Below the pieces are notes generated by a model, which saw nothing but the letters and a program-made list of their open reading frames with translations, searched no databases and had not been told where the DNA came from. From assembly GCA_900696515.1 (NCBI GenBank), contig CAADGK010000099.1:97514-161513 (forward strand): a stretch of 64,000 nt of DNA, read 5' to 3'. The position numbers were made by a program, and so were the translations under genes. Positions 1 to 64,000 of this stretch are shown here, one piece after another. The stretch comes from an uncultured Nitrosospira sp. GTDB lineage: Bacteria; Nitrospirota; Nitrospiria; Nitrospirales; Nitrospiraceae. Position 1 is the stretch's first letter; each line of letters starts with the position of its first letter.

Positions 1-1
1 A

Positions 2-508
2 CGATGTCACGGACTGACGCTCGGGCTTCTCTGCCTGTATGGTTTCCTGGTGGGCTTCCCACCGACCGAGAGTCTTGCTAAGGAAAAGTCTTCCCGTGCT
101 CCCAGACCGGAACCGGAGCTCAAAATTATCGATCTGACCATCGCCCCGATGCCCTATACCCAGGGCGATGGACCGCTTCAGTTTTCAGTGACGGTTCAGC
201 TTCCCAGAGATGTCGACCGAACCACGATTCTGGAGGTCACCTCCCTCATCAGTTCACCGTCGAAGACCTCACTTCGGTTTCTCACGCACCGACAGCCTGT
301 TCAAGTCGTGTCGACGAGAAATAGTGAACAAGAGCGCCCCAGGGTATTGGTGGAACTCCTGTGGGACGGGCAGGATCACCGGAAACAGGTAGCCGGGGCA
401 GGCACCTATGCCTATGAAGTACGGACAAAGTTGCTGGCCAACGGTGACAAAGGACCTCGGACGATGATGGTGGCATGGCCGAAACGGGGGATGCTCGAAG
501 TCAACTGA
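2..508 (+). CDS. Hypothetical secreted protein, 5' end outside window
   Basis: Frame open from base 2, hydrophobic LTLGLLCLYGFLVG segment resembling a signal peptide; stop at 506-508. Confidence 0.55.
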   Translation, partial: RCHGLTLGLLCLYGFLVGFPPTESLAKEKSSRAPRPEPELKIIDLTIAPMPYTQGDGPLQFSVTVQLPRDVDRTTILEVTSLISSPSKTSLRFLTHRQPVQVVSTRNSEQERPRVLVELLWDGQDHRKQVAGAGTYAYEVRTKLLANGDKGPRTMMVAWPKRGMLEVN

Positions 509-531
509 TCTCCCGAAGAGCTCACTCCAGG

Positions 532-1293
532 TTAACTCTTCACGCCCAGCATGTTGATTCGATGTGCGAGACAAGCGGCACCGAAGCCGTTGTCGATATT
601 CATGACCCCCACACCAGAGGCGCAGGAATTCAGCATCGTCAACAACGCAGCCACTCCGCCGAAACTCGCCCCATACCCGCGGCTTGTCGGGACCGCGATA
701 ACCGGACAATGAACGAGTCCCCCCACGACACTCGGCAAGACGCCATCCATTCCGGCAGCCACGATGATAACCCGCGCATCAAATAAGCGATCCTTCTTCC
801 CAAGGAGGCGATGAATTCCTGCGACACCAACGTCATAGAGTCGCTCCACGTGACTGCCCATCACCTCCGCCGTGATGCGAGCTTCTTCCGCGACGGGGAC
901 ATCGGCAGTACCGGCTGTGACGACGAGGATATGGCCCTGCGCGCTCCGCCGTGTCGGGTGGATCGCGACGAGACGCGCGTCAGGGTAGTATCGTGCGCGT
1001 CGATTAAGACGACGAATCGCTCGGCCGACCGTTGGTTCTGCACGGGTAGCAAGGAAGGGGCCTCCTTTTTTGATCAAGGCCCGAGCGATCGCCACAACCT
1101 GTTCCGTCGTTTTTCCCTCGCAGAGTATGACTTCGGGGAATCCCTGCCGCAGCGACCGATGGTGGTCCAGCGAGGCAAAACCAAGATCTTCGTACGGGAG
1201 AGAGCGCAGGCGGTGAAGCCCTTGTTCGACGGTCAGCTGGCCCCGGTGGACCTGGTGGAGTAACTGTTCAAGCCCTTCTGGGTTCATGTTCAT
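532..1293 (-). CDS. larB: LarB family protein (PurE/AIR carboxylase-like, nickel-pincer cofactor biosynthesis)
   Basis: Whole ORF resembles LarB (SLPYEDLGFASLDHHRSLRQGFPEVILCEGKT; C-terminal PurE-like GYGASFGGVAALLTMLNSCASGVGVMNIDNGFGA). Confidence 0.9.
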   Translation of the reverse strand: MNMNPEGLEQLLHQVHRGQLTVEQGLHRLRSLPYEDLGFASLDHHRSLRQGFPEVILCEGKTTEQVVAIARALIKKGGPFLATRAEPTVGRAIRRLNRRARYYPDARLVAIHPTRRSAQGHILVVTAGTADVPVAEEARITAEVMGSHVERLYDVGVAGIHRLLGKKDRLFDARVIIVAAGMDGVLPSVVGGLVHCPVIAVPTSRGYGASFGGVAALLTMLNSCASGVGVMNIDNGFGAACLAHRINMLGVKS

Positions 1294-2306
1294 CCCTTTT
1301 CCAGTTTTGCATCGCGTTCCATCAGGTCACTGACTGCTTTACGGCAGGACTTGTTTTCATCCAGTACCGCGTTGATTTCCTGAATAATGGGCATCTCGAC
1401 CTTATGCCGGAGGGCCAAGATGAACGCGGCACGAGCCGTCCGTATGCCCTCGGCGACGGCTTGCATTCCGGAGACGATCGTCTCGAGTCGTTCGCCCTTG
1501 CCGAGCCGCACGCCCACCGAATGATTACGACTGAGTGTTCCGGTGCAGGTTAAGACCAAATCACCAACGCCGGAAAGTCCATAAAACGTGCGGGGATCAG
1601 CTCCCATTGCAACACCGAGGCGGACGATTTCCGCCAACCCACGGGTAATGAGAGCGGCACGGGCATTGAGTCCAAGTTCCAGGCCATCAATGACGCCGGC
1701 AGCCAACGCCATCACATTCTTCAATGCTCCTCCGAGTTGGACGCCGAGCAGATCGCTGTCGGCATACACGCGAAACACACGTGTCATCAATGCGCTCTGA
1801 AAACGCCGGACCAACAGTGTGTCCTGACCGGCGAGACAGACGGCCGTAGGTTGCCGCGCGCTGAGTTCAGCGGCGAAGCTTGGTCCTGAAAGTACCATCA
1901 GGGAGCCATGCATGGAGGCCGGTAATTCGTCCTCCATCACCTGGGTCATCAATTTGGCCGTTTCTTCCTCAATGCCTTTGGTCGCGCAGATCAATGGAAT
2001 GGGATGGGACAGGAAACGTCTTAGATTTTGAAGCACGGATCGAGTGGCATGGGAAGGCACCGCGAAGACGATTCCCTCACAAGACCTCGTCGCTTCCTCC
2101 AGAGACGCGGTGGCGATCAAACTGTAGGGGAGCGTGACACCTTTGAGAAATATCTGGTTTTCGTGGGAGGTATTGATCGCGTCAACAACGTCTCGTTCAT
2201 AGGCCCAGAGACGAACGTCCAACCCCTTTTCAGCCAGATGTTTGGCCAAGGCTGTCCCCCAGGCCCCTGCACCAATGACACACATCTTGCTGATCGAAGC
2301 AGCCAT
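1290..2306 (-). CDS. gpsA: NAD(P)H-dependent glycerol-3-phosphate dehydrogenase
   Basis: GAGAWGTALAKHLAEKG Rossmann motif, ATKGIEEET, LKNVMALAAGVIDGL, GLSGVGDLVLTCTG; overlaps larB by 4 nt. Confidence 0.95.
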   Translation of the reverse strand: MAASISKMCVIGAGAWGTALAKHLAEKGLDVRLWAYERDVVDAINTSHENQIFLKGVTLPYSLIATASLEEATRSCEGIVFAVPSHATRSVLQNLRRFLSHPIPLICATKGIEEETAKLMTQVMEDELPASMHGSLMVLSGPSFAAELSARQPTAVCLAGQDTLLVRRFQSALMTRVFRVYADSDLLGVQLGGALKNVMALAAGVIDGLELGLNARAALITRGLAEIVRLGVAMGADPRTFYGLSGVGDLVLTCTGTLSRNHSVGVRLGKGERLETIVSGMQAVAEGIRTARAAFILALRHKVEMPIIQEINAVLDENKSCRKAVSDLMERDAKLEKG

Positions 2307-2564
2307 AAGAAATCAGCCTGATATCCACATGATCACCAGCAGCACTCGTGGGGGTCGATTATAGGAACGGCCTCAAGAACCTGTCAACGAATGGGCTAGG
2401 CGCTCACATGTCGAGTTCGCGAGAGAGGCATTGGAATCAGCTTCTTCTGATATGGCACGGAACCTGCGATCTCAAATGGCGCGTGGAATTGAAGAGAAAG
2501 CTGCCGCAACCGATTCAGATCAGGGAATAGGTAAGCGCGACGAGCGTGGTGGTCAGGGGAAACG

Positions 2565-3338
2565 GTGATGAAACCACGGTTAGTGAGTGGGAAGGGTTCA
2601 GGAATCTGTATGCGAGTTGGGTACTTTGCAGTCCTCCTGCTGTCGCTGAGTGTCTCCAGCGCCTATTCAGAAATGTACATCGGTGGACAAGTTGGAACAA
2701 CACTCATCGGCGATAACAACAAGCTTACGAAAGTCGATCTCATCGATCTTGGTGGACCCCCGGGATCGATTCTCACTCCTCGTGGATCAATGTCGGGTCG
2801 AGACTTAGCCAGCTCTCCGGTGTGGGGGGGGAAGATCGGGTACTACTTTCCACGAATGAGCTGGTTCGGTGTGGAATTGGAAGCGTACCATACCACTCCG
2901 CATATAGAGCAACAGGCGACGAGGTTAAGCATCGTCCCCGGAACGATTGTGAATGGTATCGGTCCCGTTACCGGTGGAGATGCAACGACCAGCTTCTCTG
3001 GGGATTACTTCCGGGTCATTACCATCGCGCCGCTCAATCTCATGTTTCGCTACAACAAAATGCGATTCCAACCGTATGTCGGTGTCGGGCCAGGGATATT
3101 TTTATCTCGAATTGAGACGACAGCGTCAGGGTTCGAAGGGACACAGAGTTCTGCGACGGTAGGTTTGAACGTAAAGCTCGGTGGCGAATACTTCTTTACG
3201 AAACACATCTCGGGATACGGAGAAGTGCGGTACAATCACACGACCTTCAATTTTGACGCAAACGATGCCGGTGCGTTTGGCTTCAAGGCAACCTATAATC
3301 CAATCATCTTTTCCTTTGGAGTGGGCTACCATTTCTAG
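2565..3338 (+). CDS. Outer-membrane beta-barrel protein
   Basis: Signal peptide, alternating strands, YVGVGPGIFLSR, terminal FSFGVGYHF aromatic. Confidence 0.75.
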   Translation: MMKPRLVSGKGSGICMRVGYFAVLLLSLSVSSAYSEMYIGGQVGTTLIGDNNKLTKVDLIDLGGPPGSILTPRGSMSGRDLASSPVWGGKIGYYFPRMSWFGVELEAYHTTPHIEQQATRLSIVPGTIVNGIGPVTGGDATTSFSGDYFRVITIAPLNLMFRYNKMRFQPYVGVGPGIFLSRIETTASGFEGTQSSATVGLNVKLGGEYFFTKHISGYGEVRYNHTTFNFDANDAGAFGFKATYNPIIFSFGVGYHF

Positions 3339-3382
3339 CTGCCAGGCAGGCTAGCATCTCAAGGGCATTCCCATGTATGTAG

Positions 3383-3763
3383 GTGGCATATCGGGAATGC
3401 CTAACTATGCAAGCCTGCCCTTTCTGTGACCGGTCGCAAGCAGAAATTAATCGATTCTGTATTCAATGTGGGCGTCGGCTTGATGAGACTGCGGAACGGA
3501 TATCGAGTTCCGCACCTCGTGCAATCCCTCCGGATCAGCTCAACCTCGCCATCCTCTACGGCATGGTCGTGGTTCTGATTTTGGCGCTGCTGTTCCCGCC
3601 ATGGGAAACACCACCGAGCCAGACCCCTGAATTTCTCGGCATGCATTTCATCCTCTCTCCTCCAGCCCCGGAGGCCGTGGTGAGCCGCATGCTTCTGACC
3701 ATTGAGCTCGTGACGATTGCGATTGCCGGGATGTATGGGGCGTTTCTGTTCAGGACGAAGTGA
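3383..3763 (+). CDS. Zinc-ribbon membrane protein
   Basis: CPFCDRSQAEINRFCIQCGRRL followed by two hydrophobic segments. Confidence 0.65.
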   Translation: MAYRECLTMQACPFCDRSQAEINRFCIQCGRRLDETAERISSSAPRAIPPDQLNLAILYGMVVVLILALLFPPWETPPSQTPEFLGMHFILSPPAPEAVVSRMLLTIELVTIAIAGMYGAFLFRTK

Positions 3764-3764
3764 G

Positions 3765-3842
3765 TGGTCATTCGTCATTGGTTGGATACGCGCAGGTCCA
3801 TTTATTGATTGATGAATGACTGATGACCAGTGACTGATGATT
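3765..3842. repeat. Dispersed inverted word repeat, locus 1
   Basis: TGGTCATTCGTCATTGGT ... GAATGACTGATGACCAGTGACTGATGA. Confidence 0.7.
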
Positions 3843-3846
3843 GTTC

Positions 3847-4647
3847 TCAATCCAGCGCCAGCGTCAGGCACTTGGCGGCGCCGCCAGATTTGATGAATTC
3901 ATCGAGCTGAACCGGGTGAGTGATGTACCCCCTGCGATGGAGCCAGTCCTGAGTGGTAGGACATCCGTCAGGGAGGACGACATGGTTACCGATACAGACG
4001 GCGTTGCAGGCGAAGGTAACCGCTTCACCGCTTGGGACTGCAAAGCGGAGCTCATCGGGAATACGTTTGGTAATGGCCTGTCGGCCATTGCCATCGAATG
4101 CATCAGGAAAGTAGAGAAGCTCGCCGCCGCTCAGCGGACAGAAACAGGTGTCGAGATGATAGAAGCGGCTGTCGACCAATTCGAGCGGAATGATTTCTCG
4201 ATGGAAGCGCTCGCTGAGGATCGGGTACACGCCGACATCGGATCGTTGCCGATAGCCGCCGAACCAGACGTTGGGAAATCCCAGGAGATCGCCTGCGCCT
4301 TCAAAGTGAAGGCCAGCGTCGATGGTCATCACGTCATAGCCGTGTTCATGGAACCAATGCCCGGAATGCGCTTCCTCTCGCTGGCGTTCAGGATATCGGA
4401 AGTGACTTACGACGGCCGTGCGTCCGACAACCAGTCCGGCATTCGCCGTAAACACGAGATCGGGCAATCCTGGGATGGGGGAGAGTCGCTCCAGCACGGC
4501 CCCTAAGTCCTGTTCAAGGATTCCCATCAAGGTCTGCCATTGTGAGACGGCTCGTTTGTGGTCGACCTGGTTGCTGAGGCGCATCCAGGGATTAATCTCA
4601 TACTCGACACCGAAAAAATCAGGTGGGCAGACCAGAAGTCGGCTCAT
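3847..4647 (-). CDS. Arginine deiminase/DDAH-type amidinotransferase family protein
   Basis: FTANAGLVVG, FEGAGDLLGF, YHLDTCFCPL and C-terminal GGAAKCLTLALD motifs. Confidence 0.85.
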   Translation of the reverse strand: MSRLLVCPPDFFGVEYEINPWMRLSNQVDHKRAVSQWQTLMGILEQDLGAVLERLSPIPGLPDLVFTANAGLVVGRTAVVSHFRYPERQREEAHSGHWFHEHGYDVMTIDAGLHFEGAGDLLGFPNVWFGGYRQRSDVGVYPILSERFHREIIPLELVDSRFYHLDTCFCPLSGGELLYFPDAFDGNGRQAITKRIPDELRFAVPSGEAVTFACNAVCIGNHVVLPDGCPTTQDWLHRRGYITHPVQLDEFIKSGGAAKCLTLALD

Positions 4648-4787
4648 AACCGTCTCCCTAACGCACCGGAGAGTTCTGAAAGAAACGAGGTTGCATACAG
4701 TTCATCTGAACGCCGCATCGCTCGTGACGGCAGGTCTTTGTATTGTATCACTCGATGGCACCGAGAGAAGAAAAGGAAAGGGATGTG

Positions 4788-5870
4788 CTAAGAGGTCGGG
4801 GGAGCTGTTTTCATCAATTCTCGCAATAGGCTTGTCGCATAGGCGCCGGGAGGCAGGTCGAAAGAGAGCGTCAGGATATTTCCACTCAGCGACCATTCCA
4901 GTTTAGTGAGGGGGACACGAAGTGCACGACGTTCTCCCCGAAATCCACAGGCCTTGGCGGCGGTAATGAGGGCGTCCTTGGTGGCGCCCGCTTCGGTGAT
5001 GACAGATTCTTCGATGGTGCCCGGTTCGCCGCCGGCCCAGGAGACACGCGAGCCGAAAAGAATCCCCGTCGGGCTGATCTCAAAGCGGTCCGCGCGTGGC
5101 TGCTCCTTCTCCGCATCGTCAACCTGGAAGCAGGCGCCGTTGTCCTGCTTCATCGCCCAGTCGCCGATGAACAGACGATCGATCTGACCAATCCGGCGGG
5201 CGAGAATCCGATTGAACAGAAACGATTGATAGGTATTGAGGTACCAAATGCGCTGATTGCGGTTCATTCTCTCGCGTCGGCGGGCATCATGGAGTAAAGC
5301 CGCGCCGGTTTGGTAGTTGGTCCCGTCCTTTCCTTGCCGTTGGGGCCCGAAGTAGTTGGGGATCCCGCGTCTGGTGAGCTGCTCAAGCACTGCCGGGACG
5401 GTTTCCTTGGCGTGGCCGGCAATCTCACGAATGGTCAGACGGAAACGATTGCCGGCATGGTGACCGGTACGGAGTCGATTGCGATGTCGCCCTAGTACGG
5501 TCACATTCAGGATGGTGTCATCGATGGAGAAACCGGCGATCTGTTCGGGAGACACGCCTTGCAGGGAAATCATCTGTGTCGTCACGGCTCGTGCATCTTT
5601 CAGCCCTGCGACACCGATAGCTTGCGCCTTGATTCCTAAGGTCGAGGAGAGACGACGGACAAGATCGGGTGTGGATAGTCCTCGTTTCGTGATCGTGATG
5701 TAGAGATGCTCCCCTGATCCGCAGGGAAGATAGAGCGGTCGCTCATCCACCTGGAAGTCCTCCGGCACAGAGCGGATCCGTCCACCGACTCCTGGAAGGT
5801 CGCTTGTCAGAAATGGCTCGTGGTCTGGTTCCATGTTCAGGTCTGTTTGATTTGGCGCCGATTGCAGCAT
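4788..5870 (-). CDS. truD: tRNA pseudouridine(13) synthase TruD
   Basis: KDARAVTTQMISLQGV, HAGNRFRLTIR, GIPNYFGPQRQG; exact start uncertain (5930, 5870 or 5834). Confidence 0.9.
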   Translation of the reverse strand: MLQSAPNQTDLNMEPDHEPFLTSDLPGVGGRIRSVPEDFQVDERPLYLPCGSGEHLYITITKRGLSTPDLVRRLSSTLGIKAQAIGVAGLKDARAVTTQMISLQGVSPEQIAGFSIDDTILNVTVLGRHRNRLRTGHHAGNRFRLTIREIAGHAKETVPAVLEQLTRRGIPNYFGPQRQGKDGTNYQTGAALLHDARRRERMNRNQRIWYLNTYQSFLFNRILARRIGQIDRLFIGDWAMKQDNGACFQVDDAEKEQPRADRFEISPTGILFGSRVSWAGGEPGTIEESVITEAGATKDALITAAKACGFRGERRALRVPLTKLEWSLSGNILTLSFDLPPGAYATSLLRELMKTAPPTS

Positions 5871-5905
5871 GCTATACTTTTTCTTATCCACGAGAGAGGG
5901 GTACG

Positions 5906-6739
5906 ATGAGCACGGGGCGCACGTCGACATGGCCGGATCTCGTGCGAGCCTCCATAGGCCATGCTCTGGGTCATCCCCTCTACCAGCTATTTAGTCTTGC
6001 CCCAGACTGGGAATTCGGCCTCTCCGATTATGAAGTGACCCGACATACCCATCTGCATAGGTTGCTTGCCGGTCACCGCGCCGTCCATCTTACCGATCTG
6101 CATATCGATCGATATTGTTCACGTCACGATCGCATCGTCCGGACCGTCGAAGATCTTCAGCCGGACTGGATTTTCGTTACCGGGGACTTGCTCAATGTAC
6201 CAGAAGGGCTTCCGCATCTGTTCAGATTTCTTGGCCGTCTTCGCACTAGCGCGCCAATCTACATGACTCTGGGCAATCACGACCATTACAGCGGTGTCGC
6301 GGTGACAGAGTATGCCGAACTGGCCGATCGGCACAAGATCACCTTGTTGGTGAACCAGGGTGCGGTTGTCTCAGTAGGAGGGGGAGAGCTGATGATCGTC
6401 GGCGTCGATGATCCATCGCTCCACCGCGCTGACCTGCGCTGTCTTCCGGCTCGGGCGGACCAGCGCTTTACGCTGCTTCTGGCCCATGCGCCCAATATTC
6501 TTGATCAAGTGGAACCGCACCACGCCATCGACTTGATCCTCTGTGGACACAGTCATGGCGGGCAGTGGCGCGTGCCGGGGATTCCGACCTTTTGGCTCCC
6601 ACCTGGATGCAATGGCCGAATAGCGGGCTGGCATAAGTCAGGGGTACACCGACTGTACGTTAATCGAGGGTTGGGTTGGTCTTTTCTTCCCTTTCGATGG
6701 AACTGCCGGCCAGAAATTGCAGTGATTGAGTGGGTGTAG
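5906..6739 (+). CDS. Metallophosphoesterase
   Basis: HLTDLHIDR, FVTGDLLN, LGNHDHY, LAHAPN, LCGHSHGGQ calcineurin-like motifs. Confidence 0.9.
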   Translation: MSTGRTSTWPDLVRASIGHALGHPLYQLFSLAPDWEFGLSDYEVTRHTHLHRLLAGHRAVHLTDLHIDRYCSRHDRIVRTVEDLQPDWIFVTGDLLNVPEGLPHLFRFLGRLRTSAPIYMTLGNHDHYSGVAVTEYAELADRHKITLLVNQGAVVSVGGGELMIVGVDDPSLHRADLRCLPARADQRFTLLLAHAPNILDQVEPHHAIDLILCGHSHGGQWRVPGIPTFWLPPGCNGRIAGWHKSGVHRLYVNRGLGWSFLPFRWNCRPEIAVIEWV

Positions 6740-6801
6740 GGATAAACTGCTATCCAATCAATGTAGTCAACCCAGTTTAGTAAACATCTGTAGGCGCGAT
6801 A

Positions 6802-7437
6802 TTAGGTCCGCAGCCGCTCCAGCGCTTCTCTAGCCCGACTTCGTACGGTTTGGTCCCAATCGTGATCCATGGCCGCTTTCAAGCGCTCTCGTGCCTCGGT
6901 TGCCCGTAATCGTCCAAGTCCCAAAGCCGCGCAGGCCCGCACATAGGCATGGTCATCTTCTAGGGCCTTCAGCAGGAGAGGGACCACTGACCGATCTTGT
7001 AACGCACCAAGATGGCTGGCTGCCATGCCACGGATGCGATGCTGTTTGTCGCCCAATGCCCGTTGGAGGGTTGTTGACAACAGCTCTTTCAAGGCTGGGA
7101 CCACGGATTCGAGTCCATCGATGTGGTACTCGTTGTTTTCCAGCAGGGCAAAAACCAGTTCGAGCCGTTTCTCTTGAACCGTTTCTCGGTGAAACAACGT
7201 CAACAGCCTGGTTCGCTCTTGTGAGCGCACCTGGCGACACCGAAGCATTTTGATCGGAATGAACAGGAGAAGAGCACCAACAAGGCCGATGATCGTCATC
7301 GGTACCGCCTGATCGACGATATAGTCCTGGGCTTCAACCGAAAGCCGCTTCCAGATCCACACCACGACGATGATGAGGATAATCAGGGCGACAAACAGGA
7401 CGGGGACCATCTGTCCCTGTTGAGGTTGTTTCGTCAT
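6802..7437 (-). CDS. HEAT-repeat membrane protein
   Basis: N-terminal TM segments, C-terminal HEAT repeats (DRSVVPLLLKALEDDHAYVRACAALGLGRL). Confidence 0.75.
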   Translation of the reverse strand: MTKQPQQGQMVPVLFVALIILIIVVVWIWKRLSVEAQDYIVDQAVPMTIIGLVGALLLFIPIKMLRCRQVRSQERTRLLTLFHRETVQEKRLELVFALLENNEYHIDGLESVVPALKELLSTTLQRALGDKQHRIRGMAASHLGALQDRSVVPLLLKALEDDHAYVRACAALGLGRLRATEARERLKAAMDHDWDQTVRSRAREALERLRT

Positions 7438-7907
7438 GAGGAAGAAATCATACGAGCGGAGTTGATTGGCCGTCAACGAATCGCGTTCGGGACGGCTTCC
7501 GCCGGAGAGCGTGATGCTCGGGTGAAGATTCCTCCGTCTGTGCCGTGAATAATTGACTTGCGATTGTCCTAGAAGCCATACTCGATTGAAATCCTGACCC
7601 GTAAGACTCAAAAAGATTAACAATTGCGAACGATCAGCCCCGGGGTGTGCCAGGCGACGTGGCATGTTTGTCCGGTTTCCTCGCGCTTGATCGAAGACAG
7701 AATCACTCGCTCGAGTCGGTAGGCGATCGTGGACATCCGATAGGGATCAACCGATACTCTCTTTCTTCACAAGGAGTTGAAGGAGAATCTCTGTCGAGTC
7801 ATCTGGCATGATGGTCGCTATCGATGAAGCCATTACGGTCTGCAAGAACGGCATCACTCGTCTTTTCCCCTTGGTGCGCAGCGGTTGAATAGCTGTCTGA
7901 GACGGTA

Positions 7908-10900
7908 TTGATCGTGGATAATCGCGTATCGGCATGGCTGGAGAATCTGGGGCTGGATCGCTACCAAGAAGTGTTTCTGCAGAATGCGATTACCTGGGAT
8001 GTCTTGTCCGATCTGAAGGACGATGACTTGACCTCGCTGGGCGTGTTGCTGGGTCATCGGAAAAAGATCCTGCGTGCCATCGCGCAATTGTCCCAAAGCG
8101 TTGAGAGAGATCATGCGGCTTCTTCAGCCGTTCCCGACGCAAGAGAAATCCCACCGTCCGCTTCCGGCCGTGATCAAGCAGAACGACGGCAATTGACGGT
8201 CATGTTTTGCGATCTTGTCGGTTCCACGGAACTGGCTCGCCGACTGGACCCTGAAGATCTTCAAGAGATTATCCGGGGCTTTTGGGACGCCTGTGGTCAA
8301 GCGATCGGTCGATTCAACGGCTACATCGCAAAATACATGGGGGACGGACTATTGGTATATTTCGGCTATCCGTATGCGCACGAACATGATGCGGAACGAG
8401 CGGTCCATGCCGGCCTGGCCATTATAGAGTTGGTGACGGCTGCTTCCGGAGAGGAGCCTTCGGTTCGGAGATCTGAAGTTGCGGTACGAATCGGAATAGC
8501 AACCGGGAGGGTGATTGTCGGCGAAATTATCGGGCAAGAAACAGCCAAAGAACGGTCCGTTTTCGGTGAAACTCCGAATCTGGCTTCACGACTTCAAGGG
8601 GTGGCCGCACCCAATCAGTTGGTTGTGGACTCAGCGACCAGGCGGCTCGTCGGCAATGAGTTCGAATTTGCGGATAACGGGACCGTATCGCTCAAGGGGT
8701 TCGACGCGCCGATACAGGTCTGGCGGATTGTGGGGGCGAGGATATCATCCAGTCGATTTGAGTCGTACCGATCCGCACGATTAGCCAGTTTTATCGGCAG
8801 GGAACATGAGTCGGCACTGTTCTTGGGACGTTGGCGTGAAGCAATCGGTGGAGATGGGCAGGTTGTGCTCCTGTGTGGAGAAGCCGGCATCGGCAAGTCA
8901 CGACTGTGCCGCAGCGTGCGAGACCGGCTGGTGGATGAGCCTCACCAGACGATCGAATTGCAATGTTCACCGTATCACATGAATACGGCCCTCTATCCCG
9001 TGATCCATTGCTTCCGGCAGGCAGCGGCGCTGACAGGTGAAGACGATCCCCATACACAACGAAAGAAACTTCACGCCTTTGTTCACAGCATCGGCATCGA
9101 CGACCAGACCACGGTGTCCTTGTTGGCAGAGCTCTTGTCCATTCCTGAGGATGTCCAGCATTCGCCCATCACGATGTCGTCGGATAAACGGAAGGACATG
9201 ACGCTCGACGCGCTCGTGCGGCAACTCCAGCGGTTGGCCGATCATCGTCCGACACTCCTTATTGTGGAAGATGCGCATTGGCTGGATCCGACCACGATAG
9301 ATCTTGTGACACGAATCATCGACCATATTCAGCGGATGCGCGTGTTGTTGCTGATCACCTTTCGACCAGATTTTAAGCCGGCATGGACTGAGTATGGCCA
9401 TGTCACAGGGTTAACCTTGAACCGTCTTCCACGCCGGCAAAGCGCCGAGCTTGTCGCATCGATGACCGGTGGAAGAACCCTTCCGCCGGAGGTTCAACAG
9501 GCCATCCTTGCGAAGACCGATGGGGTGCCTCTTTTTCTCGAAGAGTTGACAGAAAATCTCCTGGAATCCGGCCTACTCACGGAGGGGAACAGTACCTTCA
9601 GCCTGAAGGAACCATTGAAGGAGCTGTCCATTCCTGACAGCTTGCAAGCCTTGCTCATGGAGCGGATCGACCGGCTGGGATCAGCCAAGGAGATCGTCCA
9701 GATTGGATCTGCCATCGGACGGGAGTTTAGCTATGAACTGTTGCGGGAGACCGTCGATGTCACGGAGAGTGAGTTGAAGCAGGCGCTTCAGTTGCTCGGT
9801 GCATCAGGGCTCATCTTTCAGGAGGGTGAGATCCCGGCTGCCAAATTCATGTTCAAGCATGCGCTCATTCAAGATGCTGCCTATAGCACGTTGCCCAAAA
9901 AAGCACGCCGGGTGCTCCATGCCCGCATTGCGAAAACATTGGAGAGTCGGTTCGAGGAACGGGTCAAAACAGAACCTGAGTTGCTGGGGTATCACTATGA
10001 ACAGGCAGGATTGGCCGTCCCCGCTGTCGAGTATTGGCGCCTCGCCGCGCACAGAGATGTCGCACGGTCGGCTAATGTCGAAGCGCTGAACTATTTCAAT
10101 AGTGCCTTGGCGTTACTGAAAGAGTTGCCGGCAGGGCCTGAGCGCGATGGGTTGGAGTTGGACCTGCTCATTGAGCGAGGAGCCCCGCTCGTCACGGTGA
10201 AGGGATATGCATCGGCGGAGATTGAGCGGAATTATCTTCGGGCGCGAGAACTTTCTCAAGACGACGGCGATTCCGAGCAGTACTTTCTAGCGGTGTGGGG
10301 GTTGTGGGTGTTTCATTTGGTCGGAGGCTCGCTCGCAATAGCGTGCGACCTGGCTGAACATCTCCTGGCCATCGCGACGCGCAAGCAGCACCCGGATTTG
10401 CTCATTCGAGCCCACGAAAGCATCGGCTCAGCCTATACGCTCCTTGACCGGTTCGATGAAGCCAAAACCCATCTGCTCGCGGCCAAGTCCTTGTATAACC
10501 CCGAGAGACACCAGTCCAAGCCTCAACCCTATACCCAAGATCCCGGCATCACCGCCAGAATCATGTTGGCCCGAACGCTCTGGATATTGGGCGAGGTCGA
10601 TGAGGTCGAGGCGCTGGCCCAAGAGGCCATTCGCATGGCAAGGGAACTTGAACACCCCTTCACCCTGGCATTTGCATTGGCGACGGTCTCCTGGGTCTAT
10701 TCCACCATCCGCGATGCGGAGAAAACACTGGTTCTCTCTGCAGAAGCCATCGCCATTTCCACCAAATACTCGTTCGAAGTCACATTGGCGTGGTCGACTT
10801 CCCTGCACGGATGGGCTCTGGCTGAAAAAGGACGTGACGAAGGGCTGAATCAGTTAGTGAACGGTCTCTCCGCTGCACAAGCAGCCGGCGTCAGACTCAA

Positions 10901-11309
10901 CCACGCGTTCACGTTGGCGATGCTCGCAGAAGTTTACTTGCGGAAGAAACGCATCGATGAAGGATTGGCTGCACTGTCAGAGGCCCAGAATCTGGTTCGC
11001 GTTGAGGGAGAGCGTTGTTGGCAGGCGGAATTGCTTCGATTGGAAGGCGAGCTCCTGTTGGAACAATCCGAACCATCCGTTTCCGGTGCGGAGCAGTGCT
11101 TTGCCGAGGCTATGAAGGTTGCGCAAGAACAGCATGCAACGATGTTTGAGCTTCGAGCGGCCATAAGCATGGCGAGACTCTTGAAGAAACTGAACCGATC
11201 GGATGCCGCAAAGAGTGTGCTGCAAGCCGTTTGCTCGAAGATCACCGTACGCGCTTCCAATGCTGAGTTGCTCGAAGCGGAAGTCATCCTTTCGGAACTT
11301 GATGAATGA
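7908..11309 (+). CDS. SAM domain + class III adenylate/guanylate cyclase + AAA ATPase + TPR protein
   Basis: SAM-like WLENLGLDRYQEVFLQN; cyclase VMFCDLVGSTELARRL and AKYMGDGLLVYFGYP; Walker A GEAGIGKS; long helical C terminus; start TTG 7908 or GTG 7914. Confidence 0.88.
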   Translation: MIVDNRVSAWLENLGLDRYQEVFLQNAITWDVLSDLKDDDLTSLGVLLGHRKKILRAIAQLSQSVERDHAASSAVPDAREIPPSASGRDQAERRQLTVMFCDLVGSTELARRLDPEDLQEIIRGFWDACGQAIGRFNGYIAKYMGDGLLVYFGYPYAHEHDAERAVHAGLAIIELVTAASGEEPSVRRSEVAVRIGIATGRVIVGEIIGQETAKERSVFGETPNLASRLQGVAAPNQLVVDSATRRLVGNEFEFADNGTVSLKGFDAPIQVWRIVGARISSSRFESYRSARLASFIGREHESALFLGRWREAIGGDGQVVLLCGEAGIGKSRLCRSVRDRLVDEPHQTIELQCSPYHMNTALYPVIHCFRQAAALTGEDDPHTQRKKLHAFVHSIGIDDQTTVSLLAELLSIPEDVQHSPITMSSDKRKDMTLDALVRQLQRLADHRPTLLIVEDAHWLDPTTIDLVTRIIDHIQRMRVLLLITFRPDFKPAWTEYGHVTGLTLNRLPRRQSAELVASMTGGRTLPPEVQQAILAKTDGVPLFLEELTENLLESGLLTEGNSTFSLKEPLKELSIPDSLQALLMERIDRLGSAKEIVQIGSAIGREFSYELLRETVDVTESELKQALQLLGASGLIFQEGEIPAAKFMFKHALIQDAAYSTLPKKARRVLHARIAKTLESRFEERVKTEPELLGYHYEQAGLAVPAVEYWRLAAHRDVARSANVEALNYFNSALALLKELPAGPERDGLELDLLIERGAPLVTVKGYASAEIERNYLRARELSQDDGDSEQYFLAVWGLWVFHLVGGSLAIACDLAEHLLAIATRKQHPDLLIRAHESIGSAYTLLDRFDEAKTHLLAAKSLYNPERHQSKPQPYTQDPGITARIMLARTLWILGEVDEVEALAQEAIRMARELEHPFTLAFALATVSWVYSTIRDAEKTLVLSAEAIAISTKYSFEVTLAWSTSLHGWALAEKGRDEGLNQLVNGLSAAQAAGVRLNHAFTLAMLAEVYLRKKRIDEGLAALSEAQNLVRVEGERCWQAELLRLEGELLLEQSEPSVSGAEQCFAEAMKVAQEQHATMFELRAAISMARLLKKLNRSDAAKSVLQAVCSKITVRASNAELLEAEVILSELDE

Positions 11310-12081
11310 GAAGGATGAAGAAGTCATGCGCCTAACTATCCTTGGTTCCGGGACCAACGTTCATCCCGCGCGTGCCGCAGCTGGTTATCTCGTGCGCACT
11401 GATCAGCACCTTGTTCTGGATTTCGGCCCTCGCACCTTGATGAATCTGATCAAGACTGGCGTCAACCGGCACCAGATCACGCATCTCTTGTTCTCGCATT
11501 TCCACGCCGATCATTTTTCCGACTTCATTACCTTCTTTTTTGACGCAATCATCTATGCCAAATATGGAGGTGGTCATCGTCCAGGGATGACGTTGATCGG
11601 CCCCACAGGGACGATCCGTTTATTACGAGCGATCATGCGGAGTTTTCCCAGCTTTTCCCCGGCGCCATTCAAGGTTACATTCAAGGAAGTAACGAACAAA
11701 CCGTTCAGGATCGGGGACACTCGTATCGTTCCGAAACCCGTCGTCCATGTGCCGGATCTCTCTAGCGTTGGTTATCGAATCGAGTATCAAGGCAAGGCGG
11801 TCGTCTATTCAGGTGACACGCAGTACTGCGAGGCGATCGTTTCCTTATGCCGGGATGCGGATGTGGCCGTGCTTGATTGCTCCTTCCCCGCCAATCGCCC
11901 AGGCCTCGCGCACCTGCATGCGGGCCAATGCGGGCAGATCGCCAAGGAGGCTGCGGTGGGCCAACTCGTCCTCTCGCATTTCTACCCGATTGCCGATCGC
12001 TATGATGTCAAAGCTCAGGCTGCTGAGGAGTACCGCGGGAGAATCTGGAAGGGGAGGGATCTCTTAACAATCAAACTTTAG
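11302..12081 (+). CDS. MBL-fold metallohydrolase (RNase Z-like)
   Basis: HLLFSHFHADHFSDF, VVYSGDT, LAHLHAGQ; start 11302 (overlapping cyclase stop) or 11326. Confidence 0.88.
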   Translation: MNEKDEEVMRLTILGSGTNVHPARAAAGYLVRTDQHLVLDFGPRTLMNLIKTGVNRHQITHLLFSHFHADHFSDFITFFFDAIIYAKYGGGHRPGMTLIGPTGTIRLLRAIMRSFPSFSPAPFKVTFKEVTNKPFRIGDTRIVPKPVVHVPDLSSVGYRIEYQGKAVVYSGDTQYCEAIVSLCRDADVAVLDCSFPANRPGLAHLHAGQCGQIAKEAAVGQLVLSHFYPIADRYDVKAQAAEEYRGRIWKGRDLLTIKL

Positions 12082-12209
12082 CGGGCAGCATATCCGGAAT
12101 CCTGACATGGGCATCATGGAGACTACGGATTGCACCGTCATTACCTCCACTCGGTCTCTCGGTGTTCTATCCCGCGCTTCACGAGATACGCTTCACCAGT
12201 TTCAAGATA

Positions 12210-12249
12210 GCGTGAGAACGCCGCTGGCGGCCTTTTTCAGCATCCTGCT
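12210..12249. repeat. Half copy of the 14005-14126 palindromic element
   Basis: gcgtgagaacgccgctggcggcctttttcagcatcctgct is near-identical to the reverse complement of 14002-14040. Confidence 0.75.
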
Positions 12250-13186
12250 AAAGGCCTTCTTCCCTGGGCGCCCCACCCAGAATTTCAATGAACTTGGTCA
12301 AGCGGGCTGTTTTGACGGAATCGCCAGATTTGGAATAGATGGCCAAGAGATTCTTGACCATGCGTGACAAGATCGCCCGAACCTGACTTTTTTCGAGATA
12401 TTTCTCTTCAAACCCGTACCCCGCTTCGGTGAGGAATCGAGCGCAGTTTTTTTCCGTCAGCAGGGCTCCGCCGTTGAAGCAGTCGATGAAAATTTTGTAC
12501 CGGTCGGACTCATATTTCACCAGGAAATGCCCCGGCATGCCGATGCCAAACAGCGGAAAGGCTAACCGCTGTCCGATGAGGAGATACACAACCGACAGAC
12601 TGATAGGGATACCGACCCGCCGGTCCATGACACAGTTGATATAGCTATTTTCGATCTCGTAATAGTTCTTGGTATTTCCTTTAAACCCTTGTTCGGTGAA
12701 CAGGTAGCGGTTGAGGGCATTCACCGCTTCTTCCCCGGAGGCCCGATGGCCGATGCGTGCGTGAACTTCGGCGGCCATTGTATCCAATTGATCACGATAG
12801 CGAGCCACATCCAGAGCCGGATAGGCGTAGCGCGCAATCAGAAACGCCCCGGCTTCAAGGCTCATGGCTTCATCCGAGAGGGAGGCCAGCTCCGTCAGTT
12901 CCTCCTCCAGCTTGCCTCCTCGAATTTCTTCCAGGATAGACGCAAGGCGGTCGGCCATTTCCGGCTGTTCAATTTCCGCTTCTTGGAGCAGGGGGACGGC
13001 GGAAGGACCGATATCAATCAGTTTTCCGCTGATGGTGCGGACGATCCGGTCGTCTTCGTCCGAGAGGAGGCGAATCAGGGCACGTATCTGACTTTCCGGG
13101 ATCATCATGTCACACTTGTGGTTGATTGCAAGCCTGCCGAGCAACACGTCCACCATCATCATCCGACGGATTGGAGTGTCAGTCAA
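12248..13186 (-). CDS. SirB1/transglutaminase-like family protein
   Basis: ALNRYLFTEQGFKGNTKNYYEIENSYINCVMDRRVGIPISLSVVYLLIGQRL typical of SirB1_N; FGIGMPGHFLVKY. Confidence 0.88.
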   Translation of the reverse strand: MTDTPIRRMMMVDVLLGRLAINHKCDMMIPESQIRALIRLLSDEDDRIVRTISGKLIDIGPSAVPLLQEAEIEQPEMADRLASILEEIRGGKLEEELTELASLSDEAMSLEAGAFLIARYAYPALDVARYRDQLDTMAAEVHARIGHRASGEEAVNALNRYLFTEQGFKGNTKNYYEIENSYINCVMDRRVGIPISLSVVYLLIGQRLAFPLFGIGMPGHFLVKYESDRYKIFIDCFNGGALLTEKNCARFLTEAGYGFEEKYLEKSQVRAILSRMVKNLLAIYSKSGDSVKTARLTKFIEILGGAPREEGL

Positions 13187-13209
13187 GGGATCATGGCTGG
13201 TAGGTGGGG

Positions 13210-13989
13210 TTATCCCATGGCTCGCCGGAAGGCCTTGGCTCCGCCATACAGGCAGAGGGCATCGAAGACAAGCATGACCAGAATCACCATGCCGACGTGC
13301 GGCAAGGCTTCTGCCCAGCCCGACAAGATCAACGGACGTACTGCATCGATTGCCCAGGTCATGGGGTTGAATTGCGCAAGAAAGCTCATCCAGCCCGGCA
13401 TGGCGGTGAGCGGCACTAACGCGGAACTAAGAAAAATCATGGGCAAGGACAGAAACCCCAGAACGGAAAAGAAATCGCCGTGACTCTTCACCGAGAAGGC
13501 CATGGCCATGGAGATGGCCGTCAAGCCGACGCCGAACATCATGCCGATCAACAGAGTGGTCGCCACGCCCAGGATTCCGGTTGCCGGATGGACGCCGAAG
13601 AGGTACGACACTCCGAGAATGACGAGGACCTGCATGGATGTAATTGCCATCACGAAAATGAAACGGCTGAGAATGACGGAGGTGCGATGAATCGGCGTGG
13701 ACATCAACCGTTCAAGAAAGCCGTTTTCCTTATCGAACAGCAAATCCACCCCACCGGCCAAGCCGTTGTTCAGGACCGTCATAATGACGACCCCGGCAGC
13801 GAGGAAGCTGATGTAGTTGGGTGCCTGCATGACCTGTGTGTCCGCGGCCCGTTGAAAAAGATTGCCGAAGAAGATGAGCCAGAACAGCATCGGTTGAACC
13901 AGGGTGAACAGCATGCTGAATTTTTCCCGGCTGAGCCGACGGACCCATCGCATGGTCAATGCGCTGATTTCTTGCCAATAGTGCTCCAC
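13210..13989 (-). CDS. ABC-2 type transporter permease
   Basis: Six hydrophobic segments; FLSSALVPLTAMPGWMSFLAQFNPMTWAIDAVR. Confidence 0.9.
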   Translation of the reverse strand: MEHYWQEISALTMRWVRRLSREKFSMLFTLVQPMLFWLIFFGNLFQRAADTQVMQAPNYISFLAAGVVIMTVLNNGLAGGVDLLFDKENGFLERLMSTPIHRTSVILSRFIFVMAITSMQVLVILGVSYLFGVHPATGILGVATTLLIGMMFGVGLTAISMAMAFSVKSHGDFFSVLGFLSLPMIFLSSALVPLTAMPGWMSFLAQFNPMTWAIDAVRPLILSGWAEALPHVGMVILVMLVFDALCLYGGAKAFRRAMG

Positions 13990-14004
13990 GTGACTCCTTA
14001 CTAG

Positions 14005-14126
14005 CAGGATGCTGAAAAAGGCCGCCAGCTACGTTCTCGCGTCGCTCAGAGGCTCAACGTACCGAAGCGTACGCCTCGCCCCTTCGCCCGCTGCGGCCTT
14101 GCCGGACAGCCTTTTTGAGCATCCTG
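14005..14126. repeat. Palindromic MITE-like intergenic element with terminal inverted repeats
   Basis: CAGGATGCTGAAAAAGGC ... GCCTTTTTGAGCATCCTG, 17/18 complementary ends; half copy at 12210-12249. Confidence 0.75.
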
Positions 14127-14202
14127 ACGTTATGTTAGCGTTCAAACCGTACAGAACAGTTCAGTCATCTTGTTTGCATTAAATTTTTCCCGCAACCTGC
14201 TA

Positions 14203-15174
14203 TCACGCCGACTCGGTCTCGGGGATCGACTCGGTAATGGCCCGGCCTGTATGGGCGATGAACACATCGTCCAAGCGTGGGCGGTTGTATTGAATGAATT
14301 CGATGCTGCAGCCCAATCGATTGGCGGCTTCAAGAATCGCGGGCAGTGCCTTCTCGGGCGACTCCACCCTGATGTCCAAGCCCTTGGTCGTCGTCCGGAC
14401 GGACTTGATCGCCGGGCGGCCTTTCAACTCAGTTTCAAGCGAAGGGATCCGATCCAGTTCCTTGAGGGTCAGGGACACGATGTCCCCTCCCAGCGCGATC
14501 TTGAGTTCGACCGGAGACCCGAGCGTTTTGATCTTGCCGCCGTCGATAATCGCGAGCCGATCACACAGTTGATCGGCTTCATCCAGATAGTTCGTCGTCA
14601 TGACAACCGTCATGCCGCGGGCTTTGAGCATCCGGACATATTCCCAAATGCGGAGACGGCTCTGGACGTCGAGGCCTAAGGTCGGTTCGTCGAGAAACAA
14701 AATCTTTGGATTAGGCAACAGGCCACAGGCAATGTCGAGCTTGCGCTTCATGCCGCCGGAATAGGTTTTGGCCGGTCTGTCGGCGTGGTCTTCCAAGTCC
14801 ACTAACTTCAAGAGTTCGTTGATCCGTTTGGTGGCCTCGTCCGTTGTCAAATGATAGAGCGCACCCAGGAGCTGCAGGTGTTCACGCCCGGTCAGAAACC
14901 GATCGATCGCCCGTTCCTGCGGGACATATCCGATAAGGGTCCGGACCGTGTCCGCATCGCGCACAGTGTCGTGTCCCATGATGGTGGCCGTTCCCGAAGT
15001 GGGGTGCAACAGCGTGATCAGGGTGCGCAGAGTCGTGCTCTTGCCCGCGCCGTTCGGTCCCAGCAAGCCGAAAATCTCTCCGGCGTAGACCGAGAACGAG
15101 AGGTCATCGACAGCTTTATGGCTGTCATAAGTTTTACAGAGATGGTTGACGTTGATAGCGATCGTACGATCCAT
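14203..15174 (-). CDS. ABC transporter ATP-binding protein (DrrA-like)
   Basis: Walker A GLLGPNGAGKST, signature YSGGMKRKLDIA, Walker B ILFLDEP; ATG 15174 overlaps the stop of the chimeric ORF (TAATG). Confidence 0.92.
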   Translation of the reverse strand: MDRTIAINVNHLCKTYDSHKAVDDLSFSVYAGEIFGLLGPNGAGKSTTLRTLITLLHPTSGTATIMGHDTVRDADTVRTLIGYVPQERAIDRFLTGREHLQLLGALYHLTTDEATKRINELLKLVDLEDHADRPAKTYSGGMKRKLDIACGLLPNPKILFLDEPTLGLDVQSRLRIWEYVRMLKARGMTVVMTTNYLDEADQLCDRLAIIDGGKIKTLGSPVELKIALGGDIVSLTLKELDRIPSLETELKGRPAIKSVRTTTKGLDIRVESPEKALPAILEAANRLGCSIEFIQYNRPRLDDVFIAHTGRAITESIPETESA

Positions 15175-15289
15175 TAGTCCCAACCTTTTATGCCTTGATG
15201 TTCGTGCAACATGAATTGAACGAGATCGTTCAAGCGATGAGAGCGCCGGTGCAGCCCCTCGGCCTCCAGCAGGAATTGTTTTTCCAGCG
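15133..15289. repeat. Tandem duplication copy A
   Basis: About 157 bp closely similar to 15309-15466, offset 176-177 bp. Confidence 0.85.
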
Positions 15290-15338
15290 AGGGTGAGGCC
15301 AAATAGACTTTACAGAGATGGTTGACGTTGAGAGCCAT
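15174..15338 (-). pseudogene. 54-codon chimeric ORF: ABC-ATPase N-terminus fused in frame to LON-domain C-terminus
   Basis: Manual translation MALNVNHLCKVYLASPSLEKQFLLEAEGLHRRSHRLNDLVQFMLHEHQGIKGWD*. Confidence 0.7.
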
Positions 15339-15466
15339 CGTGCGATCCCTTTAGTCCCAACCCGTTAGCCCTTGATGTTCGTGCAACATGAATTGAACGA
15401 GATCGTTCAATCGACGAGCACGCTGGTGCAGCCCTTCGGCTTCCAGCAGGAATTGTTTTTCCAACG
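15309..15466. repeat. Tandem duplication copy B
   Basis: Partner of 15133-15289. Confidence 0.85.
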
Positions 15467-16040
15467 GTGTACAGTCCAAGTAGGTTGAGAGGGTATTCAC
15501 CAAGACTTCATCACTCACTTCTTCGCGAAAGAATCCTTGCCACGCCGCACTATCTTCTCGCTGTTGCAGGTATCGTCCGAGCACGTCGATCAGCGCCTTC
15601 CGCACATCCTTGGTCAAGCCTTCTTCGGTGCGCATGGGCGTCACCCGGATCGTGGCTTCGCGATAGGGCTTGTCGAAGTGCTCTTTGGTCAGCTCGCACC
15701 GTTCGAGTCCTTGCAGCAAGATGTTGGAGCGGCCATCCGGTAAGGGTTGTACGCTGACGATTCTTCCGATACAGAGGGCAGAAAAGATGGCCGGATTTCC
15801 GTAGTAGTCCGGTTCCCATCCTTCCTTCAGGAGCGCCATGGCGATACATTGTCCACCTACCGTGACATCGGCTACCATTTGGCGATACCGAGGCTCAAAA
15901 ATGTGGAGCGGGAGATAGGTTTTCGGGAAGAAGACCACATTCGGTAGCGGAAATACGGGAAGCCGGTCGGGAATCGGAAACGGTTCAATCGTTTTGGACG
16001 AACTTCGGCCCGACGGCCCTCGCTCATGATCAGTCTGCAT
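15351..16040 (-). CDS. LON peptidase substrate-binding domain protein
   Basis: FPLPNVVFFPKTYLPLHIFEPRYRQMVADV, QGLERCEL. Confidence 0.9.
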   Translation of the reverse strand: MQTDHERGPSGRSSSKTIEPFPIPDRLPVFPLPNVVFFPKTYLPLHIFEPRYRQMVADVTVGGQCIAMALLKEGWEPDYYGNPAIFSALCIGRIVSVQPLPDGRSNILLQGLERCELTKEHFDKPYREATIRVTPMRTEEGLTKDVRKALIDVLGRYLQQREDSAAWQGFFREEVSDEVLVNTLSTYLDCTPLEKQFLLEAEGLHQRARRLNDLVQFMLHEHQGLTGWD

Positions 16041-16177
16041 GGGCCACGATAGCTGACGCTTGTGAAAATTGTCAACGCTGGCTCTTGGCTATGGATGCAG
16101 AATGAAATGCGAAACACCGCTCTCAGACTGCCGATTGGTTCACAGGAGAGGCGCGTGGTATAAACCAGGCGGCTGGG

Positions 16178-17353
16178 GTGCTCTCATCACAGGGGAGGCT
16201 TGTCATTGTGGATCATGAGGCGAGGAATGGTGTGATCGACTATTGGCGGATCGGACTGGTTGTGGTCTGGTTAAGCAGCAGTGTCTCGCTTGCGCTTGCG
16301 GCAAGCAGCGCATCGACCCCGTTTCAGCCGGCAACGGCGGGCTATCAGTACACCTTCCCCAGGGATCATGGCTCGCATCCGACCTATCGGACCGAATGGT
16401 GGTACTACACCGGCCACCTACACACCAAGGACGGCCGGGCCTTCGGCTTTGAATTGACGTTCTTCCGCCGGGGCATCCCGCCTGAGGACGTGACGACGCT
16501 TCCGTCCAAATGGTCGGTGAAGGATCTCTATCTAGCCCATTTTGCGGTGACCGACATTAGTGGCAAGCGATTTCATTTCTCAGAGAAGCTTAGTCGCGAG
16601 GGCCTTGGGAAGGCGGGGGCGGATGAGTCGAAACTCCAGGTCTGGATTGATGATTGGCGAGCTGAGGCTGCCACGGATGAACGAGGGGCGCACACCGTGA
16701 TCGCCCGTGACGACACCCATGCTCTTTCTCTCAGGCTGCAACCGGCCAAGCTTCTGGTCACCCACGGTGCGGCCGGTATCAGTCGGAAGGGGAAAGACGT
16801 GGGACAGGCCTCTCACTATTATTCGTTTACCAGACTGGAGGCCGGCGGAACGTTGACGATCGGAGGGGAATCCTTTGACGTCACCGGCCTCGGCTGGATG
16901 GACCATGAGTTCGGGTCGGGCGATCTCGGACCCGATCAAGTCGGCTGGGATTGGTTCAGCATTCAATTGGAGGACAACACAGACCTCATGCTCTATCGCA
17001 TGCGATTGAAAGATGGATCATCCGATCTGGCATCGAGCGGCACCGTCGTCTCACCGGATGGACGGAGCCGCCATTTGGACGTGACAGATTTTCAGATTGA
17101 ATCCCATGGAACCTGGACCAGTACGGAGAGCAAGGCGACCTATCCCAACCGATGGCGGCTGACGTTTCCGTCACTCGATGTGACGTTGGATGTGGCCCCG
17201 TTGCTCGCAGATCAGGAGTTGCGCACGTCGCGCAGCAGCCGCGTCTCCTATTGGGAAGGGGCGGTTGCAGTCACAGGTACGAAGCAGGGCAGGCCGATAA
17301 AAGGCCAAGGGTACGTCGAGCTGACCGGGTATGCAGAGCGGCTGAAGATGTAG
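16178..17353 (+). CDS. Lipocalin-like / CrtC (hydroxyneurosporene synthase)-like secreted protein
   Basis: FPRDHGSHPTYRTEWWYYTGHL, GLGWMDHEFGSGDLGPDQVGWDWFSIQL. Confidence 0.85.
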   Translation: MLSSQGRLVIVDHEARNGVIDYWRIGLVVVWLSSSVSLALAASSASTPFQPATAGYQYTFPRDHGSHPTYRTEWWYYTGHLHTKDGRAFGFELTFFRRGIPPEDVTTLPSKWSVKDLYLAHFAVTDISGKRFHFSEKLSREGLGKAGADESKLQVWIDDWRAEAATDERGAHTVIARDDTHALSLRLQPAKLLVTHGAAGISRKGKDVGQASHYYSFTRLEAGGTLTIGGESFDVTGLGWMDHEFGSGDLGPDQVGWDWFSIQLEDNTDLMLYRMRLKDGSSDLASSGTVVSPDGRSRHLDVTDFQIESHGTWTSTESKATYPNRWRLTFPSLDVTLDVAPLLADQELRTSRSSRVSYWEGAVAVTGTKQGRPIKGQGYVELTGYAERLKM

Positions 17354-17396
17354 CGGGTGTGCTCGTCGGCCATCCGATTCACCACGCGATTCTCGC

Positions 17397-17795
17397 TCAG
17401 TTGGGGCAGCCCTTCTGTTCCTCTTCGATGAGGTTCATGGTCGGACTGACTTGCAGTTCGACGAAGCTTCCACAGCGTGCGGTCCAGAATTTGGCGGGAG
17501 CCGGAGGTTTCGGCGGTGGAGGAGGTGGGTCTTCCTTGGGTTCGACTTGAACATTGATGATCGTGAGATTCGGGTCCAAGGCGGATCCGATCATGGGTTG
17601 GATGGCTCTTCCGTGGAAGCCACGCATGTGTGGAAAGCGAAATCCAGGGGCTCGGTTCTCAGGGCCGTGCATTCCAAAGCCATATATGCCGGCAGCATGA
17701 GGAGAGGTGGAAGGGCCGACGGTCACACCGCCTCGTGATTCCGCAGAGGCTGTGAGTGGGATGAGGGTCAGAAGTACGGTGATCAGGAGCTTCAT
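17397..17795 (-). CDS. Hypothetical secreted protein, proline-rich segment
   Basis: Signal peptide MKLLITVLLTLIPLTASA; KEDPPPPPPKPPAPAKF. Confidence 0.6.
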   Translation of the reverse strand: MKLLITVLLTLIPLTASAESRGGVTVGPSTSPHAAGIYGFGMHGPENRAPGFRFPHMRGFHGRAIQPMIGSALDPNLTIINVQVEPKEDPPPPPPKPPAPAKFWTARCGSFVELQVSPTMNLIEEEQKGCPN

Positions 17796-17951
17796 AGAAC
17801 ACCGATGATTCGACTATCAGCGTAATCGCCCGTGCAGGAAGCCGTCAAGCGGGGGCAGGTTGGCATCGGCTGAATCAACCATGGGGAGCCGTTGCGGCGC
17901 ACAACGGACTGCACGGTTGATCTGTTCATATGGAAGTGTCCTGATCCGCGG

Positions 17952-18815
17952 CTATTTCGCCAGCCTGCGTATTCGCAGTGCAGCCTTCACGCCCTTCTTG
18001 GCCGGATGGCGCACGGCATGGCGCAGGAGCCACTTTCTTTCCTTCGTGGCACCCTCTAGCCATCGTTCGCACAGCTCAAAGGCAAGACGGGGATGGTCCT
18101 TGGCAATATCGCTGATATGATTGGCCACACTCCGTCGAACATAGAGATCCGGGTCATCCTTGAGGGCCTCCAGAATCGGCAGGACGGGACGAGGGTCTTT
18201 GATAAAAGCTGGAATTCGTATCGCCCAGGGTAAACGCGGACGCGTCCCTTCGGAACAGAGCCGCCGCACATGGGGATCTGGGTCATCCGTCCACGTCACC
18301 AGTTGCGCCAGAGTGCGTTCCGGCCAACGGATCAGGAACGGGCGAATGGAAAATTCGGCACTGAACCGCCGCGTCAGTTCGTACTGGGCTGCCATCGAGA
18401 TTTCAAACGGGTCATGCCCACGGTTGTGCTCTGGGTCCATGCCATAAGTGGCGACAAAACTCACATGAGGGAGGTAGAAGAACACGCCGAGTCCGAGGTC
18501 TTCCGTAGCTGTCTGCGGTGGAGTCAGCGACTGGATCAGGATGTGAACGGCGTCGTTGTAGCATTCGGGAAGGTACTCACGGAGCGTCCGTGCCAAATGA
18601 TGTCCTCGTTGAAGAATGCTGAGCGGCTTCAAACCATTGCGCGCCGTACGTTGGAATGCCTTTCCGTCAAAAGTCGGATAGACGAGACTGATATTGTGCG
18701 CCAGACAGTCGATGGCCTCCCGATCGAGCAAGTCGGCTAGAGACATGCCTTTCTGAATCGAATGCGGTGCGGAAGGGAGGCGTGGGGTCGATGTCATAGG
18801 GCGTCTGGGCTTCAT
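17952..18815 (-). CDS. DNA alkylation repair-like HEAT protein (AlkD-related)
   Basis: FEISMAAQYELTRRFSAEFSIRPFLIRWPERTLAQLVTWTDDPDPHVRRLCSEGTRPRLPW. Confidence 0.85.
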   Translation of the reverse strand: MKPRRPMTSTPRLPSAPHSIQKGMSLADLLDREAIDCLAHNISLVYPTFDGKAFQRTARNGLKPLSILQRGHHLARTLREYLPECYNDAVHILIQSLTPPQTATEDLGLGVFFYLPHVSFVATYGMDPEHNRGHDPFEISMAAQYELTRRFSAEFSIRPFLIRWPERTLAQLVTWTDDPDPHVRRLCSEGTRPRLPWAIRIPAFIKDPRPVLPILEALKDDPDLYVRRSVANHISDIAKDHPRLAFELCERWLEGATKERKWLLRHAVRHPAKKGVKAALRIRRLAK

Positions 18816-19116
18816 AAAGATACTTATTTCTTTCTCGGACACAGAAGTCAACTTATGCAGGCATCGAATGGAACTATCTGTGGATTTTTGCCACCAGTAA
18901 AATCTCCTCGAGCTTTGCCCCAATTTTCTCGCAAACGCTCCTGCAATAAAATTTTATTCAATCAGGCAGGTAACTTGCTCAACCGGTGAGTGCTGGCCTG
19001 GCGTTCCAATCATCTGCCAGTGCCGGTTCCTTCCAATTGAGAAGTTTGCACCAGCCTCCTCAACCATATGATGAGGGCCAATGCCCCGGACAACCTTTTA
19101 ACCACAGGAGGATGTC

Positions 19117-19251
19117 ATGGATAAGGTCTGGTTATATGCTGGTGGGATTGTTGTCGCAACGGCAGTGCTGATCTATGCCGTGCTCACGACGGTGAGTAGT
19201 ACGAATCCGCCGGCCAGTGATCTGCGGGCGGCGTATCAGCAGTCGAAGTAA
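19117..19251 (+). CDS. 44-aa single-TM small protein
   Basis: AGGAGG SD then MDKVWLYAGGIVVATAVLIYAVLTTVSSTNPPASDLRAAYQQSK*. Confidence 0.55.
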   Translation: MDKVWLYAGGIVVATAVLIYAVLTTVSSTNPPASDLRAAYQQSK

Positions 19252-19374
19252 TGTACTGCTGTTGAGTGTGGTGAGCCTGAGGCAGTAAGGGGTGCAGGGT
19301 TCAGTATTCATGTGATCTGCGAACCAGCACTCAAAGGAGAAGTTTGTGAGTGATGAGCTATGTGCCTGCCGGGT

Positions 19375-19395
19375 GCGATCGGGGTTTCCGATCGC
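19375..19395. terminator. Perfect 8-bp stem hairpin, possible terminator
   Basis: GCGATCGG-GGTTT-CCGATCGC. Confidence 0.35.
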
Positions 19396-19601
19396 GCTTG
19401 GCAAGTACAAAGAAGTGAGGTGGGATTTTGTCCGTCAAGCGTCCATATTCTTTTCTATCTGAGGACGACCGAAAGGACTGACTTCCTAAATATGCACATG
19501 CGTTGAGAGGGTTCAATGCTTGAATAGTTGCTCTCGTTTAAGCTGCCAGATCAAGCTCGCAGCAGCGTTCACGCAGTGCCCACTCGCTGGTAACCGTATG
19601 G

Positions 19602-20375
19602 TCACAGCACACCTGAGATCAGTCCACAGCCAACCACAATCAATAGCGCTGATACCATCAGTTGAATCGACCGAAGCGTGACCTTCTTGAGCATCTTTCC
19701 ACCGATATAGGCCCCGGCAAAGGCAGACAAGCTCGCTCCGATGACCAACCGCCATGCGATGGCCTCCTCATGGGCTGAGATATCTGCGCCATAGACGGTC
19801 ATGCGGGAGAGATCCACCATGACGGCGAGCACGATCCCCGTGGCAACGAACGCCTCTTTCTCAAGTCCGGCCTTGATCAGAAACATACTCCGAAAGGCGC
19901 CTTGATGCCCCGACAAGCCGCCGAAGAACCCACTGATCAGGCCGCCGAGCGGCAGCCATCGGCGATCAAGCGCGATCTTGGAGAAGGTGGGAGAAAGCTC
20001 CAAGCCCACGAAGGATATGATGAGGACTCCGATCACGAGCTTGAGAGCCGACACCTGCCGAGCGCTCCCAAACGCATGATATTCGTAGATCGGTTTAACT
20101 TCCCCTAGGTATGTCAGCAATGCAGCTCCCGCAAAGGCTGCCGCGATTGCTGGTAACCCGAACTGTAGCAGTACAGAGCGATCGGCCTTTCGTCCGAGCA
20201 GTCCAATCTTGAAGAGGTTGTTCGCCAGATGGACTATGGCGGTCATCGCAATCGCCAGTTCCAACGGGAAGAAGAGGGCGACCACCGGCATCAGCAGCGT
20301 GCCAAGCCTGAACCCAGAAAACAGCGTGAGGCCCGACGCCAATAACGATGCGATGCAGACGATGAGGAATTCCAC
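19602..20375 (-). CDS. TauE/SafE (TSUP) family permease
   Basis: Multi-TM, SGFFGGLSGHQGAFRSMFLIKAGL. Confidence 0.88.
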   Translation of the reverse strand: MEFLIVCIASLLASGLTLFSGFRLGTLLMPVVALFFPLELAIAMTAIVHLANNLFKIGLLGRKADRSVLLQFGLPAIAAAFAGAALLTYLGEVKPIYEYHAFGSARQVSALKLVIGVLIISFVGLELSPTFSKIALDRRWLPLGGLISGFFGGLSGHQGAFRSMFLIKAGLEKEAFVATGIVLAVMVDLSRMTVYGADISAHEEAIAWRLVIGASLSAFAGAYIGGKMLKKVTLRSIQLMVSALLIVVGCGLISGVL

Positions 20376-20504
20376 TATGATTCTCCGAATCCGAAGTGGC
20401 GAGAGACCGTCATAGAAGATAGCAGTTTGAATTGGAAGGAGACGACAGCTCTACTGGGAGGCGAGGACTGAATGGTCGTATTCGGGAGAAAGGTTTTTGC
20501 CCAC

Positions 20505-20966
20505 TCACGAATTGCGAGACGTTCCATCTTCAAAATGAAACGTATGCTGACCATCAGGACCAATCGTTTCTAGAGCCAGGCGCGGCCGATCACTGCGTAA
20601 GGCATCGCAAATGCCGTTGTGAAGCTCGTCGAAGGTCATGCTCGCGTACTGCTTTCCATCAAATGTTAAAAGTGGATGCAAATACTCTTGCGGATGTCGT
20701 ACGGTTCCATTCTCAGTCTTTTCTGTGATGCTCACGAAAGCTCGTATGAATCCGGCATCACCATCCTCATTTGTGACAACGGCTGGGGGATCGGCATACG
20801 GGTCTCCCTTCTCGTAACCGAGTCCCGGTGTCGAAGAGGCAATATGTGGCGGCACTGCTTGAGCTGTTACCTCGATCCATTCGCATCCCGTGTGAATGTC
20901 CTCATGCCTCGGGGACTTAAGACGCCAGGGTGTCGCGTAGATGCTTATGTGGTCTAAGATGTCCAA
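20505..20966 (-). CDS. Hypothetical protein starting at the attC-like core site
   Basis: 153-aa ORF, TTG start inside GTTGGAC. Confidence 0.5.
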   Translation of the reverse strand: MDILDHISIYATPWRLKSPRHEDIHTGCEWIEVTAQAVPPHIASSTPGLGYEKGDPYADPPAVVTNEDGDAGFIRAFVSITEKTENGTVRHPQEYLHPLLTFDGKQYASMTFDELHNGICDALRSDRPRLALETIGPDGQHTFHFEDGTSRNS

Positions 20967-21039
20967 CGTAGGCGGTCACTCGCGCTGCCTGTAGCGCACG
21001 ACCGGCGCAGACGGTATCGAGCGCAGCGCTGCGTTAGCC
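20961..21039 (-). other. Integron attC-like recombination site (79 bp)
   Basis: Minus strand GGCTAAC...GTTGGAC with imperfect inverted arms; upstream ORF stop lies in GGCTAAC. Confidence 0.45.
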
Positions 21040-21867
21040 ATCAACTGATCCTTTTGCAACAGCCGCTTTCACTTGTGCTGTGACATTGACACCGTTCTGA
21101 TCCACGATCGTAAGGTCTGTCGCTAATCTCATGTTTTCAATAAGGTTCGGTCGCGATTGCTCGAGCTTGTTGAAGTCGGCGGTTTGTTGATCAGTCGCCA
21201 CGCCGGACCACACCGTGTTCGCAAAACCGCAAAAGTGATCCGACAGCAAGTCCAACTGGAAGAAACGGTCGTTCGTAGGCAGGGAGATTTGGGGCTTCGG
21301 ATCGCGCATGCTTAGAAGGTAGTTTACAAAACCAACTCCTCTGGCCTTCCCAGCTCCGGGTCCAACCTCGTCGTTACAGAAGTTATCACTCAGAAATCTT
21401 CCATTTATTCGCTTACTATCACTGAGATAGCGAACTACGTTGCTATACCAGATAAGGTAGCCAGCTCTAAGCACTGGAAACTCGATCGACTTTTCATTTC
21501 CCAGCTCGAATTTTAGGCAATTTCGCCCTTTGGCATCCGGTCCCTGAGTTATAAGGTGCTGGTTTTGATAGTAGAAGGCCCATGCGAACCAGCTCATCTC
21601 ATTTTCATAACTCGACACACAGGTAACCGAGAAATCGAACTTGCTAGCTTGCTCAACGCAGGCGGCGAGGAAGGCGTCCCTGGTCTCGTCCTTTCGTCGA
21701 CCACCTGCCCATTTCACAAATTTGCCATTCCTGTTCTTTGGAACCAGTAAGTTGATCCAGTGCTCGGCGTGTTCCGGTGAAGTGAAATGACAAGCGGCTA
21801 CTGTGTGCAACACGTGTGGGTCGCCTTGCATCCACTCTTGTGGTTTTGCATCGAGTGTGGTGAACAT
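21034..21867 (-). CDS. Hypothetical protein
   Basis: 277-aa ORF with coherent amino-acid composition; no family recognised. Confidence 0.65.
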   Translation of the reverse strand: MFTTLDAKPQEWMQGDPHVLHTVAACHFTSPEHAEHWINLLVPKNRNGKFVKWAGGRRKDETRDAFLAACVEQASKFDFSVTCVSSYENEMSWFAWAFYYQNQHLITQGPDAKGRNCLKFELGNEKSIEFPVLRAGYLIWYSNVVRYLSDSKRINGRFLSDNFCNDEVGPGAGKARGVGFVNYLLSMRDPKPQISLPTNDRFFQLDLLSDHFCGFANTVWSGVATDQQTADFNKLEQSRPNLIENMRLATDLTIVDQNGVNVTAQVKAAVAKGSVDG

Positions 21868-22110
21868 TCTGTGCCGTGTTTGATAGCTAACGATTAAGCG
21901 AACTTTTTGTTTGCCTAAATGGGGTTGCGTGATGCCCCGTCTGGCCTTGGCTATTGTGGGGAAATCGATTCCAATATCCCTGGAGTGTGGGCTGGTGTCA
22001 AGTCTCCTTAGGTCAACAATCAGGGCAGTGAGTCGGCGTCAAGTTGAACTCGCTGGGTGGTTCTCGTCTTGACTCCAATCTAGTTGCTATGGTTAGGTCC
22101 CGCCACCACG

Positions 22111-23145
22111 ATGAAGATACTTCGTACAGTCCTTAGCCTTAACCTATTCTCGCTCATACTGTTCACGCTGGCCTGCCAGAAGGAGAGCGAATCGGTCGTC
22201 TCGATCGCCTTGCATCCCAAGAATGCCGACATCCTCTACGTCGCCACAAATGATGCGGTCTACAAATCACGCGATGGGGGAGGGACTTGGGAAAAATTTC
22301 CTAGTTTCAGCGCGCGGCGGGTGACGACGCTGGCGATTGATCCGCTCCTGCCCGCGGCGATCTATGCCGGCACGATGGGGGATGCGGTCTACAAGAGCCC
22401 GGATGGAGGCCAACATTGGCTGCCGCATAATGTCGGATTGAAAGAGCACGTCTCCTTCATCAACCAGTTTGTATTTCACCCGGCGGCCAGCGAACAGATC
22501 TATGCGGCGACGACGGTCGGCGTCTTCTATACGAAGGATGCAGGCCGTGAATGGACAGAGCGGATGAACGGGATGAAGGAAGTCCACATCGTCACGTCGA
22601 TTGCCATTAATCCCAAAGAGCCGGCGGTGCTGTATGGTGGGACAACTGGCGGGGTGTACCGGTCCGATGATGGGGCGACGACCTGGAAAAAAATCAATAA
22701 CGGCTTGATTCCCGAGAAAGAACTCATGGCGGCCATGGCTCTCGGGGTCAATGCCATTGAGATCGATCGGACGAATCCTGACGTCGTCTATGCTGGTACG
22801 ACAAAAGGTCTCTTTCGCACGGGGGACAAAGGAGAGCAGTGGGAGCGTATCGGCCAATCCATCTCCGATCCCTATATCAGCAGCCTGGTCCTCCATCCGA
22901 AAGAACCAGCCCAGCTGTATATCGGTGGCCCAGCCGGGATTTGGAAAACTTCTGATGGGGGAAAGACCTGGCAAGCCATGAACCACGGGCTTGCGACGCT
23001 GAATATTCGAGCCCTGGCGATGGATCCCAAAAACGTTCACACCCTCTACGCCGGCACCAACGGCAGTGGCCTCTACCGTTCAACCGATGCCGGCGCGACC
23101 TGGACGGCTGTGCCGCTCAAAGCCGCGCCGCAGGCTCAACACTGA
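22111..23145 (+). CDS. YCF48/BNR-repeat beta-propeller lipoprotein
   Basis: Lipobox LFTLAC; repeats VYKSRDGGGTWEKF, VYRSDDGATTWKKI, IWKTSDGGKTWQAM, LYRSTDAGATWTAV. Confidence 0.9.
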   Translation: MKILRTVLSLNLFSLILFTLACQKESESVVSIALHPKNADILYVATNDAVYKSRDGGGTWEKFPSFSARRVTTLAIDPLLPAAIYAGTMGDAVYKSPDGGQHWLPHNVGLKEHVSFINQFVFHPAASEQIYAATTVGVFYTKDAGREWTERMNGMKEVHIVTSIAINPKEPAVLYGGTTGGVYRSDDGATTWKKINNGLIPEKELMAAMALGVNAIEIDRTNPDVVYAGTTKGLFRTGDKGEQWERIGQSISDPYISSLVLHPKEPAQLYIGGPAGIWKTSDGGKTWQAMNHGLATLNIRALAMDPKNVHTLYAGTNGSGLYRSTDAGATWTAVPLKAAPQAQH

Positions 23146-23146
23146 T

Positions 23147-23210
23147 GTTACTGGTCATCAGTCATTGGTCATTTTCAACCCCAGTGACTGATGACCAGTG
23201 ACGAATGACT
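23147..23210. repeat. Dispersed inverted word repeat, locus 2
   Basis: ACTGGTCATCAGTCATTGGTCATT ... AGTGACTGATGACCAGTGACGAATGACT; shares TGACTGATGACCAGTGAC with locus 1. Confidence 0.7.
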
Positions 23211-23696
23211 CTAATATCCAGTCTTTGCTCCCGCGCTCCCGCCCTGGTACCGGCTGCTGTACGAGATCATCCGATCTGAGAGTGCCTTCCACTCATCGGC
23301 CGTCATGAGGTTCTTCATCTTGAATCGCAGGCTGAGGACGCTGGCCGAGCTCTGCATCCGTTGAATGTTCGCTTCGTTGATGATTTTGGAAATCTCCGAT
23401 GCCTCCGCGTCATAGCTGGCGTTCAAGGTGTAGAGTTGTCGGTGGTATGCCCGCTCCCGCTCACGGCTTTCCTTGAGTTCCTTGATGATCTCGCGTGCGA
23501 GCATATTCACTTGCTTCGCCTTCTCAGGGTCCTGGACGGTCCGATTGATCAATCCCTCCATATCTTGCTGCCCCTTTTGCCAGTAGGCATCGCTGTTGCC
23601 GCCACCCATCATGCCGTGGTGATGGTGGTGTGACGAACATCCGACCAAGGTTACCAGGGCCAGTGCACCGAAAAACCCAGATACTGTCCGATTCAT
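23211..23696 (-). CDS. Periplasmic lipoprotein with His/Met-rich N-terminus (Spy/CpxP-like helical body)
   Basis: Lipobox LVGC then SSHHHHHGMMGGG; charged helical region. Confidence 0.65.
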   Translation of the reverse strand: MNRTVSGFFGALALVTLVGCSSHHHHHGMMGGGNSDAYWQKGQQDMEGLINRTVQDPEKAKQVNMLAREIIKELKESRERERAYHRQLYTLNASYDAEASEISKIINEANIQRMQSSASVLSLRFKMKNLMTADEWKALSDRMISYSSRYQGGSAGAKTGY

Positions 23697-23757
23697 GCTG
23701 TCCTCCCTTGAGAGTTGTTCCGTACCCTTGTCCTACCGTATCATCTCTGAACCTAGT

Positions 23758-24102
23758 ATGGCAGAAGCGCGCCCCCCTGTCTCAGATCCGGCTCAGGTGC
23801 TGAAGGAGGAATTCCGCCGGCATTTGGAGATGTTCTACGCCAGACTCAATCTGGCGCCCCCGTACGAGAGCGTGGAAAAAGCCGTTCGTACCTTAACGAC
23901 CATCGTGCACGGGCTTCCTCATGACGAGCAAGTCAAAATTGTAGCCGATCCTGCGTTGCAATGGCAGCAGTTCCGCAACGCGTTCGAAACATCGGGGCTG
24001 GCGAAGAAACATCGCGGGATCATTGCCGGTCTGGTTCGTGATCGTAGCGTCGTGAACTTGCCGGTTGAGTATGACCACTTTTTGAACTTCTTCCGCAGAT
24101 GA
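23758..24102 (+). CDS. Hypothetical protein
   Basis: ORF MAEARPPVSDPAQVLKEEFRRHLEMFYARLNL... Confidence 0.55.
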   Translation: MAEARPPVSDPAQVLKEEFRRHLEMFYARLNLAPPYESVEKAVRTLTTIVHGLPHDEQVKIVADPALQWQQFRNAFETSGLAKKHRGIIAGLVRDRSVVNLPVEYDHFLNFFRR

Positions 24103-24122
24103 TGAGGCCTGATTGAGCTCGC

Positions 24123-24755
24123 TCAGGAACCGTTGGGCGGTGTGATGGCTGCACGCAGTTCGTCGTATACTTGCATGAGACGGCTGTCCTCCAGGCGATA
24201 GGACAGGGTGACCGTCACGATTCCAAACAGCGCGACCATGCCGGCAAGTCCTATAATGCCGATGCCCAAAAACGCTCCACCGAGCGTCGTGAACCCGCCT
24301 TCCAGCGCGTATTGCACCACAAAAGTCAGCGATCCCAACAAGACGACGGCGAACCAGATCGCGGTGATGAGGGCTGATGACCAGGGAATTCGTTTGACGC
24401 AGTGCGTCACCAGCGCCTCGTCGTGGGGAGACACGTGAACCAAGCCTTTGACCGGCCACGCTGTCCTGAACTTTCTGGAGAAGAGGCGGTATTGTGGACG
24501 GATGGCGATCTGCGACAGGTCGGGGTACCACCAAGCCACTCCATGCGGCAGCATCAAGACTCCGTCGGGACCGAAACGATCGCGGACGCCCTCCAGCGTT
24601 GAGCCAGACCACTGGTCTGGTCGAGTGGCCACACGACAGCCATAGCGTACGGCATCCGGAGTAAGGCGGATAAAATAGACCCAATCTCCGACCAGGAGTC
24701 CGAGAAAGAGGGCACCGGCAAAGAGACCTGCGAGAAGCATGGGTGTAGCTATCAC
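24123..24755 (-). CDS. Hypothetical membrane protein
   Basis: Several hydrophobic segments; 210-aa ORF; internal start possible. Confidence 0.6.
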   Translation of the reverse strand: MIATPMLLAGLFAGALFLGLLVGDWVYFIRLTPDAVRYGCRVATRPDQWSGSTLEGVRDRFGPDGVLMLPHGVAWWYPDLSQIAIRPQYRLFSRKFRTAWPVKGLVHVSPHDEALVTHCVKRIPWSSALITAIWFAVVLLGSLTFVVQYALEGGFTTLGGAFLGIGIIGLAGMVALFGIVTVTLSYRLEDSRLMQVYDELRAAITPPNGS

Positions 24756-25032
24756 ACAGAAAAGAGCGACGAATCAAGGCGGGCAGGAATTGGGTATGCG
24801 CTGATGGGGAACGAGCCGGTTTACACAAGAACTTCTGCTCCGGCATGCGAAAAGCTTGTTGACTCACGCGGAGGAGTTTGGCTACAGTACGCCGGGCAAT
24901 GTTTCCGGCGGGCTGTGGACTACCTGATTTTCCCGCCTCAATATTGATTTTCCCCGCGTCACCATGACGGTGTCTTCCTCTGCAGGGTTGCAGTGCGCAG
25001 AGACCGGATCGTACGGATTGCTGGAGGCAAAC

Positions 25033-25764
25033 ATGGATCCCGACAAGATTGAGCGTGTGTACACCTCCTATGCGGGGTTTTACGACAAAGTGTTTGGAAA
25101 AGTATTCCACGAGGGCCGCGAGTCGGCCATCCGGAATTTGGATGTGCAGCCGAATGAACAGATTCTTGAAGTCGGTGTCGGGACGGGATTGGCCCTTCCC
25201 ATGTACCCCCGTCATTGTCGCATCGTCGGTATCGATGTATCCGAAGGGATGTTGGCCAGGGCAAAGGAAAAGGCGGCGGCTCATCAGCTTGATCACGTCG
25301 AGTTACACCGCATGGATGCCGGTGCGATGCAATTCAATGATGACAGCTTCGATACGGTCGTTGCGGCCTATGTCGTCACGGCGGTGCCGGACTATCGAAA
25401 GGTCGTCAACGAGATGATTCGAGTCTGCCGTCCTGGCGGGCGGATTATCATGCTGAACCATTTCAGCAACGGCAACAAAGTGATCGCCGCCGTGGAAAAA
25501 GCACTTTCTCCCATCACGAAGCACCTGGGCTGGCGGACGGACTTGTCTCTCACGACCGTGTTGGAAGGCACGTCGCTCCACATTGCCAGGAACCAACGGG
25601 TGAATCCCTTGCGACTCTGGGCCTTGGTGGAATGCATCAACGGCAAGGGGCAGCAGATGAACGGGAACGGCACAGCGCACGCCACGTCAGGCTATGCCAG
25701 AGGGAACGGAACCGCTGCCTACTCCAACGGAAACGGGCGCTATTCTCCTGAGCACGCGCACTAA
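25033..25764 (+). CDS. Class I SAM-dependent methyltransferase (phosphatidylethanolamine N-methyltransferase-like)
   Basis: ILEVGVGTGLALPMYP, VGIDVSEGMLARAKEKA, CRPGGRIIMLNHF. Confidence 0.85.
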   Translation: MDPDKIERVYTSYAGFYDKVFGKVFHEGRESAIRNLDVQPNEQILEVGVGTGLALPMYPRHCRIVGIDVSEGMLARAKEKAAAHQLDHVELHRMDAGAMQFNDDSFDTVVAAYVVTAVPDYRKVVNEMIRVCRPGGRIIMLNHFSNGNKVIAAVEKALSPITKHLGWRTDLSLTTVLEGTSLHIARNQRVNPLRLWALVECINGKGQQMNGNGTAHATSGYARGNGTAAYSNGNGRYSPEHAH

Positions 25765-25781
25765 ACAGTGGTCGCCTTCCT

Positions 25782-26600
25782 CTAGCGCTCACGCCGCGAC
25801 CGGTGTTCCCGAACCAACCAACGCTCCCATTCTCGGCCGGGGATGATTGTCGTACCGACCAGGCAGTTGCCTGAAAAACATTGGGTGATCCGATCCGCCA
25901 GGACCTCCAGGATTCGGCTAAGCCTTCTGTCCTGAACGCCAAAGACTCTCAGCATCAGCCCAAAGCCTTGTCCTTCCGGAGGGCGATAGGCCATCGCCTG
26001 GACCAGATTGTCCTTGTTCACCGAAGGATCGTCTGCCGGTCTTAGGGCCCCTTCCCATTGCACCGCCGGATGAATCGCAACGGACCGTCCCGCGTCCTGC
26101 CACGTGCAGGGTAAGCCGGCCTGCTCCAACTCGTCCAATAGCCAGTGAATAGTGGGACCGTTGGCGTCAAGCCCTTGAAAGGTCCATCGGGCAAATTCGC
26201 CGGCTTCCTGGGCTGTGACAACCGGCAAAGTCAGTTCTTCCAGATGAGCCTCGTCGCAGACCACATAGAGCTCGCCCTGTGGATCGAACCAGAAGCGTAG
26301 CTTTCCCGCTTTGACTTCCGTATGGATCACGCTGAGCGAGGAACAGTCGATTCCGTCCTGTTCAAAGACCGAAAAGTCGGTCACGCCGGTCATGGTCAGT
26401 TTGGCGACCCGCGCAAGCCCTCGAATCTCGTAATGAATGGTTACGGCAATCGTCGTGCCGGCCGGGACCTCACGCGTTGATCCTTCGTCGAAGAGACGCC
26501 GCTTCACGATCCGCACTTCAGTCACATAACCGGCGCGAAACCCGCCCGTATGACCGATCAGCCATCGAAGGTCTTCTGCATGTTTGATGGTGCGGTCCAC
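25782..26600 (-). CDS. Hypothetical protein
   Basis: Long coherent 272-aa ORF. Confidence 0.6.
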   Translation of the reverse strand: MDRTIKHAEDLRWLIGHTGGFRAGYVTEVRIVKRRLFDEGSTREVPAGTTIAVTIHYEIRGLARVAKLTMTGVTDFSVFEQDGIDCSSLSVIHTEVKAGKLRFWFDPQGELYVVCDEAHLEELTLPVVTAQEAGEFARWTFQGLDANGPTIHWLLDELEQAGLPCTWQDAGRSVAIHPAVQWEGALRPADDPSVNKDNLVQAMAYRPPEGQGFGLMLRVFGVQDRRLSRILEVLADRITQCFSGNCLVGTTIIPGREWERWLVREHRSRRER

Positions 26601-26633
26601 AGGGGTAATTGTAGCGTAGGCCAGCGCGAACGG

Positions 26634-27491
26634 CTAGGCTGGTGAGCGTATCCAACAGGAGAGGACGGGGAGAGGAAGCCTCGGTCGCAGGCTCGATCGT
26701 AGCTCGCAGGATCCGCACGAGATCAAGCCGACCTTACCGCACCAGGAAGCCGCAATCGTTGCCTCCTCTCTTCCTTGGTTCACCATGAGGAACAACCCGT
26801 GCGGCTGAAGGTTTCGCGCAACTTGCGAGAAGAGGACCAGTGGTGAAAGAAGAGAAAGCGGCAGTCGCCAGGCCAGTACAGGAGCCGGTGTCACAAAGGG
26901 GTACCACGCCGTGATGATGTGGGCGGGGGAGCAGTAGCGGCGATAGTCCTGGACGTGAAATTCCGTGTTCGAAAGGTCCTGGATATAGCCCTGCGCGTAG
27001 TCATGGCGACTATATCCATTGATATACATCCGATGGCCTTCCACCTCGACGCCGATCAGCTTGGTCGGGCGAAAGAAGGTGTATAGAGTAGGTGCGTACC
27101 AAAAATTACTCGATCCGATGTCCTGTACGGTGCCACCGGTTGAACGGGGTAACCGTAAGGCTGACCACCCTTGATCGAGCAAATCAAGGTAATCATACTG
27201 TCGTAGGGCCGTCGCCTGGGTCGCCCGTTGTTCAAAGCGTATACGGAACCGGCGTTGGAGCGATGCAATCCGTTCATATTGGACTCCGCTCAGATCGTGC
27301 AGTTCCTCCGCCGGCCGTTCCCGATAGATTCCACGTGACCAGGCGAACCGCTCCCCAAGGTGGTACCAGAAGGCGTGATAGTGGGAGCGAACCCGCTGTT
27401 GAAACGAACCACGGAGAGAGGGGTCTGCTCCCTCGCCGGTGGAGGACGCCGCAAGCACGGAGTGATCTCTATCAGCTGCCGAAAGAGCCAT
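26634..27491 (-). CDS. Hypothetical protein, possibly methyltransferase-like
   Basis: 285-aa ORF, IGSSNFWYAPTLYTFFRPTKLIGVEVEGHRMY. Confidence 0.6.
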   Translation of the reverse strand: MALSAADRDHSVLAASSTGEGADPSLRGSFQQRVRSHYHAFWYHLGERFAWSRGIYRERPAEELHDLSGVQYERIASLQRRFRIRFEQRATQATALRQYDYLDLLDQGWSALRLPRSTGGTVQDIGSSNFWYAPTLYTFFRPTKLIGVEVEGHRMYINGYSRHDYAQGYIQDLSNTEFHVQDYRRYCSPAHIITAWYPFVTPAPVLAWRLPLSLLSPLVLFSQVARNLQPHGLFLMVNQGREEATIAASWCGKVGLISCGSCELRSSLRPRLPLPVLSCWIRSPA

Positions 27492-27648
27492 GACAATTAC
27501 TTATCGGTCAATCTTCTGCAGGGCTGAAGGTGTGAATGGAGGATCATGGTGATTCCCCGGAAAGATACCGCTCATGCCGGCTCAATCATTTGGAGAGGAC
27601 TAACACAGGATGAAAGCACGGCTAGTCGTTGCTAAGACAGGAACGGGG

Positions 27649-27671
27649 CTGACCGGCACGATTCCGGTCAG
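27649..27671. terminator. Perfect 8-bp stem hairpin after the VOC-like gene, possible terminator
   Basis: CTGACCGG-CACGATT-CCGGTCAG, no strong U tract. Confidence 0.35.
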
Positions 27672-27680
27672 GAGAGCAGT

Positions 27681-28613
27681 TTAACCCTTATCCGGTGGCG
27701 CGCTCGGTGACTGACTGAATCCAATCGTCAACCCATCCATTCGACCTGGAGCGAGGGCGACTCTCTTTTCGTCTATGGGCACCAGTGCACGCTGCTGGGT
27801 GATCGATGGAAGATCGGCACAGGCGAACTCAATCCCGAGGAGTCGGTTTCCCGCACCGGGATGAAATCGAAGCAGCGACCCCTTGCCGAATGAATGGACT
27901 GAGTCTGTGTTCAAATCCGGCCGATCCAGCAGTTGTCTCCAGCCGGCGAGGTTGGTCGACACCTCAATATCAACCCCTGCAACACCGGTAATGCCATAGG
28001 GGCCATGCTGTCGCACCTCCCGCCAGGTAGTCCTCAACTCGTTGATTCGTCCTTGATGGGGATTGCTGTGGTTGTCGCATAGAAAGACCAGGGAACTACC
28101 CAACAGCATCGAAAATGTCTTGGAACCTGCCTCAGTTCCAGCCATCCAGGTTCGGAGATTCGTCAGTGCTCGACCGACCCGGGTCTTGTCTCCCCCGGAT
28201 GGACCGAGCCAAAACGGTGCGCTTGGTTGACCATCCAAGAGGTTACGCAAGACGGTGAGGGTGGATTGCATCACAACAGGCGATTCGTAGTTCAGTGTCA
28301 GAGGTGGTGCATGCGACACCCTCCGAGAGGCTAGCCCTTTCACCGTTTCCCAAGTCGGTTTCCACGGTGCGAAGCCAAGGCCGTAGAACCATGTCCCAGG
28401 GAGCTCCGAGCCGGTGAAACGACCGATTTCAATCGTCATGTTACCTGCATACAGGCCACCTGACACGAGCAGGCCACAGTCGGCAAGCGGCCAGGCGACC
28501 GGTAAGCCGAATTCATGGCGAAAACGGGCAAACACTCGCTCTACGTCCTGTGCGTGAATCAGGATGCGATCGATCCCACGAATCAGCGGGTCCATGATGG
28601 CCATATGGGTCAA
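27681..28613 (-). CDS. VOC/glyoxalase-like domain protein
   Basis: GIDRILIHAQDVERVFARFRHEFGLPVAWPL. Confidence 0.6.
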   Translation of the reverse strand: MTHMAIMDPLIRGIDRILIHAQDVERVFARFRHEFGLPVAWPLADCGLLVSGGLYAGNMTIEIGRFTGSELPGTWFYGLGFAPWKPTWETVKGLASRRVSHAPPLTLNYESPVVMQSTLTVLRNLLDGQPSAPFWLGPSGGDKTRVGRALTNLRTWMAGTEAGSKTFSMLLGSSLVFLCDNHSNPHQGRINELRTTWREVRQHGPYGITGVAGVDIEVSTNLAGWRQLLDRPDLNTDSVHSFGKGSLLRFHPGAGNRLLGIEFACADLPSITQQRALVPIDEKRVALAPGRMDGLTIGFSQSPSAPPDKG

Positions 28614-28905
28614 CTACTCTACGGGAGAATGAGTAGAAAAGGAAGTCATGTCGATTGGTAGAGATGCTCCGAAGGCTCCAGACTCTTGTCACTTTCCGGA
28701 GGGTGACCTCATGATGAGTCCTTATATATGAGGAATGGAGATTTTGCACCAGTTGGCAGGTTGCCATTCAATGACGAGGACTAATCGTCCATCAGCTCCG
28801 GGCACGTGGGATGTTACAGACCTGCGGCCGTGATGCCAATGGCAAACGGGAATAGCCCGGCACCGGACTTGACGGAAGTCAGGTGGCTGTGCCAGTAAAA
28901 GGGCT

Positions 28906-29589
28906 ATGCGGGCAGTGTGTCTTCAGCATGTTCCCTTTGAAGGTCCCGGTGCCTTTGCCAAGGCTCTCGCCAAGCGCGGGGCCACTCTTGCCTCCCATCT
29001 CGTTCCGAAAGACGGACTTCCCCAAGATGCAGGTGATCTTCTGATCGTGATGGGTGGGCCGATGTCGGTCAACGATCCCGATACATGGATTGAAGAAGAG
29101 ACCGTCTTTATCCGATCTGTGCTTCAGGCGAATAAGCCGATCATTGGTGTCTGTCTCGGGAGTCAATTCATGGCCAAAGCGCTTGGTGCTACCGTGCGGT
29201 CGGGCAAGGCGCTCGAAATCGGCATGACCCCGGTTCGTCTCACTGATCCGGGGAAGAAAGACCCGGTGTTTGGGACTTGCCCTGAGACGTTCGACGTGTT
29301 CGAGTGGCACGGAGAGATCTTTGATTTACCCGATGATTGTGTCCCGTTGGTTAGCTCAGACATCGCCCCGCTCCAAGCATTCCGGTACAGCGCGCGAGCC
29401 TACGGGCTGCTTTTCCATCTCGAGATGGAAGAGGGAGGGATCGATTCCCTGTGCCGTGAGTGTGCGCCGGATGTGACGAAAGCGGGCTTTACCGCACAAC
29501 AGGTCAAGGCCACAGCCTTGCCACGGCTTCCGCAACTCCATGGCATGGCTGATCGGTTGATAGGGTATCTGCTCGGCGACGTACGTTGA
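28906..29589 (+). CDS. Type 1 glutamine amidotransferase (GMP synthase-like)
   Basis: VMGGPMSVND, GVCLGSQFMAKALGATV, FEWHGEIFDLP, LLFHLEME. Confidence 0.9.
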   Translation: MRAVCLQHVPFEGPGAFAKALAKRGATLASHLVPKDGLPQDAGDLLIVMGGPMSVNDPDTWIEEETVFIRSVLQANKPIIGVCLGSQFMAKALGATVRSGKALEIGMTPVRLTDPGKKDPVFGTCPETFDVFEWHGEIFDLPDDCVPLVSSDIAPLQAFRYSARAYGLLFHLEMEEGGIDSLCRECAPDVTKAGFTAQQVKATALPRLPQLHGMADRLIGYLLGDVR

Positions 29590-29723
29590 TTGCGGCTGCG
29601 GCTCTGAAGTACTCTACACACCCCTGCAGTCAGCTGTCAGCTTTCAGCCATTAGACCTGGGACAGTTGCTGTGGGCTGATCGTTAAAGGCTGAATACTAT
29701 TCATGAAAGGAGCTTGATTGACC

Positions 29724-30899
29724 ATGGGTGGTTTCCCGATTGAAGTCGCGACACGTATTAAGACATTGCCGCCGTATCTCTTTGCGGCCATCGACAAGAT
29801 GAAGCAAGAGGCGATTGCCCGCGGGGTAGATATTATCAATCTCGGGATCGGTGATCCCGATTTGCCGACGCCAATGCCGATCATTGAGAGCTTGGCAAAG
29901 GCCGCCAAAGATCCAAAGCATCATCAGTATCCGTCCTATGAAGGCATGCTGTCGTTTAGGAAGGCCGTGGCGGGCTGGTATCAGCGTCGTTTTAGCGTCA
30001 CATTGGATCCGGCCAGCGAAGTCCTGACACTGATCGGCTCGAAGGAAGGTATCGGTCACATTCACCTCGCCTTTATCGATCCCGGCGATATCGTGCTGGT
30101 GCCCAGCCCTGGGTATCCGGTCTATCCGGTTGGAACAAGTTTTTGCGGCGGGCAGTCGCACATCATGCCGCTGACCAAAGCCAACGGCTTTCTGCCGGAT
30201 CTCACGGCGATCCCAAAGGACGTGGCGAAGAAGGCCAAGCTGATGTGGCTGAACTCACCGAACAATCCAACATCCGTCATCATGACGAAAGACTATTTCA
30301 AACGGGTCGTGGACTTTGCGCAGGAGCATCAGGTGATCGTGTGTCACGATGCGGCCTATTCCGAGATTTACTATGACGGGCGAAGGCCGACGAGTTTTAT
30401 GGAGGTCGATGGCGCCAAGGAGGTAGGAGTCGAATTCCACTCCCTCTCGAAGACGTATAACATGACTGGATGGCGCCTTGGCTTTGTCGTAGGCAACAAG
30501 GATGTCCTGGCCGGCCTTGGCAAGGTGAAGAGCAATTTGGACTCAGGTTGTTTTGAGGCCGTTCAAGAGGCGGGGATTACGGCGCTTGGTCTTGATGATG
30601 CGGTGACGGACGACCTGAGGAAAACGTATCAGGAGCGTCGAGATACCCTGGTCCCTGGCCTGAAGAAACTCGGCCTGGAGGTGGATCCTCCTCCCGCTGC
30701 GTTCTACGTTTGGGTGACGGTGCCCAAGGGTTATACATCGGCATCGTTTACGGCGCATCTGTTGGAAAAGGCCGGGATCGTGACGACGCCGGGCAACGGC
30801 TTCGGCGCACCTGGGGAAGGCTATGTCCGCATGACGGTCTGTACCACCAAAGAGCGTTTGGCCGAAGCAGTCGAGCGGATCAAGAAGGTGGGATTCTGA
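29724..30899 (+). CDS. dapL: LL-diaminopimelate aminotransferase
   Basis: IINLGIGDPDLPTP, NSPNNPTSV, HSLSKTYNMTGWRLGFVVG; adjacent to folK-panC. Confidence 0.88.
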   Translation: MGGFPIEVATRIKTLPPYLFAAIDKMKQEAIARGVDIINLGIGDPDLPTPMPIIESLAKAAKDPKHHQYPSYEGMLSFRKAVAGWYQRRFSVTLDPASEVLTLIGSKEGIGHIHLAFIDPGDIVLVPSPGYPVYPVGTSFCGGQSHIMPLTKANGFLPDLTAIPKDVAKKAKLMWLNSPNNPTSVIMTKDYFKRVVDFAQEHQVIVCHDAAYSEIYYDGRRPTSFMEVDGAKEVGVEFHSLSKTYNMTGWRLGFVVGNKDVLAGLGKVKSNLDSGCFEAVQEAGITALGLDDAVTDDLRKTYQERRDTLVPGLKKLGLEVDPPPAAFYVWVTVPKGYTSASFTAHLLEKAGIVTTPGNGFGAPGEGYVRMTVCTTKERLAEAVERIKKVGF

Positions 30900-30904
30900 A
30901 CCGG

Positions 30905-30973
30905 TGAGCAGTGAATGGTAAGGGGTGAGGTGGAAATACAACGAATGGACCCCTCACTCCTTACCCCGTACAC
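30905..30973. repeat. Intergenic inverted word repeat between dapL and folK
   Basis: GGTAAGGGGTGAGGTGG ... CCCCTCACTCCTTACCCC. Confidence 0.55.
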
Positions 30974-30983
30974 CTAACTGACT

Positions 30984-31535
30984 ATGGAGACTGTCTTCAT
31001 CGGATTCGGGTCGAATGTCGGAGATCGGGTAGACTATTGTGATCGGGCAGTGACGCTGCTCGGTCTCCTGCCCCATTCAAGACTGCAAGGCGTGTCGTTG
31101 CTCTATGAGACGGAGCCGGTTCGTGACCGGACTGATCCTGGGGAAGGCTGGTTTCTGAATGGGGTGGTGCAGCTGGAGACCGACATTGCCCCCCATAGCC
31201 TCGTCGCGATGCTCCAAGAAATCGAACGCGCACTTGGACGTGATGACGATCATCGGTCTGGTCCCCGCACCATGGACCTTGACATTCTCTTCTACGGAAC
31301 GCGGCAGATCGACGAACCGGGATTGACTATTCCGCACCCTCGATTGCATCAACGACGGTTTGTTCTCATGCCCTTGAACGAACTTGATCCGCTTTGGGTC
31401 CATCCGACGTTCAAGCAATCGGTGGATCAGTTACTGGCTGACACCAAAGACCAATCTCAGGTGAATCTGCTCTTTCCGCAACCTTCTACAAAATATGGTT
31501 CTCGACCGGCCTGCAGTGCGCAGCCTGAGTCATGA
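30984..31535 (+). CDS. folK: 6-hydroxymethyl-7,8-dihydropterin pyrophosphokinase
   Basis: FIGFGSNVGDR, GPRTMDLDILFYG, PHPRLHQRRFVLMPL. Confidence 0.95.
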   Translation: METVFIGFGSNVGDRVDYCDRAVTLLGLLPHSRLQGVSLLYETEPVRDRTDPGEGWFLNGVVQLETDIAPHSLVAMLQEIERALGRDDDHRSGPRTMDLDILFYGTRQIDEPGLTIPHPRLHQRRFVLMPLNELDPLWVHPTFKQSVDQLLADTKDQSQVNLLFPQPSTKYGSRPACSAQPES

Positions 31536-32392
31536 AGATCATTCGTTCACCTGCAGCCATGATTGCCTGGAGTGAGGCACTGAGGCGCGAAGGTGTCACG
31601 ATCGGGTTCGTCCCGACGATGGGCGCGCTGCATGAGGGGCATCGATCACTGATTCGTGAAGCACGGTTACAGTGTGATGCGCTGGTGGTCAGCATCTTCG
31701 TGAACCCCACCCAATTCGGGCCGCATGAAGATTTGGCCAAGTACCCTCGTCCCATCTCTCATGATCGGACGATCTGCCGGAAAGAAGGTGTCGATGTCTG
31801 TTTTGAGCCAACCGCCGAGGCAATGTATCCGGCTGGGTTTCAAACGACGGTGACTGTTCCGGCAGTTGCGCATCGATGGGAAGGGGAGGTCCGCCCACAT
31901 CACTTTGCCGGGGTTGCGACCGTGGTGACCAAACTTTTCGGAATGGTCCGACCGCACCGCGCTCTGTTTGGACAAAAAGATTTTCAACAATCGGTCTTGG
32001 TTCAACGACTGGTGAAGGATCTCAACCTCGGTGTTGATATTGTGGTCCGTCCGACCGTGCGTGAGCAGGATGGGTTGGCCATGAGCTCACGCAATATGTA
32101 TCTGTCGCCGGATGAGCGAGGGCGAGCGGTGACGCTCTACAAGAGCTTGCAGGCCGGTGCCAAGGTGATCAGGACAGGAGGGACGGATGCCAAGACTGTC
32201 CGGTCCGCGATGGCTCAGGTGATCACCCGAGAGTCGACCATCACGACCGACTATCTTACAGTGTGTGACCCGCTCACACTCGAGCCCGTAGCTTCCGTGC
32301 GCTCCCGAGTAGTGCTGCTTGGTGCCATACGACTTGGTTCCGTTCGTTTGATCGACAATCTCCTGGTCAATACTCCTCCCCAAAATTCATAG
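31532..32392 (+). CDS. panC: Pantoate--beta-alanine ligase
   Basis: GFVPTMGALHEGHRSLIREA, FVNPTQFGPHEDLAKYPR, GQKDFQQ, GLAMSSRNMYLS. Confidence 0.97.
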   Translation: MKIIRSPAAMIAWSEALRREGVTIGFVPTMGALHEGHRSLIREARLQCDALVVSIFVNPTQFGPHEDLAKYPRPISHDRTICRKEGVDVCFEPTAEAMYPAGFQTTVTVPAVAHRWEGEVRPHHFAGVATVVTKLFGMVRPHRALFGQKDFQQSVLVQRLVKDLNLGVDIVVRPTVREQDGLAMSSRNMYLSPDERGRAVTLYKSLQAGAKVIRTGGTDAKTVRSAMAQVITRESTITTDYLTVCDPLTLEPVASVRSRVVLLGAIRLGSVRLIDNLLVNTPPQNS

Positions 32393-32638
32393 GCGATACA
32401 TCGCGTAGAATTTGATAGATCTCTATCTATGCTGGGAGGATCAGGGCGGTGAAAGTCCTTGAGCAATTCGACCGCCACAAACGGTTGATGGGAAAGCATA
32501 TTTCTCCTGTGAGCCGCTGCGAGTGGCCTATAACAGATGTTTGCAGACTGTCCTATGTGATTCTAGCTCGATTAAGGGAGGGATAAAAGGCAGACATCTG
32601 GCCAACAAGCCTCGTACACGATCAGCTGTTATAGTCCA

Positions 32639-33151
32639 CTAGGCGAAGAGGTTTTGATGAAGGCTCTGCCCTACGAGCAGGCTGAGGATCACTTGGCTGA
32701 GGCGGTGTTTATCATCCGTGACCATTTCCAGGAACCGAATGCCCATGGATTCCGGCCGGGATGAGCATACCATGGCGGTTCCAATCTTTATCGGCTCTTC
32801 GTCGGAGGCCGGCTTGATCACAAGCTCAATGAACGTCCCTTGCGGGAGGTTCGTCGTGGTTTCGAGGGTGCATCCACCCATGGAGATATCCGTCACACGA
32901 TGGTCCATCCGCACCGCGTTGTTCGCGAGCAGATTGGCACGAAACGACACCGGAAGACGTTCATATTGACGGCGATCGGTGAGGGAGGTTTCAGCAGGGA
33001 CGTGATTTCTGAAGACGCGAAAACGTGTTGTGCACAGCTGGCATCGGAAGGGAACGTATTTGAAGCGAGTGAGGACCCGCCCTATGGCGCCTTCGTCGGG
33101 GATCACTCGAACGAAGGGTGTTCCGCAATTCGGACAGTGTAGATCTTTCAT
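32639..33151 (-). CDS. Zinc ribbon + PilZ domain protein
   Basis: CPNCGTPF...CQLCTTRF then RRQYERLPVSFRANL...DISMGGCTLET. Confidence 0.85.
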   Translation of the reverse strand: MKDLHCPNCGTPFVRVIPDEGAIGRVLTRFKYVPFRCQLCTTRFRVFRNHVPAETSLTDRRQYERLPVSFRANLLANNAVRMDHRVTDISMGGCTLETTTNLPQGTFIELVIKPASDEEPIKIGTAMVCSSRPESMGIRFLEMVTDDKHRLSQVILSLLVGQSLHQNLFA

Positions 33152-33582
33152 GAACTCCGAGGAGCACCGGCGGCAGCTGCATGATCACATGGCTGCTCCG
33201 CCAACGCCTGCTCCTGCTGTGCCTCCAGAATTGAGACGATATCAGCGGGTGAGTAGGTAGGGGGCTTCACCCATTTCCCATCCGCCCGCTTGTATCCACC
33301 GACTTTACTCAGATTCGACCGATGCACTTCCTGGAAAATCGGTTCCATATCAATTCCATATGAAACTGCGGTGCCGTAGGTCACATAGAGCAGGTCTGCC
33401 ATTTCTTTCGCAACGGCAGCCAAGTCTCCACTTGCCATGGCCTCTTTCAATTCGTCAAACTCTTCCTGAATCAGCCGGAGGCGAAGGCGTTTCGTGTCCT
33501 CATCCATCTGTGTCGGGGCAGCCTGCACCACAATCTCAAATTTATGGTGAAACGCTTCAACCATGGCCTGTTCGCTGGTCAT
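33148..33582 (-). CDS. MazG-like / phosphoribosyl-ATP pyrophosphohydrolase-like protein
   Basis: LRLIQEEFDELKEAMASGDLAAVAKEMADLLYVTYGTAV. Confidence 0.85.
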   Translation of the reverse strand: MTSEQAMVEAFHHKFEIVVQAAPTQMDEDTKRLRLRLIQEEFDELKEAMASGDLAAVAKEMADLLYVTYGTAVSYGIDMEPIFQEVHRSNLSKVGGYKRADGKWVKPPTYSPADIVSILEAQQEQALAEQPCDHAAAAGAPRSS

Positions 33583-35009
33583 TGTGCTCCTTCATTGATC
33601 TCAAACGGTAACGTTTTCCGCGGTACGATCTCCGTCGGTTCAAGGACTGGAATCTCGCGATCAGAGGAGACCCCCAAGTCTTTAAATCGGCGCGCTGCCG
33701 GAAGAATACGCGTTTCCAAGGAACCGATGGCGCGATTGTAGGCTGACACGCTCTTTCCAAGTGATTGGCCCACCTCGTTCATATGTCCGGCCAACACCGC
33801 CATCCGTTCGTACAGTTCTTTGCCAAGGCGGCCCGCCTCTTCCGCATGGGCGGTCATTCGCTCCTGACGCCATCCGTAGGCCACCGCGCGGAGGAGCGCA
33901 ATGAGAGTCGAAGGGGTAGCTAAGACGATCCCATTCGCAAACCCTTCTTCAATGAGTCGAGGATTCTGATCCAGCGCGGCGCCGAGAAATTGCTCGCCGG
34001 GCAGGAACAGCACGACGAACTCAGGGGTACGGTCGAATTGTGTCCAATAGGCTTTCAACGACAACTCATCCATCCGACTTTTAACCTGGGCGGCATGGCG
34101 GCGCAGGGCTTCGGTCTGTTGCGTCTCATTCTGCGCCTCATGGGCGTCGAGATAGGCCGACAGAACGGTTTTTGCGTCGACGATGATTTGCCGTCCTCCC
34201 GGCAGCTGAACCACCATGTCCGGACGGAGACGCCCGTCATCACCGGTGACGGAGAGCTGCTCGACGAAATCGCAGTGGTCGACCATACCGGCCAGTTCGG
34301 CAACACGTTTCAATGTGAGCTCGCCCCATTGACCTCGGATTGCGGGCGCGCGCAAGGCTTTGACCAAGTTGCCTGTCTCTTGCTGCAACCGGTGCTGGGA
34401 GTCTGCAAGTGATTTCAGGTGCTGATCCAGTCCGCCATAGGCCGATTGGCGAGATTGTTCGAGGAGCCGCAATTCATCGTTGTAGCGGTGAAGCGAGTCT
34501 TGGAGGGGCCGAACTAATGCATCGATGGCCTGTTGCCGTTGAGCCAGGTCCCCATCGGCCTTGACATGCAGGCTTTCAAACGACACGGCGGCGAGTTTCA
34601 AGAAGGCTTCGTTGTTTTGCTTCAAGGCCTCTCCGGACAGGGCTTGGAACGATCCGATGAGTTCGTGGCGTGTCTGGTCGATCAGAGTCCTCTGCTCCAG
34701 AAGTTGCCGCGCTGCATCATCCATTCTGGTTTCGGCAGCAACTCTGGCCTGTTGAATCTCCCCTAGTTCGTGACGGAGTGAGGCCGTCACGGTTCGTTCT
34801 TGGTCTACCTGTCTGCGCAGTTCATCCGCAGTGGCCTCAGCCCGTTGGGCTTGGGCTCGCAGGCGACTGGTGACCCATAGTCCGACAAGTAGGCCACCCA
34901 GAAGGATCCCCGTCCCGAACCCGATGAGAACGGGAGCCATATCTGCGAGTAACTGGTCCATGGTATAAGTCTCAGGATAGTAAGCCGCTACATATAGCGG
35001 GTAGAACAA
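33579..35009 (-). CDS. rmuC: DNA recombination protein RmuC
   Basis: GQWGELTLKRVAELAGM, RPDMVVQLPGGRQIIVDAKT, VVLFLPGEQFLGAAL. Confidence 0.93.
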   Translation of the reverse strand: MFYPLYVAAYYPETYTMDQLLADMAPVLIGFGTGILLGGLLVGLWVTSRLRAQAQRAEATADELRRQVDQERTVTASLRHELGEIQQARVAAETRMDDAARQLLEQRTLIDQTRHELIGSFQALSGEALKQNNEAFLKLAAVSFESLHVKADGDLAQRQQAIDALVRPLQDSLHRYNDELRLLEQSRQSAYGGLDQHLKSLADSQHRLQQETGNLVKALRAPAIRGQWGELTLKRVAELAGMVDHCDFVEQLSVTGDDGRLRPDMVVQLPGGRQIIVDAKTVLSAYLDAHEAQNETQQTEALRRHAAQVKSRMDELSLKAYWTQFDRTPEFVVLFLPGEQFLGAALDQNPRLIEEGFANGIVLATPSTLIALLRAVAYGWRQERMTAHAEEAGRLGKELYERMAVLAGHMNEVGQSLGKSVSAYNRAIGSLETRILPAARRFKDLGVSSDREIPVLEPTEIVPRKTLPFEINEGAQ

Positions 35010-35093
35010 GGAAATACCGGCAGACTACGCAAGGTATTGGAAAAGGTCAAGAAAGCAGATGACTCGGATCAATCAGCTCTAGCCGCTCATCTA

Positions 35094-37718
35094 TTACAGC
35101 GATGGCTGGATACAAATGGTCCCTGATCCCGCGTCGAGCCTCACACGCGAGCCATCGGAAAGCCGTACCATGGCCCCTTCCACATTCGCGATCGTCGGCA
35201 GTCCATATTCACGCGCAATGATGGATCCATGTGACAGGGTGCCGCCCATTTCTGCGATCAAACCACCGGCGAGGCCGAAGAGGGGGGCCAGGCCAGGGTC
35301 GATGACTGGGACCACGAGTATATCTCCAGGCATCACCTTACTCCAGTCTGCCGCTGATCGAATGAGGCGAACCGGACCCGTCACGGTTCCAATACTGATA
35401 GGCATGCCGGACAGGACACAGTTCTCGTTGGAGTGATCTCGCGGCATAGTCTGATGGTTGATAGCTGTCCAATCCTGGACGGTGTCGGGGACCTCGATCG
35501 TTGCGTGACGTTCTCGTTCGGTTCTCCGGGTCGTGATGACAACGGTCCAGTCTTGTGTATTTCCAGTAACCAGGTCTTCCAGTTCGGCGGTGGTTAAGAA
35601 GAAAATGTCGTCGGTTTGCCGAAGCAACCCTTGCTCGACAAGACGTTCTCCAAGCCGGATGAGGAGGGTTCGAGTAGCTGCGGAGTAGTACATCAAATGG
35701 TGCCGGTTTGCTTCTCTCAGCGAAAAGAATCGGCATAATCGTCGATAACACCAGCGGAAGACGACCCATCGGTCCAACCGCCAGCCCATTCGGCGCTTGA
35801 TCTCAGCCAGCGCCGATACTTGGCTGTTACCCTGGCGCAATCGAACGGTGTCCTGCGAGTGGGCATTGGAGGCAACTTGGGCGCGCAGGATCGAAAGAAT
35901 TGCTGTGGGGTTATCGGCGAGCCGCGGCGACATCACATCAGATTCGCCAACCCCGCGATGGCCATAATCGTCGAGATATTTGTCGAAGGCACGTAGGAAC
36001 TGTGTTTCGGCGAGAGTCGTTCGGAATGTCGTCGAGTCCCATGATGCGGATGTGAGAACGGTACGGGTAGGCGCCTCCCGTTTCGCGATGTCGGTGAGCT
36101 CGGCCAGCCGAAGAATTTGTTGTGCGCTGATGACGGTCCCTTGCCCTTGAAGCGCCGCATTCAGCAGTGGTCTCCAGTCAGGGCCTAACCATCCGGGCAG
36201 CACCTTGCTGAAAATTTGAAGGCACTGTCCGACTCCCCCCGCAATGCCAAACGTGATTTCCCGACGTTCAAGCCATGGGCCGAGCCTATCGAGCTCCGAC
36301 ACGAGCTCGTTAGGGGAGAGGTTCAGCACAGATGCGCGTTGATAGGTACCGGCCAGCCCCTTCATCTCGGCAAAGACACATGGCCCCACTCGCTCGACGC
36401 GGTGCATTTCCTTCAGCATCAGCCATGCGGCACGAAGGGACGTCATTTTCCCGAGCGGCTGAACCTGCGGCGGCTTTTGTAGCGGTTGACCGCCCATCTG
36501 TTCCGCATTCAATGCGGGATCGCCGCCGAGCTGCGCGACCAGCGTGTGAAAGAGAGTGACGTTCAGGTATGGGCGTCCCTGTAAGATTCGGACTGAGGTG
36601 AGTCCTTCGGGAATTCTGCATCCAAGCCGGCGGTAATGCTCGAGGATGTAGCGGTCCATAAACTGTTCAAGGAATGAAAGGCTCAATGGACTGGGAAGTT
36701 CAGGGAGCGTTTCTTTAAAGTTGGTTCGTGACCACTCGCAGTCATCGCTTGTCAGGTCGGCAGTTGGTCGAACGGTGGTGATCGGGCGAGCCTGTAGGAT
36801 CCAGAGTTGCTCCGCATCAAAGGCCCATTCGATGTCGGTGGGTTGTCCTAAGGTCCGCTCAATCTCCTTGGCAATCTGGGCAAGCGAAACGAGTTGATTA
36901 TCCGTGAGAGACGATCGGGTTTGCGCGGCGTCTTCGAGTGCAGCTAGGTGCAAGCCCGTATTCGAGACGCGCAAACAGTCACTCTTTCTGGCCAAGAGAC
37001 GAGTAGGAGTCTGGAATGGTTTCCCTGCTTCAGCGGGTACCTCCACCACATATTCGTCTGGGGTAACCGTCCCGTCGACCAGCGGAGCAGCGAGACCGGG
37101 GATGGCATTTATCATGACCTGCGAGCGTCGTCTCGTGACAGGATGAACGGAGTACGCGACGCCTGCTGCCCGCGCATCGATCATCGGTTGGATGACGACG
37201 GCCATCCTCGGCGCCGCTTTTCGGCCTTGCCTCGCTAGGTAGCTGATAACCCGCATCTCCCACAGCGAGGCCCAGAGATCTTTGATTGCGCACTCCACTT
37301 CCGGAAGCGTGCGGCCAAGGTGAGTGCGATAGAGACCGGCAGCACTCGAATGAGTGGTGTCCTCGGTCGTGGACGAAGAGCGGACCGCCCAGAGAATGGC
37401 AGGTGGGTGTTCCAGAGCTCGTAATGCTGTCAGGCAGTCTGTGGTGAGCTTGGAAGTCTCCGTTCGGGTGATTCTGGTCCGGCAGTCAGCCAATGCACGG
37501 ACTTGGTCAGATTCCGATAATCCACAGATCCGGTGCCACTCTTCCCGGTCTCGGAATCCCGAGTTCCCTAAGTGCTTGGTATAGGCTTCGGTTGTGATAC
37601 AGAGTCCCTGTGGTACTGGGAATCCAGCCTCCATCAGTCGATGGAGTCCCAGCGCCTTCCCACCCACGAGACGGAGCTCGTTGGATTGCGAGAGTGAGAG
37701 GATGAAGGGAGGCGTCAT
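35094..37718 (-). CDS. PEP synthase/PPDK-like enzyme (PEP-utilizing, rifampin-phosphotransferase-like)
   Basis: LVGGKALGLHRLMEAGFPVPQG, WAVRSSSTTEDTTHSSAAGLY, GGTLSHGSIIAREYGLPTI. Confidence 0.9.
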   Translation of the reverse strand: MTPPFILSLSQSNELRLVGGKALGLHRLMEAGFPVPQGLCITTEAYTKHLGNSGFRDREEWHRICGLSESDQVRALADCRTRITRTETSKLTTDCLTALRALEHPPAILWAVRSSSTTEDTTHSSAAGLYRTHLGRTLPEVECAIKDLWASLWEMRVISYLARQGRKAAPRMAVVIQPMIDARAAGVAYSVHPVTRRRSQVMINAIPGLAAPLVDGTVTPDEYVVEVPAEAGKPFQTPTRLLARKSDCLRVSNTGLHLAALEDAAQTRSSLTDNQLVSLAQIAKEIERTLGQPTDIEWAFDAEQLWILQARPITTVRPTADLTSDDCEWSRTNFKETLPELPSPLSLSFLEQFMDRYILEHYRRLGCRIPEGLTSVRILQGRPYLNVTLFHTLVAQLGGDPALNAEQMGGQPLQKPPQVQPLGKMTSLRAAWLMLKEMHRVERVGPCVFAEMKGLAGTYQRASVLNLSPNELVSELDRLGPWLERREITFGIAGGVGQCLQIFSKVLPGWLGPDWRPLLNAALQGQGTVISAQQILRLAELTDIAKREAPTRTVLTSASWDSTTFRTTLAETQFLRAFDKYLDDYGHRGVGESDVMSPRLADNPTAILSILRAQVASNAHSQDTVRLRQGNSQVSALAEIKRRMGWRLDRWVVFRWCYRRLCRFFSLREANRHHLMYYSAATRTLLIRLGERLVEQGLLRQTDDIFFLTTAELEDLVTGNTQDWTVVITTRRTERERHATIEVPDTVQDWTAINHQTMPRDHSNENCVLSGMPISIGTVTGPVRLIRSAADWSKVMPGDILVVPVIDPGLAPLFGLAGGLIAEMGGTLSHGSIIAREYGLPTIANVEGAMVRLSDGSRVRLDAGSGTICIQPSL

Positions 37719-37733
37719 ACGCCTGTATAGTAT

Positions 37734-39071
37734 CTAGAGCTGCAGGATGAGGTAAAGGTCATTCACGTTGGTGCCGGTAGGGCCGGTGTGGATATGGCAG
37801 CCAAGCTTCTTTAAGGCTGGATAGGTATTGTGTCGCTTCAAGGAAGCGTGGAGATCAACTTTGAGCCGGTTAGCACGTGAGACGGTTTCTCCACTTACAA
37901 GGGCTCCCGCTACGTCGGTAGGCCCGTCGGTTCCATCGCTCCCTAACGCGACGACCCACGTATTAGAGAGACCAGAGATTTCAAATGCAGCCGCAGCCGC
38001 AAATTCTTGAGCTCGCCCGCCCACTCCCTGACCGGTGACCGTTACCGTGGTTTCCCCTCCTCCTACTACGCAGAAGCGGCGTCTCGCGCGACCCTGACCG
38101 GTTCGGAGTTCTTTGCCTAAGTCGCCAAGCCGCTTGGCTGCGACCCGCGCTTCTCCTGTGATGGGAGAGGACAGGAGGTCGGTAAAGAGGCCCTCTTTTC
38201 GTGCAGCTCGCGCCACCGCTTCCAGCATGATGCGATTACTGCCGATCAGATGGTGGTACACCGATCGTTCACGGGGCGACCCAGGTTTCAAGGTTTCCGG
38301 CACGTCGCCCTGTTGTCCCCTCAGCAGGTATCGACGGACTGCCGGAGGAACTGCGGTCAAGATTTTATAACGTTGTAGCACTGCGATGGCCTCGGCAAAT
38401 GTAGAAGGATCCGCAGCCGTGGGACCAGAGCCGATGGAGCCGAGATCATCGCCGATGACATCAGAAAGGACGAGGGTGATGATTCTTGCGCGCGTGGACG
38501 CAACCAGTCTGCCGCCCTTAATCAAGGAGAGGTGTTTTCGGACGATATTGATCTCGTTGATCGTGGCGCCACACCGAAGGAGAAGCTTCGTCGTTCGTTG
38601 CTTATCGCTCAGCGTCACGCCTGAGACGGGAGCCGGTAACAGACTTGAGGCACCTCCGGATAAGAGCACGATCAAAAGATCCTGAGGGGTCAGACTTTGT
38701 ACCAGGCGTAATAACCGCTGAGTTGCAACCAGCCCTGCGCGATTGGGGATTGGATGGCCGGCTTCGAGGACGGTCGTTCGCCTTGTGGGGAACGTATGTC
38801 CCGTCTTGACAATCACAAGGCCATCGTCCAACCGCTCTTCGAGTACGATCTCTAATGCCTGCGCCATTCTTGCCGATGCCTTGCCGGCGCCGACTGCGAT
38901 CACTCGTCGTATGCGGGATAGCTCAAAGGTTCGTCGCCCCACCCGCAGTGAAGCTCCGTCAAGGGAGACGCTCTTGAGTAGGGCCAGATAGGGATCAGCA
39001 GCCGTTAGCCCTGCCGTAAGAAGCTTGCGGAGGAGAGGTCGCGCTGGCGACGAGGGAAGACGAAGTCGCAT
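37734..39071 (-). CDS. Glycerate 2-kinase (MOFRL family)
   Basis: LIVLLSGGASSLLPAP, VVGGGETTVTVTG, GSDGTDGPTDVAGALV. Confidence 0.92.
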   Translation of the reverse strand: MRLRLPSSPARPLLRKLLTAGLTAADPYLALLKSVSLDGASLRVGRRTFELSRIRRVIAVGAGKASARMAQALEIVLEERLDDGLVIVKTGHTFPTRRTTVLEAGHPIPNRAGLVATQRLLRLVQSLTPQDLLIVLLSGGASSLLPAPVSGVTLSDKQRTTKLLLRCGATINEINIVRKHLSLIKGGRLVASTRARIITLVLSDVIGDDLGSIGSGPTAADPSTFAEAIAVLQRYKILTAVPPAVRRYLLRGQQGDVPETLKPGSPRERSVYHHLIGSNRIMLEAVARAARKEGLFTDLLSSPITGEARVAAKRLGDLGKELRTGQGRARRRFCVVGGGETTVTVTGQGVGGRAQEFAAAAAFEISGLSNTWVVALGSDGTDGPTDVAGALVSGETVSRANRLKVDLHASLKRHNTYPALKKLGCHIHTGPTGTNVNDLYLILQL

Positions 39072-39082
39072 GGAGATGATTG

Positions 39083-40132
39083 CTAGGGAGAAGGATCCTG
39101 CTTGAAGCAGCGATTGGGACAGGTCTGACGAGGAACTCGAATCTGGTAGGATCCGCGAGGGAGCATGTCCTTCTTAAACTCAGGATTCAGCATTTTGAGC
39201 TCAAGCAGATACGTGCCGAACTCTTCGGCAACGGACGTCAACGCTCGTTGAGACTCCTTCACGTTCACGGTGATGGTTTCCGTCTCCAATGGCATGTAAA
39301 GATCTTTTTTAGTCAGTCCAAGATACTTCTCCGGCTGGGAGTAGATTTCCTTGGCCGCGATGATGCGAGGGACGTATCGCATGGTCTCACGAGGGCCGTG
39401 CATCTTCCAATAGTCGGCAATTTTTTGTTCTTTGAGCAGCTTGCGGATGCGTTCTTCCCCGGCATTGTAGGATGCCATCGCCAGGAACCAATCATTGTCC
39501 TGAAAGTCTTTGAGGTACTTGAGATACTTCACTGCCGCTTCAGTCGACATTTCCAGATTGCGGCGTTCATCTCGGACGGCGTCACTCTTGAGTCGGTAGC
39601 GGCGGCCCGTAGAGGGGATGAATTGCCAGGGACCCGATGCCTTTGCCTTCGAGTACGCGGCAGAAATGCATTTGCTCTCGACCAGCAACATATACTTGAG
39701 ATCGTCAGGCAATCCGGCCTCCGCCAACTGCTTTTCCGCAGGAGGGAAGCAGCGTCCGGTACGTTTGGCAAGAATGATGCTCTCCCCTTGATCTTCTAGG
39801 AATTGATAGAACTCATATTCGATCCGCTCTCTCACTTGCCAGTTGTCCAGAGGAACCTGCACTCCGGCAAAGGTGATCTTGTCCGGCAGCTTGAACGAGC
39901 TCAGAAAGAATCGTTCCCCTTCACGTTTGATTTCCGGCAGAATGACTAGACGATCTTCCGGTTCAGGTTGACTATCCAACAGGTCAGGGGCAAGCAGATC
40001 CTTCTCAGGCTCTAGCTTCTGTCCATTCACCCCTCCCGGATCCGTGGTGGCCAGCGATGGGATGGGGAGCATGACAAGAAGGAACAGAATTCTGATCGTG
40101 CGGACCAAGGACTGTACCCAGCAATGCATCAT
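39083..40132 (-). CDS. Lytic transglycosylase (MltD-like)
   Basis: MLLVESKCISAAYSKAKASGPWQFIPSTGRRY, MASYNAGEERIRK. Confidence 0.9.
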   Translation of the reverse strand: MMHCWVQSLVRTIRILFLLVMLPIPSLATTDPGGVNGQKLEPEKDLLAPDLLDSQPEPEDRLVILPEIKREGERFFLSSFKLPDKITFAGVQVPLDNWQVRERIEYEFYQFLEDQGESIILAKRTGRCFPPAEKQLAEAGLPDDLKYMLLVESKCISAAYSKAKASGPWQFIPSTGRRYRLKSDAVRDERRNLEMSTEAAVKYLKYLKDFQDNDWFLAMASYNAGEERIRKLLKEQKIADYWKMHGPRETMRYVPRIIAAKEIYSQPEKYLGLTKKDLYMPLETETITVNVKESQRALTSVAEEFGTYLLELKMLNPEFKKDMLPRGSYQIRVPRQTCPNRCFKQDPSP

Positions 40133-40248
40133 TCACAGGCTCCTCTAATCATGACAAAAGAACAAGTCGCAAGCAGTGAAGCTATCAGCTCCCCGAATTG
40201 TCGGCAAGAAGAATGGGCTTCTTGTTCATGGTACACTCGTAATCCTCC

Positions 40249-40941
40249 ATGCGAACTCTGGCGGTTCTAAACCAGACTATCACCGATTGCTCCGCCTGTC
40301 CTCGTTTGGTCGTGTATCGGCAGGGGATTGCAAAACAAAAGCGGAAGCAATATCGCGACTGGGTCTACTGGGGACGTCCGGTTCCTGGATTCGGAGACCA
40401 TCGGGCTCGACTCTATGTTCTAGGGTTGGCGCCTGCGGCTCATGGTGGAAACCGGACAGGACGAGTTTTTACTGGTGATCGGAGCGGCGATTGGCTGTAT
40501 GAGGCGCTGCATCGATATGGATTCGCCAATCAAGCCGAATCGCAGTCCAGAGAAGATGGCCTGATTTTGACGGACTGTTACATTGGAGCAACCGTGCGGT
40601 GTGCGCCGCCAGGGAACAAGCCCATGCCGGACGAGTTCAAGCGCTGTAACCAGTACTTGCAGGCTGAGATGCGTTTGCTGAAGCACCATCGCGTCGTGGT
40701 TGCATTGGGGAAAATTGCGTTTGATCACTATCTCAAGACCTGTCGCTCTCAAGGCCGTACGATTCCAGTCCCAGCTCCCACGTTTGGACACGGATCTATC
40801 TACCGCTCTCCTTGGGGGGTGACTCTAGTAAGTTCCTATCACCCGAGCCAACAAAACACGTTTACAGGGAAGTTGACCAGGCCGATGTTCCACGCAGTCT
40901 TTCAGAGGGCCAGGATTGAAATAGACGAACTCCGAAGTTAG
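40249..40941 (+). CDS. Uracil-DNA glycosylase, family 5-like
   Basis: CSACPRLVVYR, VLGLAPAAHGGNRTGRVFTGDRSGDWLY, SYHPSQQNT. Confidence 0.88.
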   Translation: MRTLAVLNQTITDCSACPRLVVYRQGIAKQKRKQYRDWVYWGRPVPGFGDHRARLYVLGLAPAAHGGNRTGRVFTGDRSGDWLYEALHRYGFANQAESQSREDGLILTDCYIGATVRCAPPGNKPMPDEFKRCNQYLQAEMRLLKHHRVVVALGKIAFDHYLKTCRSQGRTIPVPAPTFGHGSIYRSPWGVTLVSSYHPSQQNTFTGKLTRPMFHAVFQRARIEIDELRS

Positions 40942-41019
40942 TTGCAACCAGCCAGGCTTGACACCATACCTTACGCCGGTTTGGTGCCATGTATTGCTCG
41001 TGCTTCCAGCACTGGATTG

Positions 41020-41667
41020 TTATTGCTGCCCTTTAGCCTTCCAGTCGTCGAGGAACTTCTTGAGGCCTGAATCAGTGAGTGGGTGTTTAAAGAGTGCCTG
41101 GAAGATGCCGTAGGGCATCGTACAGATGTGACCACCTGCCAAGGCAGCTTCCACAACGTGCTGCGGATGACGAACGCTTGCCACGAGTACCAGCGTTTTA
41201 TAATCGTAATTCCTATAAATCGTCAGGATTTGTCGGATAAGCTCCATGCCGTTCGAACTGATGTCGTCGAGCCGCCCGATGAACGGTGACACGCACCAGG
41301 CACCGGCTTTGGCGGCCAACATAGCCTGTGTAGGAGAAAAGCAGAGAGTGACGTTCACCTTGATGCCTTCGGCGGCTAACCGCTTTGTGGCCTTCAATCC
41401 TTCCGGAATCAAGGGACATTTCACCACAATATTTTGATGAATTTTGGCCAGCTCTTTACCTTCCTTCACCATGGCGTCCGCTTCAATGCTTACGACCTCG
41501 GCGCTGATCGGTCCATCAACGATCTTACAAACCTCTTGCAGCATTTCCCGAAAACTCCGACCTTCTTTCACGACCAAGGAGGGATTCGTTGTTACCCCGT
41601 CCAGCAGTCCGAAGCTTGCGGCTTCTTGGATTTCCTTGACATTAGCGGTATCGAGATAGATTTTCAT
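41020..41667 (-). CDS. Fructose-6-phosphate aldolase/transaldolase (TalC/Fsa type)
   Basis: [49 protein letters not shown]. Confidence 0.93.
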
Positions 41668-41843
41668 GGTCGCCCCTTTCGTCTCGAGGAAACGGTGAAC
41701 GGATATCAATTCTACGTATCGGCCATTTTATGTGGAACTCAATGGCGGTGCAACTTAATCAGCTCAAAAGTTTGACAGAAGTTTTGCTGAACGTTAGAAT
41801 TTTTACGATCCTCTTTCACTCCATCGATACCGGAGAGAACGTG

Positions 41844-42158
41844 ATGCCAAGATTGGCTTATCTGTTGTGCGTTTGTAGCTTGGTCACCGCCTGTGGGGGG
41901 AGTAATCCTTACATGGAAGCGTCGCTGAAGCCGGCTGAGCTTCAGGGAAAGGATAAGGCCTGGTTCGAGAAAAATTGGGGGGCTCCGTCCGGAAAAGCTT
42001 CCCGGTTTTTTGGGGGAGAAACCTGGACCTACTACCGTATTGCTGGAGGAAAATCAGGTCTGCCGCTATTCAACTTTAAGCCGAATGAATGCCAAATCAC
42101 CCTCAAGTTTGACAAAGACGAGAAGCTCTCTGACTACGGCTATTCCTCAGGTTGCTAA
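41844..42158 (+). CDS. Hypothetical lipoprotein
   Basis: MPRLAYLLCVCSLVTACGGS lipobox; WFEKNWGAPSG. Confidence 0.7.
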   Translation: MPRLAYLLCVCSLVTACGGSNPYMEASLKPAELQGKDKAWFEKNWGAPSGKASRFFGGETWTYYRIAGGKSGLPLFNFKPNECQITLKFDKDEKLSDYGYSSGC

Positions 42159-42234
42159 CCACAATTCCTGGTAGGATACCCGTTCCGGATTCTCCGCACA
42201 AAGCCTCTGTCGTCTCCATCGTTCAACTTGATGA

Positions 42235-42507
42235 CTAGATAGGGTGTTCAGTCCGAAACTTCCCCGCACACTCCTTGCTGCAGAAACAGTATTCCCGTCC
42301 TCCGATCAATTCGGTGAGGGCTATTCGTCTTGGGACGAATATGTGACAGACCGGATCCTGGATCATCTGGTCCTGTTCATCCTCTGGTCCATGCGCGGAG
42401 GAGTTCTTCCGGCTATCCTGAACTTGTGTATTGAATCCACGAAACATTTGTCGGAGTAGATAGTAAAGAATGGTGATGAGCAAGCTTACAAGGATGAGTC
42501 TATACAT
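42235..42507 (-). CDS. Membrane-anchored YHS/TRASH-like protein
   Basis: N-terminal TM; DPVCHIFVPRRIAL...YCFCSKECAGKF. Confidence 0.7.
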   Translation of the reverse strand: MYRLILVSLLITILYYLLRQMFRGFNTQVQDSRKNSSAHGPEDEQDQMIQDPVCHIFVPRRIALTELIGGREYCFCSKECAGKFRTEHPI

Positions 42508-42713
42508 AGTGGTTACCTATTAAATGGTCCCCAATCCTATGAGGTCGATCTTTAGGTGTCAAGATAATCGAACCGGTTATTGTATACGATCAGTCGGTCT
42601 ATACGTTCATTCGGCCTAGTTTCGCCTAGGTCTTATTGGGGCTGATATGTGGTGTCATACAGTACTTCAGGAGGACTAGTTTTCCCTATCTTATGATGCT
42701 AGAGTGCGCACCC

Positions 42714-42866
42714 ATGAAGACCTGCGATAAATGCCATGGAGCGATGCTTCCGGAACGAGCAGTGGATTTGGATGCTGGACTGGCGATCACCGTCTTTGCG
42801 TGCTTGAACTGTGGTCGTCGGAAAGCAGCGGATCAGGAACCTCGGCCGATCACGGCGCGACACTAG
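42714..42866 (+). CDS. Small zinc-ribbon protein
   Basis: MKTCDKCHGAM...ACLNCGRR; two CxxC pairs. Confidence 0.5.
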   Translation: MKTCDKCHGAMLPERAVDLDAGLAITVFACLNCGRRKAADQEPRPITARH

Positions 42867-43119
42867 TCCTTCCTGTCTGCCTCCAAACTACTACACGCGA
42901 TGGGCGAGAAGATTGGGAGATCATGGATTGGCCCAAGCGCCTTCCAACGGACCTCCCATTGCATCCTCTCCGCTGAGGTAGGCTTGCCACAACCAAAACA
43001 TAACTGGTGGCAAGAAACAGCCTCAAGAATACGAACCAACAGGTAGCGTGTATCTTCTGAGCCGATCAGCGGAAGACTCTAAGTCATGTCACTGCTTTGC
43101 AAGGAGCTCTTGCTTCTTC

Positions 43120-43923
43120 CTAGCGAAGGCTCAAGACATCCATCATATCGTACAGACCTGGTGGTTGGCGGACGACCCATCTTGCTGCACGGAGAGCTCC
43201 ACGAGCGAAAGTATCTCGGCTGCTGGCTCGGTGCGTCACCTCAATGCGTTCACCCATGCCACCGAACAGAATGGTATGGTCGCCGACGATATCACCGGCT
43301 CTGATTGTTTGGATCCCGATTTCTCCTTTGATTCGTTCCCCGATCAACCCTTTACGAGCATAGACACCGACTTGGTTTAAATCTCGGTTTACAGAACGCG
43401 CAAGAACCTCGGCAATTTTGAGGGCGGTGCCGCTTGGAGCGTCCTTTTTCAATCTGTGGTGAGCTTCGATCACTTCGATATCGTAATCGTCTCCAAGGGT
43501 TTTGGCCATCTCGCCGATGACTTTGTAGAGGAGGTTGATGCCGACACTCATATTGGGAGAAAACACACAGGGAATATGTTGGGCCAGCGTCTTCAGTTCA
43601 TCGAGCTGACCGATTGAGAGCCCGGTCGTTCCAATGACCGCCGCGCGCCGGGAGCGAACGACCGTTCTCATGTGATCGAGGGTTGCCTCGGGAGAGGAAA
43701 AATCAACTACGACCTCCCCTCGCTCCATTAAAGCCGAAAGATCCGCCGTGATAGGGATGCCTGCGTGTCCCGATCCGGCGAATTCACCCGCATCCTCCCC
43801 CAATGCCGGGTGGTCTTTCCCCTCTAGCGCCCCTGCCAACATCAGCGCGGTAGAGTCCCTGACTAGCGACACCAATCTACATCCCATTCGTCCGGCGGCG
43901 CCGGCTACAACGACCTTGATCAT
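43120..43923 (-). CDS. dapB: 4-hydroxy-tetrahydrodipicolinate reductase
   Basis: GAAGRMGCRL, IGTTGLS, EAHHRLKKDAPSGTAL. Confidence 0.97.
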   Translation of the reverse strand: MIKVVVAGAAGRMGCRLVSLVRDSTALMLAGALEGKDHPALGEDAGEFAGSGHAGIPITADLSALMERGEVVVDFSSPEATLDHMRTVVRSRRAAVIGTTGLSIGQLDELKTLAQHIPCVFSPNMSVGINLLYKVIGEMAKTLGDDYDIEVIEAHHRLKKDAPSGTALKIAEVLARSVNRDLNQVGVYARKGLIGERIKGEIGIQTIRAGDIVGDHTILFGGMGERIEVTHRASSRDTFARGALRAARWVVRQPPGLYDMMDVLSLR

Positions 43924-43942
43924 ATTCTTCTCACCATCAGCG

Positions 43943-44830
43943 TCATGAACGTGTGATCAGCGAAACATCTTTCAGGACCTGAACCAACTTCTCACGTGTC
44001 TCCTGGGCCATTGGGCAAAGCGGCAAGCGCAATTCCGGATCGATCTTGCCCATCAGGCCCAATGCTTCTTTCACGGGAATCGGGTTTGTTTCAAAGAACA
44101 GCGCGGCAAAGAGAGGGGAGAGTTTGAAATGAATCCGTCGAGCTTCCTCAATCCTCCCCGCTGAAAATGCTTTGACGAGCGCAGCCATATCGGCGGGTAC
44201 AATGTTTGCGGTGACGGTAATGACGCCTTTCCCACCCACTGCCATCATGGGAAGCGTGAGCGCATCATCACCGGCCAGTACAGTGATGCGGTCGCCGCAC
44301 ATAAGCACGAGGTCCGAGGCTTGTTGGACGGATCCACTCCCTTCCTTGACTCCAACAATCGTCGGAAGGGTGGTGAGACGGGCAATCGTGGCCGGGAGCA
44401 TGTTTACTCCGGTACGACCAGGAATATTGTACAGGACCAAAGGAAGGTCGACAGCCTCGGCAACGGCCCGGTAGTGGCGGTACAGGCCTTCTTGTGTGGG
44501 TTTGTTGTAATAGGGTGTGATCAACAATGCCGCATCGGCGCCCGCCTGCTTCGCATGTTTGGTAAGGGCAATTGCTTCGTCCGTGCTATTTGAGCCGGTT
44601 CCGGCAACTACTGGGACACGACGACGGACGACTTCCACCGTCAGTTCGATGACCCGATTATGCTCATCGTGAGAAAGAGTGGCTGACTCCCCGGTCGTTC
44701 CGCATGGGACGATGCCGTTTGTTCCATTTGCAATTTGCCATTCAATCAGGTCAGCCAAGGCCCGTTCATCAACCTTGCCCTTGCGAAATGGCGTGACGAT
44801 CGCGACAAGAGATCCGGTAAACATGCTCAC
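43943..44830 (-). CDS. dapA: 4-hydroxy-tetrahydrodipicolinate synthase
   Basis: GTTGESATLSHDEH, VAGTGSNST, YNIPGRTGVNM, VKEGSG. Confidence 0.97.
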   Translation of the reverse strand: MSMFTGSLVAIVTPFRKGKVDERALADLIEWQIANGTNGIVPCGTTGESATLSHDEHNRVIELTVEVVRRRVPVVAGTGSNSTDEAIALTKHAKQAGADAALLITPYYNKPTQEGLYRHYRAVAEAVDLPLVLYNIPGRTGVNMLPATIARLTTLPTIVGVKEGSGSVQQASDLVLMCGDRITVLAGDDALTLPMMAVGGKGVITVTANIVPADMAALVKAFSAGRIEEARRIHFKLSPLFAALFFETNPIPVKEALGLMGKIDPELRLPLCPMAQETREKLVQVLKDVSLITRS

Positions 44831-46098
44831 TCCGTTTCGTTCAGGAACGACGGGATGGTCTCCCCTTTGACGAGGTCATCATACGTTTCGCGTTCACGAA
44901 TGATGTGAAATTCACCACCCTTCACAAGGACTTCTGGGACCCGTGGTCGAGAGTTGTAATTTGACGCCATCACAAAGCCATAGGCTCCGGCACTCATGAC
45001 CGCCAATAAGTCATCGGGTTGTATGTTCGGCAACGAACGCTCTTTGGCCAGGAAATCTCCTGATTCGCACACAGGCCCAACGATATCGACCATTTGCTTG
45101 GGGCGATGGACTGCCGCTTCGTTCACCGGTCGAATCTCATGGTACGCACCGTACAAACTGGGGCGAATGAGGTCGTTCATGGCCGCGTCGACAATGACGA
45201 AGTGCTTTGTTTCACCGGCTTTCTCGTACAACGCCTTGGTCACGAGGATGCCGGCGTTCCCGACGATGACACGGCCCGGTTCCATGACCAGTGTTAGCCC
45301 CAGCCCCTTGACGAGGGGGGAAATCGCATGAGCCAGATCTTGAGGCAACGGGGGTTTCTCATCGGAATAGGTGATACCGAGGCCGCCGCCGATATTCAGA
45401 TAACGAATGTTGATGCCGTGGGCTTTTAGCGTGTCAATCAGAGCCACGACTTTCTTTAACGAATCGACGAACGGCGTCACTTCCGTCAACTGTGAGCCGA
45501 TATGAGCATGAACTCCCACGACGTCGATGTGGGTCATCGAGGATGCTGCTTTGTATTCTTCCAACGCACGATCGGCTGCGATCCCGAACTTGCTTTTCTT
45601 CATCCCCGTCGAAATGTACGGATGTGTTTTAGGGTCCACATCTGGATTGATTCGCAAGGCAATCCGAGCCTTCATGCCGACCGAAGCGGCGACATCGTTG
45701 ATGGCGCGGATTTCGGCGGCAGACTCGACATTGAACATGAGAATATTCGCCTTGAGCGCGTCACGAATTTCGTCCGGTGACTTGCCGACACCGGCGAAGA
45801 CGATTTTGGACGCGGGTACGCCGGCCTTCATGGCCCTGAACAGTTCACCGCCGGATACAATATCCACTCCGCTCCCTTCTCGGGCCATCAGCCGCAGAAT
45901 GGCGAGATTGGAGTTGGCCTTCATCGCAAACGCGATGACATGCGGGATATCCTTGAACGCGCTGTCATAGGCATGAAAGTGACGGACGAGAGTCTCGTGG
46001 CTGTAGATATAACAAGGAGTGCCTAGTTCTTTCGCGATCCGGCTGACGGGTACTTGCTCGCAGTATAATTCGCCCTGTTGGTATTCAAAGCTATGCAT
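44827..46098 (-). CDS. lysA: Diaminopimelate decarboxylase
   Basis: FAMKANSNLAILRLMAREGSGVDIVSGGEL, HIGSQLTEV, NIGGGLGI, CESGDF. Confidence 0.97.
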   Translation of the reverse strand: MHSFEYQQGELYCEQVPVSRIAKELGTPCYIYSHETLVRHFHAYDSAFKDIPHVIAFAMKANSNLAILRLMAREGSGVDIVSGGELFRAMKAGVPASKIVFAGVGKSPDEIRDALKANILMFNVESAAEIRAINDVAASVGMKARIALRINPDVDPKTHPYISTGMKKSKFGIAADRALEEYKAASSMTHIDVVGVHAHIGSQLTEVTPFVDSLKKVVALIDTLKAHGINIRYLNIGGGLGITYSDEKPPLPQDLAHAISPLVKGLGLTLVMEPGRVIVGNAGILVTKALYEKAGETKHFVIVDAAMNDLIRPSLYGAYHEIRPVNEAAVHRPKQMVDIVGPVCESGDFLAKERSLPNIQPDDLLAVMSAGAYGFVMASNYNSRPRVPEVLVKGGEFHIIRERETYDDLVKGETIPSFLNETE

Positions 46099-46139
46099 CG
46101 TCTCAATCCTTAATCAAAAGTAGGTTCATCCGTTGAGCG

Positions 46140-46370
46140 TCATCGAGTTCCCACCGGCTGTGAAGGTGGAAGACCTATATCGTGTCCGTCCAGAGGCAGG
46201 TCAGGAGCTCCTCCTGGGTCTACGACCTCACGCTCTGTCTGGAGTGCATGCTGTTTCTTTTGTTTCTCAACGGTAGGGGCGACGCCCACATACTCAGGAG
46301 GAACAGGAGAGCCCACGACGCCACAGGCGATCAACAATCCTGTTGAAATCAGAACCACCAGTGTCCTCAT
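46140..46370 (-). CDS. Small LptM/LppL-like lipoprotein
   Basis: Lipobox LLIACGVVGSPVPPEY; between argH and lysA; overlaps argH stop by 4 nt. Confidence 0.6.
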   Translation of the reverse strand: MRTLVVLISTGLLIACGVVGSPVPPEYVGVAPTVEKQKKQHALQTEREVVDPGGAPDLPLDGHDIGLPPSQPVGTR

Positions 46371-47779
46371 GAGAGGTGCTTCTCCAGCTCTTTGATTCGC
46401 TGGTCCACCCGAGTCCGAGCCGTACCACCAACTTGTCCTTTGTGATCGATGGCAGCCACGGTGGTCAATCGTGTGAGCACGTCCCGTGTAATCCGCTCAG
46501 AAAACCCGCGTAACTCTTCGAGCGAAAGATCGGTCACCTCACAGCCACGATCAAGGGCTGCTCGAACGATCCTTCCAGTAATACCGTGCGCCTCACGAAA
46601 CGGCACACCCTTCATAACCAAGTAGTCGGCCAGCTCGGTGGCCAGCAGTCCGCCCCCTTGCAATGCGCTCGCGAGTCTCTCTTGGTTGATTTGCACGTGG
46701 CGCATCAGTTCGGTCATCACCTCAAGCGAGGAGTCCACGGTATCCAGCGCGTCAAAGAGTGCCGGTTTGTCTTCCTGCAAATCGCGATTATACGTGAGGG
46801 GCAGAGCTTTTAGCAGCGCCAGCAGGTTGAATAGATGTCCATATACGCGACCTGTTTTCCCCCGGACCAACTCGGGGATATCCGGGTTCTTTTTCTGCGG
46901 CATCATACTGCTTCCCGTGCAGAAAGCATCCGGCAAGTCAACGAAGCGGAATTCCTGCGAGGCCCACAGAATCAATTCCTCACTGAGCCGCGACAAGTGC
47001 ATCATTACGATGGAAAGGGCCGAGGCCACTTCGATCATGAAATCGCGATCAGACACCGCGTCCATGCTGTTGGCGGTAACGGCAGGAAAATCCAACAACT
47101 CTGCCGTATATCGACGATTGACCGGATAATTCGTGCCGGCCAGCGCCCCCGATCCAAGCGGCATGATGTTGACTCGGCTTTTTGCGTCACGCAAGCGAGC
47201 CTTGTCCCGTTCGAGCATCTCAACATAGGCTAGCAGGTGATGGGCGAACAAGACCGGTTGCGCCCGTTGGAGATGGGTATATCCGGGCATCATCACCGTA
47301 CGGTTCTCAGCAGCCTTTGCAACCAGCGCGCGCTGCAGATCGAGTATTCGTGCGTGGAGTTTGTCTAAATAGGTTCGCAAATACAGCCGAATATCCAACG
47401 CGACCTGATCATTCCGGCTCCGACCGGTGTGTAACTTCCCGCCCAAGGGGCCGATGATCTCCGTTAATCGCCGTTCGATCGCCATGTGAATATCTTCGTC
47501 GTGCGGGGTAAATGCGAACTGACCGCGATCCAGCTCTTCTTTCACCGTGTTCAACCCACGAATGATTTTCCGAGCTTCTGTTTCCGTCAGGATCTTTGCC
47601 TTTGCCAGGGTCTTACAGTGGGCGATGCTCCCGGCGATGTCCTCCGCATAGAGTCGGCCATCGACCGTCACCGAGCGCGTAAACGCTTCTACGAGTCGAT
47701 GGGTTTTCTCTCGAAATCGCCCATCCCAGGCTTTTCCTGCGTGGTCAGCGGTCTTTGGACGTTGTGTGCGCCTGGTCAT
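46367..47779 (-). CDS. argH: Argininosuccinate lyase
   Basis: TGRSRNDQVALDIRLYLR, GYTHLQRAQPVLFAHH, GSSMMPQKKNPD. Confidence 0.98.
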   Translation of the reverse strand: MTRRTQRPKTADHAGKAWDGRFREKTHRLVEAFTRSVTVDGRLYAEDIAGSIAHCKTLAKAKILTETEARKIIRGLNTVKEELDRGQFAFTPHDEDIHMAIERRLTEIIGPLGGKLHTGRSRNDQVALDIRLYLRTYLDKLHARILDLQRALVAKAAENRTVMMPGYTHLQRAQPVLFAHHLLAYVEMLERDKARLRDAKSRVNIMPLGSGALAGTNYPVNRRYTAELLDFPAVTANSMDAVSDRDFMIEVASALSIVMMHLSRLSEELILWASQEFRFVDLPDAFCTGSSMMPQKKNPDIPELVRGKTGRVYGHLFNLLALLKALPLTYNRDLQEDKPALFDALDTVDSSLEVMTELMRHVQINQERLASALQGGGLLATELADYLVMKGVPFREAHGITGRIVRAALDRGCEVTDLSLEELRGFSERITRDVLTRLTTVAAIDHKGQVGGTARTRVDQRIKELEKHLS

Positions 47780-48993
47780 CAGGACGAAGCCTTCTTTCGT
47801 TGCGCGCGGATCTTGAGCCGTAATGCGTTCAAACGGATGAACCCTTCCGCATCCTTCTGGTTATAGACCTCATCTTCCTCGAAGGTGGCGATGTCCAATC
47901 GATACAGTGATCGCTTCGATTTGCGCCCCGCCAACGTACAACTCCCTTTATAAAGCTTGACGCGCGCAATGCCGCTGACGTCTTTCTGGGCGTCATCGAT
48001 CGCGGCCTGCAACATGTCACGCTCCGGGCTGAACCAATAACCGTTGTAGATCAAGCCGGCAAACCGTGGGATCAAGCTGTCACGGAAATACAGGACCTCA
48101 CGGTCCATCGTCAAAGACTCGATCCCCCGATGCGCGACATGGAGGATCGTGCCCCCAGGTGTTTCGTACACCCCGCGCGATTTCATCCCGACATAGCGGT
48201 TTTCTACCAGATCGACCCGTCCGACCCCATGTGCACCGCCTAGCTTGTTGAGATGAGCCAGTAAAGCGGCCGGACGCATCTTCTTTCCGTCGACGGCGAC
48301 GGGGTTGCCTGCTTGATACTCGATCTCGACCTCTTGCGGCGTATTCGGTGCTTTTTCCGGGGAGACGGTCAATTGGAAGATTTCGTCCGGCGGCGATTCC
48401 CAGGGGTCTTCGAGAATACCGCCTTCGTAGCTGATGTGGAACAGATTGGGGTCTGTGCTGTACGGCTTGGCTTTGGTCGCGGTCACGGGGATCCCATGTT
48501 GATCGGCATACTCAATGAGTTCACGACGAGATCGCATGGTCCATTCCCGCCAGGGAGCGATGATTTTGAGCTGCGGGGCGAGTGCCATATAGGTGAGCTC
48601 AAAGCGTACCTGATCGTTTCCTTTTCCCGTGGCTCCATGCGACACCGCTTCGGCGCCTTCTTTCAACGCGATCTCGGCCTGTCGGCGGGCGATCAGCGGA
48701 CGGGCAATCGAGGTGCCGAGCAAATAGCACCCTTCATACATCGCGTTCCCTCGTAACATCGGGAACACGTAGTCTTTGACGAATGTTTCCCGCAGGTCTT
48801 CCACATAGACCTTCTTCACACCCAGCGCCTGGGCTTTCTTTTTCACGGCATTGAGATCTTCGCCCTGCCCGAGATCGGCACAAAAGGCGATGATCTCGGC
48901 CTGGTAGGTTTCCTGGAGCCATTTGAGAATCACTGAGGTGTCCAGTCCGCCGGAATAGGCCAGGACGATTTTCTTGATGGGCTGTGATTTCAT
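47779..48993 (-). CDS. argG: Argininosuccinate synthase
   Basis: [41 protein letters not shown]. Confidence 0.98.
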
Positions 48994-49003
48994 AGGTGCA
49001 ATC

Positions 49004-49981
49004 CTATCCTCTGCGTGCTTTGTGGCTGAGCAGTTGAGTCAAAACCGCTTTCTGCATGTGCAATCGATTTTCTGCCTGGTCGATCACCACCGACTGCGGG
49101 CCATCCAGGACCTCTGCGGAGATTTCCTCTCCGCGATGCGCCGGCAGACAGTGCATGACGATGGCATCGGGCTTTGCCCGATGCAGCAACCGTTGGTCGA
49201 GCTGATACGGGGCCAGGGTCCGTAACCGTCTGGCCTGCTCCCGTTCACGTCCCATACTGATCCATACGTCGGTATAGACCACATCCGCTTCCTTCACGGC
49301 CACGAGGGGATTTTCCACCACCTCAATGGAAGCGCCAGTGGCTTGCCCTTCGACCCTGGCGCGGTCGATGACTCGCTGATCCGGTTGATAACCTGAGGGG
49401 CATCCGATGACCACGCGCATCCCTACCTTCGCGCCAGCTTCGATGAGTGAGTTGGCAACGTTATTCCCATCTCCGATGTAGGCCAGGCTGAGTCCCTTGA
49501 GTCGTCCTTTCAGTTCCTGAATCGTCAGAAGATCGGATAACGCCTGACAGGGATGACTGTGGTCGGTGAGCCCGTTGATAACGGGCATCGTAGCTTCGGT
49601 AGCCCATTCCTCGACGATCGCATGGTCATAAGTACGGATGACAATCCCGTCGAGGTACCGGGATAAGACGCGTGCCGTATCCGCAATCGTCTCTCCGCGA
49701 GAGAGTTGGATATCGCTCATCGGCAGCACCAGGGCGTGGCCACCAAGCTGGTTCATACCAGCTTCAAAGGACACCCTGGTTCTCGTCGACGGTTTTTGAA
49801 ACAGCAGCCCCAGCGTTTTCCCGCGAAGCAACCGATGAGGGACACCTCCTTGCTGCTTCTTCTTGAGGGTGCTGGCCAGTCGTAAGAGCGCAAGGACTTG
49901 CGTCCGTGGCATGGTGGCCACGTCAAGCAGGTCCTTGGCGTATCGCTCGGTGCCGCTGGGATGTCGGGTTCGTACGGCCAT
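49004..49981 (-). CDS. argF: Ornithine carbamoyltransferase
   Basis: [43 protein letters not shown]. Confidence 0.97.
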
Positions 49982-51198
49982 CAGTGGTGAGAATCTTTTT
50001 CCGCCGTCTGGCGTTGGGTAAAGAGTGCTCCGAGGAGATCCATGAGTCGGTCGATCTCCGGCTGTGTAATGATTAAGGGTGGGACCATGCGCAGCACCCG
50101 TTCGTTCGCGGCATTCAAGAGCACCCCGCGCGCCAGCGCATCCGCGACCACCGTTCTGGCATCAATCGTCAATTCCATTCCTTGCAACAGGCCAAGTCCT
50201 CGGACCTCTTGGACGACGCGATAGCGACTCTTGCAGTCGGTTAACCCCTTCGCCAAATACTCTCCCATGCGCTTCGCATTCTCCAGCACAGGCCCTTCGA
50301 GCAGCACGTGGCAGACCGCAAGGGCGGCAGCACAGGCCAGTGGATTTCCTCCAAATGTGGAGGCATGGGAACCAGGAGTGAAGGCCGACGCCACTGTTTC
50401 TGTGGCGAGGCAGGCGCCGATCGGGACGCCTCCGGCCAGGCCTTTGGCCAAGGTCATAATGTCGGGCTGAACGCCTAGTTGTTCATAGGCGAAGAGCGTT
50501 CCGGTTCTTCCCATCCCGGTTTGAATCTCATCAAAAATCAAGAGGATGTCTTTCTCGGTACAGAACTGCCTGAGGCGTTTTAGATACTCCCGATCAGCGA
50601 CGTGCACCCCACCTTCCGCCTGGATCGGTTCAAGCATGATGGCCGCAGTCCTCTCGGTGACGAGAGACTCGACGGCCGTGAAGTCGTTGAACGGGGCATA
50701 GGCAAATCCGGGCATCAGCGGTTCGAAGCCTTTTTGAACCTTTTCTTGGCCGGTCGCCGTGACCATGGCCAAGGTTCGGCCATGGAACGAATTCTTCATC
50801 GTGATAATTTCAAAACGAGCCGCTCCATAGCGCTCATGCCCGTAGCGGCGGGCCAGCTTGATGGCCGCTTCGTTCGCTTCGGCGCCGCTGTTACAGAAGA
50901 ACACGCGGTCTGCGAAAGAGTGGTCAACCAAGAGGCGGGCCAGCTTTACCTGGGGCTCGGTGTAATAGAGGTTCGAGGTATGGATCAGTTGGGCGGCTTG
51001 GCGTTGAATCGCCTGAACCAGATCTGGATGTCCATAGCCTAAAATATTCACGGCGATCCCAGCGACAAAATCCAGGTACTCGCGTCCCTCCAGATCGTAG
51101 ACCTTTGCTCCGCGCCCCCGCACGATCGAAAGTGGTTGGCGGCTGTAGGTCTGCATCAGATACTTGGCCGCGTCATCTTTCAGTTCTTCAGTCGGCAT
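49981..51198 (-). CDS. argD: Acetylornithine aminotransferase
   Basis: YLDFVAGIAVNILGYGHPD, NSGAEANEAAIKLAR, LIFDEIQTGMGRTG, LAKGLAGGVPIG. Confidence 0.96.
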   Translation of the reverse strand: MPTEELKDDAAKYLMQTYSRQPLSIVRGRGAKVYDLEGREYLDFVAGIAVNILGYGHPDLVQAIQRQAAQLIHTSNLYYTEPQVKLARLLVDHSFADRVFFCNSGAEANEAAIKLARRYGHERYGAARFEIITMKNSFHGRTLAMVTATGQEKVQKGFEPLMPGFAYAPFNDFTAVESLVTERTAAIMLEPIQAEGGVHVADREYLKRLRQFCTEKDILLIFDEIQTGMGRTGTLFAYEQLGVQPDIMTLAKGLAGGVPIGACLATETVASAFTPGSHASTFGGNPLACAAALAVCHVLLEGPVLENAKRMGEYLAKGLTDCKSRYRVVQEVRGLGLLQGMELTIDARTVVADALARGVLLNAANERVLRMVPPLIITQPEIDRLMDLLGALFTQRQTAEKDSHH

Positions 51199-51372
51199 GT
51201 GGCGTATCCCCTTATAAAGAAAGGAAAGCTAGCACAGGGCCAGTAGGAAGAGCAATAAGTCAGGAGGGAAGCAGAGGATCTCAAGAGAAGCAAAGTCGGA
51301 GGGCAATCTGGGATCTTACAGCACTTCAAATCATCCGCCCTTCCATTTCGGAGTATGGTAAGCTGCCTCGCC

Positions 51373-52029
51373 ATGACGAGATGTGGGCAGTGTCAGCAGC
51401 AGAATCCCGACGATGCCAATTTTTGCCATCAGTGTGGCGTGAAGTTGATGGAAGTGAAGGTCTCTTCTGATGAGCCGGCCGTTGGGAACACGACCGCCCA
51501 ACCGATGAAGGACGAAGAGACACGCTGGCGTCAATTTATCGGACCGAATGCGGACTATTATGTGCGGGTGTTCAGGAAGTTTTCAGCGAACGGGCAACCA
51601 CGGTTTGCCCTCTCATGGAACTGGCCAGCTTTTCTCTATATATCATTTCTCTGGTTCCTGTACCGGAAGATGTACCTCCATGCGTTTGTCTATGCCGTCG
51701 GTCCGATGGTCTCCACCTATCTGACGGGGGATGTGTCCGCCGGGATCATCTGGAGCGTCATGGCTGGGGCAACGGCCAACTATCTCTACTATTGGCATTG
51801 CTGGGAGCATATCGGAGAAATGAAGCGAGCCAATCGGACGGACCCGGCTGCTCAAGAAACTGCGCTGAAAGAGTCCGGCGGTGTGCAGCCCTATGTCATC
51901 TGGGTCGGTGTCGTCTTCTATCTCATTTTCCTGGCGACATTGGTTAAAATGGTCCAGGAAGGTCCGCCTGATGGGGATCTGCCGCCAGGTCGGCCGGCCA
52001 AGCAAGCGGCGATGCAGCCACAGGTGTGA
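51373..52029 (+). CDS. Zinc-ribbon, DUF2628-like membrane protein
   Basis: CGQCQQQNPDDANFCHQCG; FSWNWPAFLYISFLWFLYRKMY. Confidence 0.75.
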   Translation: MTRCGQCQQQNPDDANFCHQCGVKLMEVKVSSDEPAVGNTTAQPMKDEETRWRQFIGPNADYYVRVFRKFSANGQPRFALSWNWPAFLYISFLWFLYRKMYLHAFVYAVGPMVSTYLTGDVSAGIIWSVMAGATANYLYYWHCWEHIGEMKRANRTDPAAQETALKESGGVQPYVIWVGVVFYLIFLATLVKMVQEGPPDGDLPPGRPAKQAAMQPQV

Positions 52030-52077
52030 CCTGCCGAGACAGTGGATATCCCGTGATCATCTGGATGGAAGAGAGGA

Positions 52078-52689
52078 ATGAGAATGGCTCGATTAGTCTT
52101 GCTTCGGCATGGAGAATCGCAATGGAACTTGGAAAACCGCTTCACAGGTTGGGTGGATGTGCCGCTTTCGCCCAAAGGGATCGAGGAGGCGAAGAGTGCA
52201 GGAGAGAAGCTGCGCGGGGTGACATTTCATCGCGCTTTTACGTCGGTGCTCATGAGAGCGAATGAGACCCTCCGGATCGTCTTGGAGACGATCGGCCAGA
52301 CTCAGATTCCCATTGAAAAGGACAAGGCGCTGAACGAGCGAATGTATGGGGAGCTTCAAGGGCTGAATAAGGCGGAAACTGCTCAAAAGTACGGCGATGC
52401 ACAGGTGAAAATCTGGCGTCGCAGTTATGATGTCAGACCGCCGGGCGGAGAGAGCTTAAAGGATACGGCCGAGCGAGCGTTGCCCTACTATGACAAGATG
52501 ATCAAGCCTCATCTCTTGAAGGGCGAAACGATCATCATTGCCGCGCATGGCAACAGCCTGCGGGCACTGGTAATGGAGTTGGACCAACTCTCAAAGGAAG
52601 CCGTACTGGAGCTGAATATTCCGACCGGGGTACCGCTGTTGTACGAGTTTGATGATCGCGGCAAGGTCTTGTCGCATCGGTATCTGTAG
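52078..52689 (+). CDS. gpmA: 2,3-bisphosphoglycerate-dependent phosphoglycerate mutase
   Basis: [52 protein letters not shown]. Confidence 0.95.
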
Positions 52690-52778
52690 CAGAACCGATC
52701 GTGCTGTCTGCGAGAGATGAGCGTCGCTCAAAACGAAGACTCACAAGGCTTGAAGCCTTTATCGGAGCCGGTGGGTGC

Positions 52779-53261
52779 TCACCCGAGATTCTCCAGCAGC
52801 CGGCCATATTCCGCAGCAGGTGCGTAGTCGATTAAGAGCACGAGCAGCTTCTCGCGATTTCCCGACTCAATCAGGCCCAAATCTTCCATAAGGCCTGCCG
52901 TCTCTGCACAGATTCCCATGGGGTTGATTCCCTCCCGATCCACCAGGCGGGCATAGTGCTCACGCCGTTGAGCCAATTCTGGTTGGTACTCTATCCAGGT
53001 GCGTGCTCCCAGCTGTCCAGAGGGCCACCAATGGGTTTGTATGGACTCGAACAGGTCTTCCCTAATGAGGGCCCTGTACTTGGAAGGGATATGGGCGTCA
53101 ATCGCCGCGAGGGCCCAGTAGAGATTCAGGGAGAGGATCTCCCGAGCGATGTGAGGGACATGAGATTCAGTGGCCTCGATACCATATTCCCCAAGTTGCG
53201 AGGCGGTAATGGGGGGCGGCATCGCCTTGAATAATCCTGTTGCGGCCTCTGCTGGTGTCAT
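52779..53261 (-). CDS. Hypothetical protein
   Basis: 160-aa ORF, coherent helical composition. Confidence 0.6.
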   Translation of the reverse strand: MTPAEAATGLFKAMPPPITASQLGEYGIEATESHVPHIAREILSLNLYWALAAIDAHIPSKYRALIREDLFESIQTHWWPSGQLGARTWIEYQPELAQRREHYARLVDREGINPMGICAETAGLMEDLGLIESGNREKLLVLLIDYAPAAEYGRLLENLG

Positions 53262-53391
53262 AGTTTACTGGGTAACATACTGCACCGGGTGTTTCCCCCT
53301 CAAGCGGTGGTTTGCCGCGCCGTTCCGCAGCAGTCCTGAATGTTTCTAGAACTACTCATACTCGTTGCTTGTCCCATTGATCCTGAGTTCC

Positions 53392-53463
53392 AGGTTTCAT
53401 GTTCAACGTTTCAAGTTGTATAGGCATCAAAGACCTCAAAGTTGAAACCTGCAACGTGAATCT
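53392..53463. repeat. Intergenic inverted word repeat
   Basis: AGGTTTCATGTTCAACGTTTCAAGTT ... AAAGTTGAAACCTGCAACGTGAAT. Confidence 0.55.
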
Positions 53464-53555
53464 GTAGGGGAAGAGTTTGTAAAGAAGAAACGGATGGGGT
53501 TATGTGAGCGGGTCCTCCCAGCCCACCGTGGGCCGGGAGGGCTACAGCTAAAAGT

Positions 53556-54983
53556 TCAGCGGGTCGCGACTTTTTGCACCACCGCCCCGTATGGAACAGC
53601 CGCTCGGCCGGCGGAGGCCTGACCGTCCTTCTCGCTTACCGAGGCGATCGGCTGGGACGATTGGGTCACAATAATCTCAACGCGTCGATTCTTGGTCCGG
53701 CCTTCTTCGGTGTCGTTCGTTGCAACAGGTTGGGAGTCTGCGTAGCCGACGGCCCTGACTCGATCGGCACCCAGTCCGCCTTTGATCAAGGCTCGGCTGG
53801 CATTTTCAGCACGTGCTCGAGAAAGATCGGCATTATCCTTAAATGGGCGCTTGGGATCGTATTTGACGGGGATACTGTCGGTGTGCCCGGCCACTTCGAC
53901 GCTCTCGGGACGGAACTTGCGCAAGGCTACACCGATACGCTTGACGAGGGAGGCTCCTGCGGGCGTCATGGTCACACGTCCCTTACCGAACAGTTCTCCC
54001 GACGATAGGGCCAGTGTGAGTTTGTCCCCGCGCTGTTCTAACACGACCGTACCTTTCTTGAGTTCTTCCTGGAGAGCGCTGGTCAGCTTCTCGCTGACCC
54101 GAGACAGGTCCACCGTGGCACGCGCCACGGCTTGTTGTGGAAATGCGTTCTTCATGGAAGGCGTCAGCTTGGCCGGTTTCGGCAAGCTCTTCCCCACGCT
54201 CGCCAGCAGGCGCTTGGCCTGTACGAGCTGAGAGTCGCGGCTGGCGAGCTCCATTTTCAGTTCCTGGTCCTTGGCCACCAGCTGCAGGTCAAGATCCGCA
54301 ATGCGCTGCATGGCGACGTCAAGCTGGTCGTTGCTGATCGTATATTGGCGCTCAATGTCGGCGACTTGCTGTTTCGCCAATTCCAGACTGCTTCTGGTCC
54401 GATTCAGTTCCTGAGACATCTGTTGATGGGTGTCTCGCTGTGTGCAGATCCCCGCGAGTTCCTGTTCCTTCTGATTGAGCTGTGCCTCCAACGCTTCCGC
54501 ACGGGTTTTTTCCGCGTTCAGCTGATGGGCTGCTGCGGTGGTCCTTTCACGCAGGAGGGCCAGCTCCTTTTCCTTGGCCGTGAGCTGTTGCAGTAGCAGT
54601 TCCAGTCGAGCCTTCTCCTGCGCAATGTCCGCGTCAGTCTGTTCTTTCTCTTTTGCCGCCTCGGTTTCCCCTGTTTGACTTTGAGGAACATCGATGGTGA
54701 TCGACGTCATAGGGGTAATGGCCGACATAAGCGCCGCGTCATCGGAGGTAACGGGCTGAGCGGAAACTGCTTTCTGGTTGTCCTGCTGACTGCCGCGCGC
54801 GTCTCCCGGCGTCAGTAAGTTGGCAAGCATCGCCAGAAGAAAAGGGCGCCCTTCGTCTGACCGAACGTCAGTCGCTTGGGCATCACCGAAGGATTGAGTG
54901 GCGGCAGCCACGGTCGCTGCTTGTCCATTCACCGTGACGGTGAAGAGCAGCGCATAGCATAGAAGCCTCATCGTCCTTATCAT
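53556..54983 (-). CDS. OmpA-family peptidoglycan-binding protein with coiled coil
   Basis: Signal peptide, long coiled coil, VEVAGHTDSIPVKYD..DLSRARAENASRALI..VGYADSQPVATNDTEEGRTKNRRVEIIV. Confidence 0.92.
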   Translation of the reverse strand: MIRTMRLLCYALLFTVTVNGQAATVAAATQSFGDAQATDVRSDEGRPFLLAMLANLLTPGDARGSQQDNQKAVSAQPVTSDDAALMSAITPMTSITIDVPQSQTGETEAAKEKEQTDADIAQEKARLELLLQQLTAKEKELALLRERTTAAAHQLNAEKTRAEALEAQLNQKEQELAGICTQRDTHQQMSQELNRTRSSLELAKQQVADIERQYTISNDQLDVAMQRIADLDLQLVAKDQELKMELASRDSQLVQAKRLLASVGKSLPKPAKLTPSMKNAFPQQAVARATVDLSRVSEKLTSALQEELKKGTVVLEQRGDKLTLALSSGELFGKGRVTMTPAGASLVKRIGVALRKFRPESVEVAGHTDSIPVKYDPKRPFKDNADLSRARAENASRALIKGGLGADRVRAVGYADSQPVATNDTEEGRTKNRRVEIIVTQSSQPIASVSEKDGQASAGRAAVPYGAVVQKVATR

Positions 54984-55897
54984 GACCCACCTCACAAAAT
55001 GATAAAAGTCAGTACTTCAATAAGCCCCGGTTTCATCAATATGAAAGCCCCATGCATAAGGCCACCCCTTGTCCTGTTTACACGGCCACATGTCGGCACC
55101 GAAACAGAGAAAAGCGATCCAGCCACAGCACGGGATCTGTTACGTATTACAGGCTCGTCAAATTTGGGTGGTACGAGAAAATCCTACTATGTCCTATACG
55201 CCCTCTGGCGTCCGTTTGCAACTGGTCAATGGGAGCCGAACGGGCTTTCCAGAAGGGTTCCCGACGCGACGGGCTGAAGGGGGATACCTGAAGCCTGCTT
55301 CAGGAACAGTACCTAAAAGTAATAGTACATACTAATTCATGATCACACCATAGGTAGGGGATTAGGAATGAAATAAGAAGGGGACGACAAGAGCCGCCCT
55401 CGGTATAGACGTTTTCAGCGAACATCGGCTCCATAGCTGCCATACCAGGGGCAGAGAATGACGACCGAGGCGGTCGGCATCGATGAAGGTTACAGGGCTC
55501 TGCCATGCTTGGTCATGCTCTTCTACGTCCTCGTCCTATGGACCGCGTCGGACAGCTCAGACGCCCGCGCTTTTGAGCAGACCAACAACGTATCGTTGAC
55601 TATGGGCATGCCTCGCCAAAGGGATCTGTATTGAATCTTTTTGGATTCACTGAATCGAGAAGGATTCACCTCTGTAGCTTCTACGTAGAGAAACGGGAAG
55701 GCAATCCTTGAAAATCCATACGCCTCTCTCGAGTTCATCGCGGCATGATCATTGCTGCTGATTACGTGCTATCAAACTACGTACTGTCTAGTAGAGTTCC
55801 TAGCTGTTCGGGAAACCTCAATGTGCGATATGGTCGAGCCAATCAAAAAATAATGCCACGCAAGCGTGCAAGTGGAGCGCACGCGAAGGAGGATCTC

Positions 55898-56140
55898 ATG
55901 GTCACCGGCAAGAGCCGTTTCGGCCACCTGACAGTGGAGGCGATCACGTTTCTACTCGTTCTTGGGGTGCTCTCGATGATCTGGCCCGCCATTATCGCTG
56001 TCTTTCTCGGTGTCATCCTGCTGCTCCAATCCTTCACGGCGGAACCGGAGGTGGTGGTCCTGTCATGGGTTGAGATCGATCATATGCCGGTCGTTGTCGC
56101 CTCTCTTAGGCGGCCGGATCTTCCGGCGGTTATCTCGTGA
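55898..56140 (+). CDS. Small membrane protein
   Basis: AAGGAGG SD upstream; two hydrophobic segments. Confidence 0.5.
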   Translation: MVTGKSRFGHLTVEAITFLLVLGVLSMIWPAIIAVFLGVILLLQSFTAEPEVVVLSWVEIDHMPVVVASLRRPDLPAVIS

Positions 56141-56562
56141 GGAGTGCAAGCGGCTCGGTCAGTTCGCCAGAGAAGCATACCCGCTGAAACTCTCATTGCG
56201 TGATGAGCCGTATGGAATGCTTGATTAGGTCGAGAGGTATGCATCACACACAATTTCCCTTGATTGCATAGTTGGGAAGGAGATTGTCCGGCATGTCGAT
56301 GAGTAGGCTTGATGAACATAATAAAGAGCATGGTGGTGGGTGCCAGTAGGATCGGAATCTGGTTCTGTCGAGCCAGCTTAAGTAAGTCAAGACGCATACC
56401 TGATCCTAAAATTTCCTGCGACGCCGTCAGATCCTATTTTGAGATAGAAGGTCAGGTGACCCGTCGCCGATCGGTGTGTGCAGCGGATGTATAGGCGCGA
56501 AGAGACTTTTTCAGTGCAGAGGGTGGGAAACTTTGTTCAGCTACGAGTCCTGAGATGGAGGT

Positions 56563-56949
56563 CTACCGACCATCTCCATCAAGGTTCCGGATCAGGACAG
56601 CGCGACTCTGATCGTCGAGCCAGGATTGGATGTGATCACCCACATGGGCCGGTCGGTCGATCCTCGTATTCTCGTCATGCGGAATGCGGAGTTCCCTTCC
56701 ATGATTATCCCGAATCAAGTAGGCGGCACCTTCCAGAGCGAGGACTTGTCCAACCACTGATGAGGAGGGGAGTTCCCCGATAGATAGTTCCGACCGTTTT
56801 TGTGCTCCCAGCGTTCCAGATACGATCCCCAGTCCGAGATACTCCTGCGATACGTCTTTATGCGGGACAGTCTGGGCACAGCCTGTCGCCAGGATCAATA
56901 AGGCCAGGGTCCACCACGCCTGTCGGGAAGTGGCACGCGTCGGCATCAT
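56563..56949 (-). CDS. Hypothetical lipoprotein
   Basis: LALLILATGCAQT lipobox; GAAYLIRDNHGRELRIPHDENTRID. Confidence 0.7.
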   Translation of the reverse strand: MMPTRATSRQAWWTLALLILATGCAQTVPHKDVSQEYLGLGIVSGTLGAQKRSELSIGELPSSSVVGQVLALEGAAYLIRDNHGRELRIPHDENTRIDRPAHVGDHIQSWLDDQSRAVLIRNLDGDGR

Positions 56950-57155
56950 GGATGGGCCTCCACGGATGAGAATGGTGAGAGTTGTTTCAGGATAAGATCA
57001 ATAGGCACCGTATTGCCACTATTTCATAGGGAGATGGAATGCTCAAGCAAGTCAGGAAATTGCCACGGCTGAGTTGGACGAGCCGGGGCGCAGCAACTGC
57101 CGAATGTGAGTGTCATCACCACATGGGGTTCGACAACCGAGATCGGTGGGGGGGA

Positions 57156-58178
57156 TCACGCTGCTTTGGCGGGGCGCCAGCGGAGGCCGACATTCAAAAG
57201 TTCTTGTAGCAGTTCCGCGTAGGCGTAGCCGGTTTCCTGTGCTGAATCGGCGAAGTCTTCATCTTCCGCGATTTGAGGATTCGGATTAGCTTCCAGCACG
57301 TACAGTTGTCCCTCGGCGTCCATCCGCATGTCGATTCGCGCGTAGCCGTTCAATCCGAGCGCGCGATAGACCCGCTTGGCCAGGTCTTGGATCTCGTGAG
57401 CCTTCCCCTCCGGCAGCTGCTCGGCTTCCCGGGAGGTGATGCCATATTTCTGCTGATACTTCCCGCTCCACTTCACCCGTTCGGTCGCGATGCGCTTCGC
57501 GTCATCCGGTAACTTGTCCAGGATGAGCTCCCACACGGGCAGCACTTGGAGCTGGCCGTTGCCGATGATGCCTACATACAGCTCACGACCCTCGATGTAG
57601 CGCTCCACCAAGGCTCCACTCCCCACACTGTTATGGATGAAGGCGACCCGCTCACTCAGTTTGTCATCGTCTTCCACGATCGAGGCTTGGGAAATCCCCA
57701 ACGAGGCCTCTTCAGTCACTGATTTGACGATCAGCGGAAAGGTGAGCTGTTTGGGTCGTTTAGCGCTCCGCCCTTGGGGGACTTCCATGAAGTCGGGGTA
57801 GGGAATGCGGTGAAAGGCCAGGACCTTTTTGGTCAAGACCTTGTCCCGTGCCAACATGAGGCCGCGAGGATTGCAGCCGGTGTACGGCATGTGCAACAGT
57901 TCAAGATACGACACGACATGCTGGTCATAGACCGCCACGCCGTCAAATTCCTCCAGCAAGTTGAAGGCGATATCCGGCTTCCACTGATCGATCGCTGAAT
58001 GAATCACGCTGAGATCGCTTTTGACGCCGAGCGGATGGACATCATGACCCAATTTCTTCAACGCCGAGACGACATCGTATTCCGTTCGCCAGGCCACCGA
58101 CTTGAGATCGTGGCCGTTCACCTGCTCGGGCGGCACGAGGTCTTCATGCATGAGGACGAGCACGCGCAGTCGTTTCAC
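57156..58178 (-). CDS. ATP-grasp ligase, D-Ala-D-Ala ligase-like
   Basis: PYTGCNPRGLMLARDKVLTKKVL, LIVKSVTEEASLGIS, GYARIDMRMDAEGQLYVLEANPNPQIAEDEDFA. Confidence 0.85.
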   Translation of the reverse strand: MKRLRVLVLMHEDLVPPEQVNGHDLKSVAWRTEYDVVSALKKLGHDVHPLGVKSDLSVIHSAIDQWKPDIAFNLLEEFDGVAVYDQHVVSYLELLHMPYTGCNPRGLMLARDKVLTKKVLAFHRIPYPDFMEVPQGRSAKRPKQLTFPLIVKSVTEEASLGISQASIVEDDDKLSERVAFIHNSVGSGALVERYIEGRELYVGIIGNGQLQVLPVWELILDKLPDDAKRIATERVKWSGKYQQKYGITSREAEQLPEGKAHEIQDLAKRVYRALGLNGYARIDMRMDAEGQLYVLEANPNPQIAEDEDFADSAQETGYAYAELLQELLNVGLRWRPAKAA

Positions 58179-59236
58179 AGGGCCACCCGGTGCCGTCCGC
58201 TACGCAGAAAGTTCATGGTGTGAACCGTCAGCAAAATCGTAAAATCGAGCTTGGCTTGTTCTTCAGCCATGGGGACGCGAAGGTTCAGTTCACGACAGCG
58301 CTGGATCATGTCCTCCAGTACCTGGTCGATGGTGTACTGATACTCCCCGGTCCAACTCGCGACTTTTTTCCGCACTTCCCGACGGAATCGATTGAGAAAC
58401 GTGGCGGCGCTCATCTTGTTTGTATGATTCGACAAGGTGGAGAAAAGTCGCTTCAAATCCGGGTCGTACTGCAAGTGGCGCTCGACTCCATAATGTCTTC
58501 GTTTGCGTTCATAATGCTCCCTCAGTGTCTTTTTTAACGTGGGCAACGCGTCGACTTCTTCTCGCGTCGTTACACAGGGTGAGGTGTCGGCGAGTTCCTT
58601 CATAAGCCCATCAACATACCGAAGTTTCTTCAAGACAGGCCATCCTCGATAGCGCTCCTCCCAGAGGGAGTCCGGTGTCAGCCAGACGGCAAAGGTCTCG
58701 GCAAAATCCTCATCGGGATGGCTTTGCGCGTACCATAGGTCCAGATGACGGACGAAACTGCGGCTGTAGGGCCGTGGCGAGTAATAGAGCGGATACCGCT
58801 GCGACGATTTTCCAAACATGTCCTGTCTGGTCTTCCGGCGGCGGATCTTGTACGCATTCTCGATGGCGTGACCGGCTTCATGGCGGAGAATTCGCAAACA
58901 CCACTCGGTTGTCCCGCCTTCCACTTCCAACATCTGAGCCTGTTCGAGTTTGGCCAATCGCGGATGGGCCAGATAGAAGGGAACGGCAATACCTGGGACT
59001 CCATCGGGAGTAAACCACTCGTTCGAGAGCCAGAAATGTGGACGAAACTGAAGGCGGCGGTCTTCCAGTTCCCGGGTCAACTCCGTGATCGGTTGCTCGA
59101 CAAAACTGTCTTTCAGCCCGATGTGCAGATCGCACATCGGCAGATCCAAGAGCGCCTCGTCGGACCATGACACCCACGGGGCATCATCCTGGCTGACGGT
59201 CGGTGTTTTGAGTATGTCGGATACTGTGCGGTCCAT
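58175..59236 (-). CDS. Putative zinc-binding metallopeptidase
   Basis: RILRHEAGHAIENAY (HExxH) and downstream HPDEDFAETFAVWL; overlaps ATP-grasp gene by 4 nt. Confidence 0.85.
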   Translation of the reverse strand: MDRTVSDILKTPTVSQDDAPWVSWSDEALLDLPMCDLHIGLKDSFVEQPITELTRELEDRRLQFRPHFWLSNEWFTPDGVPGIAVPFYLAHPRLAKLEQAQMLEVEGGTTEWCLRILRHEAGHAIENAYKIRRRKTRQDMFGKSSQRYPLYYSPRPYSRSFVRHLDLWYAQSHPDEDFAETFAVWLTPDSLWEERYRGWPVLKKLRYVDGLMKELADTSPCVTTREEVDALPTLKKTLREHYERKRRHYGVERHLQYDPDLKRLFSTLSNHTNKMSAATFLNRFRREVRKKVASWTGEYQYTIDQVLEDMIQRCRELNLRVPMAEEQAKLDFTILLTVHTMNFLRSGRHRVAL

Positions 59237-59380
59237 CGGGAAAGGCCTTCCACTAAGGCCTGTCGGCAGAGTGCGGGAAAAACTATAGCGTTCAGATGGG
59301 ATGCAGCCGGTAACCGTCTAAAGGTGCTGACGAATCACAAAGGGAGGAAGAAATTGTCCGAAGCTGTACCAGTTTGAACT

Positions 59381-59872
59381 CTAGCGAGGATGTTGTTGTC
59401 CGGAAAACTGCGGGAGTCGCGCCATCAGTGCGGGTATAGAGTTCCAGATGTGATCGATGACCGACTCCACATACTCTCGCGCCTCGACTATGTCTCGTTC
59501 CCAATTCGGGAGGGCTTCGTGGAGGTCAAGGATCGGTTCGGTTTTGTCGAAGGCGACCTCATTAAAAAGTGGAACATGTAGCCCAAACTTGGCCAGGATG
59601 AATTCGCTATGGCCCAGGCCCATGGCGATGATGAGATCGTTCCGTCGTACTAATTCTTTTGTAACTGTTCGAGGAACATGGCCAGATGGATCGGTGCCCT
59701 TGAGTCGCAGCCGATTGAGAATAACGGAATGGACCTTTTGGGGCTTGGCGTCGATGCCCGCCGATTCGATCTGATAGGCGGATGGCTGACCAAGTTGAGC
59801 ACGCAACGCATATTCGGCGGCCACGCTTCGGAAGATGTTGCCGGTACAGATGAAGAGAATCGATTGGGCCAT
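59381..59872 (-). CDS. Low-molecular-weight protein tyrosine phosphatase-like
   Basis: ILFICTGNIFRSVAAEYAL (CxxxxxRS P-loop), C-terminal acidic region. Confidence 0.85.
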   Translation of the reverse strand: MAQSILFICTGNIFRSVAAEYALRAQLGQPSAYQIESAGIDAKPQKVHSVILNRLRLKGTDPSGHVPRTVTKELVRRNDLIIAMGLGHSEFILAKFGLHVPLFNEVAFDKTEPILDLHEALPNWERDIVEAREYVESVIDHIWNSIPALMARLPQFSGQQHPR

Positions 59873-59942
59873 AGGTGATCGGTCTCCTTTTTCACGCGCC
59901 GAGCGGTCGACATCACTGCACTGCGACGGCTACAATTGAGAT

Positions 59943-60848
59943 ATGAGTATGCCACCAATTCCGGCAGTTGTCCCTAAACTAGACGAAGCGACAGAGAAGA
60001 TGCAAACACGCCTCTGTCGAGCAGTCGGACAGGCCATTGCGGACTATCGCCTCATCGAGGAAGGCGACAAGGTGATGGTGTGTCTGTCTGGCGGGAAGGA
60101 CAGTTATGGCTTGTTGGACATCTTGCTTGTCTTGCAACAACGGGCGCCGATTCAGTTTGATCTGATCGCAGTAAACTTGGACCAACGCCAACCAGGCTTT
60201 CCGGAAGAGGTGCTTCCGAAGTATCTCGCTAGCCGCGGCGTCCCATTCCATATCGAAGCACGGGATACGTACTCAATCGTCAAGCGACTGATTCCCGAAG
60301 GACAAACGACCTGCTCTTTATGCTCCCGTCTGCGACGAGGCCATCTCTATCGCATTGCTGGTGAGCTTGGCGCCACGAAGATTGCGTTAGGTCATCACCG
60401 TGACGATATTATTGAAACCTTGTTCTTAAATCTGTTCTATACGGGCAAGCTCAAGGCCATTCCGCCAAAGCTGCGGTCTAAAGACGGCCGGCATCTTGTC
60501 ATTCGCCCATTGGCCTTCGTCAAAGAGGTGGACCTTGCGCGCTATGCGGAGTTGCGAGGCTTTCCCATCATTCCCTGCGACCTTTGCGGTTCTCAAGAGG
60601 ATTTGAAGCGTAAGAAGGTCAAGGCCTTTCTTCAGGAGTGGGAAGGAGGATCCCCCGGTTGTTCCGACAGTATCGCCGCAGCGTTGACGAATGTGGCACC
60701 ATCGCTGTTGATGGATCAGCGCCTCTTTGATTTCAGGTCGCTGTCATCCATGAATAGCGTTCAATCCGATGAGGCCGAGGGTGATGTGTGGTTGGACCAA
60801 GAGCCGGAACCGCATCAGAATCGTGAGGAGACTCTCTTGTTACCGTGA
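59943..60848 (+). CDS. ttcA: tRNA 2-thiocytidine biosynthesis protein TtcA
   Basis: [17 protein letters not shown]-loop, [41 protein letters not shown]. Confidence 0.93.
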
Positions 60849-60865
60849 GGCCTGGCCGAGCAGGG

Positions 60866-61783
60866 TCAATGGAACGCGCGCTGGCGGGTGGAGGCAAGAT
60901 TCGCTAGGCGGTTATGGAGTGCGCCGAGGTCATCAAGGAGTTCAATCCCCGTATTCTCCAGGAGATGCTCCATCGCACAGGCACCTTTCCCGCCTACGGC
61001 CACATGCCAGCGCTGAGAGAGCGTACGTAATTCATGGAGCAAGTGGTCTGCCTCTTCGTTCGATTTTGATTCCGTCAAGGACAATAGAATCAAGTCTGGA
61101 TGCACCCGATCGCACAACGTCTCCAAATCCGTCAGGGGAAGATTTGGCCCAAGATAATAGACATGACAACCGCGCGAGGCGGCAAGGTACGTCACGGCTT
61201 GAGCGCCGATTTCGTGATACTCGCCTGTGGGACAAGCAATGACCACGCGCGGGCCGAATTCATTGGCCGGCAACTGATTGATCACCGCAAAGAGTTTCTG
61301 TTGAATGATCTTCGTCACGTAATGTTCCACTGCGATATTCACCTGTCCTTCATGCCACAATTCTCCCACCCGGCGTTGTAAGGGAAGAAGAACGCGTTGC
61401 ACGGCTTCTTCGAATGGGATCACGGCGATCGCTGCGTTCAGTTGTAGTTCAAACCGACTCTTGTCAAGCGGATCGAGCCGGGAGATCAGTTCGTCGAGCA
61501 ACGAACTGTGGGGAGCAAGCTCCTGCTGTTTTGGAATTGAGCTTGCCCGCATCCGTTGGAGCAACGAATCTCGCCCTTCCATCGCAAGTCCACCGATGGT
61601 CTGACCGCGATCCAGCTCTTCTTTCAGAAAGCGGAAGAGCGAGACGTCCTCATCACTGTATTCCCGATAGCGATTAGCGCTTCGTGAAGGTTTGACAAGG
61701 CTATATCGACGCTCCCACACCCTGATCACATCCTTTGAGAGCCCCGTCAGTTTCGCAACTCTATGAATTCTATGTTTATTCAT
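60866..61783 (-). CDS. MerR-family regulator with B12-binding domain (CarH/LitR-like)
   Basis: MerR HTH (RVAKLTGLSKDVIRVWERRYSLVKPSRSANRYREYS); W-x9-EH (LWHEGQVNIAVEH); ExHxxG (GEYHEIGA). Confidence 0.9.
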   Translation of the reverse strand: MNKHRIHRVAKLTGLSKDVIRVWERRYSLVKPSRSANRYREYSDEDVSLFRFLKEELDRGQTIGGLAMEGRDSLLQRMRASSIPKQQELAPHSSLLDELISRLDPLDKSRFELQLNAAIAVIPFEEAVQRVLLPLQRRVGELWHEGQVNIAVEHYVTKIIQQKLFAVINQLPANEFGPRVVIACPTGEYHEIGAQAVTYLAASRGCHVYYLGPNLPLTDLETLCDRVHPDLILLSLTESKSNEEADHLLHELRTLSQRWHVAVGGKGACAMEHLLENTGIELLDDLGALHNRLANLASTRQRAFH

Positions 61784-61793
61784 ACGTTGCCAA

Positions 61794-61822
61794 AGCTTAG
61801 ACTATTGTCCAATGTCTGTCAA
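61794..61822 (-). promoter_or_regulatory. Sigma70-like promoter of the MerR/B12 gene
   Basis: Minus strand TTGACA (61822-61817), 17-nt spacer, TAAGCT (61799-61794). Confidence 0.5.
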
Positions 61823-61901
61823 ATATTTTTATACTATAACGCTTGACACATTGGACATTTTAGCTTATACATTAGACATACATGAGTCATACATTAGACA
61901 T
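61805..61901. promoter_or_regulatory. Four-copy ACATTRGACA operator array
   Basis: Inverted copy 61805-61815; direct copies 61848-61858, 61869-61879, 61891-61901 (spacing 21 and 22 bp). Confidence 0.75.
61843..61871 (+). promoter_or_regulatory. Sigma70-like promoter of the zinc-ribbon/SUMF1 operon
   Basis: TTGACA (61843-61848), 17-nt spacer, TATACA (61866-61871). Confidence 0.65.
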
Positions 61902-61920
61902 TTTAAGGAGGGAGGGCATC

Positions 61921-62208
61921 ATGATCATCACCAGTCAGGACATGAGTAGGAGAATTGACGAACTCCACGAGGCTCTCCCTGCGTCTTGTTGCATCTGTAG
62001 TAGATGTGGCGGCCTCATGGTGAGCGAATTTTCTATTGATCTCTGGAGTCCCACAAGCAAGCTAGACGGTGCCCCAAGACGCTGTGTGCAGTGTGGGGAT
62101 GTCATTGACGCGGTCATATTGAGGAATCGACGGATTGGGCTCGTTTCAAACTCGCTTCCATCAACGGCAACACCAGCTTCTTCACTGGGGCCTCAAGCCG
62201 CAGCATAA
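61921..62208 (+). CDS. Small zinc-ribbon protein
   Basis: AAGGAGGGAGGG SD; CCICSRCGGLM...RRCVQCGDVID. Confidence 0.7.
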   Translation: MIITSQDMSRRIDELHEALPASCCICSRCGGLMVSEFSIDLWSPTSKLDGAPRRCVQCGDVIDAVILRNRRIGLVSNSLPSTATPASSLGPQAAA

Positions 62209-62250
62209 AACATTATCGCTGGTTCATCGAGATAACCAAGGAGGGTGCAC

Positions 62251-63219
62251 ATGCGGAGTCAAGCTATCACTCAATTTGCAGTCGGGTTAGTCCTCACGGC
62301 CGGGACCATCACCTTCGCCACAGCAGCAGACCTCCCGCTCGGCGACAAGGACATGGTGCTCATTCCGAAGGGGGAATTCACCATGGGAAGTAATGAGCAT
62401 GGAGACGAAACAAAGCATCAGGTTGTACTCGATCCCTATTGGATCGACAAATATGAAGCCTCCAATGCCCGTTATAAGGAGTTCATGAAGGCCACCAGTC
62501 ATCCCGCACCCGCCTACTGGGATGACCCTCGGCTGAACAAGCAGAACCAGCCGGTCGTCGGAGTGAGCTGGACCGATGCGAACGCCTTCTGCAAATGGGA
62601 CGGGAAGCGTCTGCCAACGGAGGCAGAGTGGGAACGAGCAGCAAGAGGCCCCGACGGGGACAATCACTATCCCTGGGGGCACAAGCTGGATCCGAAGAAG
62701 GCCAACTATGGACAGAACGTGGGTCGCACGATGCCGGTCGACTCGTACCCCGAAGGCGTGAGCGGGTTTGGTGTCTATAACATGGCTGGCAATGTCTTTG
62801 AGTGGGTCGAGGATTGGTACGACCCCTCCTACTATAAACAGAGTCTTGCCCTGAATCCAAAGGGTGCCGACCAGGGCTACAACTACGCGAACCAGGGACC
62901 AGTCAAGGTACTGCGGGGTGGCTCATGGCTTGCCCCAGAAACTTCACTCCATACGAGCCACCGATTCTGGAATCAGCCGGACAACAACTCCTACGGGGTC
63001 GGTCTGGGATTCCGATGCGCGAAATCAGCAGCGACTGTGTCGGCCGAAGCCGTGCAATCGGGACGTGACGCGTTCATCCAGGCCCTCGTCGCGATGGGGG
63101 CTGAAAGGAATGCCGAGGCCTTGGCCGCGATCGAGAAGGCGTTGGCCGAGGACCCGAACAACAAGGAATATCTGGCGACACGTGATTTGCTCAAGAAGAG
63201 CATGAAGAGAAAGAAATAG
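62251..63219 (+). CDS. Secreted SUMF1/FGE-sulfatase-like protein
   Basis: Signal peptide; IPKGEFTMGSNEHGDETKHQVVLDPYWIDKYEASNARYKEF, RLPTEAEWERAARGPDG, GNVFEWVEDWY, GLGFRCA. Confidence 0.92.
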   Translation: MRSQAITQFAVGLVLTAGTITFATAADLPLGDKDMVLIPKGEFTMGSNEHGDETKHQVVLDPYWIDKYEASNARYKEFMKATSHPAPAYWDDPRLNKQNQPVVGVSWTDANAFCKWDGKRLPTEAEWERAARGPDGDNHYPWGHKLDPKKANYGQNVGRTMPVDSYPEGVSGFGVYNMAGNVFEWVEDWYDPSYYKQSLALNPKGADQGYNYANQGPVKVLRGGSWLAPETSLHTSHRFWNQPDNNSYGVGLGFRCAKSAATVSAEAVQSGRDAFIQALVAMGAERNAEALAAIEKALAEDPNNKEYLATRDLLKKSMKRKK

Positions 63220-63287
63220 TCTTACAATCCGCTGGAAGAACCAGGGTGGCGTTCTCGTCCGGCGAATCGATTTCGGTGGAGGATACG

Positions 63288-64000
63288 ATGCGGATAGCTA
63301 AAACAATTATGGGTTTCCTGCTGATGATGGGCTTCATGGCGTCGACTACTACCGCACAAGCAGAGGATTCCTTGATCCCAGCCAATATGGTCTACATCGG
63401 ATATGTCCCGTCGGTGATGGGGCTCGACAAGGAAGCACCGGTAACATCCGGGAATGCTTCTGCCGAATATCAGCAACGCAACAGGACGCCTGCTGGCACT
63501 TTTAACGATGAAAGTCCGGCTCACATGGTGTTTCTGGACCCGTACCTCATTGATAAGTACGAAGTCTCGAACCAGAACTATAGGGACTTCCTCAGGTCGA
63601 CGGGTTATCCCGCCCCTGCCTATTGGGATGATCCTCGCCTCAATCGCCCGGATCAGCCTGTGGTCGGGGTCAGTTGGTACGATGCAAAGACCTACTGTGA
63701 GTACTTAAGCAAGCGACTTCCGACAGAAGCCGAGTGGGAGAAGGCGGCCAGAGGGCCGCACGGCAACCTCTATCCCTGGGGGAATGATTTTGATCCGGCT
63801 AGAGCCAATTTCGGAAAAACTCATGAGGCGACCATGCCGGTCGATTCATATCGGGAAGGGGTCAGCTATTATGGCCTCCACAACATGGCCGGAAACGTCT
63901 TCGAGTGGGTCTCAGATTGGTACGACCCTAAGTTTTACGGCCGGCTGGAACCGATGGTGAATCCCACGGGACCAGCAAAGCCCGTGTGGATTGGGGGCAC
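63288..64000 (+). CDS. Second secreted SUMF1/FGE-like protein, truncated by window end
   Basis: Signal peptide; DPYLIDKYEVSNQNYRDFL, RLPTEAEWEKAARGPHGNLYPWG, GNVFEWVSDWYDP. Confidence 0.9.
   Translation, partial: MRIAKTIMGFLLMMGFMASTTTAQAEDSLIPANMVYIGYVPSVMGLDKEAPVTSGNASAEYQQRNRTPAGTFNDESPAHMVFLDPYLIDKYEVSNQNYRDFLRSTGYPAPAYWDDPRLNRPDQPVVGVSWYDAKTYCEYLSKRLPTEAEWEKAARGPHGNLYPWGNDFDPARANFGKTHEATMPVDSYREGVSYYGLHNMAGNVFEWVSDWYDPKFYGRLEPMVNPTGPAKPVWIGG

Follow-up and report, generated by a model that had tools for sequence, protein, structure and literature searches.

We consider it likely that the gene at 60866-61783 encodes a B12-dependent light-sensing repressor of the CarH/class I LitR type, which would hold down both promoters of the adjacent divergent region and would be released from them by light, with a presumably photoprotective role. 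In the window (the whole 64,000-nucleotide stretch analysed here) this gene adjoins a conserved array of operator-like repeats, on the other side of which begins a cluster with FGE-fold, cytochrome, photolyase and RudS genes. The CarH family is already known; it is the regulon that is unusual here. Light strongly inhibits nitrification by Nitrospira, and the cluster offers a candidate sensor, candidate operators and candidate targets for the light response of these light-sensitive nitrifiers. A literature search that left out most subscription journals returned no paper describing CarH in Nitrospira.

A regulator of the CarH type

As the sequence-only reading had proposed, the regulator falls among the B12-binding MerR proteins. 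Pfam finds a MerR winged helix-turn-helix (MerR_1, 9.5e-13, with the RxWERR recognition motif present as RVWERR at 21), a four-helix B12-binding_2 domain (PF02607) and a Rossmann B12-binding domain (PF02310), both B12 domains scoring above cut-off. Thermus CarH aligns over residues 5-290 (phmmer, E=1.1e-31). The AF2 model has a mean pLDDT of 87, and the best 50 structural matches listed by Foldseek are CarH in every case. Over the full length the rmsd between the model and CarH structures is large, and the B12 domain by itself superposes at ~3 Å; the full-length value is probably due to domain placement.

The photochemical residues are kept. The adenosyl-pocket motif Wx9EH (W143-H144...E153-H154) is conserved in 50/50 homologues, and the lower axial histidine of the ExHxxG motif (E188-x-H190-x-x-G193) is likewise present in all 50. 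Trp143, Glu153, His154 and His190, which correspond to Thermus residues 131, 141, 142 and 177 (numbers obtained by counting along the PDB alignment), are thus without exception in this set, and His144, the equivalent of the upper histidine His132 that serves in the light state, is missing from only one of the 50. A cobalamin adenosyltransferase gene is present in the same genome.

According to PMC9304148, an intact Wx9EH occurs only in CarH and is absent from CarA. Identity with the B12-independent CarA was rejected, the motif being intact in all 50 homologues; class II LitR was rejected because both B12 domains are present, not just one. The best NCBIfam match is NF052513, the CarH equivalog, at 140.4 bits against a cut-off of 400, which is not reached; we therefore call the protein CarH-type, a homologue outside the curated equivalog, and do not claim an ortholog. 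On the sequence features that can be tested, the assignment to the CarH/class I LitR type is supported.

The oligomer interface is another matter. In Thermus CarH we take residues 176 and 201 to be the dimer salt bridge and residues 160 and 192 to be the dimer-dimer glycines, which agrees with the description in PMC9304148. The Arg176-Asp201 bridge is absent from the window protein, which has Tyr/Asn at these positions (position 201 is Asn in 50/50 homologues); Gly160 is replaced by Ala, most of the 50 homologues having Ala or Val, and Gly192 is kept. With the salt bridge missing and one glycine replaced, tetrameric binding is uncertain, and oligomerisation may differ from that of Thermus CarH. 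Since myxobacterial CarH proteins vary at dimer and tetramer interface sites and Cystobacter CarH functions as a dimer (PMC9304148), we do not claim a tetramer.

The divergent promoters and the operator array

The intergenic region had been read as AT-rich and divergent, with three direct copies and one inverted copy of an ACATTRGACAT-type repeat, one of them between the -35 and -10 hexamers of each of two opposite promoters. Each of these features is present (Table 1). The three direct copies are exact, with start-to-start distances of 21 and 22 bp, and both sigma70-like promoters combine TTGACA with a 17-bp spacer; the first base of DR1 is the last base of the operon promoter -35. To this we add the degenerate repeat dr3 and, on the minus strand, an exact 11-bp spacing between the TTGACA unit of the carH promoter and the inverted copy.

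Table 1. Features of the divergent region and the flanking genes (window coordinates)
Feature	Position	Strand	Remarks
CarH-type regulator, 305 aa	60866-61783	-	Pfam, phmmer, motif conservation in 50 proteins, AF2 model and Foldseek
Divergent promoter/operator region	61784-61920		35% G+C
carH promoter -10, TAAGCT	61794-61799	-	Weak, 3/6; TATAAT-like in many relatives
Inverted copy, ACATTGGACAA	61805-61815	-	One mismatch to ACATTRGACAT; in carH promoter spacer
carH promoter -35, TTGACA	61817-61822	-	Itself TnnACA, within 11-bp repeat unit 61826-61816
Operon promoter -35, TTGACA	61843-61848	+	
DR1, ACATTGGACAT	61848-61858	+	In operon promoter spacer
Operon promoter -10, TATACA	61866-61871	+	
DR2, ACATTAGACAT	61869-61879	+	Overlaps operon -10; copy with highest conservation
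dr3, ACATGAGTCAT	61880-61890	+	Degenerate direct repeat; completes 11-bp DR-dr-DR tandem (DR2-dr3-DR4)
DR4, ACATTAGACAT	61891-61901	+	
Ribosome-binding site, AGGAGG	61906-61911	+	For the 61921 ORF
Zinc-ribbon-like protein, 95 aa	61921-62208	+	CxxC pairs; protein cluster in 13/13 loci compared
Secreted FGE/SUMF1-fold protein	62245-63219	+	
Second FGE/SUMF1-fold protein	63246-64000	+	Runs past window end, continues on contig C41 (L092)

When the region was shuffled 300 times with dinucleotides preserved, no shuffle contained four 11-mers related to one another within one mismatch, and the 54 bp of the direct copies hold three of the four exact ACATTRGACAT matches of the whole 4.59-Mb genome. For CarH of Thermus and Bacillus, PMC9304148 describes the repeat nnnnTnnACAn, which occurs three or four times in tandem over a -35 or -10, degenerate "dr" units being tolerated. 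Every intact copy of the array matches this published repeat exactly, DR1 lying one base off register.

Conservation and specificity of the array

That the motif would be conserved in related genomes was borne out in 52 Nitrospiraceae intergenic regions adjoining carH homologues of 49-100% identity: the array is recognisable in 52/52. The related loci all bear the names Nitrospira or Nitrospiraceae. DR2 is intact in 49 loci, DR1 in 42 and DR4 in 37. The DR1-DR2 spacing is 21 bp in 34 of the 42 loci having DR1, and the DR2-DR4 spacing is 22 bp in 31 of 37. A distance of 21 rather than 22 bp places DR1 outside the 11-bp register, which counts against the CarH reading. The inverted copy matches TTGACAAACATTGGACA with 0-2 mismatches in the relatives sampled. 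In an alignment of 32 sequences, repeat positions outside the hexamers are 95% identical, promoter hexamers 98% and other positions 65-68%, so promoter function leaves the conservation of the repeats unexplained. The call of the minus-strand promoter stands despite its weak -10 in the window, because 29/52 related loci have a carH-side -10 of 5/6 or 6/6 at 16-18 bp.

Specificity was obtained only with a profile of the whole array, not with single repeats. Searching the genome for the single repeat gave 74 one-mismatch matches, mostly isolated, against 34 for a reversed-pattern control; an exact match at C11:17707 was rejected as an operator, the neighbouring repeat being absent. The profile of the operon-side array finds only two sites in the genome, with E=4e-18 and 3.7e-7, and each of them belongs to this cluster. 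Thus, the genome-wide search for clustered repeats that the sequence-only reading had suggested yields one operator besides the array described here.

Across 39 genomes of the genus, the operator occurs in 23/23 with a full-length carH and is absent from 15 of the 16 that have no full-length match, a co-occurrence that is in part inherent in the comparison, most of the operators detected being adjacent to carH. The exception (G041) is a genome in which a contig starts inside the gene for the second CarH. Most of the 15 genomes with neither carH nor operator also have no photolyase; full-length photolyase matches were obtained in four, one of them interrupted by an internal stop. In these four, a photolyase-RudS-CbiX group is kept from which the operator and the FGE array are absent (the stretch was checked only for carH relatives, the operator and cluster genes); these genes can therefore do without CarH control.

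The gene cluster

Pfam and NCBIfam searches returned no match for the 95-aa zinc-ribbon-like protein at 61921-62208. The secreted FGE-fold protein at 62245-63219 has only two cysteines, neither of them where FGE has its catalytic pair. The window ends in the next FGE-fold gene, and its positions 63874-64000 are identical to positions 1-127 of locus L092, so that contig C99 at its end and contig C41 at its start overlap exactly over 127 bp. Gene order is the same across this junction in L123, a contiguous relative. Contig C41 is taken to continue the window, judging from the contig-end overlap together with the synteny in L123. The break falls inside an FGE-fold gene, of which there are several alike, and some near relatives likewise have contigs that stop within a few kb of carH.

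On C41 lie FGE-fold genes, among them a fusion of cytochrome c with FGE, as well as a NapC/NirT tetraheme cytochrome and a small metal-binding protein. The contig further holds the second operator, an NmrA/DUF2867 gene, a second zinc-ribbon-like gene, a TIGR01777 oxidoreductase, a PDZ protein, a photolyase and RudS. In most of 12 other loci, carH, the zinc-ribbon gene, FGE-fold genes, the oxidoreductase, photolyase and RudS recur, and a CbiX-family gene is frequent in the cluster of relatives. The photolyase and RudS are known light-response genes, RudS genes being commonly found in light-responsive operons (PMC11417400).

Two protein families are repeated within the cluster. The zinc-ribbon-like CxxC family occurs twice (window 61921-62208 and L092 9137-9439). 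The FGE/SUMF1 fold is multicopy (62245-63219; L092 4891-5853 and 2050-3252), with one copy fused to cytochrome c, and is devoid of the FGE catalytic-pair cysteines. A CbiX-family chelatase gene (L123 17590-18099 and relatives) ends the photolyase-RudS group and is kept in carH-less genomes too; its position may possibly link the light response to tetrapyrrole/cobalt chemistry.

An ammonia monooxygenase subunit gene (G000:C26:40399-41106, 329 bits) makes it likely that the genome is that of a comammox Nitrospira, which oxidises ammonia fully to nitrate, an assignment that is not certain because assembly contamination is 2.4%.

Proposed mechanism and alternatives

Judging by family membership, repression would take place in the dark with AdoB12, when the CarH-type protein would bind the array at 61805-61901. 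On the carH side its own promoter would be covered from the -35 through the spacer to the -10 (DR-DR-dr, an 11-bp tandem), and on the operon side the spacer, -10 and start region would be covered (DR1, a 10-bp gap, then DR2-dr3-DR4), so that both promoters would be repressed. Light would cleave the Co-C bond of the bound AdoB12 and release the protein, again by analogy with the family, and the operon would then be transcribed, giving the zinc-ribbon protein, the secreted FGE-fold proteins, the c-type cytochromes and the small metal-binding protein.

The main alternative is that the regulator senses the supply of AdoB12 (a corrinoid) and not light, with repression when it is plentiful and induction when it is scarce. 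CarH requires AdoB12 for DNA binding (PMC9304148), Nitrospira marina requires exogenous B12 (PMC8115632), and several relatives carry the CbiX-family chelatase gene in the cluster. We nevertheless regard supply sensing as unlikely: the conserved cargo of photolyase and RudS suits light, the light-state histidine is kept almost throughout the homologues, and none of the cluster genes was recognised as a B12 transporter. The same histidine, along with the other photochemical residues, argues against a CarH-fold B12-binding regulator that has no direct light release of its own and is relieved by a partner, in the manner of CarA/CarS or of class II LitR and a short LOV protein. Anti-repressors of this type are known for relatives (PMC9304148, PMC9758184), and the diverged oligomer interface would fit them; the cluster has no recognised CarS or LOV gene, though neither was the object of a specific search, and we hold relief by a partner to be quite improbable.

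The array bears on the other two alternatives. It might serve another regulator, its position beside carH being accidental; in our opinion this is very improbable, since operator and carH travel together across genomes and the repeats match the consensus for CarH. A classical MerR-type activator would distort a promoter with a long spacer, and the protein does have a MerR DNA-binding domain, with one site lying within the spacer. MerR-activated promoters have spacers of 19-20 bp. Both spacers here are 17 bp, the optimal length, and the sites are direct repeats over the -35, -10 and start rather than a single dyad in the spacer; because of these features repression is favoured over activation, and classical MerR activation, rejected on spacer length, appears extremely improbable.

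Comparison with known systems

The CarH-type repressor of the window resembles CarH of Thermus thermophilus (PDB 5c8d/5c8e) in domain order, in Wx9EH, in the lower axial histidine and His132, and in the WERR recognition helix. It differs in overall sequence (29-30% identity in the structural alignment) and at the interface residues discussed above. The Thermus operator likewise consists of TnnACA direct repeats, and there, as on the carH side in the window, the -35 falls within one of the units; the operon-side operator of the window is longer and contains the 10-bp gap. The CarH/CarA operators at the myxobacterial Pcrt (PMC9304148) are similar mixed arrays of 11-bp DR and dr units, ~55 bp long and overlapping promoter elements. 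Unlike at Pcrt, the array here spans the -10 and the start, with the -35 upstream of it, and in place of carotenoid synthesis its predicted targets are the FGE-fold and cytochrome genes together with photolyase and RudS.

In content, the predicted regulon is like that of Pseudomonas class II LitR (PplR1/PmlR2; PMC9758184, PMC11417400), where a light-inducible operon that includes photolyase and RudS is under repression. The regulators are unlike: of the two B12 domains class II LitR is missing one, a LOV protein relieves its repression, and its site is TGTACA-N12-TGTACA. If the present reading is true, B12 light control reaches FGE-fold and cytochrome genes.

The second operator and the second carH

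The second operator lies 4.8 kb into contig C41, upstream of the NmrA/DUF2867, TIGR01777 oxidoreductase, PDZ, photolyase and RudS genes. It is partly degenerate and weaker (32.5 against 67.6 bits for the first), and control there may therefore be fading in this genome. In several relatives it is adjoined by a second carH, about half identical to the first, which is intact in L124, L126, L129 and L172, has decayed (to a pseudogene or a mere remnant) in L123, L168, L169 and L170, and was not found in the genome of the window (L092) or in L166 and L173. Since the operator survives beside a decayed or missing gene, the first CarH is likely its ligand, and binding in trans by the remaining protein would probably bring the genes downstream under the same control.

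A broader interpretation is tentative, and we think it somewhat doubtful as a whole: a CarH lineage of its own in the nitrifying Nitrospiraceae, whose oligomer interface has been rebuilt and whose array is partly out of register, might place periplasmic electron-transfer parts (the NapC/NirT tetraheme cytochrome, the cytochrome c-FGE fusion and the FGE-fold proteins) under light control, and repeated loss of the second carH might have left its operator to the first. If this were true, illumination would reshape respiration, besides DNA repair, in comammox and nitrite-oxidising bacteria.

The state of the second carH varies among the loci. In L123 (8485-8948), and also in L168, L169 and L170, the remnant has stops or missing stretches and the adjacent operator is kept. 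At the other extreme, L172 (G153:C53, 909-8934) carries three carH copies with no internal stops, together with three operators, within ~8 kb.
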